Below, one piece after another: positions 1 through 64,000 of a stretch of 64,000 bases of DNA. This DNA is from Rhodococcus globerulus NBRC 14531 (GTDB taxonomy: Bacteria > Actinomycetota > Actinomycetes > Mycobacteriales > Mycobacteriaceae). A program made the position numbers and the translations under genes. Each line of letters begins with the position of its first letter. Position 1 is the first letter of the stretch. The notes beneath the pieces were generated by a model. The model was not told where the DNA came from. It saw only the letters and a list, made by a program, of their open reading frames with translations, and did not search any database. The stretch spans positions 186,001 to 250,000 of the forward strand of contig NZ_BCWX01000004.1 in NCBI RefSeq assembly GCF_001894805.1, in the 5' to 3' direction.

Positions 1-459
1 ATGGTGATTCATCTCGGTGTTCTCCACGGTGGACACGAGTACTTTCTGGACAAGATGGGTGGGCCGCTTGCCGCCGCGTTGCGCTCACGCGTCGGTGCAC
101 GATTTCCCGCGCACCGCGGCGCGGGTGGGCGTTCCATGCTGGCTCTGCTTTCCCCGGAAGAAGTCGATCCGATGATCGAGAGAAACCTTGCGGCTGTACC
201 TTCCGACGACCCTCGAGAATTGGATGCCCTGCACGCCGAACTTGCACGTATTCGTACGTCGCACGGCATCGCCTATCAATCGACCGGGAGGGTCCCGGGG
301 TTCGGTTCCGGAAGAATCTCCAGCTTGGGTTGCGCGATAAGAACTCCCGACGGCGCGGTGGTGTCACTGTGTGTCGCGGGCGAGGCTGAGAAGGTTCATC
401 TCGACCGAGTCACGCCACTGGTCAGGAAGGCCGCCGACGACCTAGCAGCAGCCGTTTGA
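1..459 (+). CDS. IclR-family transcriptional regulator, C-terminal part only
   Basis: This is the effector-binding half of an IclR-type regulator; the N-terminal winged helix lies outside the window, so the first ATG here is not necessarily a start. The visible part ends with the typical pattern of that domain: a GRVPGFGSGRISSLGCAI core, a VVSLCVAG strand, then a closing helix. It reads toward the dehydrogenase and Rieske genes on the same strand, which makes it a candidate local regulator. The ligand cannot be told from the sequence. Confidence 0.75.
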   Translation: MVIHLGVLHGGHEYFLDKMGGPLAAALRSRVGARFPAHRGAGGRSMLALLSPEEVDPMIERNLAAVPSDDPRELDALHAELARIRTSHGIAYQSTGRVPGFGSGRISSLGCAIRTPDGAVVSLCVAGEAEKVHLDRVTPLVRKAADDLAAAV

Positions 460-466
460 CCTGCTC

Positions 467-485
467 CATCTCGATAGTCGAGATG
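467..485. promoter_or_regulatory. 19-bp perfect inverted repeat between iclR and the dehydrogenase gene
   Basis: CATCTCGA and TCGAGATG flank a 3-base centre, eight bases after the iclR stop and 80 bases before the next start. There is no T-run after it, so an operator is as likely as a terminator. Its place next to an IclR gene suggests that protein as the binder; this is inference. Confidence 0.4.
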
Positions 486-564
486 CACCGACTGTCCATA
501 CAGCGGCTTTGGCTTACTGATTCGAGTACGGCACTAACTGCCCAAGAGGTCGAGAGGAATCACC

Positions 565-1401
565 GTGGACGAATTCGAAGGCAAAGTTGCACTGATCACG
601 GGAGCCGCACGAGGCCAAGGACGTTCTCACGCAGTGTCTTTTGCCGAGCGAGGCGCCGACGTCGTCATTGTCGATCGGTGCGAAGATCGTGAGACCGTCA
701 CATACCCCATGGCAACTGTCGAGGACCTGGACGAAACCGCACGGCTGATCGAGAAGACCGGACGCCGCGCGCTGATCGTACGGGCCGATGTGGCTGATCG
801 AGCTGCGATGGACAGCGCGGTAGCGCAGGGAATCTCAGAATTCGGCCGTATCGACATCGCTGTCGCCAACGCCGGAGTGTCCGCAATGGGTGCCGTCCAA
901 GCAACCTCGACAGCGCTGTGGGACGAAACAATCGGAAGCAATCTCACCGGGGTGTTCAATACCATCGGCGCCGTAGCACCGGGGATGATCGAACGCGGAT
1001 ACGGCCGGATCATCACCATCTCGTCGATGCTCGGCCGCCAAGGTGCGACAAACACCGCAGCCTACGTCGCGTCCAAGTGGGGCGTCATCGGGCTGAGCAA
1101 GAGTTCTGCGCTCGATCTCGCGCAGCACGGAATCACCGTCAATGTTGTTGCGCCAGGGAATATCAGCACTCCCATGATCCACAACGACAAGCTCTATCGG
1201 CACATGCGCCCCGACCTCGAATCCCCCACCGCCGACGATGTGGAACCCATCTTCCGGTCACTGCACAGCCAGCCTGTTGCCTGGCTTGATCCCTTCGAGA
1301 TCACGCGCGCGGTGCTCTTTTTCGCTGCCGCGGGCAGCGCCCACATCAGCGGAACAGTCATGCCGGTCGACGCCGGTAACGCTGCCCGCGTCACCGGCTG
1401 A
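565..1401 (+). CDS. Mycofactocin-coupled short-chain dehydrogenase/reductase
   Basis: This 278-residue protein is a classical short-chain dehydrogenase. It has the GAARGQGRSHA nucleotide-binding loop, an NAG motif, and a Ser plus YvasK catalytic pair near residues 150-170. The GQGRSHA loop, the YPMATVEDL insertion and the late P-x-AWLDPFEI stretch mark the mycofactocin-coupled group, whose NAD is thought to stay bound and to be re-oxidised by mycofactocin. The GTG start follows GAGAGGA by about seven bases. The substrate is probably a secondary alcohol. It lies 42 bases before the Rieske gene and is probably cotranscribed with it. Confidence 0.85.
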   Translation: MDEFEGKVALITGAARGQGRSHAVSFAERGADVVIVDRCEDRETVTYPMATVEDLDETARLIEKTGRRALIVRADVADRAAMDSAVAQGISEFGRIDIAVANAGVSAMGAVQATSTALWDETIGSNLTGVFNTIGAVAPGMIERGYGRIITISSMLGRQGATNTAAYVASKWGVIGLSKSSALDLAQHGITVNVVAPGNISTPMIHNDKLYRHMRPDLESPTADDVEPIFRSLHSQPVAWLDPFEITRAVLFFAAAGSAHISGTVMPVDAGNAARVTG

Positions 1402-1443
1402 TCACGCATCGCTCGAACAGTATTCGACCAAAGGAGCCTCACA

Positions 1444-2586
1444 ATGACAACATCAGTACCCGACTCAGACGACGCTATCCGCGAGATTCAGGCCGGCGAC
1501 GCCCCCACCCGATTTGCTCGCGGCTGGCACTGTCTTGGCCTCTCTCGCGAATTCAACGACGGAAAACCACACTCGATCAACGCTTTCGGCACCAAGCTGG
1601 TCGTCTTTGCCGGCGAGAGTGGTGACCTGAAGGTGTTGGACGCCTACTGCCGCCACATGGGTGGCGATCTGTCGCAAGGTGAGGTCAAGGGCGATTCGGT
1701 AGCGTGCCCCTTCCACGACTGGCGTTGGGGCGGCAATGGTAAATGCACAGGAATCCCCTACGCCCGCCGTGTACCTCCGCTGGCCAAAACTCGCTCCTGG
1801 CCGACGCTCGATCAGGACGGAATGCTGTTCGTCTACAACGACCCCGAAGGCAATCCTCCGCCGCCAGAGGTAGCACCGCCGCGCATTCTCGGCGCACTGT
1901 CCGACGAGTGGACGGATTGGAAGGGCTTCAAGCAGATCGTCGTCAACACGAACTGCCGCGAACTCATCGACAACAACGTCGACATGGCCCACTTCTTCTA
2001 CATCCACAAGTCATTTCCGACGTACTTCAAGAATGTCTTCGAAGGCCACGTCGCGGCTCAGTACATGAACGGCGTTGGCCGTGACGATTTTCGTCGGCCC
2101 GCCGCGGCCGGTGAACCGAAACTGTCCGGAAACAGTTCTTCGGCAGCGTATTACGGCCCGTCGTTCATGATCGACGAGTTGACGTACCACTACGAGAACT
2201 TCGATATCGAGTCGATTCTGCTTAATTGCCATTACCCGATCGACGAGAACAGTTTCGTGTTGACGTACGGCGTGATCGTCAAGAACTCCGAGCATCTCGA
2301 CGGTGAAGCCGCGACCAGTATGGCCGAGAGCATGAGCGGGTTCATCAGCACCGGTTTCGAGCAGGACGTCGAGATCTGGAAGAACAAGGCACGCATCGAC
2401 AATCCGCTCCTCTGCGAACAGGACGGGCCGGTGTACCAGCTTCGCCGTTGGTACGAGCAGTTCTACGTCGACGTCGCCGACATCAGCCCGGACATGGTGG
2501 CCCGCTTCGAATACGAACTCGACACCACACGTCCCGTCGAGTCGTGGCGACAAGAGGTTGCCGACAACATGGCAGCACGTCAGTGA
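1444..2586 (+). CDS. Rieske non-haem iron oxygenase, KshA-like
   Basis: This 380-residue protein is the terminal oxygenase of a two-component monooxygenase. The Rieske [2Fe-2S] ligands are C69, H71, C88 and H91 (CRHMGG and CPFHDW). The mononuclear iron site reads N-V-D180-M-A-H183-F-F-Y-I-H188. Length and motifs match the oxygenase component of 3-ketosteroid 9-alpha-hydroxylase (KshA), which acts with a KshB-type reductase; no reductase gene is visible here. Paralogues with different steroid or bile-acid specificity are common in Rhodococcus, so the substrate is left open. The ATG follows AGGAGCCTCACA. Confidence 0.85.
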   Translation: MTTSVPDSDDAIREIQAGDAPTRFARGWHCLGLSREFNDGKPHSINAFGTKLVVFAGESGDLKVLDAYCRHMGGDLSQGEVKGDSVACPFHDWRWGGNGKCTGIPYARRVPPLAKTRSWPTLDQDGMLFVYNDPEGNPPPPEVAPPRILGALSDEWTDWKGFKQIVVNTNCRELIDNNVDMAHFFYIHKSFPTYFKNVFEGHVAAQYMNGVGRDDFRRPAAAGEPKLSGNSSSAAYYGPSFMIDELTYHYENFDIESILLNCHYPIDENSFVLTYGVIVKNSEHLDGEAATSMAESMSGFISTGFEQDVEIWKNKARIDNPLLCEQDGPVYQLRRWYEQFYVDVADISPDMVARFEYELDTTRPVESWRQEVADNMAARQ

Positions 2587-2816
2587 GCGAGGCTGTTCAG
2601 ATCACCTGTGGGACATGCTCGGCCGAGGTTGTGGTGGAGAAGTTCAGTTGGCACCACACAACGGTGCAGTGGGACGCGGCGACGCTGTCCCACTGCACTG
2701 AACTCGGCGTTCCCGCAACCGCGACGCATGACATCGCCCCGATGCGCAGCTGCCCACGGCTACGCGACGCGATCAACGTGGCGGCAGTCGAAGGGAAGTT
2801 CGGCGACCTCGACTGA
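2583..2816 (+). CDS. Small Cys/His-rich protein cotranslated with the Rieske oxygenase
   Basis: A 77-residue protein starts at a GTG that overlaps the oxygenase stop (GTGA), which suggests translational coupling. It has a CGTC motif near the start, a WHH pair around residue 24, and two further cysteines, so a metal- or redox-related role is possible. I do not recognise a named family. The stop is five bases from the convergent lutC stop. Whether it is an accessory factor for the oxygenase is inference from the overlap alone. Confidence 0.65.
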   Translation: MSEAVQITCGTCSAEVVVEKFSWHHTTVQWDAATLSHCTELGVPATATHDIAPMRSCPRLRDAINVAAVEGKFGDLD

Positions 2817-2821
2817 CCCCC

Positions 2822-3445
2822 TCAGTCGACGATCACGACATGCAGATTTCGTGGGCCGTGAACACCTTCGACGCGTTCGAGTTCGATATCGGAAGTTGCC
2901 GACGGCCCACTGATCATGGTGGTGGGCCGTTCGGGGGTCAGCTTTGCCATCGCCTCGGGCACACCAACTTCCACGCTTGCGCGATGAACGACGCAAATGT
3001 GGGTATCAGGCACCAGAGTCAATGCGCGACGCCCCTGATCCGGACCGGCATCTAGAAAAATGGTGCCGGTCTCGGCGCAGGACACTCTGGACCCCGTAAC
3101 CACCGCGTCCAGTCTCTCGAGCTCCGGCGCAGGCACCTCGGAGCTGTCGACCACCAGTTCGCCGCTGAAGCCTGCAACCCAGGAGCGGTCAAGGCCGACA
3201 GGTATACCCACGGTTTTCAGATCGTTCGCGATGAGAATGCCGTTGATCGTCTCCACGATATCTGTTGTGCTGCACTGATAGACATGCGCCTTGTAGTCCA
3301 CCAAACGGTCGACAAGAAGCTCGATGCGCTCGGTATCGGGCAAGGTTCTGCCGGTGCGGTAGTGGCGCGGGATTTCGGCATCGCGAGCCGGAGCCAGTGT
3401 GATGGCGTCACGGATACGTCCGAGCACCACTTCGCGTGAGTTCAT
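2822..3445 (-). CDS. lutC: Lactate utilization protein C (LUD domain)
   Basis: This 207-residue LUD-domain protein is the third subunit of the LutABC iron-sulfur complex that oxidises L-lactate to pyruvate. It has the SCAETGTIFLDAG and TLVPDTHICVV segments typical of LutC and ends with the SATSDIELERVEGVHGP motif. Its ATG overlaps the lutB stop by four bases, so the three lut genes form one translationally coupled operon. Confidence 0.92.
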   Translation of the reverse strand: MNSREVVLGRIRDAITLAPARDAEIPRHYRTGRTLPDTERIELLVDRLVDYKAHVYQCSTTDIVETINGILIANDLKTVGIPVGLDRSWVAGFSGELVVDSSEVPAPELERLDAVVTGSRVSCAETGTIFLDAGPDQGRRALTLVPDTHICVVHRASVEVGVPEAMAKLTPERPTTMISGPSATSDIELERVEGVHGPRNLHVVIVD

Positions 3446-4962
3446 TTGCCTGCCTTACCTTCGCGACGAGCCTCGTCCAGCGCTGCTCGGCCTTCGTCGG
3501 AGTCCCACCAGGACCGGAAGGTCTGCTTGGGCGGCGCCGGGATATCCCTGGCCGCGGTCCAGCCGTTCAGCGGCGGCGGAAGCGTCGAGATCTTGCCCTT
3601 CTTGCCGGCTACGATGCGGCCCAGCCCAGCGGCCTTCTGCGCGGCAGTCCAGCGCGTCGACGAGGACATCGCGAACGAGGCTGCCTTCATCGCCACCGAT
3701 TCAGCCGTCACACCGGCCTGTTCCACCTTCTGGTGTCTCAATTCGACAAGCAGCGAAGGGATATCGATCTTGACCGGGCAGGCGTCGAAGCATGCGCCAC
3801 ACAGGCTCGAGGCAAAGGGAAGCGTCGAGTTGGGGTCGTCTTTGCCGTGCATCCCGGCCAGCTGCGGTGTGAGCACTGCGCCGATCGGTCCCGGATACGT
3901 TGATCCGTAAGCGTGTCCACCCGTGCGCTCGTAGACAGGGCACACGTTGAGGCAGGCCGAGCATCGAATGCAGTTGAGTGCCTCGCGGCCGATCTTGTCG
4001 GCCAAGGCCGCGGTACGTCCGTTGTCGAGCAGCACCAGGTGAAACTCCTGCGGGCCGTCACCGGGCGTGACACCGGTCCACATCGAGGTGTACGGGTTCA
4101 TCCGCTCACCCGTCGAGGATCGCGGGAGAAGTTGGAGGAAGACTTCGAGATCCTGATATGTCGGCAGGATCTTTTCGATGCCCATCACGGTGATCAGAGT
4201 TTTCGGCAGCGTCAGGCACATGCGTCCGTTGCCCTCGGACTCCACGACGGTCAGCGTGCCGGTGTCCGCGATCCCGAAGTTTGCACCCGAGATAGCTACC
4301 GGGGTGGTCATAAACTTGTGGCGCAGGAACTTTCGCGCAGCGCCGGCAAGGTCGGCCGGATTGTCCCCGAGATCGGGGTCCACATCGGGCATCTCACGCA
4401 GGAAGATCTCCCGGATCTCGGATCGATTGCGATGGATCGCGGGAACCAGAATGTGCGACGGTTTGTCGTGGCCGAGTTGGACGATCAATTCCGCAAGATC
4501 GGTCTCGTACGCCAAAATTCCCTGGGTTTCGAGGTGTTCGTTGAGTCCGATCTCCTGCGTTGCCATCGACTTGACCTTGATGACCTCGTCGGAGCCGGTA
4601 GCTTTGACAAGCTCGGACACAATAAAGTTGGCCTCGTTGGCATCTGCCGCCCAGTGAACGTGTCCGCCGCGAGCGATGACCGCAGCTTCGAACTGTTCGA
4701 GGAGTTCAGGCAACCGCGCCATGACGTCGGTTTTGATTGCAGATCCGGCGTCGCGCAACTCTTCCCAGTCCGGAAGCTCACCCGTTACATTGAGGCGCTT
4801 GGCGCGAATGGTGTGCGTGGCCTTGCCGATATTGCGTCGTAGTTGCGCATTGGCCAGCTCGTGATGCGCTGCGACGGGGAACTTTTCGGTTCCTCGCAGA
4901 AATCCCGCACCTTCGGGCGACCTCGGGGGAAAGCTGGGTAGACCCAGCGTCACGGCGCTCAT
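3442..4962 (-). CDS. lutB: Lactate utilization iron-sulfur protein B
   Basis: This 506-residue protein has an N-terminal LUD domain and a C-terminal ferredoxin-type region with two clusters of cysteines. The first is CIRCSACLNVCPVYE near residue 332, and the second is CGACFDACPVKID near residue 390, each fitting a [4Fe-4S] centre. It is the electron-transferring subunit of the LutABC L-lactate dehydrogenase. Overlaps of four bases join it to lutA upstream and lutC downstream. Confidence 0.94.
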   Translation of the reverse strand: MSAVTLGLPSFPPRSPEGAGFLRGTEKFPVAAHHELANAQLRRNIGKATHTIRAKRLNVTGELPDWEELRDAGSAIKTDVMARLPELLEQFEAAVIARGGHVHWAADANEANFIVSELVKATGSDEVIKVKSMATQEIGLNEHLETQGILAYETDLAELIVQLGHDKPSHILVPAIHRNRSEIREIFLREMPDVDPDLGDNPADLAGAARKFLRHKFMTTPVAISGANFGIADTGTLTVVESEGNGRMCLTLPKTLITVMGIEKILPTYQDLEVFLQLLPRSSTGERMNPYTSMWTGVTPGDGPQEFHLVLLDNGRTAALADKIGREALNCIRCSACLNVCPVYERTGGHAYGSTYPGPIGAVLTPQLAGMHGKDDPNSTLPFASSLCGACFDACPVKIDIPSLLVELRHQKVEQAGVTAESVAMKAASFAMSSSTRWTAAQKAAGLGRIVAGKKGKISTLPPPLNGWTAARDIPAPPKQTFRSWWDSDEGRAALDEARREGKAGK

Positions 4963-5708
4963 GCGTGCACCCGGCTTTCCACAGATGCCAGGATCTCAGC
5001 GAGGTGAATGGTCTTGGCACCCATCTGCAGTCGCGACATTCCGCCGCCGATATGCATGAGACAGGACGAATCTCCGGCGCTGCAGAACTCTGCGCCGGTG
5101 TCGGCCACATGGCGAATCTTGTCGGCCAACATGGCCGTCGACGTCTCGGCGTTCTTGATGGCAAACGTGCCGCCGAATCCGCAGCAGGAATCGGCTTCGG
5201 GGAGTTCCACCAGGTCGATGTCGCGAACGTTGCGCAGCAACTGGAGCGGCTTGTCGCCTACTCGCAGCATGCGCAGTGAGTGACAGGTCGGGTGATAGGT
5301 GACCCGGTGCGGGAAGTACGCGCCGACATCTGTGACATCGAGAACGTCTACGAGGAATTCGGAGAGTTCGTACGTCTTTGCCTTCACCGTCTGCACCTGC
5401 CCACACAGTGACGCTGTGCCGTAGCGCTCGGCAACAATCTCATGCTGATGCCGGACCGAGCCCACACACGAACCCGACGGCGCGACAACAGCGTCGATCG
5501 ACGTGTCACCGAACGTATCGGCGTAGTTCGCGACCAGCGGCAGCGCGCCCGGCTGATAGCCGGTGTTGACGTGCATCTGCCCGCAGCAGGTCTGTCCGGG
5601 CGGAAACACGACGTCGTGCCCAAGACGGGTGAGCAGGAGGGCGGTGGCCTTGGCCGCATCAGGAAACATCGTGTCCCCGATGCAGGTGGCGAACAGCGCT
5701 ACTCGCAT
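4959..5708 (-). CDS. lutA: Lactate utilization protein A (CCG-domain Fe-S oxidoreductase)
   Basis: This 249-residue protein carries two cysteine-rich CCG domains, seen as TCCGQMHVNTGY near residue 40 and SCCGFGG near residue 172, as in LutA/GlcF proteins. I chose the ATG at 5708 because it has GCGGAG six bases upstream and gives the standard MRVALFATC start; the open frame continues upstream through the operator without a credible start. It is the first gene of the lutABC operon, divergent from the lactate permease. Confidence 0.93.
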   Translation of the reverse strand: MRVALFATCIGDTMFPDAAKATALLLTRLGHDVVFPPGQTCCGQMHVNTGYQPGALPLVANYADTFGDTSIDAVVAPSGSCVGSVRHQHEIVAERYGTASLCGQVQTVKAKTYELSEFLVDVLDVTDVGAYFPHRVTYHPTCHSLRMLRVGDKPLQLLRNVRDIDLVELPEADSCCGFGGTFAIKNAETSTAMLADKIRHVADTGAEFCSAGDSSCLMHIGGGMSRLQMGAKTIHLAEILASVESRVHA

Positions 5709-5729
5709 GTGATCTCCGCAATCTTTCGG

Positions 5730-5744
5730 TGTGGTCAGACCACA
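5730..5744. promoter_or_regulatory. FadR/LldR-type operator upstream of lutA
   Basis: TGTGGTCAGACCACA is a perfect 15-bp palindrome, 21 bases before lutA. The core TGGTCAGACCA fits the TNGTNNNACNA pattern bound by FadR/LldR-type GntR regulators. A copy with the same arms sits before the permease gene, so one regulator could control both directions. Confidence 0.75.
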
Positions 5745-5800
5745 GTAAAGCACGGTCAGCGCCACAAGGAACCCGAATACCCGAAAAAACAAAAATTCCA

Positions 5801-5817
5801 CACAATGCTCGATTGTG
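5801..5817. promoter_or_regulatory. Inverted repeat in the middle of the lut/lctP intergenic region
   Basis: CACAAT and ATTGTG flank a 5-base centre. The repeat lies between the two FadR-type operators and differs from them in sequence, so it may bind a second regulator. It could also be chance. Confidence 0.3.
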
Positions 5818-5840
5818 AGCCGGGTCATGGTGTACGTTCC

Positions 5841-5855
5841 TGTGGTCCGACCACA
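5841..5855. promoter_or_regulatory. FadR/LldR-type operator upstream of the lactate permease
   Basis: TGTGGTCCGACCACA is a perfect 15-bp palindrome 36 bases before the permease start. Its 7-base arms are identical to those of the operator near lutA, and the centres are 111 bp apart, which would allow looping by one regulator. Confidence 0.75.
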
Positions 5856-5891
5856 CAAACCGTCATTCAGACCGTCTGTCAGGAGATACCA

Positions 5892-7559
5892 GTGGCTACC
5901 GAGCTACTCGCGGTGACTTTCACACCGTCCACTACCGCGATCGGCGGGTCGTTGACCGCGTCGGCGCTCGTCGGGCTGCTTCCCCTGGCGACGTTCTTCG
6001 TCCTTCTGACCGGATTCAAACTCAAAGCCTGGTACTCCGGACTCGGCGCGCTGGCAGTTGCCGCGATCGTGGCTGTCGTCGGCTTCGACATGCCCACGTC
6101 GCTGACAGCACTCTCGGCTCTCCAAGGCATCACCTTCGGACTCTTTCCGGTCATGTGGATCGTGGTCACCGCCATTTGGTTCTACGAATTGACAGTCGTC
6201 AGTGGACGTTTCGAAGACTTGAGACGCGTCTTCAATACCGTGGGCCGGGGCGATATGCGCGTGCAGGCAATGCTCATCGCATTCTGCTTCGGCGGAATGC
6301 TCGAAGCGCTCGCAGGTTTCGGAGCTCCCGTCGCTATTACCGGCGCCATGCTCATCGCACTCGGCATGCCGCCGATCCGCGCGGCCGTGACCGTCCTGGT
6401 CGCCAATACGGCACCGGTTGCCTTCGGCGCCATGGCAATTCCGATCACGACGGCCGGTAACCTGACGGGCATTCCCGCTACCGAGATCGCAGCCGTCGTC
6501 GGTCGTCAGACTCCGATCCTGGCACTGTTCGTACCGCTTCTGCTTCTGTTCCTGGTTGACGGAAAACGCGGAATGAAGCAGGTCTGGCCCATCGCATTGG
6601 TCACCGGTGCCGTTTTTGCGCTCGCACAGTTCTGGTGCTCCAGCCACTTCTCGTACGAATTGACCGACGTCGTCGCATCTCTCGCCGGTCTCGCAGCTGC
6701 GGTGACGATGCTCCGCTTCTGGCATCCCGCCACTCCCGACGATCAGCGTTCCAAGGTCGAACCCGAAAAGCTCAGTCCGTCAAGAACCTTCCTGGCACTT
6801 TTCCCCTACCTTCTCGTAGTCGTGGTCTTCGGCGTCGCCAAACTATGGACCGCCGGATTCGACCTCCCCGCCTGGCTGAGCAAGACCGATCGCAAGGTCG
6901 AATGGCCAGGTCTGTACGGAAATCTGCTGACCGACACGGGAACTCCCTCGTCGAGCGCGATCTACACGTTCTCGTGGCTGTCGAACCCCGGCACGCTGCT
7001 CTTGATCTGCGGCATTATCGTCACAGCCGTGTACGGATTCTGGACTCACGGCGGACGATTCCCGTTGACCGCCAGGCAATCGCTGACCACGTTCGGTACG
7101 ACAGTCGTGAAGATGCGTCTGGCCATTGCGACGGTCGCCACTGTGCTCGGCTTGAGCTACGTCATGAACCAGTCCGGACAGACCGTCTCGATCGGCACCT
7201 GGCTGGCCGGCACCGGCGCTGCATTTGCCTTCTTCTCTCCCATGCTCGGCTGGCTCGGTACTGCCGTGACCGGTTCAGACACCTCCGCAAACGCCCTGTT
7301 CGCCAAGCTGCAGCAGGTTGCTGGACAAACCGCGGGCATCGATCCGACATTGTTGGTCGCGGCCAATACATCGGGTGGTGTCGTAGGAAAGCTGGTCAGC
7401 CCGCAAAACCTGACGATCGCCGCGACCGCAGTCGGCCAGGTGGGCAGCGAGCCCATCCTGCTGCGCAAAGTCATCGGATACAGCCTCAGCATGCTGCTTA
7501 TCCTCTGCACGCTCGTGTATCTGCAGTCCACACCGGTCCTGTCGTGGATGCTCCCGTAA
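5892..7559 (+). CDS. lctP: L-lactate permease (LctP/LldP family)
   Basis: This 555-residue polytopic protein belongs to the lactate permease family, which imports lactate (and often glycolate) with protons. It has about a dozen hydrophobic segments and the conserved LEALAGFGAPVAITGAML region and NTSGGVVGK.VSPQNL motif. I chose the GTG at 5892, which has AGGAGA five bases upstream; the open frame runs far upstream through lutA and the operators without a good start. It diverges from lutABC and precedes the FadR-type regulator. Confidence 0.93.
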   Translation: MATELLAVTFTPSTTAIGGSLTASALVGLLPLATFFVLLTGFKLKAWYSGLGALAVAAIVAVVGFDMPTSLTALSALQGITFGLFPVMWIVVTAIWFYELTVVSGRFEDLRRVFNTVGRGDMRVQAMLIAFCFGGMLEALAGFGAPVAITGAMLIALGMPPIRAAVTVLVANTAPVAFGAMAIPITTAGNLTGIPATEIAAVVGRQTPILALFVPLLLLFLVDGKRGMKQVWPIALVTGAVFALAQFWCSSHFSYELTDVVASLAGLAAAVTMLRFWHPATPDDQRSKVEPEKLSPSRTFLALFPYLLVVVVFGVAKLWTAGFDLPAWLSKTDRKVEWPGLYGNLLTDTGTPSSSAIYTFSWLSNPGTLLLICGIIVTAVYGFWTHGGRFPLTARQSLTTFGTTVVKMRLAIATVATVLGLSYVMNQSGQTVSIGTWLAGTGAAFAFFSPMLGWLGTAVTGSDTSANALFAKLQQVAGQTAGIDPTLLVAANTSGGVVGKLVSPQNLTIAATAVGQVGSEPILLRKVIGYSLSMLLILCTLVYLQSTPVLSWMLP

Positions 7560-7581
7560 GCGCCACCTAGGCTCTTGGCTC

Positions 7582-8292
7582 ATGCCCTCCGATTCGAGTC
7601 CACGCGCGTGGGAACAAGTACTGACGCACCTGGAGAAGCGGCTGACCTCGGGAGAAGTCGTCCCGGGTCAGCGGCTTCCGGGTGAGCGCATTCTGGCGGC
7701 CGAACTCGGCGTCGGCCGATCATCGGTACGCGAGGCTCTACGCGTCATGGAAGCACTCGGACTACTCAAAGCCCAGACGGGATCCGGCCCGACCTCCGGC
7801 GCGATGATCGTGGCCCGCCCTACCGGCGGCATGACCATGCTGATGCGGATGCAAGTTGCCGCACAAGGGTTTCCGGTGACAGATGTAGTGAAGACGCGCC
7901 TGGTTCTCGAAGCCGAGGTCATGCAGGAACTTGCGCGGACGCAACCCACACCGGACCTGGGAGCCGCTGTCGAATTACTCGACTCCATGGACAACCTTGA
8001 TCTCAGCGCACACGAGTTCCTGATCCTCGACGCACAATTCCACGTTGCGCTGGCCGATGCTGCCGGCAACCAGGTTGTCGCGGCCATGATGACGGGGCTG
8101 CGCGAATCCATCGAGGCGTACGTCCTCTCCGGAGTGAACCTGGAGTGCTGGCCAACCACGTGCTGCCGGCTCCGGAATGAACACCGCGGAATAGTCGACG
8201 CCGTGCAGGCCGGAGATCCTGAGTTGGCGCGCGAACGTATCACCGGTCACATCCGTGGGTACTACGCGGAGAGCACTCACACCGGGGCCTGA
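7582..8292 (+). CDS. FadR-type GntR regulator, probable lactate regulator
   Basis: This 236-residue protein has an N-terminal GntR winged helix (PGQRLPGERILAAELGVGRSSVREALRVMEALGLL, in overlapping short segments) and a C-terminal FCD ligand domain with the usual D/H metal-site pattern (LDAQFHVALADAAGN and NEHRGI). It starts 22 bases after the permease stop and is probably in the same transcript. By position it is the likely ligand of the two TGTGGTC-N-GACCACA operators, making it an LldR-like, lactate-responsive repressor; this is inference. Confidence 0.85.
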   Translation: MPSDSSPRAWEQVLTHLEKRLTSGEVVPGQRLPGERILAAELGVGRSSVREALRVMEALGLLKAQTGSGPTSGAMIVARPTGGMTMLMRMQVAAQGFPVTDVVKTRLVLEAEVMQELARTQPTPDLGAAVELLDSMDNLDLSAHEFLILDAQFHVALADAAGNQVVAAMMTGLRESIEAYVLSGVNLECWPTTCCRLRNEHRGIVDAVQAGDPELARERITGHIRGYYAESTHTGA

Positions 8293-8346
8293 ACGTGGGT
8301 TGGTAATTGCACCCGTTTTTGTAGTGTAAGGTTGGTTTCACACCGA

Positions 8347-8420
8347 CGCGGGGTGGAGCAGCTCGGTAGCTCGCTGGGCTCATAACCCAGAGGTCGCAGG
8401 TTCAAATCCTGTCCCCGCTA
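8347..8420 (+). tRNA. Initiator tRNA-fMet (anticodon CAT)
   Basis: The 74 bases fold as a complete cloverleaf with the anticodon CAT at 8381-8383. The anticodon stem has three consecutive G-C pairs (GGG/CCC) and the first base C does not pair with the T at position 72; these two traits mark the initiator rather than elongator Met tRNA. The T-arm is GCAGG-TTCAAAT-CCTGT. The 3' CCA is not encoded (CAA follows the discriminator A). Confidence 0.95.
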
Positions 8421-8427
8421 CAAAGTG

Positions 8428-8465
8428 AAGGCCCGTAGGTTGCGCAAGCAACCTACGGGCCTTTT
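8428..8465 (+). terminator. Rho-independent terminator of the tRNA gene
   Basis: A perfect 16-bp stem with a GCAA tetraloop ends in TTTT, eight bases after the tRNA. The stem also reads toward the convergent gene at 8481 and could stop both transcripts. Confidence 0.9.
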
Positions 8466-8480
8466 GCTGTGCGCGCCAAT

Positions 8481-9053
8481 TCAGGAACGAGCCACCCGGC
8501 CCATCAGATAGAACTCCGGATTCGGCATCATCCCCGAGAAACTGGCCATTCTGTTGCTCAGGCCGAAGAACGCGGTAACAGCAGCGATGTCCCAGGCGTC
8601 CTCGTCACCGAAGCCATGCTTGTTCAACGCCTCGAAATCCGCATCGCAGATCTCGTGCGACGCGGAGTTGACCTTGGTTGCGAAGTCGAGCATCGCCCGC
8701 TGACGATCGGAGATGTCCGCTGTCCGATAGTTCACTGCCACCTGATCGGCAACCAGCGGCTTCTTTTCGTAGATGCGCAGGATCGCACCGTGCGCGACCA
8801 CACAGTACGTGCATTTGTTCGCCGCTGAGATGGCGGTAACGATCATTTCACGATCACCCTTGGTGAGCGCCGAGTCTTCCTTGAGCATGATCGCGTCGTG
8901 GTAGTCGAAGAAGGCCCGAAACTCTGCCGGACGACGCGCGAACATCAGGAACACGTTGGGCACGAACCCTGATTTTTCCTGAACAGCAAGGATTTTGGCA
9001 GCGATATCCTCGGGCACGTCGGCCAGCTCTACTTGCGGAAAACGGTCGGTCAC
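8481..9053 (-). CDS. AhpD-like / peroxidase-related carboxymuconolactone decarboxylase-family protein
   Basis: This 190-residue alpha-helical protein belongs to the uncharacterised peroxidase-related branch of the AhpD/CMD family. The redox motif C-T-Y-C-V-V-A-H lies near residue 90, with the usual DREMIVTAISAANKC lead-in. Members with this CxxC-H motif reduce peroxides or act in thiol relay. The GTG start at 9053 has AGGAGG five bases upstream; the longer frame has no such signal. It stands alone between the tRNA and a marR gene read in the same direction. Confidence 0.85.
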   Translation of the reverse strand: MTDRFPQVELADVPEDIAAKILAVQEKSGFVPNVFLMFARRPAEFRAFFDYHDAIMLKEDSALTKGDREMIVTAISAANKCTYCVVAHGAILRIYEKKPLVADQVAVNYRTADISDRQRAMLDFATKVNSASHEICDADFEALNKHGFGDEDAWDIAAVTAFFGLSNRMASFSGMMPNPEFYLMGRVARS

Positions 9054-9100
9054 AGTGCCTCCTGGGCTGTCAGCCAATGATCAAATTAAGATAATCACCA

Positions 9101-9655
9101 TTAACTGAGTTGTCCAGGGGCTCCGACGTGCATCGCACCCGGATCCCCTAGTTCGCCATGCAGTCCGCTCAAGAAGATCTGCAACAACTCCGTAAGTTGC
9201 GCCTGCTGGGGAGCAGACAGTACCGAAACCAAGTCGGCCTCGCGGCCGAGCACACGGTCGACCAATTGCTCCACCACCTCATGCCCCGCGGCCGTCAGCG
9301 ACACGTCGACAACCCTCGATCCCGACTTCGCCGACCGCTCCACCAAACCGGCAGCTTCAGCCCGAGCCAGCCTTTGCGAAATTGCGCCTGCCGTCACTCC
9401 GGTCCGTTCGGTGATCTGACGGGTCGTCAATCGGTACGGCTCCCCAGCTCTCCGCAAGACGCTCAGCAGATCAAGCGTTGCCGTATCTGCGCCCGCGGCG
9501 GCAAGGATTCGCCGTCGGTCCTCACCGAGGAGTTTTGCGCACGCCCACAGCCTGGTCACGATGCCGATCCCCTCGACCGGAGTTCCCGGACGCTCACGCA
9601 ACCAGGCCAAGGCAATCGCGTCGACGTCGTCGTCAGGGTCCAAGCCACCAGTCAC
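9101..9655 (-). CDS. MarR-family transcriptional regulator
   Basis: This protein of about 184 residues has a MarR winged helix: LTTRQITERTGVTAGAISQRL is followed by RAEAAGLVERS and a wing with R-V-V-D-V-SLTAAG. I prefer the GTG at 9655 because GAGGTG lies just upstream; an ATG at 9667 would put the start inside a 16-bp palindrome. It diverges from a short-chain dehydrogenase gene, which it probably regulates through the palindromes between them. Confidence 0.85.
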   Translation of the reverse strand: MTGGLDPDDDVDAIALAWLRERPGTPVEGIGIVTRLWACAKLLGEDRRRILAAAGADTATLDLLSVLRRAGEPYRLTTRQITERTGVTAGAISQRLARAEAAGLVERSAKSGSRVVDVSLTAAGHEVVEQLVDRVLGREADLVSVLSAPQQAQLTELLQIFLSGLHGELGDPGAMHVGAPGQLS

Positions 9656-9664
9656 ATTGCACCT

Positions 9665-9704
9665 CATTTAGATCTAAATGATACGTTCTCGTATAGACCT
9701 AAAC
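9665..9704. promoter_or_regulatory. MarR-type operator pair in a divergent promoter
   Basis: CATTTAGATCTAAATG (9665-9680) is a perfect 16-bp palindrome, and a weaker copy, GTATAGACCTAAAC, follows at 9691-9704. They lie between the marR gene and the dehydrogenase gene. Palindromes of this size with AT-rich arms are typical MarR targets; binding is inferred. Confidence 0.65.
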
Positions 9705-9724
9705 GTAGCTCACTGGAGGAAGAC

Positions 9725-10450
9725 ATGACACGCACAGTTCTGGTCACCGGCGGCGGAACCGGCATCGGCCGCGCCGTAGCAGCCGCATTCGCTCAGAGTG
9801 GCGACACAGTGTTCATCACCGGACGACGCACCGGACCGCTCGAGCAGACAGCAAGCGAACTGAACTCGAACGTTCACGCCGTAACCTGCGACAACTCTGA
9901 CCCGAAGGATCTGAAGCGGCTACAAGACACGCTCCCGGCAAACCTCGACGTCGTAGTGCATTGCGCGGGCGGTAACACGGACTTCGATCGAGAGGCGCCG
10001 TCGGATCTCGATACCTTGGCCGCCGGATGGCGAGCCAATCTCGATTCCAATCTATTGTCGGCGGTTCTGACCACTGCTGCCGTCCGCGATCGCCTCACCC
10101 CCGGCGGCCGCGTCATCACTATCGGATCCATCGCCGCAGACAAAGGTGCGGGCGCCTACGGCGCAGCCAAAGCTGCTGTCGCAAACTGGAATATCGACCT
10201 TGCCGCCGAATTGGGCCCACTGGGAATCACCGCGAACATAGTTTCTCCCGGCTACATCGCCGACACCGAATTCTTCCGTGACGTTCTCACCGACGCTCGA
10301 CGGGAGGCACTGATCGAATCCACGAGCACCAAGCGCGCCGGGACTCCGGAAGACGTCGCTGCCGCAGTCCTCTTCCTGGCCTCGGCGGGCGCCGGACAGA
10401 TCACCGGTCAGGTAATCGCGGTCAACGGCGGAGAACGAACAAGTCGTTGA
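9725..10450 (+). CDS. Short-chain dehydrogenase/reductase
   Basis: This 241-residue classical SDR has GGGTGIGRA as its nucleotide-binding loop, CAGG in place of the usual NNAG, and a catalytic Ser with YGAAK near residue 150. The GGAGGA ribosome site is six bases before the ATG. The family most resembles 3-oxoacyl-ACP reductase-like enzymes, but the substrate is unknown. It is divergent from marR and probably under its control. Confidence 0.85.
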   Translation: MTRTVLVTGGGTGIGRAVAAAFAQSGDTVFITGRRTGPLEQTASELNSNVHAVTCDNSDPKDLKRLQDTLPANLDVVVHCAGGNTDFDREAPSDLDTLAAGWRANLDSNLLSAVLTTAAVRDRLTPGGRVITIGSIAADKGAGAYGAAKAAVANWNIDLAAELGPLGITANIVSPGYIADTEFFRDVLTDARREALIESTSTKRAGTPEDVAAAVLFLASAGAGQITGQVIAVNGGERTSR

Positions 10451-10466
10451 TCTAGCCGCCGCTGAT

Positions 10467-11186
10467 CTAGCGCAGATGACGGCCGAAGAACGCGTCGATT
10501 CTCCTCCAAGCATCTTCTGCCGCAACCGGATCAGGGCCCATCCCGAGGATTCGCTCCAGCGGACGCAACACCTTGGGGCCGGCTTCGGCATCGTTGAGGA
10601 ACGCGTGTCCGGCCGTCGGATATTCCTTGATGTCGTGTTCGACGCCGGCCCTGTTCAGGGCGGTTTCCAGTTTCAGCGCCGCACCCCGCAAGGTGACGTC
10701 CTGGCCGCCGAAGCTACCCACCAGCGGGCATGAATCTGCCACTGCCGCATCAAGTTTTCGCGGGAGCTGTCCGTAGTTGACCGAAGCGACGTCAAAATCT
10801 TCGGCGCTGATCAGCGCGAATCCGCCGCCCATACAAAATCCGATGACACCGATCTTCCCGGTGCAGTCCGCTGATTCGACCAGCCAGTTTCGTGCGACCC
10901 CGATGTCGGTAAACGCCCGCCCCTGCCCGCGGAGCATCGACGTCATCGTCGGTACGAGGCAGCGCCTCGCCCCACCCGCGCTGTACAGATCCACGGCCAA
11001 CGTCAGAAAGCCGGCGGCAGCGAGGCGCTGCGCTTGCCGCCGCATGACGTCGTCGAGCCCGAAAGCCTCGTGAATCATCACCACACCCGGCCACGGGCCA
11101 GGGGTGTCGGGAGTTTCGAGGATGCCACGGAGCGGTTGGGATCCGCCGACAACTGCGGCGCGGGCCGTCAGATCGATGTCCACCAT
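10467..11186 (-). CDS. Dienelactone hydrolase family protein
   Basis: This 239-residue alpha/beta hydrolase has the dienelactone hydrolase signature: the nucleophile is a cysteine in GFCMGGG near residue 118 and the catalytic histidine is in AGHAFLND. The Glu of MIHEAFGL near residue 39 matches the Glu that interacts with the nucleophile in this family. It converges on the SDR gene. The physiological substrate is not evident, since no chlorocatechol genes are nearby. Confidence 0.88.
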   Translation of the reverse strand: MVDIDLTARAAVVGGSQPLRGILETPDTPGPWPGVVMIHEAFGLDDVMRRQAQRLAAAGFLTLAVDLYSAGGARRCLVPTMTSMLRGQGRAFTDIGVARNWLVESADCTGKIGVIGFCMGGGFALISAEDFDVASVNYGQLPRKLDAAVADSCPLVGSFGGQDVTLRGAALKLETALNRAGVEHDIKEYPTAGHAFLNDAEAGPKVLRPLERILGMGPDPVAAEDAWRRIDAFFGRHLR

Positions 11187-11349
11187 TACCCGATCGTAAG
11201 CATTTGCCTGGTAAATGTGCCCGATTCACCCCATCTGAAGTGCGTTTTCGCACGCGGGCGTGCGCCCTGTTGCGCGGCATGGGAGGATGGGGGAATCGAG
11301 ATCGGGACTTCGATGTGAAACCCGGATCGATTTTGTAGGGAGTATTTGT

Positions 11350-11553
11350 ATGGCACAGGGCATCGTGAAGTGGTTCAACGGCGAAAAGGGCTTTGGTTTC
11401 ATTGCTCCCGACGACGGAACACCGGACGTGTTCGTTCACTACTCTGAGATCTCAGGCAACGGCTACAAGTCGCTCGACGAGAACCAGCGTGTGGAGTTCG
11501 AGGTTGGCCAGGGCCAGAAGGGCCCCCAGGCCACCAATGTGCGCGCTGTCTAG
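11350..11553 (+). CDS. cspA: Cold-shock protein, CspA type
   Basis: This 67-residue single cold-shock domain has both RNA-binding motifs, KGFGFI and DVFVHYSEI. Such proteins bind single-stranded RNA/DNA and relieve mRNA structure. The ATG has TAGGGAG upstream, and there are 163 bases to the previous gene start, room for a long 5' leader as usual for cold-shock genes. A strong terminator follows 14 bases after the stop, so it is monocistronic. Confidence 0.95.
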
Positions 11554-11566
11554 TCAGTGACACAAG

Positions 11567-11605
11567 AAGAGGGTCGTACCCGCAAGGGTACGGCCCTCTT
11601 CTGTT
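11567..11605 (+). terminator. Bidirectional terminator between cspA and the HTH-ClpN gene
   Basis: A 15-bp stem with one G-T pair and a GCAA loop is followed by TCTGTTTCT. It ends five bases before the stop of the convergent gene and can serve both strands. Confidence 0.85.
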
Positions 11606-11609
11606 TCTC

Positions 11610-12362
11610 CTACTGCTCTTGATCGTCCGCACGGGCTTTGATCACAGCAGCCACCGCGGCCTCGATATTCGATTCCGCGACAGCTTTGTCGACGCCGAGG
11701 TCGCTCAGAACACCGGAACCGTCCTCGAGTTCCAGCAGCGCTAGCAAGATGTGTTCGGTTCCGATGTAGTTGTGCCCCAAGCGAAGAGCCTCACGGAAAG
11801 TCAGTTCGAGAACCTTCCGTGATTGAGCGTCGTATGGGATGAGTTGCGGCAACTCCTCTGATTCGGCCGCAGGCAAAGCCTCTACGATGGCCGTGCGCAC
11901 TGCGGCAAGTTCGATCCCCTGCGCTGCAATTGCCTGCGGTCCTAACGCTTCCGGTTCGGCCAGGAGCCCGAGAACAAGATGTTCGGGTCGAATCTCCGCA
12001 TTACCGGCCGCTCGGGCTTCGTTCTGCGCAGCCATCACCACATTCTTGGCACGAACCGTGAACCGACTGAAACCGTCTTCGGGAACCATCAGCTTGCCCT
12101 CACCAGCCGCTTTCGGCACAAAACGCTTCTGCGCGGCTTGTTTGGAGACGCCCATGCTCCGACCGATGTCGGTCCACGACGCGCCTGAGCGCCGCGCCTG
12201 GTCTACGAAGTGACCGATCAGGTGATCAGCTACTTCACCGAGATGATCAGCGGCAACCATTGCGTCGGACAATTGATCCAACGCGTCGGTGTGAACTTTC
12301 TTGATGGCGGCGATGAGGTCGTCGAGACGGACTTGGTTTGTCATCTTCACTGGATCACCCAT
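11610..12362 (-). CDS. HTH regulator with Clp N-terminal repeat domain
   Basis: This 250-residue protein joins an N-terminal helix-turn-helix (SWTDIGRSMGVSKQAAQKRF, around residue 65) to two Clp-N repeats: EIRPEHLVLGLLAEPEALG and NYIGTEHILLALLELEDG. There is no ATPase module, so it is not an unfoldase; the Clp-N domain may sense a protein or peptide ligand or make it a ClpC partner. The ATG at 12362 has no ribosome site but sits exactly at the expected transcription start of the promoter described at 12364-12410, so it is probably leaderless. An ATG six codons in is the alternative. Autoregulation is likely. Confidence 0.8.
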   Translation of the reverse strand: MGDPVKMTNQVRLDDLIAAIKKVHTDALDQLSDAMVAADHLGEVADHLIGHFVDQARRSGASWTDIGRSMGVSKQAAQKRFVPKAAGEGKLMVPEDGFSRFTVRAKNVVMAAQNEARAAGNAEIRPEHLVLGLLAEPEALGPQAIAAQGIELAAVRTAIVEALPAAESEELPQLIPYDAQSRKVLELTFREALRLGHNYIGTEHILLALLELEDGSGVLSDLGVDKAVAESNIEAAVAAVIKARADDQEQ

Positions 12363-12363
12363 G

Positions 12364-12410
12364 CGTCAACCATAAGTTGACGCACGAGAATCGTCAACCC
12401 TGGGTTGACG
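12364..12410 (-). promoter_or_regulatory. Promoter of the HTH-ClpN gene with two operator palindromes
   Basis: Two 19-bp repeats share CGTCAAC...GTTGACG arms: 12364-12382 (5-base centre) and 12392-12410, the latter perfect to its central base. On the minus strand TTGACG (12397-12392) and TATGGT (12374-12369) are 17 bases apart and place transcription start at the A of the ATG at 12362. One palindrome covers the -35 and the other the -10, which fits repression by the encoded HTH protein. Confidence 0.7.
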
Positions 12411-12420
12411 ATCGGCGGCT

Positions 12421-13185
12421 TCAGGAAAAGAACTCGCGCAACACCGGCACCATTGCATCGTCGGACACACCGTGTGCCTGCCCTGGAATCTCCAGCGCCT
12501 TTGCTCCCCCGATCCTTTCGCTGATTCGCGCCGCCGAGGAGCGGCCCCACTGGCCACTGTCACCGCCGTGCATGACCAAGGCGGGGACGGCGGCCGAGGT
12601 CAGCCAATCGAGCGACTGACTGCCGTGGTTACAGATGGCTACGTCGTACGGCAGGGTGTGAGCTATGGCGCACATGCCTGGCCAGTCCGAACTCTGCTTC
12701 ATCTCCTCGACCATGTGCGACGACGCACCGGTCAGTGAGAGGAACCGGACCACCGCCCCCTCCTTGTCTCCGGCGGCAACCAATCGCCAGAGGTCACCTA
12801 GCGCGGCCGCATCCGACTGACCTTCGTCCATGTACGGCGCCTCGTAGACGGCAAGCTTCCTCATCGGAACGCCCTGCGCCGCAGCTTCCAACGCCAGTGC
12901 GGCGCCCGACGAAAGCCCGTAGACCAGCGGCACCTCCCCGGTAGCGGCGATAACGGCGCGCAAGTCCTCCACCTCGGCCCCGATGGAATATGCACTGCCG
13001 TCGCCGCTGTCTCCGCGACCACGCCTGTCGTAGGAGTACACGGTGAAATCTGCTGCCAGCTCTGCGGCCAGGGAGTCGAACCACTGCCGATCGCAGAACG
13101 CTCCGGCGACAAGAACCACTGCTGGTCCTGCGCCGGAGCGTTCGTACGCGATCATTGTTCCGTCCGCGGAGTGCACTGTGTCCAT
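12421..13185 (-). CDS. Alpha/beta hydrolase
   Basis: This 254-residue alpha/beta hydrolase has the nucleophile elbow GLSSG near residue 92, the oxyanion region VAGAFCDRQWF and a late catalytic His in GQAHGVSD. The ATG at 13185 has AGGAGA seven bases upstream. It is in the same direction as the downstream HTH-ClpN gene, but the latter has its own promoter. Similar proteins are annotated as general esterases or peroxidases without a proven substrate. Confidence 0.8.
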   Translation of the reverse strand: MDTVHSADGTMIAYERSGAGPAVVLVAGAFCDRQWFDSLAAELAADFTVYSYDRRGRGDSGDGSAYSIGAEVEDLRAVIAATGEVPLVYGLSSGAALALEAAAQGVPMRKLAVYEAPYMDEGQSDAAALGDLWRLVAAGDKEGAVVRFLSLTGASSHMVEEMKQSSDWPGMCAIAHTLPYDVAICNHGSQSLDWLTSAAVPALVMHGGDSGQWGRSSAARISERIGGAKALEIPGQAHGVSDDAMVPVLREFFS

Positions 13186-13260
13186 GACCATCTCCTAGGG
13201 TTGGAGGATATCTCCTCCCTGATTAGACCGCCGCAGACTCCAGAAGTCACCGATTCGGCA

Positions 13261-14253
13261 TCAGCTGATTTTGGCGTACAGAGCATCCCACCCCTGGGCG
13301 ACGTACGAAATGGTGTAGATCGAACCGTAGAAAGTCGATCCGCCGAGGTTAGTGACGTTGCCCGCCTGCACCGCTGGGAGCCGCTGCCACAGCTTGCTGG
13401 CCACCAACGCCTGATACGCCGCACTGTCCTCGTCCTCGGTGATCATGAAACCGTCGACGCCGGCCAGTACGTCCAAACCCTCGAGGCTGACGCCGCCTTC
13501 CGGATCCAGACCTTCCGCAGTGACGGTCTTTCCGCCGATATCGCCGAGCGTCATGTCACTGGGCTTGTCGCCCTTTTCCGACGTACGAATACTGGTGACG
13601 TACAGAGTGTTGGTGTCCGGCAGGAATGACACACTCGCAACCGTCTTCGACGCGATCTTCTCGGCATGACGCGATTGAATATCCGCAATGAGGTTGTCGT
13701 AATCGAGAATCAGCTGGTCGAGCGTCTCGGTTCGGCCGAGCCAGCCCGACAGCCTGGTGAGGTTGGTTCGCCAGTCGTCGGTGAACTCGGTGGTGAGAAC
13801 CGGTGCGATGGTCTGCATTTCACCAACGGGCCACCACTCACTTTCATAGTTCAGGCACACGATCAAGTCAGGTTCGAGCGCAAGAATCTGCTCACGATTA
13901 GGGATTTCGGACAGGAAAGGCACCGATGCGTCGACGGGCACCCAGGGCGTGGCCTGTGCATAGGTGTATCCGACCAGCGGAAGCTCCAGCGCCACAGCAG
14001 GTTCGAGATCGAGCCGAGAGTCGATCGCGACCACACGCTTGGGCTCGACGGGAATGTCGTACGTTCCGAGCGGGGTGGTCACCGAGCGCATTTCGTTTGC
14101 GGCGGCACTACTTCCGCTCTCGCCGCACGCCGCGAGAAAAGCACCCAATCCGGCGATGCCTGCACCGATTCCGAATTGGCGTCGAGTCAGATTCGAGACG
14201 ATGCGATTATCGGTGTACCCCCGCGGGAGTAGCAGGGTAGATGAAGCGGGCAT
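13261..14253 (-). CDS. Iron-siderophore ABC transporter substrate-binding lipoprotein
   Basis: This 330-residue protein has a Tat-like lipoprotein leader, TRRQFGIGAG followed by the lipobox LAAC, and then a FecB/FepB-type binding fold (VVAIDSRLDLEPAVALELPLVG in its start, REQILALEPDLIVCLNYE in the first lobe). Such proteins deliver ferric siderophores to ABC importers. No permease or ATPase is next to it, so it would rely on a distant importer. A partial IdeR-like box lies 48 bases upstream. Confidence 0.85.
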   Translation of the reverse strand: MPASSTLLLPRGYTDNRIVSNLTRRQFGIGAGIAGLGAFLAACGESGSSAAANEMRSVTTPLGTYDIPVEPKRVVAIDSRLDLEPAVALELPLVGYTYAQATPWVPVDASVPFLSEIPNREQILALEPDLIVCLNYESEWWPVGEMQTIAPVLTTEFTDDWRTNLTRLSGWLGRTETLDQLILDYDNLIADIQSRHAEKIASKTVASVSFLPDTNTLYVTSIRTSEKGDKPSDMTLGDIGGKTVTAEGLDPEGGVSLEGLDVLAGVDGFMITEDEDSAAYQALVASKLWQRLPAVQAGNVTNLGGSTFYGSIYTISYVAQGWDALYAKIS

Positions 14254-14300
14254 GTGCGCGGACCTTCCAGAAGAACGTGATCATCCACCCTTCGCGGGCG

Positions 14301-14318
14301 AATAAGGATGCCCTAATA
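14301..14318 (-). promoter_or_regulatory. Partial IdeR/DtxR-like box
   Basis: On the minus strand the sequence reads TTAGG-GCAT-CCTTA, matching the inner half-site pair (TTAGG-N4-CCTAA) of the 19-bp iron box except for one base. The outer TTAGG is not present. Its position upstream of an iron-siderophore-binding gene makes iron control plausible. Confidence 0.35.
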
Positions 14319-14377
14319 GCGTACGTACCGTGCATCGTCGCGACCGGCCCAGAAGTGTTCGGTTCCGGCCACTGATC

Positions 14378-15016
14378 TCAGTTTGCCCCCAGCACCTGCC
14401 CGGACCACTCGACCAACGGCGTCAATGCGCGCCACGCTTTGCGGACTTCCTTCAGCGTCCGAGGACTGTCCAACCACGACGGACTGGGATAGCTGCGGCC
14501 TGCTGTCAACGACTTGTGCCGCAACAGTTCGATGCGCGGATGATCAACGGTGTACCCGCGCGGCGCCGTCTTGAGCGTGTCACCACCCACCGTGAATCCG
14601 GCCTTGCGCACACCTGCGAGAATCTTCTCGAGTTCCGCACCTCGGACGTCGTCGTCGACCGCCGCTCGGTACCGCGCAATCGTTTCGGACGTGCTGGCGT
14701 AGAAGCCCCCGGCAACCATCAGGCCCGCCGCATCGATCTGAACGTAGTAGCCACAACTCTGCGCAAGGCCCACAAAAGCACCTTGGTGCGTCTTGTACGG
14801 AATCTTGTCCTTCGAGAAACGCACATCGCGGTACGGCCGAAACAGTTTGGCTGTGCCGAACTCGTCTTCCAATTCCGTGACCAACGCCGCCATCGGTCGA
14901 CGAACGATCTCGTCGTACGTCTCCTTGTTGGCCGCCCACCACACCTTGCTGTTGTCCGCTTCGAGATCCTCGTAGAAGTCGAGTGCAGCAACAGGTATTC
15001 CAGTGAACGCAGCCAT
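14378..15016 (-). CDS. DUF2461 family protein
   Basis: This 212-residue protein has the DUF2461 pattern: LDFYEDLEADNSKVWW near the start, FRPYRDVRFSKDKIPYKTHQGAF in the centre (read in parts), and a late PRGYTVDHPRIELLRHKSL. The family is widespread and its function is unknown. I use the ATG at 15016, where the family alignment would begin; the open frame extends further upstream toward mscS without a good start. Confidence 0.85.
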   Translation of the reverse strand: MAAFTGIPVAALDFYEDLEADNSKVWWAANKETYDEIVRRPMAALVTELEDEFGTAKLFRPYRDVRFSKDKIPYKTHQGAFVGLAQSCGYYVQIDAAGLMVAGGFYASTSETIARYRAAVDDDVRGAELEKILAGVRKAGFTVGGDTLKTAPRGYTVDHPRIELLRHKSLTAGRSYPSPSWLDSPRTLKEVRKAWRALTPLVEWSGQVLGAN

Positions 15017-15113
15017 GCGTAAAGCGTAGTCGTACCGGTTAGAGAGGCCATCACCTCCCGATGTGAGCCATGCGCTGCAGTGATGCCCCGATCGGGCAGA
15101 ATCCGTAGACTGC

Positions 15114-15956
15114 GTGGGGATGATTTCCGAAATGCAGGCCTGGCAACTGACCGATACCAATCGAGACTGGCTCATCCACCGACCCATCGAAATCGCGATC
15201 TATGTGGTGCTGGCGGTAATTCTGCGATTCGCTCTGCACCGTGTGATCGATCGAATGTCGAACGGGCGCAAGCCTTCGGTGAACGCACGCAGGACACAGC
15301 GTGCCCGCACCATTGGTTCCGTCCTCAAATCGACCGTCTCCATTGTCATCCTGGTCTGGTGTGTGCTGCAGATTCTCGGGATCCTGGGTGTCAACGTTGC
15401 ACCGTTCATCGCCTCGGCCGGCGTCATCGGCCTGGCCATCGGTTTCGGCGCACAAAATCTGGTGCGTGACTTCCTCTCCGGAATCTTCATGCTGCTCGAG
15501 GATCAGTACGGCGTCGGTGACGTCGTAGATCTGGGTGATGCGGTGGGCACGGTAGAGACCGTCGGTCTGCGGGTCACCACGGTCCGAGATGCAAACGGAA
15601 CCTTGTGGTACTGCCGTAACGGTGAGATTCTCCGAGTCGGAAACATGAGTCAGGGCTATGCGACCGCTGTACTCGATCTCCCCATCGCTCACAACGCCAA
15701 CGTGCACCGAGCATGCGAAGTCGCAACACGAGCGGTTCTCGAGGCCGCTGAATCCGACTCCATCCGATCGGACATGATCGAAAAACCGGAGATGCTGGGA
15801 GTCAATTCCGTTACTGCAGAATCGATTACCATCCGGGTTACCGCGCAGGTCAAACCAGGCCGGCAGTGGGCAGTCCAGCGTGCATTTGCCCGCTCTGCCC
15901 TGACTGCGTTCGAGCAACACGGGATCGAGGCGCCATACCTACCGATCCTCCGCTGA
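15114..15956 (+). CDS. Small-conductance mechanosensitive channel, MscS family
   Basis: This 280-residue protein has three N-terminal hydrophobic segments; the third, pore-lining one contains GVIGLAIGFGAQNLVRDFLSG, the MscS signature in shortened form. The cytoplasmic beta domain follows (YGVGDVVDLGDAVGTVE). It opens on membrane tension to release solutes on hypo-osmotic shock. The GTG at 15114 or the ATG two codons later could be the start; neither has a strong ribosome site. Confidence 0.9.
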   Translation: MGMISEMQAWQLTDTNRDWLIHRPIEIAIYVVLAVILRFALHRVIDRMSNGRKPSVNARRTQRARTIGSVLKSTVSIVILVWCVLQILGILGVNVAPFIASAGVIGLAIGFGAQNLVRDFLSGIFMLLEDQYGVGDVVDLGDAVGTVETVGLRVTTVRDANGTLWYCRNGEILRVGNMSQGYATAVLDLPIAHNANVHRACEVATRAVLEAAESDSIRSDMIEKPEMLGVNSVTAESITIRVTAQVKPGRQWAVQRAFARSALTAFEQHGIEAPYLPILR

Positions 15957-16017
15957 GCAAAACTATTGACGCCGGTGCCTTCGACAGATGCAATTACTCG
16001 AGCACAGAGGGAGTTAC

Positions 16018-16650
16018 GTGAGTACAGCGTCGGAGTTGATGGTCGACATACCCGGCGGCGTGGTCGATCTGCGTGACGACCGCAAGGCCATCCATTGGAG
16101 CGTCGACATCGCTCCCTTCCGGATGGCTCGATACGTCACGACCGTGCGCGATTCAGCGAATCCCAAGGTCAACGTGTCCTGGATCGACGCGATCGCAGCG
16201 TGCAACAGCCTGTCAGCGCAGGACGGACTGACACCTGCCTATCACGACATCGACAGTGAATCTCCGACGTGGGATCGCACATCGAATGGCTACCGGCTCC
16301 CCACCGAAGCGGAATGGCAGTACGCCTGCAAAGCCGGGACTCCCGGGTATCGCTACGGCCCGATCGATGAAATCGCCTGGTACGAAGCAAACTCCGGTGA
16401 CACTTGCCATCCTGTCGGATCGAAGGCCCCGAACGCGTGGGGACTTCACGACATGATCGGCAACGTCTGGGAATGGTGCTGGGATCTCTACGACCCGGAG
16501 GTATACGGCACTTACCGCATCTTCCGCGGTGGCAGTTGGGCGGAGGTGGCGCGGGGTTGTGGCGCTAGCGTTCGGCGTCGTAGCCACCCGAGCTTCGCAA
16601 TCGACGACTTAGGGTTCCGTATCGCCCAATCTGCCGGTCCCGGCGCATAA
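16018..16650 (+). CDS. SUMF1/formylglycine-generating-enzyme-like protein
   Basis: This 210-residue protein has the FGE-sulfatase fold signatures: GYRLPTEAEWQYACKAG, DMIGNVWEWCWD, FRGGSW and LGFRIA. True formylglycine-generating enzymes need two cysteines in the segment before the final strand; here that stretch reads RGCGASVRRRSHP with only one. It is therefore more likely a relative with another role. No sulfatase gene is close. The GTG at 16018 has GAGGGAG upstream and is preferred over an ATG ten codons earlier. Confidence 0.8.
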   Translation: MSTASELMVDIPGGVVDLRDDRKAIHWSVDIAPFRMARYVTTVRDSANPKVNVSWIDAIAACNSLSAQDGLTPAYHDIDSESPTWDRTSNGYRLPTEAEWQYACKAGTPGYRYGPIDEIAWYEANSGDTCHPVGSKAPNAWGLHDMIGNVWEWCWDLYDPEVYGTYRIFRGGSWAEVARGCGASVRRRSHPSFAIDDLGFRIAQSAGPGA

Positions 16651-16699
16651 CATGTGAAGAATCCGCACACCGGAACCGGTGGGGAGAGAGGGCACAACA

Positions 16700-17542
16700 A
16701 TGCAGCGTGAAGAGTCGTCGTTCACCGGAGTGTCCGGCACCAAGATCGTTTACGACGTGTGGACGCCGGACCGTGAGCCCACCGGCATCCTTGTCCTGTG
16801 CCACGGACTCGGGGAGCATGCTCGGCGCTACGACCACGTGGCCGCGAGACTGGGTGAACTCGGTCTGGTCGTGTACGCACCTGATCATCGTGGGCACGGA
16901 CGTTCCGGCGGCAAACGCGTCCACCTCAAGGAGTTCTCCGACTTCACCGACGACGTCAACACCCTGTTCGGTATCGCCACCGCCGCCTATCCCGGCAAGG
17001 ACAAGTTCCTTCTCGGCCACAGCATGGGCGGCGCGATTGCACTCTCGTACGCCCTGGATCATCAATCGGACCTCAAGGCATTGGCTCTCTCCGGACCTGC
17101 CGTGATCATCGCCACCGGTACTCCCAAAATCGTCATGCAGGTGGGCAAGTTCCTCGGCAAGTACCTCCCGGACGTTCCGGTCGAGAGCCTGGAAGCTGCG
17201 GCGGTGTCTCGCGATCAGAAGGTTGTCGACAAGTACAACGCAGATCCGCTGGTCCATCACGGCAAGGTTCCGGCCGGCATTGCGCGCGGAATGATCACGG
17301 CGGCAGAAGGATTCCCAGCCCGCCTGCCGTCGCTCACCATTCCCGTTCTACTGCAGCATGGTTCAGCCGACAGACTGACCGACCCGGCCGGAAGCAAGCT
17401 GGTCGCTGACCTCGCAGGCTCCCCTGATGTGACCCTGAAGGTCTACGACGGCCTGTACCACGAAATCTTCAACGAGCCTGAGCAGGAAGAAGTTCTGGAC
17501 GATCTTGTCGAGTGGCTGCGCCCTCGCGTTAGCGGAGCTTAG
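16700..17542 (+). CDS. Monoacylglycerol lipase-type alpha/beta hydrolase
   Basis: This 280-residue serine hydrolase has the monoacylglycerol lipase pattern: CHGLGEHARRYDHVA oxyanion region, APDHRGHGRSGG, the nucleophile elbow GHSMGG near residue 110, an Asp in HGSADRLTDP and a His in LYHEIFNE. It resembles mycobacterial Rv0183, which cleaves monoacylglycerols. The start at 16700 is preferred over an in-frame upstream start at 16679 because the shorter form begins like the family. Confidence 0.9.
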   Translation: MQREESSFTGVSGTKIVYDVWTPDREPTGILVLCHGLGEHARRYDHVAARLGELGLVVYAPDHRGHGRSGGKRVHLKEFSDFTDDVNTLFGIATAAYPGKDKFLLGHSMGGAIALSYALDHQSDLKALALSGPAVIIATGTPKIVMQVGKFLGKYLPDVPVESLEAAAVSRDQKVVDKYNADPLVHHGKVPAGIARGMITAAEGFPARLPSLTIPVLLQHGSADRLTDPAGSKLVADLAGSPDVTLKVYDGLYHEIFNEPEQEEVLDDLVEWLRPRVSGA

Positions 17543-17547
17543 GTTCG

Positions 17548-18114
17548 ATGACACCGTGCGGGATCCTCTTGGCCGCAGGCGGAGGATCCCGCATGGGTAC
17601 ACCCAAGGCCTTGAAGTTCGACGCCGACGGCCGATCATGGCTACGCCGCGGTGTATCGACTCTCCGCGACGCGGGCTGCTCGCCGGTCATCGTGGTGCTC
17701 GGAGCTCGAGCAGCCGACGCCGCAGCACTCCTTCCACCTGAGTTCACCGATACCCTTGTGGTGGAATCAGACTGGCAGAAAGGCATGAGCGAATCACTAC
17801 GCTCGGGCCTGGAGGCGGCACAGAACCTGGATGCTGTTGCCGCCGTCATCACCCTCGTCGACCTACCGGACCTCGACACCACGACCATCACCCGAGTGAC
17901 CGGCCCGACGGTTCAGTCAGATGACCTCCGACGCGCTGTATTTCACGGCACCCCAGGACATCCCGTTGTCATCGGCCGCAATCACTGGCCGGCCCTGATC
18001 GCTTCCCTGGCGGGCGACAGCGGCGCCAACGCGTATCTGCGCGCGCACCACGCCGATCACGTGGAATGCTCAGACCTGAGCACCGGCCGGGACGTCGACT
18101 ACCCGCAGGCCTGA
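17548..18114 (+). CDS. MobA/MocA-like nucleotidyltransferase
   Basis: This 188-residue protein has the LLAAGGGSRMGTPKAL nucleotide-binding loop of the MobA-like NTP transferases and a central LVDLPD motif for the metal-bound aspartate. Relatives attach CMP or GMP to molybdopterin, or activate other small molecules. It starts five bases after the lipase stop and may be cotranscribed. No molybdoenzyme gene is visible in the window, so the substrate is uncertain. Confidence 0.8.
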   Translation: MTPCGILLAAGGGSRMGTPKALKFDADGRSWLRRGVSTLRDAGCSPVIVVLGARAADAAALLPPEFTDTLVVESDWQKGMSESLRSGLEAAQNLDAVAAVITLVDLPDLDTTTITRVTGPTVQSDDLRRAVFHGTPGHPVVIGRNHWPALIASLAGDSGANAYLRAHHADHVECSDLSTGRDVDYPQA

Positions 18115-18222
18115 GAGCGGTCGGAGCCGTGTCCCGCCATTTCGACAACGCGTGGCGTACGCGGGCACTCCGTCCGCGTCCATCTGAGCAGCGGATGCCC
18201 TGCTGCTGTGCGCCTCCCGAGC

Positions 18223-19110
18223 TCACAAACCGGCCGGGGCGATGTTGGGATTCGCCCATGCAGGCGGTTCCCGGCGCGGCATCGAGCCCTGACCGTTCAG
18301 CGTCTTCACCTCGAGGCCCTGGTGCCAGGGAAAGTGCAAGCTGAACGCCACGAGCCCCGTCTGTTCATCGGCAGGAACCGTGCACATCGCGAGGACTGTC
18401 TCCACGAGGTATTCGACTGGTTCCGTCTCGTAGCCTGCAGGAAGGAGCGCCTCGGCGCCAGGCGTCGAAATAGCTGTCGACGGTCCAACCGCGTTGACTG
18501 CGATGTTGTCCTCGAGTAGTTCCGCTGCGAGGCCCTGAGTCAAGCGATGCAGGGCAGCTTTGGCTGCCGCATAGATGACGTCACCCGATGTCTTGTTGTA
18601 CTCGCGGAACGGCCTGATCGGACTCAGCCCTGTTGACGATCCGATGTTCACGATCCACCCCGCGCCACGAGAACGCATATGTGGAATTGCATTGTGCACC
18701 AATACAAAAGGTGCGCGAATATAGTGCTCCATGGTTCGGTCGAACGTCTCGAGCGACATCTTGTCGATGGTCGAGTAGTCTGCAAACCCCGCATTGTTGA
18801 CCAGGATGTCGATCCCACCGGTAGCCTCGACAACGCGGTCGATCAGGGTGTCACGGGCGTCGACATCTTCGAGATCGGCCGGAATAGCCAGCGCTCTACC
18901 ACCATTCGCCTCGATCATCGCGATGGTCTCGGCAAGAGAGCCTTCGACTACGACGCTATCCCCGCCTCGAATCGACGATGTCGGGCCGGACGATCGCGCG
19001 GTGACCACCACCGTCGCACCTTCGGCCGCAAGTCGTCGAGCAATAGCACGTCCGATACCGCGACTACTTCCGGTGACCAACGCCGTCTTGCCCGTCAATG
19101 ACTTTGTCAT
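18223..19110 (-). CDS. Short-chain dehydrogenase/reductase
   Basis: This 295-residue SDR has GSSRGIGRA, NNAG, a catalytic Ser in IGSSTG and a YAAAK motif near residue 190. It has an extended C-terminal tail and an insertion (GGDSVVVEGSLAETI) that place it among the longer SDRs seen in steroid and terpenoid catabolism clusters. It is divergent from the pair of genes at 19432-20422, suggesting shared control. Confidence 0.82.
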   Translation of the reverse strand: MTKSLTGKTALVTGSSRGIGRAIARRLAAEGATVVVTARSSGPTSSIRGGDSVVVEGSLAETIAMIEANGGRALAIPADLEDVDARDTLIDRVVEATGGIDILVNNAGFADYSTIDKMSLETFDRTMEHYIRAPFVLVHNAIPHMRSRGAGWIVNIGSSTGLSPIRPFREYNKTSGDVIYAAAKAALHRLTQGLAAELLEDNIAVNAVGPSTAISTPGAEALLPAGYETEPVEYLVETVLAMCTVPADEQTGLVAFSLHFPWHQGLEVKTLNGQGSMPRREPPAWANPNIAPAGL

Positions 19111-19431
19111 TTTGGTTCTCTCAGTCGTAGGTTTCGAGGGCGCAGGTGGTTAACGTGAATCTCATATCTTCAGGCTCGCTTGGTCCCTCGACAGGTTCCG
19201 CTTACCAGGATGATGCAATGGAGGCCGAACTGGTTGCCACTCTCCCGCGTGGCGGGAAACGACACTGTCCTGGCTTACCGCCGACAGACTGATACGAGAG
19301 ATCAACTCACGCAAAACATCTACTACAGAATGCATCGTTGGCCTGCGGTACACCAGCAATCGGATACTTTGTCTCCCGGTACGCGAGACAAGCACTACTG
19401 CAGGGGTTTTGATCAGAAGTAGTCTAGAAAT
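19111..19431. promoter_or_regulatory. Divergent intergenic region with a 23-bp inverted repeat
   Basis: I see no gene in these 321 bases between an SDR and the Dabb-type pair. At 19369-19391, TTGTCTC and GAGACAA arms flank a 9-base centre, 40 bases before the downstream start; this is a credible operator for a TetR-type regulator not encoded nearby. Confidence 0.4.
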
Positions 19432-19779
19432 ATGGCAGGCGAAAAGATATTCGTGATAGACCGAATCCTCACAGAACGGGGGTGTGGGAAGAGGTTCGTC
19501 GATGCATACACAACTCAGTACGTACCCCGCGCACAGCTCCGCGGCATGACACTGACAAATATTCTCGTCAGTCCCCCGCTCTGGATCGAGGACGAAACCA
19601 ACATCGTGACGATTACCTGGACAGTGGACGGCACGTCCGGTTGGTGGAAAATGACACGCCAAGGTCGAGCCGATCAGGAGTCCAGTCAGTGGTGGGAACG
19701 GCACTCTGCGCTGACAATCGAGCGCAGTCGCACCATGGCTGCTGACGCAGCCGATATCGAGGGACTCTCCGATGTATAG
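19432..19779 (+). CDS. Conserved hypothetical protein paired with a Dabb-domain protein
   Basis: This 115-residue protein has no export signal. The segments VSPPLWIEDETN, VTITWTVDGTSGWWKM and SSQWWERHS suggest a small alpha-beta barrel or hotdog-like fold rich in tryptophan. I do not recognise the family. Its last eight bases overlap the following Dabb gene, so the two are cotranslated and probably act together, perhaps as small catabolic enzymes with the divergent SDR. The ribosome site before the ATG is weak, so the exact start is unsure. Confidence 0.6.
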   Translation: MAGEKIFVIDRILTERGCGKRFVDAYTTQYVPRAQLRGMTLTNILVSPPLWIEDETNIVTITWTVDGTSGWWKMTRQGRADQESSQWWERHSALTIERSRTMAADAADIEGLSDV

Positions 19780-20422
19780 CGTCACACGAATCGTCCACGC
19801 CGCCGAAAATGCATCGCGCGAGACCTGGGACGACGCCGTGGCCTCTGTGACAGTGGCGGCTGAAGCAGCGGGTGCCACCCGCCTGGTTGTGTCGAAAACG
19901 CTGCCGGGAGTGATCAACGGTGGAGATTTGATCGTCCACTTACAGTTCACCGACGAAACGTCGTGGCAATTGGCGAGCGACGCACTCGACGCCAGCTTCG
20001 AGCATCCGGCCATCGAGCGGTTCCACGGCGTCGAGTACACGTCCGGATCGACCGGACGGTCGGCGATCGACACCCGTAACAGTGTCTACCGAACATTGCT
20101 CCTGCGAGTTGTGCCCGGCACCGAGGCAAGCAAGGTCGAGCATTTCGAACGCGATTTATTACGGATGCCGGCGCTGATCTCGTCCATCGGTGCATGGCGA
20201 CTCAGCCGTGTCAGTTCTGCCGTTGGCCCGACTCCATGGACGCATGTGTGGGAGCAGGAATTCACTGACCAGGCTTCATTACTCGGGCAGTATCTCGATC
20301 ATCCGATCCATTGGGCTGTCGTGGACCGTTGGTTCGATCCGGAGTGCACCGAGGTCATCGTCCGCGATCGGATCTGCCACAGCTTCTGTTCGATCGACGA
20401 CGTCGTTCTCGCGAGCGATTAG
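19772..20422 (+). CDS. Tandem Dabb (stress-responsive A/B barrel) domain protein
   Basis: This 216-residue protein appears to contain two ferredoxin-like Dabb halves. The C-terminal half is the clearer: YRTLLLRVVPGTEASKV, then HVWEQEFTDQASLLGQYLDHP and a final HSFC. Dabb domains occur in stress proteins and in small cyclases or decarboxylases. The overlap with the preceding gene by eight bases indicates translational coupling. A strong hairpin follows the stop. Confidence 0.7.
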   Translation: MYSVTRIVHAAENASRETWDDAVASVTVAAEAAGATRLVVSKTLPGVINGGDLIVHLQFTDETSWQLASDALDASFEHPAIERFHGVEYTSGSTGRSAIDTRNSVYRTLLLRVVPGTEASKVEHFERDLLRMPALISSIGAWRLSRVSSAVGPTPWTHVWEQEFTDQASLLGQYLDHPIHWAVVDRWFDPECTEVIVRDRICHSFCSIDDVVLASD

Positions 20423-20425
20423 CCA

Positions 20426-20455
20426 CAGGCCCGGCCCCCTCGAGGGCCGGGCCTG
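20426..20455. terminator. GC-rich hairpin between convergent genes
   Basis: A perfect 12-bp stem of C and G with a six-base loop lies three bases after the Dabb gene stop and 18 bases before the stop of the convergent esterase. It has no T-run, as is common for actinobacterial terminators. Confidence 0.7.
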
Positions 20456-20472
20456 CACCCATGCGCGATCGC

Positions 20473-21399
20473 CTATCTCTTTTCGAGCACTCCGCGAACC
20501 ATTGCCCAGATGTCACGTCGAGCGGGTTCCGTGAACGAGAGCGAGGTGAATGTCAGAAAACCGTGAAACAGTCCATCGAACCGGTGATGGACGACGGGCA
20601 CATCGGCCGCCTCCAACATCTGCGCATATGTGTCACCCGACGTACACGGCGGATCGAGTTCGGCGGTGATGATGACAGCCGGCGGTAGGCCCGTAAGACT
20701 TTCTGCCCGCGTCGGAATCACACGAGGATCGTCGGTTCCGTTGGGTGCATATTGCTGCCAGTACCACTTCATCGCCGAAGTGGTGTTGTAGTAGCCGGTG
20801 CCGTACAGCCGATACGATTCCGTCTCGAAATCGTCGTCTATCACCGGGTACAGGAGAACCTGCGCCGCAATTGCCGGGCCCCCTCGATCTCGCGCCGCAA
20901 TGGATACAGTGGCTGCAAGATTTCCACCGGCGCTGTCCCCAGCGAGGACGATGTTCGACGGATCTGCGCCGTAGTCACCCGCATTTTTTGCCGCCCATTC
21001 CAAGGCTGCGTACACATCATCATGCGCTGCCGGAGCCTGATGCTCAGGAGCAAGCCTGTAGTCAACTGCAACCACCACAGCGCCAACACCTTCCGCCATC
21101 GAGCGACAGAGTTCGTCGTGACTGTCGAGATCGCAAAATACGAAACCTCCGCCGTGTGCGAACACCACGACCGGCAGATCATCATGATCTGTGTGCGGCC
21201 GGAACACCCTCAACGACAGATCTCCTCCCGGACCGTCGATCGTGAGATCGTGAACATCGCGCATGCCCGGTAGCCCCTGCAGCGGAGCACGCCGACTACG
21301 AATCAGCTCACGCAGTTCGACTGGCGGGAATTTCGTCACGTCCGGGAATCCGGATTCCAGCGCGGCCAGCATTGCCGCAACTTCTGGATGGACTGTCAT
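20473..21399 (-). CDS. HSL-family (hormone-sensitive lipase-like) esterase
   Basis: This 308-residue hydrolase has the HSL oxyanion motif HGGGF near residue 84, the nucleophile elbow GDSAGG near 154, an acid in AELDPP and a His in LFHGFL. These are group IV esterases that act on acyl esters. The start lies in a clean frame with the common MTVHPEVAAML opening. It is monocistronic as far as can be seen. Confidence 0.88.
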   Translation of the reverse strand: MTVHPEVAAMLAALESGFPDVTKFPPVELRELIRSRRAPLQGLPGMRDVHDLTIDGPGGDLSLRVFRPHTDHDDLPVVVFAHGGGFVFCDLDSHDELCRSMAEGVGAVVVAVDYRLAPEHQAPAAHDDVYAALEWAAKNAGDYGADPSNIVLAGDSAGGNLAATVSIAARDRGGPAIAAQVLLYPVIDDDFETESYRLYGTGYYNTTSAMKWYWQQYAPNGTDDPRVIPTRAESLTGLPPAVIITAELDPPCTSGDTYAQMLEAADVPVVHHRFDGLFHGFLTFTSLSFTEPARRDIWAMVRGVLEKR

Positions 21400-21832
21400 G
21401 AATGATCTCCTGATCGTCTACGAATTCTGTTATCTCGGTGCGGAAATCGCCATTTCCTGAGCCTCCGCTGCGTCCCGTTCAAATCCGTTGCATCCGGACT
21501 CCGCCACTTCGCGCCCACGCCATGTGCGGCACTCACGATGTGACACCCCTCTCGAAATCCGTCGCCGATACCCGACAACCGGAACACTTGCGTGCTGCCA
21601 CGATAAGTCGCCCACCTGGCGATGAGAACCGACTCTCCCGTCCAGTGGTCGCTTATGACAACGAACTCCCAGCCGTGAACTGCTATCCGAATTTGGCCCC
21701 GGCCGTCCACTAAATCCTGACGCAAATGCCTAAGCCAGGTTTGGGAAGCGATTCAGCGAAACAGGATCGACGCCCGGGTCTCGGCCGTTCTGGCATTCCT
21801 TACCCGTGCAGAAGCCGACCAATAGAGAAAAG
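21400..21832. other. Intergenic stretch without a supported gene
   Basis: These 433 bases separate two HSL-type esterase genes on the minus strand. Short open frames exist on both strands, but none shows a family motif, a good ribosome site or an actinobacterial codon pattern. It could hold a decayed gene or a regulatory region; I see no clear repeat. Confidence 0.5.
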
Positions 21833-22804
21833 TCAGGCGCTGATCTTGCGCTTCGACGCCAAGGTGCGTTCCAGGAACGCGACACTCAGATCAACGATCG
21901 TGCGCCCTTCGCGCAGCGCCTTGCCGATCACCGGGAAGGCATGGATCTGCCCACTCCAGATGTGGGTTTCGACGGTTTGCTCTGCCTTGATGAAGTTTTC
22001 GGTCATTATTTCCACGTCCGGGCGCATCAGTTCGTACTCAGCGCACACCAGAAACGAGGGCGCAAGCAACTTCGGATCGGCGTTGATCGGTGACTGCTCG
22101 CCGACAATGTTGTCCGGTCCGTTCAACCATCGATCCTTGAGTTTCTCGACCTGCGACATCGGCAGGTACGCATCGCGTTTCATGAAATCAGGATCGTGCT
22201 CTTCGAGGTCTACGTTGAGGAGCGGCGAGTACCCGACAACGGCGGCCGGGCGTGTGATTCCGCGCAGCGCTGCTATCTCGGCGACCTTCATTGCCAGGTA
22301 GCCGCCTGCCGAATCACCGGCAACCACAATCTTGTTCGGGTCTTCCGCGGTCTCGAGAAGTGCCGTGTACGCGGCCATGGCGTCAACCACGGACGTGCCG
22401 ATCGACCCTTCGGGCAACTGCCGGTACCGAACGGAGATCACCGGGACGCCGGCTTTGGCGGACAGGAGGCCACACAGTGCTCGGTGGGTGGCAAGTCCGC
22501 AGAAGATGAATCCACCGCCGTGGAAGTAGAGAATCGTGGCTCCCTCGAGCGCGCCGGTAGCGCGGCGCGGGTGCGTGACCTTCTCGCAGGAAACCCCGCC
22601 CATCGTCAGCGGTTCGATGTCGAGATTCTTGGGCTTGGGCAGGCGGTCGGCAAGCGCGTCGAGCTTTTCGAGTTGCCGGATCCCGCGGTCACTGGTCGGC
22701 CAGTAGGTGAATGCGGGCTTCACAAATGTCCTGGTCACAGCAAAGATGAACCGTGCGCGCGGGCTCACGTTCCAGTGCCATACCGTCGAATCTCGCGTCC
22801 GCAT
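21833..22804 (-). CDS. HSL-family esterase
   Basis: This 323-residue hydrolase has FHGGGF (oxyanion), GDSAGG (nucleophile) near residue 165, an acid in CAEYELMRPD and a His in QIHAFP. I chose the ATG at 22804, which has GGGAGG six bases upstream, rather than an upstream in-frame ATG that would run through an inverted repeat. It resembles mycobacterial LipN/LipW-type short-chain esterases. Confidence 0.87.
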   Translation of the reverse strand: MRTRDSTVWHWNVSPRARFIFAVTRTFVKPAFTYWPTSDRGIRQLEKLDALADRLPKPKNLDIEPLTMGGVSCEKVTHPRRATGALEGATILYFHGGGFIFCGLATHRALCGLLSAKAGVPVISVRYRQLPEGSIGTSVVDAMAAYTALLETAEDPNKIVVAGDSAGGYLAMKVAEIAALRGITRPAAVVGYSPLLNVDLEEHDPDFMKRDAYLPMSQVEKLKDRWLNGPDNIVGEQSPINADPKLLAPSFLVCAEYELMRPDVEIMTENFIKAEQTVETHIWSGQIHAFPVIGKALREGRTIVDLSVAFLERTLASKRKISA

Positions 22805-22829
22805 AGCGTCCTCCCAGGTCAAGGCATTT

Positions 22830-22848
22830 TGTGTATCCGAGTTACACA
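22830..22848. promoter_or_regulatory. Inverted repeat upstream of the esterase gene
   Basis: TGTGTA and TACACA flank a 7-base centre, 26 bases before the esterase start. Its size and position fit an operator of a TetR- or Crp-type regulator. Confidence 0.4.
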
Positions 22849-22904
22849 TACCTTGACTGAACGATAACCGACGCAATTTCGACAGGACAGGCTGGCGCCC
22901 GAAC

Positions 22905-23429
22905 TCAGTATCCGAGCTCTTCGAGCCGTCGCAGAATTTCCTCCACTATCTCGACTGGACTACCACCGACGTCGATGATGATCGCCTGTTCATCCGGGTC
23001 GATCGGCTCGAGCGTGGAGATCTGCGAGTCCAGCAGTGACGGCGGCATGTAGTGGTCGAGGCGCGCGGTCAGCCGCTGGCCGATCTGATCGCGCGAACCG
23101 GCAAGATGAACGAACACGACGTTCTCACCCCGCAGTATGTCGCGGTAACTGCGCTTGAGTGCCGAGCACGTGACGATGCCCGGCTGCCCTGCATCGGTAT
23201 GTTGCGTGATCCACTGCGCGATCTTGTCCAACCACGGCCAGCGGTCGTCGTCGTTCAACGGATGCCCGGTAGCCATCTTCTCGATGTTGGCCTGCGGGTG
23301 CAGATCGTCGCCCTCTTGGAGATCCCAGCCCATCGCGCCGGCAATCATTCCGCCGACAGTCGATTTGCCGGAGCCCGATACACCCATCACGACAAGCACG
23401 GGATTCTTCTGTGCTGCTTTCTCAGTCAT
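22905..23429 (-). CDS. gntK: Gluconokinase
   Basis: This 174-residue kinase phosphorylates D-gluconate to 6-phosphogluconate. It has the P-loop GVSGSGKST near residue 16, the EGDDLHP substrate motif, HPLNDDDRWPWL and a late DHYMPPSLLDSQ segment, all characteristic of GntK. It follows the gluconate permease by nine bases in the same operon and is its last gene. Confidence 0.95.
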   Translation of the reverse strand: MTEKAAQKNPVLVVMGVSGSGKSTVGGMIAGAMGWDLQEGDDLHPQANIEKMATGHPLNDDDRWPWLDKIAQWITQHTDAGQPGIVTCSALKRSYRDILRGENVVFVHLAGSRDQIGQRLTARLDHYMPPSLLDSQISTLEPIDPDEQAIIIDVGGSPVEIVEEILRRLEELGY

Positions 23430-23438
23430 GCCAATCCC

Positions 23439-24827
23439 CTAGATAATTGCGCTCAGGACAAGGACACCGGCAAGTCCGGACACCGAGATAATGCACTCCA
23501 TCACCGTCCACGTCTTGAGGTTCTGCACAACGGTGACGCCGAGGTATTCCTTGACCAACCAGAATCCTGCGTCGTTGACGTGTGAAAGGAAGAGCGAACC
23601 CGCGCCGATTGCCAGCACCATCAACGAAACGTGAGTCGAAGAGAGCTCGGCGGCAACAGGAGCCAGGATCCCGGAAGCCGTGACTGTCGCCACGGTTGCC
23701 GAACCTGTTGCGACGCGGATCAATACAGCGACCAGCCACGCGAGGAAGAGCACCGGCAAGCTGCTGCCCTTGATCGCGTCGGCAATCACGTCAGCGATAC
23801 CGGTGTCGATAAGCACCTGCTTGAAACCACCACCGGCGCCGACGATCAGCAGGATGCCGGCAATCGGCGGCAGTGAACTCTCGAGTGACTTCGAAATGGC
23901 CTTGCGATCCATTCCGCCGCCGCGTCCGAGCAGCACCATGCCGACCAGAACTGCGAGTCCCAAAGCGACAACCGGGGTTCCGAGGAAGTCCAGTACCGAT
24001 TTGGGGAGCGATTCGGAATCAGGGGCGATGACCTCGGCCAGAGCTTTGCCGAGCATGAGCACCACGGGAAGCATGATCGAGGCAAGAGTGGCCGCAAAAC
24101 TGGGGCGCTGCACCTTCTCCTCTTCGCCCCGATCCTCGCCTGTGACAAAGAGATCGGGAACTTTGACATCTACCCAGCGGGCAGCGATCTTGCCGAAGAC
24201 CGGGCCGGCCAGGATCACCGTCGGGATGGCAACGAGTACACCAAGCGCCAATGTCAGACCGAGGTTGGCATTCAACGCGGAAACGGCGACCAGCGGTCCG
24301 GGGTGCGGTGGAACCAAACCGTGCATCGCAGACAGACCCGCGAGGGTGGGAATCGCGATACGAATCAAGGACTGCCCGGACCGCCTGGCCACCAGAATGA
24401 TGACGGGCATCAACAGGACGAGGCCGATCTCGAAGAACATCGGCAGACCGATGACGGCGCCAACCAGAGCCATCGTCCACGGCAGCGCCCGGTCACTGGA
24501 TCGACTGACGAGGGTGTCCACTATTCGATCAGCACCGCCGGAGTCGGCCAGTAGTTTGCCGAACATGGCACCGAAGCCGATGAGAATGCCGACGCCGCCC
24601 ATCGTCGAGCCGAACCCTGTCGCGAAGGCCGCAACGGACTCAGCCGATCCGAGTCCGGCAGCCAATCCGACGCCTACCGCTCCGATCGACAGAGCAAGAA
24701 AGGGGTGCAGATCGAGCCAGGTAATGAGCGCGATGATCACGGCGACGCCCGCAACGGCGGCGATGATCAGTCGAGCATCGCTTCCAGCCGGGACTACCTC
24801 GGCTGCCAGCAGTGCTGTGGTGTTCAT
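23439..24827 (-). CDS. gntP: Gluconate:H+ symporter, GntP family
   Basis: This 462-residue protein has about twelve hydrophobic segments and the GntP hallmarks LVPPHPGPL, VRVATGSATVA-type and LSHVNDAGFW. It imports gluconate. The ATG at 24827 has GGAGTCCC upstream; an in-frame start 11 codons earlier is less likely. It is divergent from a FadR-type regulator gene, a standard arrangement for gluconate genes. Confidence 0.94.
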   Translation of the reverse strand: MNTTALLAAEVVPAGSDARLIIAAVAGVAVIIALITWLDLHPFLALSIGAVGVGLAAGLGSAESVAAFATGFGSTMGGVGILIGFGAMFGKLLADSGGADRIVDTLVSRSSDRALPWTMALVGAVIGLPMFFEIGLVLLMPVIILVARRSGQSLIRIAIPTLAGLSAMHGLVPPHPGPLVAVSALNANLGLTLALGVLVAIPTVILAGPVFGKIAARWVDVKVPDLFVTGEDRGEEEKVQRPSFAATLASIMLPVVLMLGKALAEVIAPDSESLPKSVLDFLGTPVVALGLAVLVGMVLLGRGGGMDRKAISKSLESSLPPIAGILLIVGAGGGFKQVLIDTGIADVIADAIKGSSLPVLFLAWLVAVLIRVATGSATVATVTASGILAPVAAELSSTHVSLMVLAIGAGSLFLSHVNDAGFWLVKEYLGVTVVQNLKTWTVMECIISVSGLAGVLVLSAII

Positions 24828-24875
24828 AGGGACTCCAGTCCAACGAGTGATGGAGGTCACTGTTCCTCAATTAAC

Positions 24876-24907
24876 CTACAATTTCAAGACCAGACACTAA
24901 TTTGTAG
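24876..24907. promoter_or_regulatory. Candidate operator between gntP and its regulator
   Basis: CTACAA and TTGTAG are separated by 20 bases in the AT-rich centre of the divergent promoter. The long spacing makes this weaker than the lactate operators. Confidence 0.3.
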
Positions 24908-24959
24908 TATTTATCGGACTTTCATCGGGCTTAATCCATACACATGGGACGATCTACGC

Positions 24960-25685
24960 ATGGCCTCACTCCCGTTTCAGCAACTGCATGACTCGATGCT
25001 GGAACAACTGGGTCAGGACATCGTCAGTGGTGCCCTCGCGCCGGGCACCACGATCTCCGCGGATGAAGTCGCAACCCGCTACGACGTGTCCCGCACAGTC
25101 ATCCGGGAAGTCGTGCGAGTACTCGAATCACTCGGCCTCGCATCGGTGCGTCGACGCGTCGGAATCACGATCCTCGGATCGGAGCATTGGAACGCGCTCG
25201 ATCCCACTGTCATCCGCTGGCAATTGGCCGGCCCCGGTCGATTCGAGCAACTGTCGATCCTCAGCGAACTACGCTCGGGAATCGAACCTCTGGCCGCTCG
25301 CTTGGCCGCGACCCGGGCCACCCCGCAGCAGTGCGGCGCGCTCACTGCGGCTGTGATCGGAATGTCAGCTACCTCACGGGCTGCAGACACCGACGCCTAT
25401 CTGGGGCATGATTCGGACTTTCATCGCACACTGCTCGCAGCGTCCGGAAACCCGATGCTGCGTGCGATGTCACAGATCGTCGTCGAGATCCTCGAGGGCC
25501 GAACCCGCCACGCCCTGATGCCCCACGAAGCTGATCCGGAAGCCATTCACCTGCACGGAGTGGTCGCGTCGGCAATCCAGTCCGGTGACGCCGACGCCGC
25601 CGAAGCCGCGATGCGGTCGATAGTCGCGGAGTCCGCCGACGCCGTCGAAACCATGCGCACATCCGCGCCGCCGAGCACGACGTAA
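24960..25685 (+). CDS. FadR-type GntR regulator, probable gluconate repressor
   Basis: This 241-residue protein has a GntR winged helix (TTISADEVATRYDVSRTVIREVVRVLESLGL in parts) and a C-terminal FCD domain with HDSDFHRTLLAASGN and an HLHG metal-site pattern. Its divergence from gntP-gntK suggests it senses gluconate or 6-phosphogluconate and represses the transporter and kinase. The upstream in-frame extension runs into gntP and is not used. Confidence 0.85.
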   Translation: MASLPFQQLHDSMLEQLGQDIVSGALAPGTTISADEVATRYDVSRTVIREVVRVLESLGLASVRRRVGITILGSEHWNALDPTVIRWQLAGPGRFEQLSILSELRSGIEPLAARLAATRATPQQCGALTAAVIGMSATSRAADTDAYLGHDSDFHRTLLAASGNPMLRAMSQIVVEILEGRTRHALMPHEADPEAIHLHGVVASAIQSGDADAAEAAMRSIVAESADAVETMRTSAPPSTT

Positions 25686-25786
25686 GTAAGCCGAGCCACA
25701 GACTCTGCTGATTTGCTCCGCAACCGCTCCGCAAGTGGAACGCTTGGAACCATGACATCACTCGCTACGCCCGAGAGCGCACTCTG

Positions 25787-26794
25787 ATGGCCCGCCCGGT
25801 ACGCGTCGTTGTACTCGGCGCAGGATCCTGGGGAACCACGGTTGCCGGGCTGGCCGCCCGCAACACCCCTACCTTGTTGTGGGCACGCAGTGCGGACACC
25901 GCTGACGAGATCAACTCCCAGCGCACCAACAGCAGGTACCTCGGTGAACGCAGGCTTCCGAAAGGGTTGAAATCGACATCCGACCTGGTTCAGGCAGCGC
26001 GCGAGGCCGACGTTCTGGTCTGCGGCGTTCCGTCGCATGCCGTTCGTTCCACACTTGCCGAGATCTCCAACGAGGTTCGCGCGTGGGTACCGATCCTGTC
26101 GCTCGCGAAGGGTCTCGAACCCGGTACGCGTCAGCGACCCACCGAGGTGATCGCCGAGTGCCTGCCCGGACACCCTGTCGGGCTTCTCGCCGGACCCAAT
26201 ATCGCCAAGGAGATTGTCGACGGCATGGCCGCCGCCTCCGTCGTCGCGACGCAGGACGACCGCGTTGCCGCAGCACTGCAGCCACTCTTTGCGTCGTCGG
26301 TGTTCCGCGTCTACCGCAACACCGACGTCCTGGGATGTGAACTCGGCGGCGTCCTCAAGAACATCGTCGCGATTGCGTCCGGAATGGCCGACGGTCTTGG
26401 CGTCGGCGACAACACCCGCGCCATGGTGTTGGCTCGTGGGCTCGCGGAGATGACCCGGATGGGCGAAGCGATGGGCGCCAATCCGCGAACCTTTGCCGGC
26501 TTGACCGGCGTCGGCGATTTGATTGCCACCTGCATGGCTCCCACCTCCCGCAACCGCCGAGTGGGCGAAGCACTCGCGCAGGGCCTGACAGTCGAGGAAG
26601 CCGTCGAGAAACTGGGTCAAGTTGCCGAGGGCGTGAAAACCGCTCCGACGGTCATGGCTCTGGCCCGCGAGTACGGCGTGGACATGCCGATCGCGGCGGA
26701 GGTCGAGGCGGTCATCGCCGGCCGTCAAAGCGCCAACGACGCTTACCGAGGTTTGCAGAGGGTGGCTGCAGGCGACGAGGAAGACATCGCGTGA
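25787..26794 (+). CDS. gpsA: Glycerol-3-phosphate dehydrogenase [NAD(P)+]
   Basis: This 335-residue enzyme reduces dihydroxyacetone phosphate to sn-glycerol 3-phosphate for phospholipid synthesis. It has the N-terminal GAGSWGTT nucleotide-binding loop, the SLAKGLE and AGPNIAKEI motifs, the catalytic Lys in [14 protein letters not shown], and [12 protein letters not shown]. It is probably transcribed alone; a hairpin follows the stop. Confidence 0.96.
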
Positions 26795-26798
26795 TCAA

Positions 26799-26840
26799 TA
26801 TCTACAGGTATCTAGCCCATTAGCTAGATACCTGTAGATA
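26799..26840. terminator. AT-rich 18-bp perfect inverted repeat between convergent genes
   Basis: Two perfect 18-base arms (26799-26816 and 26823-26840) flank six bases, just after gpsA and before the convergent M50 gene stop. The stem has only about 40% GC, unusual here, and no T-run follows. It is most simply a bidirectional terminator, though a protein-binding site is possible. Confidence 0.6.
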
Positions 26841-26853
26841 GATCAATCGATAC

Positions 26854-27573
26854 TCAAGCAATCACTGGACGCAGGATCCACCAACCGCCGACAGCCAGCA
26901 CTCCCACGTTCACCACGAAGAACAACGTGACCCACACGATCGCGGGTATCGGCGAGAGTCTGGACAGTTGATCCGCGTCGGAATCCGGCGCACCGCCGCG
27001 GCGGCTCCGCTGACGCTGCAGTTCGACGACCGGGCGGGGTCCGGCAAACAGCAGGAAGAGCGTCAAGAAGTATGCGGCAGCCACTTGCAGTTCCGCCGAT
27101 CCCCACCACACGAGAGCAAACAGCGCCGCCCCCACTACGGCAAGCGAAAACACTCCGTACAGATTGCGGATCAACACCATCATCACCGCAACAACAAACA
27201 GTCCGATCCACAACACCAACACCGCCCGTTGCGCACCCAACAAGGCGGCCGCTCCCAGTCCGAGAATCGACGGACCCACATAGCCCGCGAACGTCATCAC
27301 GATAACGCCGAATCCTGTCGGTTTACCCGAGGAGATGGCAACCCCCGACGTATCCGAGTGCAGCCGAAGACCTTTCAACCGTCGGCCGACCAGGACAGCA
27401 ACAATGAGATGAGCACCCTCGTGCGCGATGGTCACGACGTTGCGGGCAACCTGCCACAGGTGTGGTTCGAGCACGATCACCACGGCGACAAGCGCTGCCA
27501 GCGGAACTACCCAGGCTTGCGGAGCAGGGCTGATCGCCGTAACCCGATCCCACGCGGTCTCGAGCGCGTTCAC
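26854..27573 (-). CDS. M50-family membrane metalloprotease-like protein
   Basis: This 239-residue polytopic protein has HEGAH near residue 51 inside a hydrophobic segment, the zinc-binding motif of site-2-type proteases of the M50B group, plus a GPSILGLGAAALL segment. These short M50B proteins lack PDZ domains and their substrates are unknown. Its start overlaps the stop of the upstream AAA ATPase gene by four bases, so the two are translationally coupled. Confidence 0.8.
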   Translation of the reverse strand: MNALETAWDRVTAISPAPQAWVVPLAALVAVVIVLEPHLWQVARNVVTIAHEGAHLIVAVLVGRRLKGLRLHSDTSGVAISSGKPTGFGVIVMTFAGYVGPSILGLGAAALLGAQRAVLVLWIGLFVVAVMMVLIRNLYGVFSLAVVGAALFALVWWGSAELQVAAAYFLTLFLLFAGPRPVVELQRQRSRRGGAPDSDADQLSRLSPIPAIVWVTLFFVVNVGVLAVGGWWILRPVIA

Positions 27574-28763
27574 TCTGCCTGCCCACGCAAGTAGCGGCCG
27601 AAGTGCGGCACCGTGAATCCGATCGAGCCGCGCTCCGCGGAGTAGATCAGTCCCTTCTTGATCAGCCCGTCACGCGCCGGCGACAACGACGCGGGCTTGC
27701 GTCCGAGTTCAACCGCGATCGCTGCCGTCGCCACCGGCCCGTCGTCACCGGACAGGTCTGCCATGGCACGCATGTACTCCCGCTCTGCCGGAGTTGCTCT
27801 CTCATACCGTGATCCGAAGAATCCGACCGCCAATTCCTCCTCGGCCGTCGGAGCACCCACCCGCACATCGTCTTTCGTGATCGGACTCGACGCGGCCACA
27901 TCCCACGTGGCTTTTCCGTAAGCCTGAACAAAATACGGGTAGCCGTCCGCCGCGTCGTACAGAGCGTCGAGCGCTGCGTCTGTGAACTCGACATCCTCAC
28001 GTGCGGCGGGTGCGATCAACGCCTGGTCTGCCGCATCACGTTCGAGTCGATCGATCCGGTGGTAGCTGAACAGCCGCTCCGAATAGCTTTTCGATGCCGA
28101 CAACACTGCAGGCAGGTGCGGAAGTCCCGCTCCGACCACGATCAAAGGTGCTGCGTCCTGACTCAATTCGTGGCAGGCCCCACAGATCGCCGATACGTCC
28201 GCTGCACCGAGGTCCTGCATCTCGTCGATGAAAATCGCGATACCGACACCGACGTCCCGCGCCAACGACGACGCATCCATCAGCAGTTCGACCAAGTCGA
28301 TTTCGATGTCGCCGCTGTCGGCCCGCCCCTTGAGCGCCGGGGCGTCAATACCTGGTTGCCACCGCTCACGCATCCCCTTGTCTGCCGTCGCCCGGAGCGC
28401 AAACGATTTCAGAACACCGAGAAACTGCTCGACCCGCTCAGGATCGCGATGCGAGACCGCAATCTCCCGGACGGCCATGTGCAGGGCCGACGACAGTGGG
28501 CGTCGTAGGTCTTGGTCGGGGCGAGCCTCGATCTTGCCCGTCCCCCAACTCTTCGAGATGGCCGCCGACCTGAGCTGGTTCAGCAGCACAGTCTTTCCCA
28601 CACCGCGGAGCCCGGTCAGGACAACACTGCGTTCGGGTCGACCGCGGGCAATGCGCTCGAGCACGACGTCGAACGCGTCTATCTGCTTGTCTCGACCGGC
28701 CAGTTCTGGCGGCCGTTGGCCGGCGCCAGGGGCATATGGATTGCGTACGGGGTCCATGCCCAT
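27570..28763 (-). CDS. AAA ATPase (ORC1/STAND-like)
   Basis: This 397-residue protein has a Walker A motif in TGLRGVGKTVLL near residue 54, a Walker B in IFIDEMQDL near 178, and a sensor in VVGAGLPHLP. The C-terminal part looks like a winged helix (GRKPASLSPARDGLIKKGLI). This is the layout of archaeal-like AAA ATPases found in actinomycetes; the biochemical role is unknown. Coupling to an M50 protease gene suggests a shared membrane-related function. The ATG two codons in (28757) is a possible alternative start. Confidence 0.82.
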   Translation of the reverse strand: MGMDPVRNPYAPGAGQRPPELAGRDKQIDAFDVVLERIARGRPERSVVLTGLRGVGKTVLLNQLRSAAISKSWGTGKIEARPDQDLRRPLSSALHMAVREIAVSHRDPERVEQFLGVLKSFALRATADKGMRERWQPGIDAPALKGRADSGDIEIDLVELLMDASSLARDVGVGIAIFIDEMQDLGAADVSAICGACHELSQDAAPLIVVGAGLPHLPAVLSASKSYSERLFSYHRIDRLERDAADQALIAPAAREDVEFTDAALDALYDAADGYPYFVQAYGKATWDVAASSPITKDDVRVGAPTAEEELAVGFFGSRYERATPAEREYMRAMADLSGDDGPVATAAIAVELGRKPASLSPARDGLIKKGLIYSAERGSIGFTVPHFGRYLRGQAE

Positions 28764-28894
28764 CGACGGTACAAGTCAGCTAGCCGAATATGCCGTCATC
28801 TAGGGCGTGTCCTAGAGAGAACTAGTAAGCGCAATATCGGCGGGAGCTCGTCGGAGGAGTCCGCCAACCGTTGCCTTTGAGCTGACTGAAAAAC

Positions 28895-29383
28895 TCAGTG
28901 TGGACGGCCTGGGTACTGCGAGAGCACTTTGTTCCGATACGCGCGGAACTCGTCGAAGCTCCCGGTGAGGGCCTGTAAAAGTTCGGCGGGGCTCTCCACC
29001 CAAGCCGCGTCGTCGAGTTCCGGAAGGTCTTCAGGCGCGTGGTTGCGCTGCGGCACAAGAAACGTCGGATCACCAGAGGGGTTGACGATCATGAAACCGG
29101 CGGCGACACACAGCTCGTAGATGAACGCGCACTCTGCAGCAGAAAGGCTGGCGTGGAAGATGCCGCCGCTCAAAGGATCGCCCTGGTCCAGTGGGTCGAG
29201 GTACAGGTCAGAGAAACGATCGTCGAAGCTCAGAGGCTTGCCGTCGAGATCGAAGATCTCTCCTCCGTACCGGCCCGCAACGAGTTGCAGGCCACGCCGT
29301 TCGAGGAAGTCGGCGACGCCGCCGCGGTCGGCATCAACCTGCTCGTCCTGCTTGATGCGCATGAAGGTCAACGAGAAGCCCAT
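28895..29383 (-). CDS. Conserved hypothetical protein
   Basis: This 162-residue acidic, soluble protein has no signal peptide. It shows a cysteine pair region (AAECAFIYELCVAAGF) and a tail of AELLQALTGSFDEFRAYR, suggesting an alpha/beta fold. I cannot place the family. The 131 bases between it and the AAA gene hold nothing I can identify. Confidence 0.65.
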   Translation of the reverse strand: MGFSLTFMRIKQDEQVDADRGGVADFLERRGLQLVAGRYGGEIFDLDGKPLSFDDRFSDLYLDPLDQGDPLSGGIFHASLSAAECAFIYELCVAAGFMIVNPSGDPTFLVPQRNHAPEDLPELDDAAWVESPAELLQALTGSFDEFRAYRNKVLSQYPGRPH

Positions 29384-29427
29384 GTCGGCACACTAACCCG
29401 AACGCGCCGACTAACCGGCGCATTCGA

Positions 29428-29622
29428 TCACGACCTGGACCGCGCCTTTGTCGGTGCCGATATGGCTGAGCCAGTACCCCCCGACATCCATTCGGTGAGC
29501 AGGGTTTGCCACGACCCGCAGTGGCAGCGCAGGTAGGTGACAGTCCCTTCGCTGGTCCGATGACGCGATTCGATTTCCCACCGGTGGATGCACCTGACGC
29601 TGGCAAGTTCTGTTTTCTTCAT
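29428..29622 (-). CDS. Small CxC/Cys-His protein
   Basis: This 64-residue protein begins MKKTELASVRCIHRWE and has CIH near residue 11 and CHCG near residue 31, a possible single zinc ribbon. The ATG at 29622 gives the compact form; an in-frame ATG 12 codons upstream would overlap the divergent gene's promoter. No family is recognised. It diverges from a CGNR zinc-finger regulator gene 25 bases away. Confidence 0.5.
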   Translation of the reverse strand: MKKTELASVRCIHRWEIESRHRTSEGTVTYLRCHCGSWQTLLTEWMSGGTGSAISAPTKARSRS

Positions 29623-29647
29623 ACGACAACCATGATGTAATGCCATT

Positions 29648-30163
29648 ATGCATCTCAACCCTTACGGCGAATATGCGGTGACTTTGGCCGCCGACCTGGC
29701 CAATCGCCATCCCCAGAACCTGAATGAACTCGTCGAACGTTGCGTCGAGGCGGGCATCATTCTCGATTTCCCCATCGCCGAGAAAGACCTCGGAGAGACG
29801 CTCGACCTCCTGATCGAATGGTCGAAAATCGTCGACGTCACAGATGAGAATGCCCGTGCCGAACTGGTGAACGTCATGTTGGAGCAAGCGTCGGCCTACC
29901 CGCGCATGACCAATCACGCGGGCGATGGCTGGCATCTGCACTACCGCGATCCACAGCAGTCGCTTGCCGAGGTCCTGAAAGCCTTGTTTTCAGTTGGGAC
30001 GGCACTACACCTCGTGGGCCGCGGAATGCATCGTCTGGGCCGATGTTCCCTCGAGGAGTGCACCAACATCTATGCCGACACCTCACGCAACGGCAGACAA
30101 CGGTACTGCTCCCCGACCTGTTCAAATCGAGACGCGGTACGACGCCATCGCGCGCGAACCTGA
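29648..30163 (+). CDS. CGNR zinc-finger transcriptional regulator
   Basis: This 171-residue protein has an N-terminal ABATE-like domain (LNPYGEYAVTLAADLANR, then LNELVERCVEAG) and a C-terminal CGNR zinc finger with C..ECTNIYADTSRNGRQRYCSPTCSNRDAVRRHR (in parts): four cysteines followed by the basic helix. These are stress-responsive DNA-binding proteins. There is no ribosome site; the 11-bp palindrome TAATGCCATTA ends on the A of the ATG, so the mRNA may be leaderless and autoregulated. Confidence 0.85.
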   Translation: MHLNPYGEYAVTLAADLANRHPQNLNELVERCVEAGIILDFPIAEKDLGETLDLLIEWSKIVDVTDENARAELVNVMLEQASAYPRMTNHAGDGWHLHYRDPQQSLAEVLKALFSVGTALHLVGRGMHRLGRCSLEECTNIYADTSRNGRQRYCSPTCSNRDAVRRHRART

Positions 30164-30168
30164 ACTCG

Positions 30169-30876
30169 CTACGAGGTGGGCACGACTACATCTATGCCCG
30201 AGCCGCCGTGGAAGTCGAAGCTCCCGAGATTGGCGCCGAGGCTCTCGCTGTTGCTGCCGGTGTTGACGGCACTGCCGTTACCGCTACCCGAATCACTACT
30301 TCCGGCGGAGATCCGCTCCCAGGCCTCGATGAGATCGTTCACACTCTCGAACCCGAGACCTTCCAACGAGCCTGAAACACTTCCCGTTCCGAGCCCTTCG
30401 AAGAATCCGCCGACAACCACAACTTCGGGCAAGCTTATTGCCGGAAGCGTCGTGATCGGCGGAATGAGACTCGGAATGAACACGCAGGCACCGACAACCG
30501 CGTAAACCCCGGTGGGAATATCGGTGACAGTCTTGGTCAGCTCTCGCTGCGGAAGGACTCCGAACAGATCACCGATGTTCGTAACCTGTGGATAGACAAG
30601 GACACCGGGATCGAGCAACGACGCCGGGTCACTGATGACGGCGGGCAGATTCCTGATATCGACAATCGCCGGTGTGCAGTTGATCAGGCTCAGTCGCGGA
30701 TTCGGATTCTTGATAGTGAACGTAATGTTGTTGCCCGACACACTCACCGAGAGCGGGGGTGGCAATACAACCCGCTCTGCCGACGCAGCGGCCGGCGTCA
30801 GAAATGCCATTCCGATCGCCGCAGCGGACGCCAGTGCAATTCCGCTGAGAATTCTGGTGAATCCACGTGTGGCCAT
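30169..30876 (-). CDS. Secreted protein, paralogue of the upstream gene
   Basis: This 235-residue protein has a Sec signal peptide ending in PAAASAE. The body resembles the protein of the upstream gene: an Ig-like strand (VSVSGNNITFTIKNPNP), a first Cys, LLDPGVLVYP, and TKTVTDIPTGVYAVVGACVF. A Gly/Ser-rich C-terminal third is unique to this copy. It probably acts outside the membrane or in the mycolate envelope; no known family fits. Confidence 0.75.
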   Translation of the reverse strand: MATRGFTRILSGIALASAAAIGMAFLTPAAASAERVVLPPPLSVSVSGNNITFTIKNPNPRLSLINCTPAIVDIRNLPAVISDPASLLDPGVLVYPQVTNIGDLFGVLPQRELTKTVTDIPTGVYAVVGACVFIPSLIPPITTLPAISLPEVVVVGGFFEGLGTGSVSGSLEGLGFESVNDLIEAWERISAGSSDSGSGNGSAVNTGSNSESLGANLGSFDFHGGSGIDVVVPTS

Positions 30877-30888
30877 AACCTTCTCCGC

Positions 30889-31407
30889 TCAGCTGCCGAA
30901 CAGTCCTGTGAGACTACCGGTATTGATGCCGCCGAGGGGACCGCCGATGATAACCACGGCGGGAGTTCCGACTGTCGGGGTGAGTCCACTTCCGTCGCGG
31001 AAGTCGACGCATCCGCCGACAACGGCGTACGTACCGTCGGGAAGATCAGGTGCAGTCTTGGTAACGGTCGAGCCCACTCCGACTCCGAAAAGCGTGGGCG
31101 GATCCGAAACATCCGGATAAACAACAACATTCGGATCGAGTAGTTTGCCGGGCTCCTGGGCAACAGCCGCCGCGTCCGCCGCGTTCAGGACAAATACCTG
31201 GCACCACGAGGTGATCGTCGTGTTGGTATTGCGCACCGTCAGCGTCAGGTCGTTACCGTCAACCGAGTACGACACCTCGGGAGCCGTCGTTGCTGCCGAC
31301 GCGACTGCCGGGTTGATCAGCACCCCGACACCGAGCGCTGCCGCTGCTACAGCGACGGTCCCGACTACACGACGAACTGCACTTCGGCGCTGAATCAGCA
31401 TTGACAT
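30889..31407 (-). CDS. Secreted protein, shorter paralogue
   Basis: This 172-residue protein has a signal peptide ending in PAVASAA and shares with the downstream gene the VSVDGNDLTLTVRN-like strand, LLDPNVVVYPDV, and TKTAPDLPDGTYAVVGGCV. Each copy has two cysteines at matching sites that could form a disulfide. Tandem order, 12-base spacing and same strand point to a local duplication in one operon. Confidence 0.75.
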   Translation of the reverse strand: MSMLIQRRSAVRRVVGTVAVAAAALGVGVLINPAVASAATTAPEVSYSVDGNDLTLTVRNTNTTITSWCQVFVLNAADAAAVAQEPGKLLDPNVVVYPDVSDPPTLFGVGVGSTVTKTAPDLPDGTYAVVGGCVDFRDGSGLTPTVGTPAVVIIGGPLGGINTGSLTGLFGS

Positions 31408-31528
31408 CCCTCTCGATCACGTTCGACGGCAACCAGCAAAGGGTAGAACCACCCATCCTGCCGGGTCGTTCGAACCGCCGGAGTCGCATGGACCGAAGGC
31501 AGATCAAGGACCAATGTCCCGCATGCGG

Positions 31529-32659
31529 TTACACCCGAGTCGCCACTGCGCCGCGAACCAGACCACGACGCTCGAGGATGGGACGAACTCCCTCACCGAA
31601 CTGGTAGGTCTCCTCGAGATGTGGATAGCCCGACAAGATGAAGTGGTCCAACCCGATTGCCGCGTATTCCGCAATTCTGTCGGCAACTTCCTCGTGCGAA
31701 CCGACCAGAGCGGTACCCGCACCACCGCGCACCAATCCGACTCCCGTCCACAGGTTGGGCGCAATTTCCAGTGAACGCGCACCGATGCCTTCCCGGTATG
31801 CGGATCCACCGCCATGCAGTTCGTTCATCAGGCGCTGGCCCTCCGAATTCGACCGGGCGAGGTTCGCCTGCGCACGCTCCACCGTCGCCGGATCCAGAGC
31901 GCCGAGCAGACGATCAGCCTCGGCCCAGGCTTCTTCGGCCGTGTCACGACTGATGACATGCAAACGAATTCCGTAATCGAGCCGCCGCCCCTGGATCTCC
32001 GCCAAGTCCCTGATCCACGCGATTTTCGCGGCAACAGCAGATGGTGTTTCACCCCAGGTGAGGTAGGTATCGGCAAAGCGCGAAGCGACGGTTCCCGCAG
32101 CGGGCGACGATCCGCCGAAGAAGACGGGCGGAACCGGGTCCGGAAGGCGATGCAGCTCAGCATTTTCCACGCTGACGTACTCGCCGGAGAAATCGACCGG
32201 ACCGTTGCCTGCCCACAGTTGACGGACGACGTCGAGGTACTCGCCGCAACGCGCGTAACGCTGATTCTTGTCCAGGAAGTCGCCGAACGTCCGCTGCTCG
32301 TAGTCCTCGCCGCCGGTCACGACGTTCAGGAGCAACCGTCCACCTGATTGCCACTGAAATGTTGCTGCCATCTGAGCTGCCAACGTCGGACTCGTCAGGC
32401 CGGGCCGCAGAGCGACAAGGAATTTCAGGGTTTCGGTGGTGTCGATCATCATCGCCGTCGTCAGCCAGGCATCCTCGCACCAGGCTCCCGTGGGAGTGAG
32501 GACTGCTTCGAAGCCGTTGGCCTCGGCTGCGGCGCCGATCTGATTGAGGTACTTCAGTGTGGCCGGTCGATCTCCGGACATGCCACTGCCGTGGCCACCG
32601 GCCATCAGATTCCGGGAATCGCCATAGGTGGGCAGGTACCAGTGGAAGCGCAAGGACAT
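31529..32659 (-). CDS. FMNH2-dependent alkanesulfonate monooxygenase-type enzyme (SsuD-like)
   Basis: This 376-residue luciferase-fold flavin monooxygenase matches SsuD: RFHWYLPTYGDSRNL near the start, LVALRPGLTSPTLAAQMAATFQ, LLLNVVTGGEDYEQ, and a late GYPHLEETYQFGEGV. SsuD releases sulfite from alkanesulfonates using FMNH2 from a separate reductase. No reductase or sulfonate transporter is next to it. The ATG has GAAGGA upstream; an in-frame upstream extension is rejected. It diverges from a TetR gene. Confidence 0.88.
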   Translation of the reverse strand: MSLRFHWYLPTYGDSRNLMAGGHGSGMSGDRPATLKYLNQIGAAAEANGFEAVLTPTGAWCEDAWLTTAMMIDTTETLKFLVALRPGLTSPTLAAQMAATFQWQSGGRLLLNVVTGGEDYEQRTFGDFLDKNQRYARCGEYLDVVRQLWAGNGPVDFSGEYVSVENAELHRLPDPVPPVFFGGSSPAAGTVASRFADTYLTWGETPSAVAAKIAWIRDLAEIQGRRLDYGIRLHVISRDTAEEAWAEADRLLGALDPATVERAQANLARSNSEGQRLMNELHGGGSAYREGIGARSLEIAPNLWTGVGLVRGGAGTALVGSHEEVADRIAEYAAIGLDHFILSGYPHLEETYQFGEGVRPILERRGLVRGAVATRV

Positions 32660-32862
32660 GGCAGTTCCTTCGGATCGACAACAACAAACAGGGGCAAAGA
32701 CTCCATTAGACCGTTCGAGCGCGCCCGGCAACAGGGTTGAAATCGCGATGATTCTTACCGTCAGCCACCGCACATATACAGATATTCGTTAATCTTGTGA
32801 ATTTTCTAGATACGGATAGAAACACCGGTCAAAGGCAAATTTATCGATACGCGATCGCATCG

Positions 32863-32878
32863 GATACATCCGTGTATC
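32863..32878. promoter_or_regulatory. TetR-type operator
   Basis: GATACATCCGTGTATC is a 16-bp inverted repeat with a 4-base centre, 29 bases before the tetR start and between the divergent ssuD-like and tetR genes. It probably serves autoregulation. Confidence 0.55.
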
Positions 32879-32907
32879 GTTTAGGAAACCAGCACAAGGA
32901 GGTACCG

Positions 32908-33567
32908 ATGACGGATGTTGACACCTCCCCTACAAAACGTGTCACTAAACGTCGAGGTCAAACGCGTCAACGACTTCTCGACGCCGCCGCTGAGGTTTTT
33001 GGCGACCAGGGATTCGGACACGCAACCGTCGAGCAGATCTGCGAACGAGGCGGATACTCACGTGGCGCCTTCTACTCCAACTTCGACTCCCTTGACCAAC
33101 TGTTTTTTGCCATGTGGGAACAAAAGTCCGCCGCAATGCTCGCTGACCTGAAGTCAGCCACCGCCGCAATCAGTACCGACTCCCTCGACATGACTGCCGT
33201 CGTCGGACGGATTGTTTCCGTAGTCCCGGTAGACGCGCAGTGGTACCGGATCAATGCCGAGTTCACGGCGCACGCACTCCGCAACGATGCACTGCGAACT
33301 GCAGTGGCCGACCGCGAAGACGCGATACTCCAGACTTTGCTTCCCCTGGTGCAGTCCGCACTCGGTGACGTCGGACGGCGCATCGTGGGAGATCCGACCA
33401 CATTGGGGCGCGCCCTGGTCGCCGTTCACGACGGCACCAGCGTGCAGTGCCTGGTCGATCCCGACACCGACGCCGCGTTTGCCCTTCGCCTCGACATCTT
33501 TACTCGAATCCTGCTGTCCTACACCGAACCAATCCCGCCCCACCCATCATCAGAGGAGTCCCCATGA
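32908..33567 (+). CDS. TetR-family regulator
   Basis: This 219-residue protein has the TetR helix-turn-helix TVEQICERGGYSRGAFYSNF near residue 45 with the typical ARLLDAAAEVF-like lead-in (RQRLLDAAAEVFGDQGF). AAGGAGG precedes the ATG. The stop overlaps the start of the flavin dehydrogenase gene (ATGA), so the regulator and the enzyme are in one operon, and the ligand may be a substrate of that enzyme. Confidence 0.9.
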   Translation: MTDVDTSPTKRVTKRRGQTRQRLLDAAAEVFGDQGFGHATVEQICERGGYSRGAFYSNFDSLDQLFFAMWEQKSAAMLADLKSATAAISTDSLDMTAVVGRIVSVVPVDAQWYRINAEFTAHALRNDALRTAVADREDAILQTLLPLVQSALGDVGRRIVGDPTTLGRALVAVHDGTSVQCLVDPDTDAAFALRLDIFTRILLSYTEPIPPHPSSEESP

Positions 33568-35219
33568 GCGAACATGCCGACGTCATCGTTGTCGGGGCCG
33601 GGCTTGCCGGCCTTGTCGCCACGTACGAACTGACCCGGGCGGGACGCAAAGTCCTTGTCGTAGAACAGGAAAATGCAGCCAACCTCGGCGCTCAGGCGTT
33701 CTGGTCACTCGGCGGACTGTTCCTCGTCAACAGTCCGGAACAACGCCGACTCGGCATCAAGGACTCACTCGACCTCGCCATGCAGGACTGGATGGGTACC
33801 GCGGCCTTCGATCGGGATCGCGAAGACCACTGGCCTCGTCAATGGGCAAAGGCGTACGTCGAATTCGCGGCCGGCGACAAGCGTCAGTACCTGCACGACT
33901 TGGGGCTTCGGTTGATGCCCAACGTCGGCTGGGCCGAGCGCGGCCGCGGAATGGCTCTCGGACACGGCAATTCCGTACCGCGATTCCATCTCACCTGGGG
34001 AACTGGCCCCGGCGTCGTCGACGTGTTCCTGAGCCGAGTGATCGCCGCCCAGAAACGCGGACTGGTCACGTTCAAGCACCGCCACCAGGTCGATCAACTG
34101 GTGGTCACCGACGGCGCTGTCACCGGCGTCCGCGGCACCGTTCTGGAACCTTCCAACAACCTTCGCGGAGTTGAGAGTTCCCGGACCCCGGTCGGCGAAT
34201 TCGAGTTCGCCGCACAGGCCGTCGTGGTGACCTCCGGCGGAATCGGCGGCAACTACGAGCTGGTGAAGAAGAACTGGCCGGAACGACTCGGCAAGGCGCC
34301 GAAGCACATGCTGACCGGCGTACCCGCACACGTCGACGGACGGATGCTCGAAATCACCGAATCAGCGGGCGGAAACATCGTCAACCGCGACCGCATGTGG
34401 CACTACACAGAAGGCATCCAGAACTGGAATCCCATCTGGCCCAACCACGGAATCCGCATCATCCCCGGACCGTCGTCGATGTGGTTCGACGCTACCGGCA
34501 AGCGTCTTCCGGTACCCAACTTCCCCGGGTTCGACACGATGGGCACCTTCAAGTACATCCTCGACAGCGGCCACGAGTACACGTGGTTCATCCTCGATCA
34601 GAAGATCATCGAGAAGGAGTTTGCACTCTCGGGATCGGAGCAGAATCCGGACTTCACCAATCGAGATTTCAAGCTCCTCCTCGAACGCATCAAGAAGGGT
34701 GCACCCGGCCCTGTCGAAGCCTTCAAGCAGAAGGGCGCGGACTTCGTGGTGCGCAACAACCTTCGCGACTTGGTCGACGGCATGAATGCCCTGACCGACA
34801 CGCCACTACTCGATTTCGAGGACATCGAGCGCGAAATGATCGCCCGCGACCGCGAGGTAGACAACAAGTACAGCAAGGACTTCCAGGTCACCGCCATCCA
34901 CGGTGCCCGTAATCTGCTGGCAGACAAAATCGTGCGCGTCGTTGCTCCGCACAAGATCCTGGACCCCAAGAACGGCCCACTGATCGCTGTTCGCCTGCAC
35001 CTCCTCACCCGAAAGACGCTCGGCGGCTTGGAAACCAATCTGGACTCGCAAGTGATCAAGGCCGATGGCAGCGTCTTCGACGGCCTCTATGCAGCTGGCG
35101 AGGTTGCCGGCTTCGGTGGCGGTGGCGTCCACGGGTACAGCGCCTTGGAGGGAACCTTCCTCGGTGGTTGCATCTTCTCGGGCCGCGCGGCAGGCCGAGC
35201 GCTGGCCCGAGACCTGTAG
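33564..35219 (+). CDS. FAD-binding dehydrogenase, KstD/fumarate reductase-like
   Basis: This 551-residue flavoprotein has an N-terminal GAGLAGL dinucleotide fold with VVEQE, a central domain and the C-terminal GLYAAGEVAGFGGGGVHGYSALEG flavin motif (read in parts). It belongs to the succinate dehydrogenase/fumarate reductase/ketosteroid dehydrogenase group and resembles mycobacterial Rv0785. Substrate is unknown; a delta-1-dehydrogenase role is one option. Translationally coupled to the tetR gene. Confidence 0.88.
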   Translation: MSEHADVIVVGAGLAGLVATYELTRAGRKVLVVEQENAANLGAQAFWSLGGLFLVNSPEQRRLGIKDSLDLAMQDWMGTAAFDRDREDHWPRQWAKAYVEFAAGDKRQYLHDLGLRLMPNVGWAERGRGMALGHGNSVPRFHLTWGTGPGVVDVFLSRVIAAQKRGLVTFKHRHQVDQLVVTDGAVTGVRGTVLEPSNNLRGVESSRTPVGEFEFAAQAVVVTSGGIGGNYELVKKNWPERLGKAPKHMLTGVPAHVDGRMLEITESAGGNIVNRDRMWHYTEGIQNWNPIWPNHGIRIIPGPSSMWFDATGKRLPVPNFPGFDTMGTFKYILDSGHEYTWFILDQKIIEKEFALSGSEQNPDFTNRDFKLLLERIKKGAPGPVEAFKQKGADFVVRNNLRDLVDGMNALTDTPLLDFEDIEREMIARDREVDNKYSKDFQVTAIHGARNLLADKIVRVVAPHKILDPKNGPLIAVRLHLLTRKTLGGLETNLDSQVIKADGSVFDGLYAAGEVAGFGGGGVHGYSALEGTFLGGCIFSGRAAGRALARDL

Positions 35220-35232
35220 CGAGCTGGTGACG

Positions 35233-35264
35233 CCGGCCTCGAGATCGTGCGGCCTCGAGGCCGG
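35233..35264. terminator. Hairpin between convergent genes
   Basis: CCGGCCTCGAG and its complement flank ten bases, just after the dehydrogenase stop and four bases before the stop of the convergent gene. There is no T-run. Confidence 0.7.
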
Positions 35265-35268
35265 TGCT

Positions 35269-36342
35269 CTACAACGATGTCCCGAACAGCATTCCGAGTA
35301 GATATGTTGCCGCCGCGGCGCCGTAACCGATGGCAAGCTGACGGAGCGCCCGCTTGAAAGGCGGCCCGCCGGAGAGCAGTCCGACAACAACGCCGGTGCC
35401 CAGAAGGGCAATACCCACCAGCAGCGAAGCCACAATCAGGGCCGTCACACCTTCCAGCCCGAACAGGTACGGCAGCACGGGAATGATTGCGCCGGAGGCA
35501 AAGAAACAGAAGCTGGCGGCTGCAGCTCCCAAACCGGTGCCGACAGACTCGTGAGTGTCTTCGACATCTGTCACACCGAAGTTGTTGTGCTTCAGGACCT
35601 CCGCCGCTCTCACTTCGGCTTCCTCTGCCGTCATACCGCGGGCTCGGTACACCAGAGCCAACTCGTTGGCGTCGACGTCGAGCAATCCGACGGCATCGCG
35701 CGCGTCGGTACCTGGAGTGGACGCTTCCAACAATTCACGTTGCGAGCGGACGGAAACGTATTCACCGGCACCCATCGACAGTGCGCCTGCAAGCAGTCCG
35801 GCCATGCCGGTGAGCAACACGATCTGATTCGAGACGCCACTACCACTGATACCGAGAACCAGGGCCAAGTTACTCACCAGACCGTCGTTTGCGCCGAACA
35901 CGGCCGCGCGGAAGGTCCCCGAAAGCCGATTGCGCCCACGAGTTGCCAGCGCGCGCACCACTTCTTCGTGGATCTTCTCGTCGGCACCCATCGAGGCAGT
36001 TGCATCCGCGTCGTTCGGGTAAGGCGATCGGGTCTCTGCACGTTGAGCGAGCGCAAGAACGAAAACCGAGCCGAATCGTCGGGCGAGGAACCCGAGGATA
36101 CGAGTGCGTATGTCGCCGGGCATCGGCTTTCCGACGTGTTCGCCGAGGAGGGCACGCCAGTGTGCCTCGTGCCGACCCTCAGCTTCGGCGAGCGCAAGGA
36201 GGATCTCGCGTTCCTCACCGGTGCGCCGCCCTGCGAGGTCGCGGTACACCGCGGCTTCTGCCTGCTCGTCGGCGAGATAGCGTCGCCAGCGCTTGATGTC
36301 ATGTGGGTCGGGATCAGGCCTCGCGTTCGGAACTGTCGGCAT
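35269..36342 (-). CDS. Ferritin-like/VIT1 fusion membrane protein (MbfA-like)
   Basis: This 357-residue protein joins an N-terminal rubrerythrin-type four-helix domain (residues 15-145, with EAAVYRDLAG, EGRHEAHW and DEKIHEEVV iron-binding Glu/His motifs) to a C-terminal VIT1/CCC1 transporter domain with GANDGLVSNLALVLG and AGALSMGAGEYVSVRSQRE. In MbfA-type proteins the ferritin-like part oxidises iron and the membrane part exports Fe2+ or Mn2+. No iron box was seen upstream. Confidence 0.9.
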   Translation of the reverse strand: MPTVPNARPDPDPHDIKRWRRYLADEQAEAAVYRDLAGRRTGEEREILLALAEAEGRHEAHWRALLGEHVGKPMPGDIRTRILGFLARRFGSVFVLALAQRAETRSPYPNDADATASMGADEKIHEEVVRALATRGRNRLSGTFRAAVFGANDGLVSNLALVLGISGSGVSNQIVLLTGMAGLLAGALSMGAGEYVSVRSQRELLEASTPGTDARDAVGLLDVDANELALVYRARGMTAEEAEVRAAEVLKHNNFGVTDVEDTHESVGTGLGAAAASFCFFASGAIIPVLPYLFGLEGVTALIVASLLVGIALLGTGVVVGLLSGGPPFKRALRQLAIGYGAAAATYLLGMLFGTSL

Positions 36343-36458
36343 CGAATCTCCTCACGTTCGGTGCGTGAAATGGCGCACTCAGTTGCCGCATTCCCGCACA
36401 TCCCAGCCATGATTCGGATATACCGGACACACATGTCGGCTGGCCGGAGGAGCGAACC

Positions 36459-37094
36459 ATGAATCCCACAGTAATACGTCGGATCGTCCTGCTCGCAGCA
36501 CCGCTGACCGCAATTGCCCTCGTCAGCGGTTGCGGATCCGACAGCTCCGACACAGCCACCAGCACTACTGTTCCCACCACTACCTCGGCGCTACCGACAT
36601 CCGCAGCGCCCGGCCCGGCTCCGGCAACAACTACGCACGCGACCCACTCGGCAGCATCGAGTACACAGGTCAGTCCTGAGAACTGCACGGTCGCAGAACT
36701 CAGCGTCACCCTCGGACAGGCAAGCGGCGCCGCCGGTTCCACCGAACTACCGGTGGTCTTCACCAACACCAGCACGCGCACCTGCACCCTCGACGGGTTT
36801 CCCGGCGTTTCCTACGTAACCGGCGCAGACGGCAGCGAGGTGGGCGCAGCGGCAACGCGCACTGGCTCCGGATCTGCGGTCTCCCTCGCACCGGGTTCCG
36901 CTGGAACCGCCTTGGTTCGCGCCACCAACGTCGAGAACTATCCGGCCGACCAGTGTGGTGTCACCGACGTCGCCGGACTACGTGTGTACCCGCCCAACTA
37001 CTACGATGCGGTGTTCCTCCCCTACCCCACCGAGGGTTGCTCGATGACCGGCGCGAACATCAATCAGCTGAGCGTCGCACCGGTCACCGGCTGA
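36459..37094 (+). CDS. DUF4232 lipoprotein
   Basis: This 211-residue protein has a lipoprotein signal peptide with the lipobox VSGC, a long Ser/Thr/Ala/Pro linker, and a DUF4232 domain beginning at CTVAELSVTLGQASGAAGS with LPVVFTNTSTRTCTLDGFPGVSYV. DUF4232 proteins are common actinobacterial cell-surface proteins of unknown function. The gene converges on the ABC permease gene three bases away. Confidence 0.88.
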   Translation: MNPTVIRRIVLLAAPLTAIALVSGCGSDSSDTATSTTVPTTTSALPTSAAPGPAPATTTHATHSAASSTQVSPENCTVAELSVTLGQASGAAGSTELPVVFTNTSTRTCTLDGFPGVSYVTGADGSEVGAAATRTGSGSAVSLAPGSAGTALVRATNVENYPADQCGVTDVAGLRVYPPNYYDAVFLPYPTEGCSMTGANINQLSVAPVTG

Positions 37095-37097
37095 GCA

Positions 37098-38174
37098 TTA
37101 CGGCTTGAGGCGTCGTAGACCCCAGAGCGCGGGGATCAAGAACAGTCCCGAAAGAACGAGAGTCAGAGCAGCTTCCGTCAACTGGAATCGGCGGAACTGA
37201 TCGGCCGAATGGTAGCGGACCTCGTAGTGGTCTGCTCCTTGCTCGTGCAAGCAGACCTCCATGTCCCGATCCTGCTGGGCCAAGACCGCCTCCATACGAA
37301 CGTCGTACTGGGCGCCGGTCTCCTCGGACCGCTGTTCGTACGGGTCGTTCCCGTCGTCCGATCCACTCCAGGTGCATTCGTCGTAGCGAACGTCCACAAA
37401 ATTGCCTTGGATATCGACGTAACCCTGCTCGATTTCCCAATTCAGTCCGGGAACAAATGCACCTTCAACAGCCGTGTAAATTCTTCCCCCGGACAGGGGT
37501 GACTTCTCGATCCCCACCGGCGCGTAGTGCGGCCTGGCAACAAACTGAAACATCACCAGTACACCAACTACGCCGACCATAGTCAGCGCCATTGCGCCGA
37601 TCGAACTGTGCACCAGCAAAGCAAGCGCCGCTCCGAGCACTAGAGCCATGAAAGTGTAAGCACCCAAGGCCAATCCGCTCGATTGAAAGAGCGGATATGT
37701 CAGACTTGACACACCGAAGGGCTGCCCCCCGCCACTGACGAATGCGTAGCTGTCCCTCCCTCCGACAGCGCGGGTCCATTCGAGAACGAACCCGAGGACA
37801 GCAGCAGCCATGGCGATGGGGACAAAGACAACCAGCACTCTTGTCCAGAACCAGCGAGCCCGGCTGACCGACTGGGTAAGCCCCAGCACATGTGTTCCCT
37901 GCTCGATATCCCGCGAGAACACCGTTACGCCAACCAACGCTCCCAAAAACACCGGCAGCATCGTTGCAATGACGGTGGTTGCCGTGAGAGCAGTTTCAGC
38001 CGCACAGACCGTCGTTGTGTTGCCGAAACATTCGAGAAACGATCCGATGGGTCGAGCACTGCTGTCACTCATGACGAATGCGCCACCTACCAAGGCTGTA
38101 ACAGCCAGCACCGCAATGATTCCCAGCGAGACAATGAGTGACGTCCGATGATGACGCCAGGTAACCCAGATCAT
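37098..38174 (-). CDS. ABC exporter membrane subunit
   Basis: This 358-residue polytopic protein has about six hydrophobic segments and a large extracellular loop (around residues 245-320) with two cysteines. The segment FSRDIEQGTHVLGLTQSVSRARWFWTR (in parts) is typical of ABC-2-type permeases. The ATG overlaps the ATPase stop by four bases. It probably exports a peptide or lipid-like compound together with the ATPase upstream. Confidence 0.82.
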   Translation of the reverse strand: MIWVTWRHHRTSLIVSLGIIAVLAVTALVGGAFVMSDSSARPIGSFLECFGNTTTVCAAETALTATTVIATMLPVFLGALVGVTVFSRDIEQGTHVLGLTQSVSRARWFWTRVLVVFVPIAMAAAVLGFVLEWTRAVGGRDSYAFVSGGGQPFGVSSLTYPLFQSSGLALGAYTFMALVLGAALALLVHSSIGAMALTMVGVVGVLVMFQFVARPHYAPVGIEKSPLSGGRIYTAVEGAFVPGLNWEIEQGYVDIQGNFVDVRYDECTWSGSDDGNDPYEQRSEETGAQYDVRMEAVLAQQDRDMEVCLHEQGADHYEVRYHSADQFRRFQLTEAALTLVLSGLFLIPALWGLRRLKP

Positions 38175-39040
38175 GCCGACACCTTCGCTTCCGCACTCAG
38201 ATGCCCGAGCACCAGGTCGTCCAGAGTTGCATCGTCGACAGTCCAACCTGGTAGTTCGTTCGGTCGACGGCCGGCTACGAGGTGAGAATTTCGACGCAGC
38301 CCGACATCGGTGTGAACAACAGTGCCGCCACCCACCACGTCCGACGGATCGCCATCACCAACCAATACGTAATGGGCTGAGACCAATTCATCCAACGATC
38401 CGGAGAGTCGAGCATTGCCGTCGCCGAGAAGAAGTAACCGATCCGAGACGTCTGCCAATTCGGAAATGATGTGTGAAGACAATAGGACGGTTGTGCCGTG
38501 CTCTGCGACATCTTCGAGCAGCGAGGTAGCGACAGACCGCCTGGCAAGGGGATCCAGATCTGCCAACGGTTCGTCGAGAAGCAACAGCTTCGGCCTACGT
38601 CCGAGTGCCAAAGCCAGTGCCACCCTGGTTCGTTGACCGGGAGAGAGCGTCTTGGCCTTCGCATCGAGCGGAATGTCCGCACGTTCCACCAAGGCAAGCG
38701 CGTACTTCGCATCCCAGCTGTCATTGGTGTAGGCGCCGAACCGAAGTAGTTCCGCGACAGTGAATTTCGGGTACAGCGGTTTATGCTGGGCCAGATAGGC
38801 CAGGCCCGGGCTGATGCCGTCACGACTCGGAGCGGCGCCGAGTACGGAAATCGCGCCGTGATCCGGCGTCGTCAATCCCACTGCCAAGGACATGAGTGTC
38901 GACTTGCCGGCACCGTTGACGCCGACAAGCGCGGTGATGCTCCCTGCCTCGACTTCGAAGGTGCATGCGTCGAGCACCTTCTTGCGCCCGAAGCGCTTGT
39001 CCACGTCAGCCATGGTGAGCGCTGATTCTTGCTCGGTCAC
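38171..39040 (-). CDS. ABC transporter ATP-binding protein
   Basis: This 289-residue ATPase has Walker A GVNGAGKST near residue 40, the signature LSPGQRTRVALALAL (degenerate compared with LSGGQ), Walker B LLLLDEP, and a switch His in LLSSH. It couples ATP hydrolysis to the permease encoded downstream. Four-base overlaps join it to both the regulator upstream and the permease, so all three form one operon. Confidence 0.92.
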   Translation of the reverse strand: MTEQESALTMADVDKRFGRKKVLDACTFEVEAGSITALVGVNGAGKSTLMSLAVGLTTPDHGAISVLGAAPSRDGISPGLAYLAQHKPLYPKFTVAELLRFGAYTNDSWDAKYALALVERADIPLDAKAKTLSPGQRTRVALALALGRRPKLLLLDEPLADLDPLARRSVATSLLEDVAEHGTTVLLSSHIISELADVSDRLLLLGDGNARLSGSLDELVSAHYVLVGDGDPSDVVGGGTVVHTDVGLRRNSHLVAGRRPNELPGWTVDDATLDDLVLGHLSAEAKVSA

Positions 39041-39453
39041 GATGTCTCCCCCTCACTCTCGGACGAATCAGATTTGACGAACTCACGCTCGAGTTCCATG
39101 TCGACCAGTGCCTCGATATCCGTGCGCTCGAGGCCCGCCGCCACTGCGTCACGCACCCATCGAGAAAGCTCTGCCCGCAGAGCGGAGTTCTCCGCCATGC
39201 CCGGCTTCGCGAGCGACTTGGTCACGAACGTCCCCAACCCCGGCCGCGGCGCAACAAGACCGTCGCGTTCGAGTTCCTTGTAAGCCTTCAGAACAGTGTT
39301 GGGGTTGATGGCAAGAGCCCCCACAACATCCTTGGCGGTAGGCAGACGGTCACCGACCTGTAGGTCACCGAGCCGTAGTGCCTGCTTCACCTGGACGACC
39401 AATTGCACGTAGGTGGGAATGCCGGATCGGCGGTCGATACGGAAGTCGATCAT
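39037..39453 (-). CDS. YtrA-family GntR regulator
   Basis: This 138-residue protein has a GntR winged helix (GIPTYVQLVVQVKQAL, LPTAKDVVGALAINPNTVLKAYKELERDGLV in parts) and only a short C-terminal helical tail, the YtrA subtype. Such regulators are encoded with the ABC transporters they repress, often responding to antibiotics. AAAGGG precedes the ATG. The operator described at 39465 lies just upstream. Confidence 0.9.
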   Translation of the reverse strand: MIDFRIDRRSGIPTYVQLVVQVKQALRLGDLQVGDRLPTAKDVVGALAINPNTVLKAYKELERDGLVAPRPGLGTFVTKSLAKPGMAENSALRAELSRWVRDAVAAGLERTDIEALVDMELEREFVKSDSSESEGETS

Positions 39454-39464
39454 CCGAACCCTTT

Positions 39465-39480
39465 CACTAGTTCATTAGTG
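39465..39480. promoter_or_regulatory. YtrA-type operator
   Basis: CACTA and TAGTG flank six bases, 12 bases upstream of the ytrA-type start. Its position fits autoregulation of the regulator-exporter operon. Confidence 0.5.
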
Positions 39481-39529
39481 GAAAAGATATTTACCGTGCC
39501 TTTGCCGCTCGAGTCAAGAGTGGCCGCCC

Positions 39530-39660
39530 CTGTAAAGTGCAAATGCCCCGGGTTTCCGGGGTGCCACGCTGCTTGTGAAGTCCGGTGAAAGCCCGGCACT
39601 GTCGACGCAACTGTGAAGTTGTCCGTATACCCACGGATGAACGAGTCAGGTCACCCAGCC
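39530..39660 (+). ncRNA. Cobalamin riboswitch
   Basis: The leader carries the adenosylcobalamin-riboswitch core: a GCCGGTGAA-like segment read here as TCCGGTGAAAGCCCGGCACTG, the B12 box as GCAACTGTGAAG, and the conserved AGTCAGGTC near 39645. It precedes the btuF-btuC-btuD-cobU-like operon on the same strand, so cobalamin probably lowers expression. The boundaries are approximate. Confidence 0.88.
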
Positions 39661-39760
39661 TCGTGGCGACACGATGGTCCTCGGACGAAGGACGCTCGTG
39701 CAGCCCAGCCCTCCGGCCGCGCCGCATGGCGACTTTCTCCGCACTGATGGAGGGGTGGCT

Positions 39761-40723
39761 GTGAACATTCGGCCGACACGCACGTTCCGATCGATCTTTG
39801 CGGCGCTGGCGGTGAGTACGGCGCTGTTGGCCGGTGCCTGCAGCAGTTCCACCACCTCCGACGCCCCCACCACGTCAGCGGTCTCCGACGGCTCATTCCC
39901 CGTGACGGTGGAATCCGGTCCCACCGGTTCTGGCACCGACATCACGATCGCGGCGCGTCCGACGTCGATCGTCTCACTCAGCCCCAGCGCTACCGAGACG
40001 CTGTGGGCTGTTGGCGCGGGCGATCAGGTCAAGGCGGTCGACAACCAGTCCGACTACCCGGCCGACATCCCGGTCACCGACCTGTCCGGCTTCTCGCCCA
40101 ACGTCGAAGCCATCCTCGGCTACGCACCGGATCTGGTTATTGCGTCCGACGACATGAACGACCTCGTGTCCGGGCTTCAGAAGGCAAAGGTGCCGACTCT
40201 CCTTCTGCCGGCGGCAACGAGCATCGACGACGTCTACGCACAGATCGAGCGCGTCGCGATCGCAACCGGCCACGAGGAAGAGGGCGCCGAGGTGGTCAGT
40301 GACATGCGCACCGAAATCGACGCAGCGGTGGCGAGCGTTCCGGCCCGCGAGCAGCCCCTCACGTACTTCCACGAACTCGACTCCTCGCTCTACACGGTGA
40401 CGAGCACAAGTTTCATCGGCCAGATCTACGGCCTGTTCAGCATGAAGAGCATCGCCGACGCAGCCGCTCAGGGCGATTACCCGCAGCTTTCGGCGGAGTT
40501 CGTGGTTCAGGCCAACCCTGATCTGATCTTCCTGGCTGACTCGCAGTGCTGCGGTGTCACCGCGGAAGCTGTTGCAGCGCGCCCCGGTTGGAACGGGATG
40601 AAGGCTGTGACCGGCAACCAGATCCACGTACTCGACGAAGACCTGTCCAGTCGATGGGGACCCCGCGTCACCGACCAGGTGAAAGCTGTTGCCGCGATCG
40701 TGGCGCAGGTTCCGACGGCCTGA
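39761..40723 (+). CDS. btuF: Cobalamin ABC transporter substrate-binding lipoprotein (BtuF-like)
   Basis: This 320-residue protein has a lipoprotein leader (LLAGAC) and a BtuF/FecB-type binding fold: RPTSIVSLSPSATETLWAVGAG, VEAILGYAPDLVIASDD, and AARPGWNGMKAVTGNQIHVLD (in parts). The riboswitch upstream and btuC/btuD downstream fix cobalamin or cobinamide as the likely ligand. GTG start with AGGGG upstream; a longer open frame runs back into the riboswitch and is not used. Confidence 0.88.
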   Translation: MNIRPTRTFRSIFAALAVSTALLAGACSSSTTSDAPTTSAVSDGSFPVTVESGPTGSGTDITIAARPTSIVSLSPSATETLWAVGAGDQVKAVDNQSDYPADIPVTDLSGFSPNVEAILGYAPDLVIASDDMNDLVSGLQKAKVPTLLLPAATSIDDVYAQIERVAIATGHEEEGAEVVSDMRTEIDAAVASVPAREQPLTYFHELDSSLYTVTSTSFIGQIYGLFSMKSIADAAAQGDYPQLSAEFVVQANPDLIFLADSQCCGVTAEAVAARPGWNGMKAVTGNQIHVLDEDLSSRWGPRVTDQVKAVAAIVAQVPTA

Positions 40724-40731
40724 GTTCTCTG

Positions 40732-41766
40732 ATGCACAAGGCCGGTCTCGCGAACCATCGAACCACCGCGCTGGTCGGTGCCGCACTCATTTTATGCGTG
40801 TCACTGTTGATCGGCGTTCTGGTGGGACCGGCAGGCCTTACCCCTGATCGGGTCATTCTCGAACTGCTCGACGGGATTCCGGGCGTCGATATCGATTCCG
40901 GGCTGACCGTTCAACAGCAGGCAATTCTCTGGCAGATCCGACTTCCCCGCGTAGTCCTGGGTGCCTTGGTGGGCGCGATGCTGGCCGTCGCGGGAGCCGC
41001 GTATCAGGGTGTGTTCCGAAATCCGTTGGCCGATCCGTATCTTCTGGGAGTGTCCAGTGGTGCCGGACTTGGCGCAACGTTGGCTATCGTCTCCGGCGGG
41101 GCTGTGGGAATGTTCGGAATCCCCATGGCCGCCTTTGTCGGTGGCGTTCTAGCCGTATTCATCACGTACGCTCTGGGCCGCAGTATCGGCGGCGCCCAGA
41201 ACGCGGTCGTCATCATTCTGGCCGGCGTTGCGGTGGCCGCGTTCACCAATGCCGCGCAAACTTTTGTGCAGCAACGGTTCGACGATTCACTGCGCGAGGT
41301 CTATTCGTGGTTGCTCGGCGGTCTGTCGACGGACGGTTGGTCGGAAGTTCTTGTTGTGCTGCCGTACGTGATTGTGGCCTCGGTAGTCATCCTGATTCAC
41401 CGTCGAGTACTCGACGTCATGGCAGTTGGTGACGTGGAGGCAGCCAGTCTCGGTGTGGATCCCGCCCGCTCTCGACTCGTCCTGGTTCTTGCGGCAACTC
41501 TCGGAACAGCAGCAGTGGTCAGTGCCAGCGGCCTCATCGGCTTTGTGGGAATTGTTGTTCCCCATGCCGTTCGACTGGTCGCAGGACCTTCGCATCGACT
41601 GCTTCTCCCGCTGTCGCTGATGCTGGGCGCAGCGTTCCTCGTCCTCACCGACGTTGCCGCCCGATCATTGATGTCCCCCGCCGAACTTCCCATCGGCGTT
41701 GTGACAGCCATGATCGGCGCCCCGTTCTTCCTGCTCGTCCTACGCCGCAGTCGGGTGTCGGCATGA
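40732..41766 (+). CDS. btuC: Cobalamin ABC transporter permease (BtuC-like)
   Basis: This 344-residue FecCD-family permease has about ten hydrophobic segments and the motifs LPRVVLGALVGAMLAVAGAAYQGVFRNPLADP (in parts), GVSSGAGLGA and GFVGIVVPHAVRL. It starts eight bases after btuF and ends overlapping btuD by four bases. Confidence 0.9.
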   Translation: MHKAGLANHRTTALVGAALILCVSLLIGVLVGPAGLTPDRVILELLDGIPGVDIDSGLTVQQQAILWQIRLPRVVLGALVGAMLAVAGAAYQGVFRNPLADPYLLGVSSGAGLGATLAIVSGGAVGMFGIPMAAFVGGVLAVFITYALGRSIGGAQNAVVIILAGVAVAAFTNAAQTFVQQRFDDSLREVYSWLLGGLSTDGWSEVLVVLPYVIVASVVILIHRRVLDVMAVGDVEAASLGVDPARSRLVLVLAATLGTAAVVSASGLIGFVGIVVPHAVRLVAGPSHRLLLPLSLMLGAAFLVLTDVAARSLMSPAELPIGVVTAMIGAPFFLLVLRRSRVSA

Positions 41767-42551
41767 CCGAGTTTGCCGTTCACTGCCAGGACCTTCGGGT
41801 TGTCCTGGGCGGCAACAACGTTGTCGACGGCATCGGACTCGACGTTGCAGAGGGTGAATGGGTTGCTGTTGTGGGACCGAACGGCGCCGGGAAAACCACG
41901 CTGATGCATGCGCTCGCCGGGTTGATTCCGTCTGCCGGCCAACTCACCGTCTCCGGCCGTAACCCTCGAGATGCCGGTCGCAAAGCCATGTCTCAAGTTG
42001 TCGCGCTGATGCCACAACGGCCCGTGGTACCGGAGGGCGCAACAGTCAAAGAACTTGTCGCGCTCGGCCGAACTCCGTATCTACGACGCTTCGGCACGGA
42101 GACCGCCGCCGATCGCATGGTGATCAACAACGTCATTCAGCGCCTGGACCTCACTGAATTTGCCGATCGCCGGGCTACCGAACTGTCCGGCGGTGAATTG
42201 CAGCGAGTAGTGCTGGCCCGAGCGCTCGCGCAGGAACCGAAAGTGCTGCTCCTCGACGAGCCCACCAGCGCCCTCGACATCGGACACCAGCAGCAGGTCC
42301 TCGATCTTGTGGAGGCAATGCGCTTGTCGGACAACATCACCGTGATTGCCGCGATGCACGATCTCACTCTCGCGGGGCAGTACGGATCGCGCATCGTCTT
42401 GCTCGATCGGGGCCGCGTGGTGGCAGACGGATCACCGGCCGACGTTCTGCGTTCGGACCTCCTCAGCGAGATCTACGGCGCCCGCGTCGAGGTTCTCGAT
42501 CGACCGAGCGGACCCGTCGTGGTACCGATCCGGGAGCAGGACGGCCGCTGA
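41763..42551 (+). CDS. btuD: Cobalamin ABC transporter ATPase (BtuD-like)
   Basis: This 262-residue ATPase has Walker A GPNGAGKTT near residue 40, the signature LSGGELQRVVLARALAQ, Walker B LLLDEPTSALD and a switch His in MHDL. It belongs to the siderophore/B12 importer group. Coupled by four-base overlap to btuC and by one base to the next gene. Confidence 0.92.
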   Translation: MTEFAVHCQDLRVVLGGNNVVDGIGLDVAEGEWVAVVGPNGAGKTTLMHALAGLIPSAGQLTVSGRNPRDAGRKAMSQVVALMPQRPVVPEGATVKELVALGRTPYLRRFGTETAADRMVINNVIQRLDLTEFADRRATELSGGELQRVVLARALAQEPKVLLLDEPTSALDIGHQQQVLDLVEAMRLSDNITVIAAMHDLTLAGQYGSRIVLLDRGRVVADGSPADVLRSDLLSEIYGARVEVLDRPSGPVVVPIREQDGR

Positions 42552-43870
42552 TGGAACTGCTGATGCTGGGTACCGGCGCCGCCGACGGTTGGCCCAACCC
42601 CTTCTGCGAGTGCACATCCTGCACCGCCGCACTGGCAAGCGGCACGGTCCGAGGGCACACAGCGGCCCTGCTGGACAATCGAATCCTGCTCGACTGCGGC
42701 CCCGAAGTACCACGCGCCGCTTCGCGATCCGGCCGCACCCTTGCCGGAGTCGAACACATCCTGCTCACTCACTCGCATCCCGATCATCTCGGCCCGATGG
42801 CGCTGCTCTTCCGGTCATGGGCCGATCGCACCGAACCACTGCAGGTACTCGGACCTCCTGACGCCCTTGATCTCTGCCGCGACTGGGTGGGGCCACACGA
42901 CCCGGTCACCTTCACACCGCTTGTCGCTGGCCAATCGATCACACTGGGCACGTATGACGTTCGCGCTCTCGAAGCGACACATGAAGTTCCGACCCTGCTC
43001 TACGACATCACCGACAATGCCGGTGCCCGCGTCTTCTGGGCCACCGACACCGGGCCCCTCGCACCGTCGACAATCGCCGAGCTCGAGAACGCCTCGTTCG
43101 ACGCCCTTTTCCTCGAGGAAACCTTCGGATTCAAGACCGATCATGGCACCGGGCACCACGATCTGCCCAGCTTCGCCCGGACGGTCGCCACACTGCGCGA
43201 AATCGGCGCGGTCACAGACAGAACCGACATCGTGGCCGTCCACCTCGGCCACCACAACCCGCTCGCACACGAACTCTCGGCAGCACTAGAACAGTGCGGC
43301 GCACGAACCGTTCTCGACGGCACAGTGCTGCGCATCGGCTCCCGCGCGCCTGGCCGAACTCTGGTTACCGGTGGCGCCCGGGCGGGCAAGTCCACCTACG
43401 CCGAAGCATTACTGTCCGGATACCGGCACGTCACATACATCGCCACCGGAGATCCGCATGACGACGATCCCGACTGGACGGAAAGGGTAGCGTCACATCG
43501 CGCGCGGCGGCCGGCAACCTGGGCAACTCTCGAAACCGTCGATGTAATCGAAATACTCTCCGGCTCAACCGACCCCATCCTGCTCGACTGCCTAGGTACC
43601 TGGCTGACCGCACAGATGAATCGCCACGATGCCTGGCTGGACGGCAACACCGCTGCGGTTCGCGAAGACATCGATCAGTTGCTAGCTGCCTGGAAGTCCT
43701 GCCCTGTCCCGATCATTGCAGTCACCAATGAAGTCGGCAGTGGAGTTGTTCCGGAAACCAAGTCCGGTCGTCTCTTTCGGGACCTGCTCGGCCTACTGAA
43801 CGCACGCATCGCCGATGCGTCCGAGTCGGTTGTCCTGATGACCGCGGGACTACCCACCCGTCTACGCTGA
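42551..43870 (+). CDS. cobU: Metallo-beta-lactamase/CobU fusion protein
   Basis: This 439-residue protein has two domains. Residues 1 to about 265 form a metallo-beta-lactamase fold of the PhnP-like group (HSHPDHLG near residue 75, EETFGFKTDHGTGHHDL). From about residue 277 a CobU domain begins: GGARAGKST P-loop, SHRARRPATWATLE nucleotide-binding motif and LLDCLGTW. CobU is the adenosylcobinamide kinase/guanylyltransferase of B12 salvage. The fusion suggests the MBL domain trims or prepares a cobinamide intermediate; that is inference. It is the last gene of the B12 operon. Confidence 0.88.
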   Translation: MELLMLGTGAADGWPNPFCECTSCTAALASGTVRGHTAALLDNRILLDCGPEVPRAASRSGRTLAGVEHILLTHSHPDHLGPMALLFRSWADRTEPLQVLGPPDALDLCRDWVGPHDPVTFTPLVAGQSITLGTYDVRALEATHEVPTLLYDITDNAGARVFWATDTGPLAPSTIAELENASFDALFLEETFGFKTDHGTGHHDLPSFARTVATLREIGAVTDRTDIVAVHLGHHNPLAHELSAALEQCGARTVLDGTVLRIGSRAPGRTLVTGGARAGKSTYAEALLSGYRHVTYIATGDPHDDDPDWTERVASHRARRPATWATLETVDVIEILSGSTDPILLDCLGTWLTAQMNRHDAWLDGNTAAVREDIDQLLAAWKSCPVPIIAVTNEVGSGVVPETKSGRLFRDLLGLLNARIADASESVVLMTAGLPTRLR

Positions 43871-43874
43871 CATC

Positions 43875-44669
43875 TCAGATCAGCCCTGTGAGACGCCGCG
43901 CGCAATCGAGGAGAAAGCCCACCAACTCTCGGTCTTCCACAGTGACACGCTCGCACGAACCCTGGATACACAATCCGCCGGCGACCAGGTCGGCATGATC
44001 GCGAATGGGCACCGCTAACGCCGACCGCCCGAGCCGGGATTCCTGATTCTCGAACGCGAACCCCTGCAATCGAACCGAACGCAACTGCTCGGCCAGCATG
44101 GCACGATCATCGATCGTGAATTCGGTGAGTCGACGTAGTTCCAAATCGACAACGAGCCGCTCGTCGTAGGCCAACAGAAGTTTGCCCAGCGCATTTGCAT
44201 GGATGTTCTTCGAAAGCGTGGTTATCCCGATGATCTCGTGATCAGGGTCCTTGTCGATGAATCGGAGTCGCCCGGCGTTGAACGACGCAACATGCAATCC
44301 GTATCTCGTGTGGGTACGCATGTCTTCGACTTGTTCGTGCAGCGACGGCGCCGGGCCACTCGTTGTTGCGGCATGCGACAACTCAGCCGTCCGACGCCCC
44401 AACGCAAAGCCGGACAGGTCAGGTACCCGCACGAGAAAACCCTCTGCCACCAACAGATTCAGCATCCGATACGCCGTGGCCGATGGAACTCCCGCGAAAG
44501 TGGCGATCTCCTTCGCGGTTGTTCCCGGTCCCAGATGCGCAACCGCCTCGAGCATCCCGAGCGCTTTCTGAACCGCTTTGGGTTGCTGCCCGCTGAAGTG
44601 CGATTCGTCGCTGGTCCGTTTGCCGACTCTGGTGCCGGTGGTGGCGCGGTCGGCGCTCACTCGCCCCAC
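43875..44669 (-). CDS. IclR-family transcriptional regulator
   Basis: This 264-residue protein has an IclR winged helix (TTAKEIATFAGVPSATAYRMLNLLVAEGFLV in parts) and the effector domain with GLHVASFNAGRLRFID and ANALGKLLLAYD. An N-terminal extension of about 25 residues precedes the helix. It overlaps the upstream permease gene by 13 bases, so both are in one operon and the regulator probably controls the permease or the divergent amine dehydrogenase genes. Confidence 0.88.
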   Translation of the reverse strand: MGRVSADRATTGTRVGKRTSDESHFSGQQPKAVQKALGMLEAVAHLGPGTTAKEIATFAGVPSATAYRMLNLLVAEGFLVRVPDLSGFALGRRTAELSHAATTSGPAPSLHEQVEDMRTHTRYGLHVASFNAGRLRFIDKDPDHEIIGITTLSKNIHANALGKLLLAYDERLVVDLELRRLTEFTIDDRAMLAEQLRSVRLQGFAFENQESRLGRSALAVPIRDHADLVAGGLCIQGSCERVTVEDRELVGFLLDCARRLTGLI

Positions 44670-46195
44670 TCCGGTAGGTCGCGGTCTGCGGCAGAACGAT
44701 CCGGCACCAGGCGTCGTCGACCGTCGTCGCCGATAAGGAGTGTTCCGGCCCCAGGTAGGAGGTCCGCAGTTTCAAGGCTGTCGAAAGCTCCTACCGCCGT
44801 CAGACTCTCAGGCCGCACCCGCCGGAGAATTGCACTCCAGATCACTCCGGATGCAGCAAGCGCTCCAGCAGCACACGGCAGCGCCCAGATTCCGTGGACG
44901 GCACCGTCGAGAATGATGTACACAAGCAAACCGGCCCCGGCGACGCTGACCGACAACGTGCACACACGTGTCACCGCTGTGTGCTCGCCGATTCGGTTCA
45001 AGAACTTCCAGGACGCAAAGGCCACCAACGTGTACGCGCACACGAGGGCAATTTCCACCACTCCGTCGAAAGAGCCTGAATCATCTCTCACCGCATCGGA
45101 AAACAGAAGAACGCCGACTGTGCTGACGGAGACAAACGCGAGGACCGCAATGTAAGGGGTTCGGAATCGACGGTGCATCCGGGCGAGCGATGACGGCAGC
45201 GCCCGTTCGACGCCCATGGAGTACAACAACCTCGAACCCGCTTGCGCGCAGCCGAGAGTGCATGCCAGCCACGAGCACGTCATACCGACCTTGACCGCCA
45301 GAACTACCCCGGCACTGGCACCGGATGCCGTCCCCTGGAAGTACGCCCCGACGATGGTTGCGCCATGCCCCGTCATCGCCGCCCACGCTGCAAAGACGAA
45401 TAGTAGCCCGCAGATGATCGGCGAAATCAGCACTGTGCGTGTGACAGTGATCAACGGGCGCTTGGCCTCTGGACCGAAGAATGCTGCACTCTCGAATCCG
45501 GCCATACTCAGAACAGTCAGCATCGCCAGAAAAGGAACCACGCTCAAAGACTGATTCGGCAGTGACACAGTGCTTGTCGTATCGGTACGGGTTGCCAGCA
45601 TCACCGCGATGATCAAGATCAACGAACAGCTTTCGATCACCAGAATCGCGCGGGTCGCAAACCGAACTCCACGCACCGCTATCCACGCAACGGTGAGGGC
45701 GATCAGTACGGTCACCACTACCGTCGAAAGCGGCCCGCCTACATTGGTGCCGATGAGCGAAATCGTATCCAGCAGACTGGGAACCGCCTGGGCCAACACC
45801 GATATCGAGATCCCGAGATACCCGACGACCAACGCGGCTCCGACTAAAAGCGCACTTCGGGTTCCGGTACCTTGGAAGACAAAGCTGTAGAGCGAACCAG
45901 CCGCCGCCAGCCTGCGGGTGAAATGCGTGATGCAGAGCGCAACCAGAAAAACTGCCGACGTTGTCGCGGCGATGGCGGCCAAACCTGCGTACCCAGGGCT
46001 GTACGTGATCATCCACAATGCGATGAACACCATTCCCGTAGCCGGTGCGATGGTCGACAACGACTGTCCGAGAAGATCGATCGGCGTCAGCCGCCGCCGA
46101 CCCAGACCGCGCAACGGCGAGTACACCGGCTCGCCGTCCTGATCCGCACTCTGTGCCCGCGCGAGTGCCGCGCGCAACGCCGCCGTCACGGCCAT
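44657..46195 (-). CDS. APC-family amino acid/amine permease
   Basis: This 512-residue protein has about twelve hydrophobic segments and APC signatures: DLLGQSLSTIAPATGMVF, LAAAGSLYSFVFQGTG, and FESAAFFGPEAKRP. These transporters carry amino acids, polyamines or amines. It diverges from the amine dehydrogenase operon with 330 bases between, which makes amine import a reasonable guess, though not shown. Confidence 0.85.
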   Translation of the reverse strand: MAVTAALRAALARAQSADQDGEPVYSPLRGLGRRRLTPIDLLGQSLSTIAPATGMVFIALWMITYSPGYAGLAAIAATTSAVFLVALCITHFTRRLAAAGSLYSFVFQGTGTRSALLVGAALVVGYLGISISVLAQAVPSLLDTISLIGTNVGGPLSTVVVTVLIALTVAWIAVRGVRFATRAILVIESCSLILIIAVMLATRTDTTSTVSLPNQSLSVVPFLAMLTVLSMAGFESAAFFGPEAKRPLITVTRTVLISPIICGLLFVFAAWAAMTGHGATIVGAYFQGTASGASAGVVLAVKVGMTCSWLACTLGCAQAGSRLLYSMGVERALPSSLARMHRRFRTPYIAVLAFVSVSTVGVLLFSDAVRDDSGSFDGVVEIALVCAYTLVAFASWKFLNRIGEHTAVTRVCTLSVSVAGAGLLVYIILDGAVHGIWALPCAAGALAASGVIWSAILRRVRPESLTAVGAFDSLETADLLPGAGTLLIGDDGRRRLVPDRSAADRDLPEWGE

Positions 46196-46525
46196 GTCTC
46201 ACCGTCCGTCCGATATCCGATTCACCGATTTCGGTCAAGTTAGTCCGCATTTGTTTCCGGGCAGTTTCCACCGTGGCGCGCAGTGACGATCCAAGTGGGA
46301 ATCCGCGCGCTCGAGGTCTCGCCCGCTGGCCCTGCCACAGCTCCGAACCATGTCAATCCCGTGCCGAAGAAACCTACTGACCTGCACAAATATCGATTCT
46401 CACCGGCGGTGCGCATTCCCAGTTGCGTATCCCCCGGACGTATCGACACCGAAGCATGTTCGCCGCATCACCAGTACAGGATGTGTCCCACACACCAGCG
46501 CTTGCCGACCTGAAAGGGAGGAATC
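46196..46525. promoter_or_regulatory. Divergent promoter region between the permease and mauE-like genes
   Basis: I see no gene in these 330 bases. ACCGATTTCGGT (46224-46235), a 12-bp palindrome near the permease start, could be an operator for the IclR protein. The side toward mauE ends in a strong GGGAGGA ribosome site. No TTGACA-like promoter stands out. Confidence 0.4.
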
Positions 46526-47116
46526 ATGGACTTCACCATCGCTGCCGTATCGGCGATCATCGGGTTTGTCCTACTGCTCGCCGGCATCCCCAAGCTGACG
46601 GACTACGACGGTGTTCTGCGTTCGGTACGTGGATACAAAGTCCTTCCGAGCGGGCTCGAAGGACCGGTTGCCCGGGCACTTCCCATCGCCGAGACCGTGG
46701 CGGGCGCACTTCTCGTGACCGGCATCGCCCGGCAGTGGGCGGCCGGGGTTGCCGCACTCATGTTCGCGTCGTTCTTTGTCGGCCTTGTCGTCAACCTTGC
46801 TCGCGGCCGACGCGACCTCGACTGTGGTTGCTTCGCATTCGGCATCGGCGAGATCCCGCGTATCGGATGGTTCCACGCGGTACGTGCCGGAATCCTTGCC
46901 GCTGCGTCACTCTCCATCCTGGCAATCGGCAGCTCCGCGGGCGCGGGCGCGCAAGCAACAGCTGCCACCCTCGCACTCCTCCTGGTGCTGGGCGGCGTCG
47001 CCATCGCACAGATCCGATCCGTCGTTCATTTCGGCAAGCGCCCCGTCGACGACTACCTCTCGAGTGCTTCCGTCCGACTGCGTGCCGCCGGCGCCACGTC
47101 TCGGTACGGCGTTTGA
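46526..47116 (+). CDS. mauE: MauE-like membrane protein of TTQ amine dehydrogenase maturation
   Basis: This 196-residue protein has four to five hydrophobic segments and the DLDCGCFAFG motif between them, matching MauE/DoxX-related proteins. In methylamine users MauE and MauD are needed to form the many disulfides of the MauA light chain. GGGAGGA lies six bases before the ATG. It is the first gene of the operon. Confidence 0.85.
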   Translation: MDFTIAAVSAIIGFVLLLAGIPKLTDYDGVLRSVRGYKVLPSGLEGPVARALPIAETVAGALLVTGIARQWAAGVAALMFASFFVGLVVNLARGRRDLDCGCFAFGIGEIPRIGWFHAVRAGILAAASLSILAIGSSAGAGAQATAATLALLLVLGGVAIAQIRSVVHFGKRPVDDYLSSASVRLRAAGATSRYGV

Positions 47117-47159
47117 CCTTCTCCCTATTCACCGACTGCGCAAAGGCAGGACTTCGACG

Positions 47160-47768
47160 ATGACTACTTTTCTACTCGTAGCGACCGTGATTCTCGTGAT
47201 CGCCGTGGCCGTACTGTTCTTGATGGTTCTCGCTCTCGCCCGTGAAATCGGCCGTGTGCAGGTGCGTCTCGGACCACTCGGTGCCCGAATGATGGATACC
47301 GGTCCCAAGGTCGAACAGGTTGGGCCGTCGTTTGCCGGTTTGATCGACCAGGAAGGTCGAACCGTCGGAGTTGGTGGTCATCGAGACAAGGCTCAGCTCC
47401 TGCTGTTCACAGCACCGAGTTGCTCGACCTGCAAGAGCCTGCTTCCCGGCGTGCGGGCAATGGCCCGAGCCGAATCCGACCTCGACGTTGTCATCATCTC
47501 CGACGGAACCCCCGAGGAACACCGAGAGTTCTTGGCCGGCAGCGGCATCGGTCCCGAGCTCAGCTACATCGACGCTCGTGACGTCGGCATCGCCTACCAG
47601 GTGGGCACCACTCCGTACGGCGTGATTCTCGACGAGCACGGCAAGATTCGCGGCAAGGGCCTGTGCAACCACATGGCTCAGGTCGAGAGCCTGCTCAACG
47701 CACTCGAGTCCGGCACCCCCTCACTCCAGCACCTTCATGCGCAGGCTAAGTCGGGCAGCGCGGCCTGA
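47160..47768 (+). CDS. mauD: MauD-like membrane-anchored thioredoxin
   Basis: This 202-residue protein has an N-terminal membrane anchor (residues 4-26) and a thioredoxin domain with the CSTC motif at residues 88-91 and a cis-proline in GTTPYG. It is the expected disulfide-forming or isomerising partner for the cysteine-rich light chain two genes on. It follows mauE by 43 bases. Confidence 0.87.
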   Translation: MTTFLLVATVILVIAVAVLFLMVLALAREIGRVQVRLGPLGARMMDTGPKVEQVGPSFAGLIDQEGRTVGVGGHRDKAQLLLFTAPSCSTCKSLLPGVRAMARAESDLDVVIISDGTPEEHREFLAGSGIGPELSYIDARDVGIAYQVGTTPYGVILDEHGKIRGKGLCNHMAQVESLLNALESGTPSLQHLHAQAKSGSAA

Positions 47769-47815
47769 TCACCCTGAGTTCTGCTCGTTCCTCTTCACGA
47801 ATCAGGAGAAATTTG

Positions 47816-48517
47816 TTGGACGACAATGCGTTTCCACAGCACAACATGACAGAGAACCGATATCCGGTAGACGAGGCAACCGTTCAAGCGCAGGCCGAAT
47901 GGATGGCAGGCCAAGGTGGTTCACTGACCAGCCGCACCGGCCGCAAGCTCTCCGAACGCGTCTCGCGGCGGTCGATGATCAGCCGAATCGGCAAGTGGAC
48001 CATGGGAGTATCCGGCGTAGCGCTGATCAGCACCTTGCCCGTCACTCGTACCGCGTTTGCTCAAGAAGCCGCGCCTCCCGCTCCGGCACCGGGCCCGGAA
48101 CCGCTTGTTCCCGTGTACGACGGCAAGGATCCCGCGGAATGTGAATACTGGCGCTGGTGCAACATGGACGGCACATCCTGCGCTGCCTGCAACGGCGGCG
48201 GTGTCACCACGTGCGCGCCCGGCAGTAAGCCAGGCGCCGAGTTCTGGGTTGGCTGCTGCACCAATCCCGATACCGGAAAGACCTATCTGATCGCGTACTA
48301 CGACTGCTGCGGTGCGCCTTCGTGTTCCAACGCCTTCTGCGGCGAGCCGGACATGCAGGCAGTGATGTACAACCCGGTTTCCGGCAGCTACGACCAGGAA
48401 ATCATCTGGTGTGTCTCCGACGAATCGCAGGCGTACACCTGCACCATGGCTCCCATCATCGGTGAGGACTGCCAGACCCGTCCGGCTGCACGCCCCAAGG
48501 TCGGTGCCGGATCATGA
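47816..48517 (+). CDS. mauA: TTQ amine dehydrogenase light chain (MauA-like)
   Basis: The 233-residue precursor has a Tat-type leader (SRRSMISRIGKWTMG, residues 50-64, cleaved near FAQEA) and a cysteine-rich domain with 14 cysteines. Aligned with the Paracoccus enzyme, the two tryptophans that form TTQ are W144 (EFWVGCC) and W198 (EIIWCV), and the catalytic aspartates are D118 (NMDG) and D163 (AYYDCCG). All are present, so the cofactor can be made. The TTG at 47816 has AGGAG seven bases upstream; a TTG one codon earlier and an ATG at 47846 are alternatives. The stop overlaps the next gene by four bases. Confidence 0.92.
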   Translation: MDDNAFPQHNMTENRYPVDEATVQAQAEWMAGQGGSLTSRTGRKLSERVSRRSMISRIGKWTMGVSGVALISTLPVTRTAFAQEAAPPAPAPGPEPLVPVYDGKDPAECEYWRWCNMDGTSCAACNGGGVTTCAPGSKPGAEFWVGCCTNPDTGKTYLIAYYDCCGAPSCSNAFCGEPDMQAVMYNPVSGSYDQEIIWCVSDESQAYTCTMAPIIGEDCQTRPAARPKVGAGS

Positions 48518-49854
48518 GCAGTTCACGAATCCGAAAGCTCGCCCGTCCCGCCGTCGCAATACTGCCTCTCACCGTTGTGCTCGCACTGGCTGGTTGCAGT
48601 TCGTCCGACAACGACGAACCTTCCAGCGCAGGTGATGTCACCTATCCCACCGTCCCGTTCACCGCTCCTGGTGATGGCATTTCGCTCGGTCACGACGATC
48701 AGGAAATCGGCGACACCATTCCCGAACCCCTGCACGTCGGGTCGATCGTTCCGATTGCCGCTGACCGACTCCTCGGCGTCGAGGGTGGCTTCGGTCAGCT
48801 CGAACTCAGCGTCAACGTCATCGATCCGAAAACCGGTGTGGCCGAGAGCCGTATCACCGTCGGACCCGGTATCTGGGATCCTGTCATCCACGGATTTGTC
48901 GGGGACTCCGCCGATGACCCAGCAGTACTCGCCGCCGAAGTGTGGCGTCCCCGAGGTTCGCGCGGGGCAGCCGATTTCACGGTCAGCACCTACTCCGGCA
49001 ACCTGTTGGAGCCGGCCGAGGTCATGCTGCCGGATGTCGCACGCGTGCATTCGCGTCCCGGCTCCAATGCCGTCACCTCCGACGGCAAGTTCTTTGTCAC
49101 TTGGGACGACGGCTTGTACGGCATCCGTGTTGTCGACTTGGAGAAGCAGGAGGCGACCGGCGCCCTCCAGATCGTCGGATGTGGACCGTTCACCTGGATG
49201 GTCGGACACGAGCTCTACAGCGTGTGCGAGGACACCCGTGAGCTGCTTCAAGTCACAATCAGCGACGACGGAGTCCCCACCGAGACCGCCCGATCCAAGG
49301 TCTTGCCCGACGATTTCGTCTCCACTCGCAAGGTGACGTGGGCGGCCGACGCACAGAACGCGTTGTTGGTCAGCGAGAACGGTGACGTCTTCGTCTTCGA
49401 CTTCTCGAACGGACTACCCAAGGAAGCCGTCAAGCCCATCGGAAATGCGGGCCAGGATTCCGGACGCTTCTCCGAGAACCTCATCAATGCGGATGCAACG
49501 CGTCTGGCAATCGAATACACCGACAGCGCAATTCACCCGGACTCCGCTCGCGGTGGTTCGATCGTGAAGATCGATCTCTTCGACGCGGCTACGTTCGCCC
49601 CGATCAAGAGTCTTTCTCTGGCCGACCTCGGCCTCACCGATATCGGAAGCACCGCCTTCTCAGTTGACGGTGCAACGTTCTACGTGCTCGGCACCGGACC
49701 GGAGGTAGAAGGCTCCGCTCCGGAGGTAGAAGGCTCCGCTCCGCAGAAGATCGTGGGCTACAACGCAACCACCGGTGAGCAGGTCAGTTCCGTGGATATC
49801 TCGGGCAATGTCGGTGATGTCACCGGGTTGATCACACCAGAAGTACTTCGATGA
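48514..49854 (+). CDS. mauB: Amine dehydrogenase heavy-chain-like lipoprotein
   Basis: This 446-residue protein sits where the heavy chain of methylamine/aralkylamine dehydrogenase would be. It has a lipoprotein leader (ALAGC) and repeated beta-propeller-like strands such as LLGVEGGFGQLELSVNVIDPKTG, FVTWDDGLYGIRVVDLEK and ALLVSENGDVFVFDF (in parts). Known heavy chains are soluble periplasmic proteins; a lipid anchor would hold the complex on the outer face of the Gram-positive membrane. A seven-codon tandem duplication lies near residues 396-409. Family assignment rests on context and fold, so it is less certain than the light chain. Confidence 0.72.
   Translation: MSSSRIRKLARPAVAILPLTVVLALAGCSSSDNDEPSSAGDVTYPTVPFTAPGDGISLGHDDQEIGDTIPEPLHVGSIVPIAADRLLGVEGGFGQLELSVNVIDPKTGVAESRITVGPGIWDPVIHGFVGDSADDPAVLAAEVWRPRGSRGAADFTVSTYSGNLLEPAEVMLPDVARVHSRPGSNAVTSDGKFFVTWDDGLYGIRVVDLEKQEATGALQIVGCGPFTWMVGHELYSVCEDTRELLQVTISDDGVPTETARSKVLPDDFVSTRKVTWAADAQNALLVSENGDVFVFDFSNGLPKEAVKPIGNAGQDSGRFSENLINADATRLAIEYTDSAIHPDSARGGSIVKIDLFDAATFAPIKSLSLADLGLTDIGSTAFSVDGATFYVLGTGPEVEGSAPEVEGSAPQKIVGYNATTGEQVSSVDISGNVGDVTGLITPEVLR
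49699..49740 (+). repeat. Perfect tandem duplication of 21 bp in the heavy-chain gene
   Basis: CCGGAGGTAGAAGGCTCCGC plus one T occurs twice in a row (49699-49719 and 49720-49740). It adds seven residues, PEVEGSA, in frame in a surface loop. Copy number could vary between strains. Confidence 0.95.
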
Positions 49855-51440
49855 GTCGTCCCGGATCCGGTGTAGTGATGGGCCGGCGCCGCTTCCTGAG
49901 TCTGGGAGCACTCGGCGCCGGGGCAATCGGGCTCGGCGCCGTGGGAACGATCGCCGGATGCAGTTCCACTGCAGCAACTCCGACGCCGCTGACCGATCTC
50001 GACTTCATCATGCCCACCGACCCCGAAGTTGCTGCTGCAGAGTCGGCACGAGCCTGGAACGGAACCACCGCCGCGTTTGCCTTGGCAGCCGGATTCTCGA
50101 CGGTTGATCTCGGCGGACGCCTCGTGGACACATGGACGTACGGTGGCGCTGCTGTCGCTCCGGAACTTCGGCTGAAATCCGGTGACCGGGTGAACGTCTC
50201 CGTCCAGAACAACCTCGATGCCGAAACCACGCTGCACTGGCACGGAATTCGAATCCGCAACGACATGGACGGCGCGGCACCAACCACGCAGGCTCCCATC
50301 GCGGCGGCTTCGACCTTCGACTACAACTTCGTCGCCCCGGATCCGGGAACGTACTGGTACCACTCGCACAGCGGACTACAGGCAGACCGCGGACTCTTCG
50401 GCGCCATGATCGTCGAGGACCCGAACGACTCCAGTGGGGCCGACGCCGATGCCGTTCTGGTACTCGACGACTGGGTCGACGGATTGGGTACCACACCGGA
50501 TTCCATACTGATGGCACTCAATCCGGCAATTGCCGGCGGCCACGGCGGCCACGGCGGAGCCGCATCAACACCCGTTGAGCACGCCGAGGGTGACATGGCA
50601 GTTGCGCAGCAGTTGGTGAGCGCCGGCCATGGTTCGTCCGAGCCTTTGGGCGGCATGACACAACACATCGCGTATCCATTGCACTTGATCAACGGGCGAC
50701 CGCCCAACGATCCAGCTGTGGTGACCGCTGCGCCCGGTTCGACTCTGCGACTACGAATCATCAACGCGGCGGCCGAAACTCCGTACCGGTTTGCCGTGGC
50801 CGGGCACGAGATGACGATCGTAGCCACCGATGGCTTCGACGTGGAGCCGACTCCCGCCGACGCCATCATCGTCGGAATGGCGCAGCGCTACGACGTACTC
50901 GTGACGGTCAAGTCGGGAACATGGCCGGTGGTCGCCAAGGTCGAGGGCCGCGACGGATACGCGTCGACCCTCCTTCGCAGCACCGACGCGTTGGCACTCT
51001 CGAATCCGGATGTGGGTGGTGTGATCTCGGAGTTGGGCGGCCGTTTGGTGCTCGAAAGCGCTCTCCGTCCCGCGGAATCCACACGCCTCGAGACGAAGTC
51101 ACCCGATCGCGACTACCACATCGAGTTGATCCAAGCCGGAGATCGTTACGTGTGGGGTATGGCCGGTGCCGATGCGGGCAAACTCGTGATGAAACAGGGT
51201 GAACGCGTTCGGATTACGATGAAGAACACGTCCACCATGTGGCATCCCATGCACACTCACGGCCACACCTTTGCGGTACCGGATTACGGCGGGCTTCGCC
51301 GTGACACCGTCAACGTGCTACCAGGCAGCGAACTCGCCATCGAGTTCGATGCCGACAACCCCGGCGAGTGGATGTTCCACTGCCACAATGCCTACCACTT
51401 CGAAGCCGGAATGACGGCAAATCTGCGTTACGTCCGCTGA
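49851..51440 (+). CDS. Multicopper oxidase, Tat/lipobox-exported
   Basis: This 529-residue oxidase has GRRRFLSLG followed by the lipobox IAGC (C37), and all four copper motifs: HWH at 129-131, HSH at 171-173, HPMHTHGH at 465-472 and HCHNAYHFEAGM at 510-521. The Met there fits a type-1 copper axial ligand. A His/Gly-rich loop (GGHGGHGG) sits near residue 230. It overlaps the heavy-chain gene by four bases. It could be the terminal oxidase of the amine chain or take part in TTQ formation; both are inference. Confidence 0.9.
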   Translation: MSRPGSGVVMGRRRFLSLGALGAGAIGLGAVGTIAGCSSTAATPTPLTDLDFIMPTDPEVAAAESARAWNGTTAAFALAAGFSTVDLGGRLVDTWTYGGAAVAPELRLKSGDRVNVSVQNNLDAETTLHWHGIRIRNDMDGAAPTTQAPIAAASTFDYNFVAPDPGTYWYHSHSGLQADRGLFGAMIVEDPNDSSGADADAVLVLDDWVDGLGTTPDSILMALNPAIAGGHGGHGGAASTPVEHAEGDMAVAQQLVSAGHGSSEPLGGMTQHIAYPLHLINGRPPNDPAVVTAAPGSTLRLRIINAAAETPYRFAVAGHEMTIVATDGFDVEPTPADAIIVGMAQRYDVLVTVKSGTWPVVAKVEGRDGYASTLLRSTDALALSNPDVGGVISELGGRLVLESALRPAESTRLETKSPDRDYHIELIQAGDRYVWGMAGADAGKLVMKQGERVRITMKNTSTMWHPMHTHGHTFAVPDYGGLRRDTVNVLPGSELAIEFDADNPGEWMFHCHNAYHFEAGMTANLRYVR

Positions 51441-51468
51441 CAAGTAAGAAGAATCGAGAGGACCTCTC

Positions 51469-51813
51469 ATGAAGAAGCTCGTTCCCGCTTTCCTCGCCGC
51501 TTGTGCGGCTTTGAGTCTCACCGCATGCAGCAGCGACAGTTCGGTGTCGGACGAACCCGCCGTCGTGATCGAGGTGAAGAACATGGCCTACACACCGGCG
51601 TCGGTCACCATCGAAAAGGGCCAGACCGTCGAGTGGAAGTTCGACGACGGCGGACTCCCCCACGACGTGGTCGGTAACGGTGAACTCGAAGGGAAACTGA
51701 AGAGCGAGTTGCTCACCGAGGGAACCTTCTCGTTCACGTTCGACGACGCCGGTACCTTCACCTACCACTGCACGCCCCATCCGATGATGGTCGGCACCGT
51801 GATCGTTCAATAG
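51469..51813 (+). CDS. Amicyanin-like cupredoxin lipoprotein 1
   Basis: This 114-residue protein has a lipobox (LTAC) and a type-1 copper domain with H65, C101, H104 and M107. The CTPHPMM loop nearly equals the CTPHPFM loop of amicyanin, the electron acceptor of methylamine dehydrogenase. GAGAGGA lies before the ATG. It follows the oxidase by 28 bases and overlaps the second cupredoxin by one base. Confidence 0.9.
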   Translation: MKKLVPAFLAACAALSLTACSSDSSVSDEPAVVIEVKNMAYTPASVTIEKGQTVEWKFDDGGLPHDVVGNGELEGKLKSELLTEGTFSFTFDDAGTFTYHCTPHPMMVGTVIVQ

Positions 51814-52136
51814 TGAGGAGGTGGATCGCCGGCTTCAGCCTTGCCGTCGCGGCAACGTGTGTTCCCGCGTGCGGCACAGAAGGTCCCGCCCCCGACGTCG
51901 TGGTCGAGATCAGCAATGTTCAGTTCAGTCCGATGGACGTCACCGTTGAACATGGCGGCACCGTCGAGTGGCGTTTCGACGACGGCGGACTTCTGCATCA
52001 TGTGGAATCACCCGGACTGTTCGACAGTGGCATCACCGGAGATGGCACCTTCCGGCACACGTTCGAGAGCGCCGGCGTCTACGAGTACTCGTGCTCCGTG
52101 CACCCGTACATGATCGGAGTCATCACAGTGTTGTGA
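51813..52136 (+). CDS. Amicyanin-like cupredoxin 2
   Basis: This 107-residue protein has a signal peptide with a possible lipobox (VPAC) and copper ligands H62, C94, H97 and M100 (CSVHPYM). It resembles the preceding cupredoxin over VEHGGTVEWRFDDGGL, so the two arose by tandem duplication. The GTG start overlaps the previous stop by one base (TAGTG). Confidence 0.87.
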   Translation: MRRWIAGFSLAVAATCVPACGTEGPAPDVVVEISNVQFSPMDVTVEHGGTVEWRFDDGGLLHHVESPGLFDSGITGDGTFRHTFESAGVYEYSCSVHPYMIGVITVL

Positions 52137-52184
52137 CTACTGGCTCATCATTTTTCGTGAACTACATACATTTTGGAGGATCTG

Positions 52185-53021
52185 ATGACTACCGTTCTCT
52201 CACACGGCCCACTCCAGACCGATGTCCCTGACATTCGGCCGACCCTTCAAGGCTCAGTCGGCACGGCTACTCGCGCCAGCCTCATCGCCGCAGGTGCTGC
52301 GGCGGGTGCCGGCATTGCACTCGTGGCTGCGCCTTCTGCGACAACAGCTTTGACCACTGCGGTTGTCGGAGCCGGACTGGTCACCTCACTGGCCGCCAAC
52401 TGGTCGACCTGCGGAATGTCGGTTGCCGGAGTTGTTGCCGCACCGAAGCAAGCCGACCGTAAGGGATCGTCAACTCCGGTACGCCGACTCGGTTGGCATG
52501 CACTGGGTTCCGTCACGACAGGTGCCGTCACCGGCGCCCTGATCGGCGCTCTCGGCGCGGCGGTGTCCGGTTTCATTCCGATCGGCTGGGCGTTGGGTGC
52601 CTGGGCTGTTGTGGCACTTGCGTACGGTCTGCACGAGTTGGGTGTTCTCACGATGCCGACTCCGATGCGGCGCCAACAGCTTCCGCGCCATATGCGCCGC
52701 ACCATGGCGCCGTGGAAGGTCTCACTGATCTTCGGCGCTATCATCGGGCCCGGATTCCTGATCTTCATCCGCTCGAGTGCGTACTACCTCCTTGCACTCG
52801 GTGTTATCGCCTCGGGCTCAACGGCTCTCGGCGCTGCACTGTTCACCGTTGTCTCCCTCGGCCGCTGCATGCCTAGCCTCGCGGCAATCGTGCACACCAA
52901 TCGCGGTGGCTCGATGCCCGGTTTCCTCTCGGTCATGTGCGTCGTAGACCGTCGGGTGCAGAGCATCACGGGCGCCGCACTGATCGCACTGGGAGCATTT
53001 GCTGCTTTCGCGTTGGTCTGA
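52185..53021 (+). CDS. Polytopic membrane protein of the amine dehydrogenase operon (MauF position)
   Basis: This 278-residue protein has about six to seven hydrophobic segments and cysteines in NWSTCGMSVAG near residue 75 and near the C-terminus. In classical mau operons a membrane protein of this size, MauF, is essential for the enzyme, and this gene sits at the operon's end with GGAGGA before its ATG. I could not confirm homology with MauF, so that name is a suggestion. A hairpin follows. Confidence 0.75.
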   Translation: MTTVLSHGPLQTDVPDIRPTLQGSVGTATRASLIAAGAAAGAGIALVAAPSATTALTTAVVGAGLVTSLAANWSTCGMSVAGVVAAPKQADRKGSSTPVRRLGWHALGSVTTGAVTGALIGALGAAVSGFIPIGWALGAWAVVALAYGLHELGVLTMPTPMRRQQLPRHMRRTMAPWKVSLIFGAIIGPGFLIFIRSSAYYLLALGVIASGSTALGAALFTVVSLGRCMPSLAAIVHTNRGGSMPGFLSVMCVVDRRVQSITGAALIALGAFAAFALV

Positions 53022-53036
53022 GTTTCCGTCGAAAGT

Positions 53037-53072
53037 AGTGTGGCCGGTGAGCATTTGCTCACCGGCCACACT
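53037..53072 (+). terminator. Terminator of the amine dehydrogenase operon
   Basis: A perfect 16-bp GC-rich stem with an ATTT loop lies 15 bases after the last gene. There is no T-run. Confidence 0.8.
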
Positions 53073-53131
53073 GCGGTCCGGAGATTCGAATCAGAGACGA
53101 GGCTTGCCTCAGTCCGAGAGGAAGACAATCG

Positions 53132-53392
53132 GTGTCGCTTCGGGAATTCTCCAACTTTCTGATCGAACGCATCGACGCCGCGGCCGCAGTCTACGGGTCG
53201 GGACGGCCCATTCCCGAAGCAGAAGCACGTGAGCGGTTGGCTGCCGAATTCATCGTGCCGGACGACGGCTACCTGGCGTTCATCGGCAGATGGGGCGGGT
53301 GCTACGTCGGGGTGTCCGTCCACGCCTGGGATCAGAGTTCACTCCTCGGGACAACCACGTGCCTGGAACTCACAGCCCCGTGCGCGCGATGA
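53132..53392 (+). CDS. Short hypothetical protein, possibly truncated
   Basis: This 86-residue frame has a GTG start with GAGAGGAA upstream and begins with a plausible helix (LREFSNFLIERIDAAAAVYG) and PIPEAEARERLAAEFIV. The C-terminal part is less protein-like, so it may be a remnant cut by a frameshift. No family is recognised. Confidence 0.4.
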   Translation: MSLREFSNFLIERIDAAAAVYGSGRPIPEAEARERLAAEFIVPDDGYLAFIGRWGGCYVGVSVHAWDQSSLLGTTTCLELTAPCAR

Positions 53393-53562
53393 CTTCGGCG
53401 AGATCAGGCGAGGATGCGCCGAGATCGCCATGCCGTCCTTGCTCTCGCGCGGCTGCGGTTGAATGTGTTGTGAGCGATGGTCCGTGACAAAGTGGTCTAT
53501 TTGCCAGGACCAACTGCCGCATTGGCCGCGTAGATAACTTCTGAAGCGATCAGTAACAGACC

Positions 53563-53595
53563 CGAATGGACTGTGTTCTGGCCCGCGTCCATTCG
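53563..53595. other. Hairpin in a gene-poor stretch
   Basis: CGAATGGAC and GTCCATTCG flank 15 bases. It lies in 277 bases (53393-53669) where I see no gene. It may be part of a decayed element or an RNA; nothing more can be said. Confidence 0.3.
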
Positions 53596-53669
53596 TAAGC
53601 CGTGTCAAGCTTTGTCGCTATGCGGCAGGGACACCCGTCGACTGGTGCGGGTGCGATGTGAACAGTGAC

Positions 53670-54035
53670 TCAATCGAGACAGAACTCATTACCTTCGACA
53701 TCTTGCATTACGAGGCATGACTCGTTGTAGCCATCGGCGCGCAGTAGTCGCACACGTACCGCACCGAGTGCGATCAATCGTGCGCATTCGGATTCGAGCG
53801 CGGCCACGCGTTCTTCGCCCACGAGTCCCGTACCGACTCGCACGTCAATATGTAGTCGATTCTTGACAACCTTGTTTTCAGGAACGCGCTGAAAGTACAG
53901 GCGCGGACCTATACCCGAGGGATCGATACATCCCGATCCGTTGCGCTCGTAACCTAATACTTCGCACCAGAATTCCGCTACGCGCTCAGGCTCCTCACAG
54001 TCGAAGGTGACTTGAATCTTCTTGATCGATGCCAT
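53670..54035 (-). CDS. VOC (glyoxalase-like) family protein
   Basis: This 121-residue protein is a small vicinal-oxygen-chelate protein with IQVTFDCEEPERVAEFWCEVLGYE at the start and NRLHIDVRV in the middle, ending VMQDVEGNEFCLD. Many of these actinobacterial proteins are unassigned. It stands alone. Confidence 0.85.
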   Translation of the reverse strand: MASIKKIQVTFDCEEPERVAEFWCEVLGYERNGSGCIDPSGIGPRLYFQRVPENKVVKNRLHIDVRVGTGLVGEERVAALESECARLIALGAVRVRLLRADGYNESCLVMQDVEGNEFCLD

Positions 54036-54190
54036 CGGATCACAGTAGAGGCGGGTCTCTTCGTTTGCACGTTCTTTATCGCATGGTTCGCGCTAGACGT
54101 GAGCTGCGGTGAGAATTTCGTGAATCCGTCACCTTAGTGATCGAGTGTCGAATCCAAGAACTCTTTGGTAAATACCGATCGCGCACAGAA

Positions 54191-54571
54191 CTACCGAAAC
54201 ACCAGCGCCAGCTCCCGAAGGGCGAGAGCTGCGTTCCTGACCGCACCGCCAGTGGTGATGACATCTTCGACCAGGGTGACAGTCTTCCCTGCGACGTCGA
54301 TTCCCTCTGCCAGCTTGTTGGTTCAGTACGACTTCGGTTCCTTACGGATAAAGACCGCCGGTAGACCGGTTGCCTGGCTGAGCATAGTGACGATCGGGAT
54401 ACCGCCCATTTCCAGTCCGCCGAGTATTTCGGTGTGTTCTGGAACCAACGGGGCCATGCGGTCGGCGATGCGACGTAGAAGGTCCGGGTCGGTTTCGAAT
54501 CAGTATTTGTCGAAGTACTGGGAAGCGGTTATTCCGGAGCGGAGAGTGAACTTGCCCGTCAGGCGGCGTGA
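54191..54571 (-). pseudogene. Orotate phosphoribosyltransferase (PyrE-like) pseudogene
   Basis: Read on the minus strand, the frame gives LTGKFTLRSGITASQYFDKY, a stop, FETDPDLLRRIADRMAPLVPE, EILGGLEMGGIPIVTML, FIRKEPKSY, a stop, TNKLAEGIDVAGKTVTLVED and VITTGGA, then a third stop. This matches orotate phosphoribosyltransferase, including the PRPP-binding VEDVITTGG loop. TGA codons at 54502-54500 (normally Arg) and 54325-54323 (normally Gly), and TAG at 54193-54191, break the frame; the N-terminal part is also lost or frameshifted. It is a decayed extra copy. Confidence 0.82.
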
Positions 54572-54728
54572 GGAGGGGCAGAACTATCTCCCAGTTTGGC
54601 GGCATGTGCTCGCATACAGGTCCTTCGTACCTGCATCGCCTCCGGCTCAGCCAGACGGAACGGCCTGCGGCCGTGCTTGACAAAACCTATTGAGATTCCT
54701 TTCAAGTGTTATGGGCTCGAGCCGTCGG

Positions 54729-55556
54729 CTAGAGCTGACCACCCGCGTCGACGGTATGCGTGGTTCCCGTGACATAGCGTCCGCTGTCTCCGACGAGGTA
54801 GAGCACTGCGTCGGTGATGTCGGATGATTCGAGCGCGGGCACCGGCAGGGTGTTGAGTGTCAATGCGGCTTCCTCGAAGTCAGCGCGTGTCGGCGCGGCG
54901 AGGTCCGGCCGGAAGAGCTTGTAGGTGGCGTCGTTGAGGATCATGTCGGTTGCCACGGTGGTGGGATGGATGGTGTTGACTCGGATATTCTGCGGCGCAA
55001 GTTCTTTGGCGAGCACCTTCATGAACCCGACCAGACCTGCCTTAGCCGCTGAGTAATGCGCGGTATTCGCGTTCGCTTTCAGAGCGGCGAGTGAGCTCGT
55101 GATCACCACGGAGCCACCCCGACTACCCGCGACAATATGCGGCACCGAAGCGACGCAGGTCTTCCACACTCCGGTGAGATTGATGTCGATCATCGTCGAC
55201 CAGGTTTCCTCGGACATCTCGAGCGTCGGAGCAGGCACCGAGATACCGGCATTGGCGAGCACGATGTCGAGCCGGCCGAGCTCATCGACACCGGCGTCGA
55301 CCACTACTTTCAAGCCGTCGAGGTCCCGGACGTCGACTTCGCGGGCAACAATGCGACGACCGAGGGCTTTGACCGCACGCTCGGTTTCCGCGAGGTCGTC
55401 CGCCGTGGCGGTCGGATACGGCACTGTGTCGACCTGGCGACATACGTCTATCGCGATGATGTCGGCTCCTTCTTGCGCGAGCCGTAGCGCATGGCTGCGC
55501 CCCTGGCCCCGTGCAGCACCGGTGACGAATGCAACTTGACCGTCGAATTGCCCCAT
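54729..55556 (-). CDS. Mycofactocin-coupled short-chain dehydrogenase
   Basis: This 275-residue SDR has GAARGQGRSHALRLA, VPYPTATADDLAET, an NAG motif, a catalytic Ser in ITSSLAA and YSAAK, which place it in the mycofactocin-coupled group like the gene at 565. I chose the ATG at 55556 with AAAGG upstream. It is divergent from a TetR gene. Confidence 0.88.
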   Translation of the reverse strand: MGQFDGQVAFVTGAARGQGRSHALRLAQEGADIIAIDVCRQVDTVPYPTATADDLAETERAVKALGRRIVAREVDVRDLDGLKVVVDAGVDELGRLDIVLANAGISVPAPTLEMSEETWSTMIDINLTGVWKTCVASVPHIVAGSRGGSVVITSSLAALKANANTAHYSAAKAGLVGFMKVLAKELAPQNIRVNTIHPTTVATDMILNDATYKLFRPDLAAPTRADFEEAALTLNTLPVPALESSDITDAVLYLVGDSGRYVTGTTHTVDAGGQL

Positions 55557-55635
55557 GACAGAAAACCTTTCGGCACATGTGGCACCGACCTTCAGCGGTG
55601 CCGCGTCGTACAACCGAGGTTATGTCAGTCGATGC

Positions 55636-55652
55636 CAAAACATGGCGTTTTG
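55636..55652. promoter_or_regulatory. Candidate TetR operator between the dehydrogenase and tetR genes
   Basis: CAAAAC and GTTTTG flank five bases in the divergent promoter. A second, longer-spaced repeat, GGCACCG and CGGTGCC with 8 bases between, lies at 55581-55602, close to the dehydrogenase start. Either could bind the TetR protein. Confidence 0.45.
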
Positions 55653-55742
55653 AGAAAACTCACCGCCCGGGCGATACGGGTAACCCGCCCAAGCCCGAAG
55701 GCCGACGCCATGGCCGGGCGAACCTGGAACGATGGACGCGTG

Positions 55743-56336
55743 ATGAGTACCGACAACCGAATCGACCGCGGTGGCAGGCCGGCGGCAACAACCGCGCACC
55801 ACCTCGCCGCCGTCGCCCAGAGACTGTTCGTCGAACGCGGCTTCGACCGAACCAACGTCGAGGACATCGCGCACGAAGCGGGAATCAGCACTCGAACCTT
55901 CTTCCGATACTTCCCGACCAAGGCCGACGTCCTGTGGGTCGAATCGGACGCCGAGATCAGTCGGCTACGACAAGCACTGGCCGACAGCACCGCGACCGAA
56001 CCGTACGAAGCCGTCTTGGTGCGCGCCGTAGTCACCGCCATGGCTTTCCCCGACGACCAGATCGAATGGGCCAGACACCGCGCCCAACTGGTCCTTACGG
56101 AACCCGCCGTGCAAGCGCAGGCATCGCAGCGCCACACGCGGTGGCGAGCCGCTGCCACCGAATTCGTCAGCGCTCGCACCCCCGACTATTTCTTCCCGAT
56201 TGCGGTGGGACACGCAGTACTCGCCGCCACACAATCGGCCCACGAGTACTGGATCGCGCATCCAGAGACGCAACTCGCCGATCAGCTCGAACGTGCACTG
56301 CTCCTGCTCCTCCCACCCCTACCCACAGCGGTCTAG
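55743..56336 (+). CDS. TetR-family regulator, MftR-like
   Basis: This 197-residue protein has the TetR helix-turn-helix NVEDIAHEAGISTRTFFRYF near residue 40, preceded by RPAATTAHHLAAVAQRLFVERGF. The FFRYFPTKADVLW motif is shared with regulators linked to mycofactocin systems, in keeping with its divergent mycofactocin-coupled dehydrogenase. In-frame starts at 55710 and 55743 are both possible. Confidence 0.85.
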   Translation: MSTDNRIDRGGRPAATTAHHLAAVAQRLFVERGFDRTNVEDIAHEAGISTRTFFRYFPTKADVLWVESDAEISRLRQALADSTATEPYEAVLVRAVVTAMAFPDDQIEWARHRAQLVLTEPAVQAQASQRHTRWRAAATEFVSARTPDYFFPIAVGHAVLAATQSAHEYWIAHPETQLADQLERALLLLLPPLPTAV

Positions 56337-56465
56337 CTCGCATCGACCTTGGAATCGAGATCCAATGCTCGGCTTGAATTACCTCCGCTCGAGGTAAACC
56401 ACCAGGACAGCGCAGCGAAAGAATTGTCCGTCCCGCTGGGCGCACCTCGAGATGCGGAGGTTCCG

Positions 56466-57665
56466 ATGCCCGAGCTCGGCAACAACTCACCGCCCACGGG
56501 CGGAGGTGCAGAACCTGCTCACGGCGACGTAGTCGGGCAACCCCATACCTCCGCCGAGGGGCAACCGATCATCGCTGCAGAACAAGACGCTGCCCGAATC
56601 AGCTCACCCGCCCACCCGCTGGGTAAGCCCGGACCGAGCTTCGATCGCAAGTCTCCGTTCATGATCGGAATGGCCGCAGCCGCGGGAGTGGCCGTCACTT
56701 ACGGCGGGATCGAGTTACTGATCGCAGCACACGGCGTACTCGTCCTCATTGTCATCGCCGCGTTCCTCGCAGCCGGCCTCGAACCCGTCGTGTCTTGGTT
56801 GGTGCAGCACCGAATTCCCCGTTGGGCGGCTGTGACCGTGGTCTTTCTCGCGGCCTTCGGCATGCTCGCCGGTTTCCTCGCTGCCGCGATACCCCCGATC
56901 GTCACCCAAGGCAGCGCACTCGTGGACAACGCCCCTGGCTACCTGCACCACCTCCAAGAGCGCTACCCCGCCATCGACGAACTCAATTCTCGATTCCATC
57001 TTCAGGACAAGCTCCAGCAGACGATCGGTGGCGAAGGTGTCCCGGATGTCGTCGGCGGGATCCTCGGTGCCGGTAAGTTCGTGTTCAGTGCGATCAGCGG
57101 AACCGTCATCGTGGTTGTCCTCACCGCCTACTTCCTCGCCAACTTCCCCCGAATCCGCGCCTCGCTCTACCGCCTGGCACCCCACTCCCGCCGCCCGCGG
57201 ACCATCCTGATCGGCGACGAGATCTTCGCCAAGGTCGGCGGATACGTCCTCGGAAACATCCTGATCTCGCTCATCACCGCCATTCTCACCTTCATCTGGC
57301 TGATCACCTTCGGCGTTCCATACCCGCTATTGCTCGCCGTACTGGTCGCAGTACTCGACCTGATCCCGATAGTCGGATCGACGCTCGCCGGAATCGTCGT
57401 AGCACTGGTGGCTTTGACTGTGTCACTACCTATTTCGCTCGCCACCGTAGCCTTCTTCATCATGCTCCGACTCGTCGAGGACTACGTGCTCGTGCCGCGC
57501 ATCATCGGCCGGACCGTCCAAGTACCACCCCTGATTACGGTCGTTGCTGTCCTGCTCGGCGGGGCTCTGCTCGGAATCGTCGGCGCACTGCTCGCCATCC
57601 CGATCGCTGCCGCGATCTTGCTGCTGGCCCGCGAAACACTCCTCCCCCAGCTGGACCGTCGATAA
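56466..57665 (+). CDS. AI-2E family transporter
   Basis: This 399-residue protein has a hydrophilic N-terminal extension of about 65 residues, then eight hydrophobic segments of the AI-2E/PerM family, with FLAAGLEPVVSWLVQHRIPRWAA, GAKFVFSAISGTVIVVVLTAYFLANFPRI (in parts) and LDLIPIVGSTLAG. Family members export autoinducers or act as Na+/H+ exchangers. CGGAGG precedes the ATG at 56466. It converges on the alcohol dehydrogenase gene. Confidence 0.9.
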   Translation: MPELGNNSPPTGGGAEPAHGDVVGQPHTSAEGQPIIAAEQDAARISSPAHPLGKPGPSFDRKSPFMIGMAAAAGVAVTYGGIELLIAAHGVLVLIVIAAFLAAGLEPVVSWLVQHRIPRWAAVTVVFLAAFGMLAGFLAAAIPPIVTQGSALVDNAPGYLHHLQERYPAIDELNSRFHLQDKLQQTIGGEGVPDVVGGILGAGKFVFSAISGTVIVVVLTAYFLANFPRIRASLYRLAPHSRRPRTILIGDEIFAKVGGYVLGNILISLITAILTFIWLITFGVPYPLLLAVLVAVLDLIPIVGSTLAGIVVALVALTVSLPISLATVAFFIMLRLVEDYVLVPRIIGRTVQVPPLITVVAVLLGGALLGIVGALLAIPIAAAILLLARETLLPQLDRR

Positions 57666-57694
57666 TCTGCCGGGATTGTTTCGAACTCCTGCGT

Positions 57695-58711
57695 TCACGG
57701 AATAAGCATGGTCTTGATGGAGCGGCGCTCGTCCATGGCCGCATATGCCTCAGCGACCTGATCGAGCGGCAGAGTCAGATCGAAGACCTTGCCCGGGTGG
57801 ATGTGCCCGTTCCAGACGCGGTCCAGAAGATGGTCGAGGTATGCCCGCACCGGTGCAGGTCCACCGCGCAAGCCGACGTTCTTCCAAAACATGTGCCGCT
57901 GAGGAAGATCCGCGACATGGGGAACGCCGACCCAGCCAACCATGCCGCCAGGGCGCGCGGACCGCAGGGCCTGCTCGACGGAATCGTGAGTACCGACGCA
58001 CTCGAGCACCGAATCTGCTCCGATTCCGGACGTGAGTTCCTTGACCCGCTCGACGCCGTCGTCGCCGCGCTCGGCAACGATCTCGGTGGCGCCGAATTCC
58101 AGTGCGAGACGCTGCCGATCCTCATGGCGGCTCATCGCGATGATCCTCTCCGCGCCCAGTTCCGCTGCTGCAAGTACACCGGAGAGGCCCACCGCGCCGT
58201 CACCCACAACCACGACGGTGCTTCCCGGCTTGACGCCTGCGCTGACCGCCGCATGCCAGCCGGTACACATGACATCGGAGAGCGCCAGGATGTTCGGGAT
58301 CATCGCCTCGTCGGGCAGTTCGGGGGTGGCGATGAGTGTTCCGTCGGCATTCTGAACACGGATCAACTCTGCCTGGCAGCCGTCGTATCCGGTGCCGTGG
58401 AGACAGTTCGCATGTGCGCCGACTTTGCAGAGCGCGCAGGTGTTGTCGCTGGTCAAGAATCCACCGACCACAAACTGTCCGGGCTTCACGGTGGTGACGT
58501 CGCTGCCAACCGCTTCGACGATGCCGACGTACTCGTGCCCGATCGGCGTCGGCTTGGTGACCTCCGCGATACCGCGGTAGCGCCACAGATCCGAACCGCA
58601 CACGCACGCTGCCACTGTGCGGACTATCGCGTCGGTGGGCTCCGCGATCACGGGATCGGGTCGGTCCTCGAAGCGGATGTCATTGGGACCGTAGATAATT
58701 GTGCCGCGCAT
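57695..58711 (-). CDS. Zinc-dependent alcohol dehydrogenase
   Basis: This 338-residue medium-chain dehydrogenase has the catalytic zinc ligands in CVCGSD near residue 38 and GHEYVG, and the nucleotide-binding VVGDGAVGLSGVLAA. The structural zinc loop seems shortened (NTCALCKVGAHANCLHGTG). AGGAG lies before the ATG. Its substrate is unknown; it is followed at a distance by a DUF2255 gene in the same direction. Confidence 0.9.
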   Translation of the reverse strand: MRGTIIYGPNDIRFEDRPDPVIAEPTDAIVRTVAACVCGSDLWRYRGIAEVTKPTPIGHEYVGIVEAVGSDVTTVKPGQFVVGGFLTSDNTCALCKVGAHANCLHGTGYDGCQAELIRVQNADGTLIATPELPDEAMIPNILALSDVMCTGWHAAVSAGVKPGSTVVVVGDGAVGLSGVLAAAELGAERIIAMSRHEDRQRLALEFGATEIVAERGDDGVERVKELTSGIGADSVLECVGTHDSVEQALRSARPGGMVGWVGVPHVADLPQRHMFWKNVGLRGGPAPVRAYLDHLLDRVWNGHIHPGKVFDLTLPLDQVAEAYAAMDERRSIKTMLIP

Positions 58712-58739
58712 GAATAACTCCTTCGCTGCCGTTTGCGTA

Positions 58740-59111
58740 TCAGGCGGGGAAAACTTCGAGGGTGGCCGAACGGGGGCCACTTTCGACAAGGTGATCGACA
58801 ATGCTCGGGTACTGGCGGTACTTCTTCCGGTAAGCACTGTCCACAAGCGGGAGGTCTGCGTCACCGGCCTCGACGAACTTCACCTCGTACGCGCTGCCGC
58901 CGGAAATAATCTGCCCGGTTCCGGTCGCGATCGCGCCCTTGAACCAGGCTGCGGGCCTGCCGTTAGTGGATCGGATGAAGAGCCGGTCACCGTCGCCGAC
59001 GATCCAGATGATCGTGGGCTTTCTCAGCGAACCGTCGGCCCGCCTGGTCGCGACCTGCACTTCCTGAGGGTTCGCGATTGCCGCTACCTGCTCTTCGCTC
59101 CAGCCTGTCAT
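58740..59111 (-). CDS. DUF2255 family protein
   Basis: This 123-residue protein has the DUF2255 sequence PQEVQVATRRADGSLRKPTIIWIVGDGDRLFIRSTNGRPAAW (in parts), related to the flavin/F420-binding split-barrel group. Function unknown. It begins 28 bases upstream of the alcohol dehydrogenase start in the same orientation and may be its operon partner. Confidence 0.85.
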   Translation of the reverse strand: MTGWSEEQVAAIANPQEVQVATRRADGSLRKPTIIWIVGDGDRLFIRSTNGRPAAWFKGAIATGTGQIISGGSAYEVKFVEAGDADLPLVDSAYRKKYRQYPSIVDHLVESGPRSATLEVFPA

Positions 59112-59314
59112 TGCCCGTACCCCTTGCGTCGACGACACGTTCTTTCAGCCAACCCCAGATCTGCCACGGGCGCGAGGGCCAGGGGTTACCGGTAATGGCA
59201 GTGCCTCCTTCGAGGGAGTTCGGCAACCTGACACCCTTTGTGCGCAGCGAGCACCCCTTGCTGCATGCCACAACCGTTGTTCACTGTGCACAAACCGTGC
59301 TCACTCAACAGCTC

Positions 59315-59351
59315 TTGATATGCAAGCTCCAGCTTGCCTATAGTGGTGCCG
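59315..59351 (+). promoter_or_regulatory. Leaderless promoter of the arsR-type gene with operator in the spacer
   Basis: TTGATA (59315-59320) and TATAGT (59339-59344) are 18 bases apart, and transcription start seven bases after the -10 falls on the GTG at 59351. The 16-bp palindrome GCAAGCTCCAGCTTGC (59322-59337) fills the spacer between the -35 and -10, an ideal operator for the encoded ArsR-type repressor. Confidence 0.75.
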
Positions 59352-59644
59352 TGGTCACCATCTACCGTGCTCTCGACGACGACACGAGGCGCATCATCCT
59401 CGACGAACTCGCGGCACATGACGGCCAGACTCTGTTCGAGATCTGTTCACTGCTCACGATGCGACACGGTCTGGGCTTCACGCGTCAGGCGATCTCTCAG
59501 CACCTCGGTGTACTCGAGTCGGCTGGACTGGTCGTGACCGAGCGGCGCGGACGCTCCAAATTCCACTACTTCAATCCCGAGCCGCTTGCCGAAATCACCC
59601 GGCGATGGCCCATCGAGACAGGAACACCATGCAAATCAAACTGA
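59351..59644 (+). CDS. ArsR-family regulator (non-metal type)
   Basis: This 97-residue winged-helix protein has YRALDDDTRRIILDELAAHDGQTLFEICSLL, then FTRQAISQHLGVLESAGLV and RRGRSKFHYFN (in parts). It lacks the usual ArsR metal-site cysteines, so it probably responds to an organic signal. It is probably translated leaderlessly from GTG 59351. It overlaps the glyoxalase gene by 16 bases, so the two form one operon. Confidence 0.88.
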   Translation: MVTIYRALDDDTRRIILDELAAHDGQTLFEICSLLTMRHGLGFTRQAISQHLGVLESAGLVVTERRGRSKFHYFNPEPLAEITRRWPIETGTPCKSN

Positions 59645-60024
59645 CAAGCATCTTCGTCGACGACCAGCGAGCAGCACTCGCCTTCTACACCGATGTCCTG
59701 GGTTTCACGAAGCACCACGACATCCCACTGGGCGAGGATGCGTGGCTCACCGTCGTCTCGCCGGAGGCGCCGGACGGCCCGCAACTCCTGCTCGAGCCCG
59801 CGAAGCATCCGGCCGTGAAGCCGTATCGCGATGCACTTGCCGAAGAAGGCATTCCGCTCGCCCAGTTTGCAGTCGAGGACGTGGAGGCCGAGCATGCCCG
59901 TCTGACGGAAAAGGGTGTGGTGTTCACGCAGGCTCCGACGGATATCGGCACCGCCGTCATCGCTGTCTTCGACGATACGTGCGGCAACCTGATCCAGATC
60001 ATCGCGGAGAAGCCGGCTCAGTGA
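59629..60024 (+). CDS. VOC/glyoxalase-like protein
   Basis: This 131-residue protein has the double beta-alpha-beta VOC pattern: KLTSIFVDDQRAALAFYTDVLGFT, GPQLLLEPAKHP and FDDTCGNLIQI. Such pairs with ArsR regulators are common in actinomycetes; the enzyme may detoxify an aldehyde or electrophile. The start lies inside the arsR gene. Confidence 0.88.
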   Translation: MQIKLTSIFVDDQRAALAFYTDVLGFTKHHDIPLGEDAWLTVVSPEAPDGPQLLLEPAKHPAVKPYRDALAEEGIPLAQFAVEDVEAEHARLTEKGVVFTQAPTDIGTAVIAVFDDTCGNLIQIIAEKPAQ

Positions 60025-60029
60025 GACTC

Positions 60030-60078
60030 CTGCTGTGCGCCTTCAGAACCGCCCCCGGTTAATAAAGGCGCACAGCAG
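60030..60078. terminator. Long hairpin between convergent genes
   Basis: CTGCTGTGCGCCTT and its complement (14 bp) flank 21 bases that hold a small inner hairpin (AACC/GGTT). The second arm lies within the last codons of the convergent sanA-like gene. It probably stops transcription from both sides. Confidence 0.7.
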
Positions 60079-60700
60079 ATTTGACCGAATCCTCCGGCGG
60101 ACTCGTAACCTTGGCATCACGACCGGACAGCATGTCGATTGCCGCTTTCGGCTTGGCAAGAATCCACTCTCGGGCAGCATTTTTGACCAACGTCGTTGTT
60201 GCGCAACCACAGTCACTGTTCACGCCGTCCGCATCGATTCCGGCGTCACGGCACAACGCGACGGCGCGGGGAACATGGTAGCCCTGCGTGACGATCAACG
60301 CCTTCGACACACCATACGTATGTATTGCCCTCGAGCAGGTGTCATATGTGTCCAGGCCGTACGGATCCCCGACGATACGACGCTCATCGATCCCCTGCTC
60401 TACCAGGTAATTTGTCATGGCCGCGATCTCGTCGCCCGAAGCCCCATTCGCGTCCCCGGACACCAGCACGGCGCTCGCTTTACCGTCCTCGACCAGTTGA
60501 ACGGCCGCGTCGAGGCGCCCTTTCAGGAACGCCATCGGCTTGCCGTCCTTGATCTGAGCACCCAGAACGATTACCACCGGAGCCTCGGGCGCATCCGCGA
60601 CGTCGAAGGTGTGCCCCTTCGCGGCAACGGAGATCCAGACGACGGACCCCACATAGGCAACGACGCCGAGTGCAACGAGACCCGCAATCCATCGCTTCAC
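60059..60700 (-). CDS. SanA-like (DUF218/YdcF) membrane-anchored protein
   Basis: This 213-residue protein has an N-terminal anchor (residues 4-26) and a DUF218 domain with VIVLGAQI, VSGDANG, and VTQGYHVPRAVALCRDAGI. SanA-type proteins influence the cell-envelope barrier. Its GTG start overlaps the stop of the secreted lipase gene by one base, so they are in one operon. Confidence 0.87.
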   Translation of the reverse strand: MKRWIAGLVALGVVAYVGSVVWISVAAKGHTFDVADAPEAPVVIVLGAQIKDGKPMAFLKGRLDAAVQLVEDGKASAVLVSGDANGASGDEIAAMTNYLVEQGIDERRIVGDPYGLDTYDTCSRAIHTYGVSKALIVTQGYHVPRAVALCRDAGIDADGVNSDCGCATTTLVKNAAREWILAKPKAAIDMLSGRDAKVTSPPEDSVKSAVRLY

Positions 60701-61851
60701 TAGCGGAAGAGATTCGCGACAAACGGAATCGTGTCGGCTTGCGATTCGATCAACGCGCCGCTGTGGTCGGTGTTGTACGCCTTGAACGTCACGGGTTCAC
60801 CATTCGCAACCAGAGCCGCGACGAGCGAAAGTGCAGACGGGGCAGGCACATCCACGTCCAGCAAGCCTTGGCCGATGAAAATGGGGCGGTCGTAACCGCT
60901 GGTCGGCACACCCATGTAGTCGTTCAGGAGACCGTAGAAGTTCGGGATTTCGTTCAGCGGGCGAGACAGCACATCGCCCAAAACGAGCTTCTTCGATGCA
61001 TCTTCCAAGTCTGCGGCGCACAGTTTTTCGGCCAGATCGACCTGCTCGCGACCCAGCGGAGTCAGGTACGAGTTGACGTCGATTTCCGGGTGAGCTTCGC
61101 GCAGACCCGCCAGAATGTAGAGGGCGTACGAGGTCAAGCCTCCGCCGAGTGCAATGGGCGGAAATCCGGGACCGGCCGGCAGGAAGACCAGTTCGATGTT
61201 TGCCGGCACACCCGTCCCCACACCGCCCCGGTAGTCGAGAGAATCCCCGCCGTATTCGGTTGCGTATCGCGCGGTGGTGATTGCCGCGCCGCCGCCTTGC
61301 GATTGTCCGACCACTGCCCAACGATTCGAGATCGAGGAATCGAGGGCGCGAGCGGCCTTCACGGAATCAACGACGCTGTGCGCCTCCACTTTTCCGTCGA
61401 GGTATGGCATGAGGCCCGGAGTTCCCAGCCCGACGTAATCGGTTGCGACCACGGCATAGCCTTCGGCGAGCCAGCGGCCCAGATACGGGTAGTCGCGTTC
61501 CGGGAGTCCTGGCCCGACCAAGGAAGGTGCGCAGGAGTCGTCGAGGCCGGTGGTTCCGTGCGCCCACGCGATGACGGGCCAGCCGCCTTCGGGGGCGGGG
61601 CCAGCTGGTACGTAGTACGCACCGCTACTGAGGGCAGGGCTGCCGTCGGAACCGATGGTCCAGTACGTGAATCGAGTAGCGTCGACGGTCCCCGGAATCC
61701 AGAGATCGCGAGGTAGCGGTTCGCTCGACACAACGGTTCCGGTCGCAACCGAAACCCCAGGTGCCTCCGCAGACGCCATTGGCGCCAAGACCACCGAACT
61801 AATTGCCGCAGCACACAGCGCCGCAATAATCGACTTCGACTGAAAATTCAC
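60700..61851 (-). CDS. Secreted lipase (LIP family)
   Basis: This protein of about 383 residues has a Sec signal peptide ending in PMASAEA, and a secretory-lipase domain with WAHGTTGL near residue 98, the nucleophile elbow GQSQGGG near 181, and a late His in NTDHSGAL. These enzymes split extracellular triacylglycerols. The GTG at 61851 is preferred over an ATG six codons upstream. Coupled to the sanA-like gene. Confidence 0.88.
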   Translation of the reverse strand: MNFQSKSIIAALCAAAISSVVLAPMASAEAPGVSVATGTVVSSEPLPRDLWIPGTVDATRFTYWTIGSDGSPALSSGAYYVPAGPAPEGGWPVIAWAHGTTGLDDSCAPSLVGPGLPERDYPYLGRWLAEGYAVVATDYVGLGTPGLMPYLDGKVEAHSVVDSVKAARALDSSISNRWAVVGQSQGGGAAITTARYATEYGGDSLDYRGGVGTGVPANIELVFLPAGPGFPPIALGGGLTSYALYILAGLREAHPEIDVNSYLTPLGREQVDLAEKLCAADLEDASKKLVLGDVLSRPLNEIPNFYGLLNDYMGVPTSGYDRPIFIGQGLLDVDVPAPSALSLVAALVANGEPVTFKAYNTDHSGALIESQADTIPFVANLFR

Positions 61852-61884
61852 GTCCCGACAACCCCTCACTCCGATGCACTGGAG

Positions 61885-63297
61885 TCATCGTAGGACGTGG
61901 TTCCGATCGGCGCGGCTGATTGTCACGGCCGCGACGACAACACCGATCACCACTCCGATGAGGGTGTCCGCCACTCGCGCGAGCGCCGCGCTGGTCTCGA
62001 TGGGTGCGCTGAGACCGATGAGCACCAGGGCCATCGGCGTCACGGCAACCGACGTCAACGCGTAATTCTTGACGACAAACAGCTCTGCCGCGGTCTGCAG
62101 AATCACCACTGCAACAACAGCCTGCCAATAGCCGAGCGTCAGGGCGATCAGAGCGGCAGCGATGATCGCTCCGCCGACGTTGCCGACAAGCCGTTGGATT
62201 CCGCGTTGAACAGTCTGCTTGTAGTTCAGCCCCTGCATTGCTGCCATCGCACCCATCGACGCCCAGAGCGGATGCTCGAGTCCGGCGCCGGCGGCAACCC
62301 ATCCGGCCAATGCCGACGCCATGACAATACGAACGGCATTCATCACCACGGCGCGCGAGTACAGATGCCGTAGACCGGCGACGACGTAGTTCTCCGGCGC
62401 GGGCAATTCCGATACAGGCTCGAGCGAGTGCTCGATCATGCTGGAGCGCTTCATCTTACGAAGCTCATCCTCGTGCGCTGCAATATCGCGAATCAGCGAC
62501 GCGTCGCCATGCTCGCTCCACAATCGCACTGCGGCATCCGCTTCGCCGAGCACCGCCATCAGTTCACGACCATGACCCAGCGTCGACTTGATCCGACTGC
62601 TCGACGCGATAACCGTCCGCGCATGGGCAATCGACGCCAGCGCAGTCGGGACTGAACCACCGGCCTCTAGCTTCCCGACGTTCGCAAGCGCGCGAGCGAC
62701 AGCCAGACGTGCGGGGCCCATCGGCAGCACAAGCGCGGGAAGCATCGCCGCGGCCCATCCGATCAGTACACCGATCGTTCCGGCGACAACCAGCCGAACC
62801 AGATCCGCAAAGCTCGTGGCGAAGCCTGCTGCACCTGTCGCGGCAAAGACAAGAATCACCGGCCCTGGACCAGTGATGCGGAAGCCGGAGATGAAGCAGT
62901 AGGCAGCGCCGGCCGCCAACGAGAGAACACCGATCTGCGCCCAGACCGGCACACCGAACATCCCCAGAGCCGCACCAAATGCAATGAACGCAACCAACGC
63001 TGCGCCCACTATCGCGAGTTTGCCGGCCAACCGGGGGTATGGCTCGTATCGTCCGAACGCCGCACTCAGCGCGCCCAGCGCTGCAAATCCCGCCAGCTCT
63101 TCGTGCCCGAGCACACCACCCAAGATCAGGACTACCGCTGTTGCCAGACCGACCCGTATTGCCGGGGCAATTCCGGCGTCGGCGGAACCGAGCCGGAAAG
63201 CCGCCCGCCACGTCTGCGCTGAGACCGAATGCGCAATTGCTCCGCTCGAATGGCGGAGTCGGCTCGATGTCGTGGTGGGGGTCGGAGTAGGCGTCAC
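61885..63297 (-). CDS. FUSC-family membrane protein
   Basis: This 470-residue protein has two blocks of about five or six hydrophobic segments with a central soluble stretch (residues 220-320), and the late MNAVRIVMASALAGWVAAG and YKQTVQRGIQRLVGNVGGAI motifs typical of FUSC (fusaric-acid-resistance-like) exporters. It is divergent from a MarR-type gene, with one palindromic operator between them. Confidence 0.87.
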   Translation of the reverse strand: MTPTPTPTTTSSRLRHSSGAIAHSVSAQTWRAAFRLGSADAGIAPAIRVGLATAVVLILGGVLGHEELAGFAALGALSAAFGRYEPYPRLAGKLAIVGAALVAFIAFGAALGMFGVPVWAQIGVLSLAAGAAYCFISGFRITGPGPVILVFAATGAAGFATSFADLVRLVVAGTIGVLIGWAAAMLPALVLPMGPARLAVARALANVGKLEAGGSVPTALASIAHARTVIASSSRIKSTLGHGRELMAVLGEADAAVRLWSEHGDASLIRDIAAHEDELRKMKRSSMIEHSLEPVSELPAPENYVVAGLRHLYSRAVVMNAVRIVMASALAGWVAAGAGLEHPLWASMGAMAAMQGLNYKQTVQRGIQRLVGNVGGAIIAAALIALTLGYWQAVVAVVILQTAAELFVVKNYALTSVAVTPMALVLIGLSAPIETSAALARVADTLIGVVIGVVVAAVTISRADRNHVLR

Positions 63298-63316
63298 TAA
63301 TCCAGCATACAGTTAT

Positions 63317-63346
63317 TTCACTAGTAAATTACTTGTGAAGTACTGT
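63317..63346 (+). promoter_or_regulatory. MarR operator and promoter between the FUSC and marR genes
   Basis: A near-perfect 23-bp palindrome (10 of 11 pairs; TTCAC and GTGAA ends) covers 63317-63339. On the plus strand TTCACT (63317-63322) and TACTGT (63341-63346), 18 bases apart, could be the marR promoter, so the palindrome would overlap the -35 and spacer. Confidence 0.65.
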
Positions 63347-63371
63347 GAAATCAGTCGCTAAGATGTGTGCC

Positions 63372-63887
63372 ATGGATCAGGCCAACAGTCCCGAAGACGA
63401 CTTCATCGACAAAGTCCGTCGTGAATGGAATCGCGCCTACCCTGACATCGACACCTCGCCGGTCGAGGTGATGGGACGGATCACCCGCATCAGTTCGCAG
63501 TCCCTCCACCAACTTGATCGCGCCCTGGCTCCCAGCGGCGTCTCTCGCGCCGAATTCGACGTGATGAGCGCACTGGCCCGCAGTGATCGCCCACTTCGCG
63601 CCAGCGAGGTCACCGCAGTCACCATGTTCAGTGGCGCGGCCACTACCAAACATGCCGATCGACTGGCCAAGCTCGGACTGGTGGAGCGCCAAAGGTTCGA
63701 ACGTGACGGACGCGTCGTACTTCTCCAATTGACCGAAGCCGGAAGAGCTTTGGTAGAGGCAGAGTTTCCGCGCCGGGTCGAACGCGACCGCCGGCTGTTG
63801 TCGGGACTGAGTGAGAACGAGAAAGTGCAACTCACCGCACTCCTCAAGCGAATCTCGGTCAACATCGACGCCGGATTACCCGACTGA
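63372..63887 (+). CDS. MarR-family regulator
   Basis: This 171-residue protein has a MarR winged helix with RASEVTAVTMFSGAATTKHADRLAKLGLVERQRFERDGR (in parts) and an N-terminal helix ending LHQLDRALAPSGVSRAEFDVMSAL. The ATG at 63372 is preferred; starts at 63363 or 63345 are possible, and none has a strong ribosome site. It probably represses itself and the divergent FUSC exporter. Confidence 0.88.
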   Translation: MDQANSPEDDFIDKVRREWNRAYPDIDTSPVEVMGRITRISSQSLHQLDRALAPSGVSRAEFDVMSALARSDRPLRASEVTAVTMFSGAATTKHADRLAKLGLVERQRFERDGRVVLLQLTEAGRALVEAEFPRRVERDRRLLSGLSENEKVQLTALLKRISVNIDAGLPD

Positions 63888-63888
63888 G

Positions 63889-64000
63889 CTACTTCGGCAG
63901 CGGAACGTTCTGCAAGCGAACCTGTCCACGTGCCACTTCTTTTCCCGTTTCCGGATCGGTGATGACAACCGACCACAACTGCTGAACGCGGCCCTGCTGA
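63889..64000 (-). CDS. Hotdog-fold thioesterase, C-terminal end
   Basis: The last 37 codons of a gene that begins beyond the window end in RVQQLWSVVITDPETGKEVARG and QVRLQNVPLPK. The pattern is that of PaaI-type hotdog thioesterases. It converges on the marR gene one base away. Confidence 0.75.
   Translation of the reverse strand, partial: QQGRVQQLWSVVITDPETGKEVARGQVRLQNVPLPK

What the first reader, a model, noticed from the sequence alone, without database searches (positions are those of the whole stretch)
46526..53021. TTQ amine dehydrogenase operon in an actinomycete with no MauG
Seen: MauE-like, MauD-like, a light chain with all TTQ and catalytic residues, a heavy-chain candidate, a multicopper oxidase, two cupredoxins and a membrane protein, with close spacing and overlaps. 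Established: in Paracoccus and Methylobacterium the TTQ cross-link and oxygenation are completed by the dihaem protein MauG. No protein in this operon or its flanks has a CxxCH haem motif. Inference: TTQ is completed by another route here, the multicopper oxidase being the obvious candidate, or by a distant MauG.
Basis: partly seen in the sequence, partly recalled or inferred. Interest (0 to 1): 0.88.

Follow-up and report, generated by a model that had tools for sequence, protein, structure and literature searches.

The report
MauG-free TTQ amine dehydrogenase with copper relay
A soil actinomycete carries genes for an amine-oxidising enzyme whose active centre is built from two of its own tryptophans, but seems to lack the iron enzyme known to finish that centre and has a copper oxidase beside it instead, so the centre is probably finished, and probably also re-oxidised, in a different way.

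Summary
Window 46526-53021 is an eight-gene operon: MauE, MauD, TTQ light chain, heavy chain, multicopper oxidase (MCO), two cupredoxins, and a membrane protein that proves to be a MauF homologue. The heavy chain is MauB/AauB-like by profile and fold; TTQ tryptophans and catalytic residues are conserved. No MauG-type gene was found in this 99.98%-complete genome, in 37 other genomes with related loci, or in 301 genomes drawn from the family. So a 'distant MauG' is excluded as far as profiles reach, and MauG-independent TTQ completion is the natural inference. In the family draw 42 of 43 genomes with a light chain have the MCO, and none has it without. But MCO as TTQ maker is only one reading. 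Planctomonas deserti keeps the operon with intact TTQ residues, without MauG and without this MCO. A related MCO-cupredoxin pair sits in a substrate-binding-protein/ABC cluster lacking TTQ genes. And the MCO stands where some other clusters keep the electron acceptor. I favour a copper relay, TTQ to cupredoxin to MCO to O2, with MauG-free maturation; a dual or dedicated maturation role stays open. New variant of a known kind.

The parts
46526..47116 (+). MauE-like membrane protein (MauE/DoxX family), CxC motif C100/C102
   Evidence: PF07291 92.2 bits, cut-off 27
47160..47768 (+). MauD-like thioredoxin-fold accessory protein, CxxC C88/C91
   Evidence: TIGR02661 160 bits, below equivalog cut-off 188.6; start read from sequence
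47813..48517 (+). TTQ light chain precursor with SRR leader; TTQ W134/W188, D108, D153, T200 counted from ATG 47846; 14 Cys
   Evidence: PF02975 110 bits; PDB matches MADH/AADH light chains; residues mapped; Cys positions
48514..49854 (+). Heavy chain, MauB/AauB-type propeller homologue, lipobox-like Cys28
   Evidence: hhalign E 1.5e-12; AlphaFold model pLDDT 77.5; Foldseek ranks 1-25 all MADH/AADH heavy chains
49851..51440 (+). Three-domain multicopper oxidase, RR leader with lipobox-like Cys37
   Evidence: PF07732/PF07731/PF00394; copper ligands invariant in 18 sequences
51469..51813 (+). Cupredoxin 1 (amicyanin/plastocyanin-like), lipobox-like Cys20, Cu motif CTPHPMM
   Evidence: PF00127 51.1 bits; TIGR02657 amicyanin 53.8 bits, below cut-off 110.2
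51813..52136 (+). Cupredoxin 2 (GTG start), lipobox-like Cys20, Cu motif CSVHPYM
   Evidence: PF13473 27.2 bits, cut-off 27
52185..53021 (+). MauF homologue, helical membrane protein (motif WSTCGMS; WSPCGYS in MauF)
   Evidence: hhalign with MauF 99.3%, E 1.3e-20; alignments A3/A4; helical model
44657..46195 (-). Divergent amino-acid/amine-type permease, conserved neighbour, possible substrate importer
   Evidence: TIGR00909 46.6 bits, far below its cut-off; no Pfam hit; tblastn match in 30 of 37 loci
43875..44669 (-). IclR-family regulator next to the permease
   Evidence: PF01614 and PF09339 over cut-off; conserved neighbour

Best explanation
The operon makes an extracytoplasmic TTQ amine dehydrogenase (light plus heavy chain). 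MauE/MauD and MauF prepare and fold the disulfide-rich light chain. TTQ is completed without the dihaem enzyme MauG. In each turnover electrons pass from reduced TTQ to a membrane-anchored cupredoxin and then to the membrane-anchored MCO, which reduces O2 to water. The MCO is thus mainly the oxidising end of a copper relay that replaces cytochrome c. The same relay may also withdraw electrons while TTQ is being completed, but the MCO is not strictly indispensable for that. Shown: gene content, homologies, residue conservation, no MauG found, co-occurrence, one MCO-less relative. Inferred: that TTQ forms, electron flow, lipid anchoring, role of MCO, MauE, MauD and MauF.
For: TTQ enzyme: W134, D108 and D153 in 38 of 38 light chains, W188 and T200 in 37 of 38. 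Heavy chain by profile and fold. MauF and MauE homologues. No MauG: 0 of 1, 0 of 37, 0 of 301 (a family draw whose listed handles agree with those, where 43 hold a light chain). MCO coupling: of 43 family genomes with a light chain 42 have the MCO at 54% identity or more, 41 of them with the two genes' 5' ends 1.96-2.44 kb apart on one contig; none of the 258 others has such an MCO. Heavy chain and MCO genes overlap by 4 bp in 28 of 34 loci with both. In 4 of the 6 annotated proteobacterial clusters read, the gene after the light chain is an electron acceptor: amicyanin in L001 and L069, cytochrome c in L002 and L072; in L070 it is mauJ, in L003 a hypothetical gene. A two-haem QcrC-like frame is the only over-cut-off Cytochrome_CBB3 protein in each of 6 genomes, so no soluble cytochrome c of that kind is evident. 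Planctomonas has the operon with TTQ residues and one cupredoxin but no MCO in it; NG86 dN, dS to Microbacterium L034 are 0.14, 0.67 for the light chain. A related MCO followed by a cupredoxin sits in a substrate-binding-protein/ABC cluster 6 kb from the operon in R. erythropolis.
Against: No direct evidence that electrons go to the MCO. Strict linkage of MCO and light chain in the family fits a maturation enzyme equally well. Planctomonas keeps one other MCO of a different, distant kind (68.2 bits to PF07732; 31% over the C-terminal part), which could stand in for either role. Its other operon genes are less constrained in the same pairwise test (dN, dS: heavy chain 0.38, 0.88; cupredoxin 0.33, 0.79; MauE 0.40, 0.86). 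The light chain scores below the MADH equivalog cut-off (120.4 against 196.85). A cupredoxin could instead feed the aa3 oxidase.
Confidence: 0.45

Rival explanations
1. The MCO is the TTQ maturation enzyme that replaces MauG: its type 1 copper draws electrons from the mono-hydroxylated tryptophan, driving cross-link, second oxygenation and oxidation to quinone.
For: MCO present in 42 of 43 family genomes with a light chain and, at 54% identity or more, in none of the 258 without it; no MauG found; 4-bp gene overlaps; laccase-type copper ligands intact. First hydroxylation in the CTQ enzyme LodA is described as apparently copper-dependent (PMC7876137, passages).
Against: Planctomonas L036 has no operon MCO, nor a close one elsewhere, yet intact TTQ residues; its light chain groups with those of MCO-bearing Microbacteriaceae, which suggests a loss of MCO without loss of the enzyme genes (supports only partly printed). 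A related MCO plus cupredoxin occurs in a cluster without TTQ genes.
Confidence: 0.25
2. TTQ is completed by an unlinked or unrecognised enzyme (for example a flavoprotein, as for CTQ) or by metal-assisted self-processing aided by MauF; the MCO has nothing to do with maturation.
For: MauE, MauD, MauF and one cupredoxin are what the MCO-less Planctomonas operon keeps beside the two subunits. [quoted passage not shown] aau-type clusters have no mauG or mauF annotated nearby.
Against: No candidate gene identified. A whole-genome search for such enzymes was not made.
Confidence: 0.2
3. The light chain no longer forms TTQ; the genes are a degenerate or repurposed pair.
For: Below the MADH equivalog cut-off; no known TTQ maturase found in the genome; two extra cysteines C137/C209.
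Against: TTQ and catalytic residues kept in the 38 light chains, the one exception fitting a frame-broken draft; dN well below dS for the light chain in one pairwise test; complete accessory set apart from MauG.
Confidence: 0.06
4. A MauG-type dihaem enzyme exists but escaped detection (assembly gap or extreme divergence).
For: M. infernorum has a mauBEDA operon with an unlinked MauG homologue (PMC2474590, passages). The completeness of the 37 genomes is not given, and some are MAGs or drafts.
Against: 0 of 38 genomes with the operon or its light chain and 0 of 301 family genomes match PF03150; the same search rings in 2 of 14 control genomes; P. denitrificans MauG finds itself at E 3.9e-267 and at most 18.7 bits in the 11 actinobacterial genomes tested.
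Confidence: 0.04

Closest known systems
mau cluster / methylamine dehydrogenase of Paracoccus and Methylobacterium (L001, L069)
   Same: Light chain with TTQ residues, propeller heavy chain, MauE, MauD, MauF, an amicyanin-like cupredoxin
   Different: No MauG found in the genome; no MauJ or NapGH-like gene in the operon; adds an MCO and a second cupredoxin; gene order E-D-A-B-MCO-Cu-Cu-F instead of F-B-E-D-A-C-J-G
aau-type cluster / aromatic amine dehydrogenase (L002 Cupriavidus, L003 Novosphingobium, L072 Haematobacter)
   Same: BEDA core without a mauG annotated nearby; heavy chain's best PDB sequence matches are AADH (E 0.005)
   Different: aau-type clusters read here lack an annotated MauF and have cytochromes c or a hypothetical gene after the light chain; here cupredoxins and an MCO
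Quinohaemoprotein amine dehydrogenase (qhp), LodA/GoxA: CTQ enzymes matured by flavoproteins
   Same: Precedent for a tryptophylquinone made without MauG (PMC7876137, passages)
   Different: CTQ, different proteins, no flavoprotein in this operon
CopA/laccase-type three-domain multicopper oxidases
   Same: Domains and copper ligands; best NCBIfam TIGR01480 255.2 bits, below its cut-off of 478.95
   Different: In the family draw tied to TTQ light chains; no close solved structure by sequence (best E 3.2e-40, FET3)

Membership tests
TTQ amine dehydrogenase (MADH/AADH superfamily) | Light chain PF02975 with both TTQ tryptophans and catalytic Asp/Thr | tested here: met
   PF02975 110 bits; residues in 37-38 of 38
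TTQ amine dehydrogenase (MADH/AADH superfamily) | Propeller heavy chain of MauB/AauB type | tested here: met
   hhalign E 1.5e-12; Foldseek ranks 1-25
TTQ amine dehydrogenase (MADH/AADH superfamily) | TTQ actually present | not testable with these tools
   needs mass spectrometry or absorbance
Methylamine dehydrogenase (NCBIfam equivalog TIGR02659) | Score over equivalog cut-off | tested here: not met
   120.4 bits against 196.85; substrate therefore not claimed
mau cluster | MauF present | tested here: met
   hhalign 99.3%, E 1.3e-20
mau cluster | MauG present in cluster or genome | tested here: not met
Amicyanin | Score over TIGR02657 cut-off | tested here: not met
   53.8 and 28.3 bits against 110.2; Cu motif present
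Multicopper oxidase | Copper-ligand motifs | tested here: met
   H129, H131, H171, H173, H465, H468, H470, H510, C511, H512, H516, M521 invariant in 18 sequences; ligand roles recalled

The most novel reading that the evidence does not exclude
A laccase-like multicopper oxidase completes TTQ on the light chain, so TTQ biogenesis has a copper solution in actinomycetes as well as the dihaem solution of proteobacteria, perhaps with the same oxidase later serving as the enzyme's terminal electron acceptor.
Probability: 0.25. Interest if true: 0.85.

Novelty: new variant of a known kind. Interest (0 to 1): 0.62.

Why it matters
How TTQ is made is known in detail for MauG (recall and passages). Here is an actinobacterial branch of TTQ enzymes, in several genera, in which no MauG is found, so either a second chemistry completes the cofactor or MauG's role is less general than assumed. 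The branch supplies its own natural experiment (MCO-bearing against MCO-less Planctomonas), and the operon is small enough to test gene by gene in a laboratory Rhodococcus. If the MCO is the electron sink, the set is also a self-contained O2-linked amine oxidation system that needs no cytochrome c.

Tried and rejected
Distant MauG: rejected by PF03150 over G000, 37 genomes with related loci and 301 family genomes, and by P. denitrificans MauG as query (the four best actinobacterial scores are 13.8-18.7 bits in frames with stops, the rest 13 bits or less).

MCO as universal partner: rejected as strictly universal because of L036. Contig ends were considered: L037 and L039 end inside or just after the heavy chain and cannot tell; the MCO of L037's genome lies at another contig's start. 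So 34 of the 35 informative loci, of 37, have the MCO in the locus.

MCO as exclusive to TTQ: not settled. In the MCO tree thirteen database sequences at 49-58% identity (P0115, P0117, P0118, P0120, P0124-P0129, P0131, P0134, P0135) form a group between TTQ-linked ones; none shares its listed contig length with a light chain, but the contigs could not be read.

A haem protein at 28184: CxxCH is in a P-loop ATPase-like protein. Function of MauF from fold: AlphaFold model pLDDT 78.8, but Foldseek gave nothing at E 0.001 or better, so no inference. Substrate: not resolved; the permease hit is weak. One proteobacterial cluster fetched (L071) carries no annotation and was not used. Several paper searches returned mostly noise.
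Full report
What is there. The window lies in a 6.73-Mb, 99.98%-complete genome; the nearest loci with named organisms are Rhodococcus, including R. erythropolis and R. qingshengii (light chain 98% identical). Eight genes on the + strand run from 46526 to 53021 with short gaps and 1-4 bp overlaps: mauE-like, mauD-like, light chain, heavy chain, multicopper oxidase (MCO), cupredoxin 1, cupredoxin 2 and a membrane protein. A divergent permease and an IclR regulator lie upstream; the permease has a match in 30 of 37 relatives' loci, some of the others being cut by contig ends.

The enzyme. The light chain matches PF02975 and solved MADH/AADH light chains. Aligned with P. denitrificans MauA and two other proteobacterial light chains, the window chain and the 37 related loci (38 sequences) keep W134, D108 and D153 in 38 of 38 and W188 and T200 in 37 of 38; T200 is Ser in the two other proteobacterial chains. 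The exception fits L039, a draft whose frame is broken there (its genome shows two overlapping pieces). By recall these residues correspond to beta-Trp57, Asp32, Asp76, Trp108 and Thr122 of MADH. Eleven of the twelve MauA cysteines align with cysteines of the window chain and for one the nearest cysteine lies three residues off (C160); two extra cysteines (C137, C209) are invariant in a 16-sequence alignment, perhaps a seventh disulfide (inference). The heavy chain has no significant Pfam match, but its profile matches MauB/AauB over 298 columns (97.7%, E 1.5e-12), its best solved sequence relatives are AADH heavy chains (E 0.005), and its model (pLDDT 77.5) hits MADH/AADH heavy chains in Foldseek ranks 1-25. 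The light chain misses the MADH equivalog cut-off, so I call it a TTQ amine dehydrogenase of unknown substrate. It is rare: over cut-off in 1 of 396 genomes drawn from the phylum, the window's own.

Accessory genes. Annotated mau clusters L001 and L069 have MauF and MauG, and L070 has MauF and an annotated cytochrome c peroxidase. aau-type clusters L002, L003 and L072 have neither MauF nor MauG annotated nearby; their whole genomes were not searched. The actinobacterial operon is thus a third arrangement: MauF without MauG.

No MauG found. PF03150 finds nothing in G000, nothing in 37 genomes holding the related loci (completeness not given) and nothing in 301 genomes of the family, while it rings in two of 14 control genomes. 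P. denitrificans MauG finds itself at E 3.9e-267 and in the 11 actinobacterial genomes tested only scraps of at most 18.7 bits. In six genomes tested with Cytochrome_CBB3 the only over-cut-off protein is one frame of 273-308 residues with two matches; in G000 and Planctomonas, the two read, it carries two CxxCH and a C-terminal hydrophobic segment, as QcrC does (QcrC named from recall). Unlinked MauG is known elsewhere (Methylacidiphilum, PMC2474590, passages). That MauG makes TTQ in preMADH, and that CTQ enzymes use flavoproteins, with an initial hydroxylation thought autocatalytic in MADH and LodA/GoxA and apparently copper-dependent in LodA, I take from passages of PMC6405878 and PMC7876137.

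The MCO. It has three Cu-oxidase domains and intact copper ligands. In the family draw, light chain was found in 43 of 301 genomes and this MCO (54% identity or more, the 62-63% paralogue set aside) in 42; all 42 have the light chain, 41 of them with 5' ends 1.96-2.44 kb apart on the same contig, one (G985) with the genes on different contigs of a draft. The one light chain without it (G1046) is in a 75%-complete draft; the matching locus L039 is a 3.0-kb contig ending shortly after the heavy chain. The MCO list was cut at about 1e-100, far below the gap between 54% and 47% identity. In the 37 loci, 34 have the MCO, two contigs end too early, one (L036) lacks it. Heavy chain and MCO overlap by 4 bp in 28 of 34, with starts chosen mechanically. 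Against exclusiveness, thirteen database MCOs at 49-58% identity group among TTQ-linked ones without such a match; their surroundings are unknown.

The exception. Planctomonas deserti (L036, 574-kb contig) has mauE-mauD-light chain-heavy chain, then after 94 bp a cupredoxin and mauF: no MCO and only one cupredoxin. Its genome has no close MCO; the single PF07732 protein is a different one on another contig (I would call it CotA-like from its sequence, not from a scan). Its light chain keeps all TTQ residues. NG86 dN, dS to Microbacterium L034 are 0.14, 0.67 for light chain, 0.19, 0.94 for MauF, 0.13, 0.90 for MauD, but 0.38, 0.88 for heavy chain, 0.33, 0.79 for cupredoxin 1 and 0.40, 0.86 for MauE; this is one pair, and does not isolate the Planctomonas branch. 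In the light-chain tree it sits in a group that includes MCO-bearing L034 and P0012 (supports printed only for the inner nodes, 0.65-0.75, and 0.999 for the pair L036/P0023; P0012's MCO is inferred from the shared organism and contig length of P0092), so the MCO was probably lost while the dehydrogenase stayed. A search of 398 genomes of its family found no other light chain.

The MCO elsewhere. R. erythropolis NBRC 15567 (G004), Rhodococcus sp. P-2 (G005) and one further genome (G1053) carry a second MCO, 62-63% identical, and only one light chain each (G917 and G904 show the places of G004 and G005). In G004 it lies 6.3 kb from the operon MCO, between a PF01497 substrate-binding protein and two ABC transporter genes, and is followed by a cupredoxin frame with a CTPHPNM copper motif at about 14108-14452 of L067. 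In the MCO tree (FastTree, midpoint rooted) it nests inside the TTQ-linked group. So an MCO-cupredoxin pair of this kind occurs in another setting too.

How it most likely works. The redox proteins carry export or lipobox-like signals (read from sequence, no predictor): RR leaders in light chain and MCO, lipobox-like cysteines in heavy chain, MCO and both cupredoxins. I infer a membrane-anchored relay: amine to TTQ, TTQ to cupredoxin, cupredoxin to MCO, MCO to O2. The MCO follows the structural genes, the slot in which amicyanin or cytochrome c stands in 4 of the 6 annotated proteobacterial clusters read; six genomes with the operon show no soluble cytochrome c of the searched type; and the one MCO-less relative keeps the cupredoxin. 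Maturation is MauG-free by inference; whether the MCO, MauF, bare copper or an unlinked enzyme does it is open. A maturation role of the MCO is chemically reasonable (inference) and has nearly the same support from co-occurrence; Planctomonas is the main evidence against it being obligatory.

Print status. I found no paper on an actinobacterial TTQ operon or MauG-free TTQ among the listings, which search a CC-licensed PMC library; subscription papers are not covered. Databases already name several of these light chains 'methylamine dehydrogenase light chain'.

Noticed in passing
L067:11531-17996 (R. erythropolis NBRC 15567): A second MCO, 62-63% identical, followed by a cupredoxin, between a PF01497 substrate-binding protein and two ABC transporter genes, about 6 kb from the TTQ operon; no such second copy in the window genome.
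   Followed up: partly
47846-48517 (C137, C209): Two extra cysteines, invariant in 16 actinobacterial-type light chains, one three residues after the first TTQ tryptophan; possible seventh disulfide.
   Followed up: partly
54729-55613 and 55491-56333: Mycofactocin-coupled SDR (TIGR03971, 388 bits, over cut-off) beside an MftR-like TetR regulator (166.6 bits, below cut-off) just downstream of the operon.
   Followed up: no
42551-43870: Fusion of a metallo-beta-lactamase-fold domain with CobU, next to an ABC transporter ATPase gene.
   Followed up: no
L033 (Kineococcus): Rearranged operon with a divergent mauF-like gene (42%) between light and heavy chain genes; the reading chosen mechanically held a stop.
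   Followed up: no
49699-49740: Tandem repeat PEVEGSA-PEVEGSA in the heavy chain, not doubled in the other 17 aligned sequences.
   Followed up: no
L032 (Actinacidiphila): Has the MCO but only about 73 bp between cupredoxin 1 and mauF, so cupredoxin 2 seems to be missing there.
   Followed up: partly
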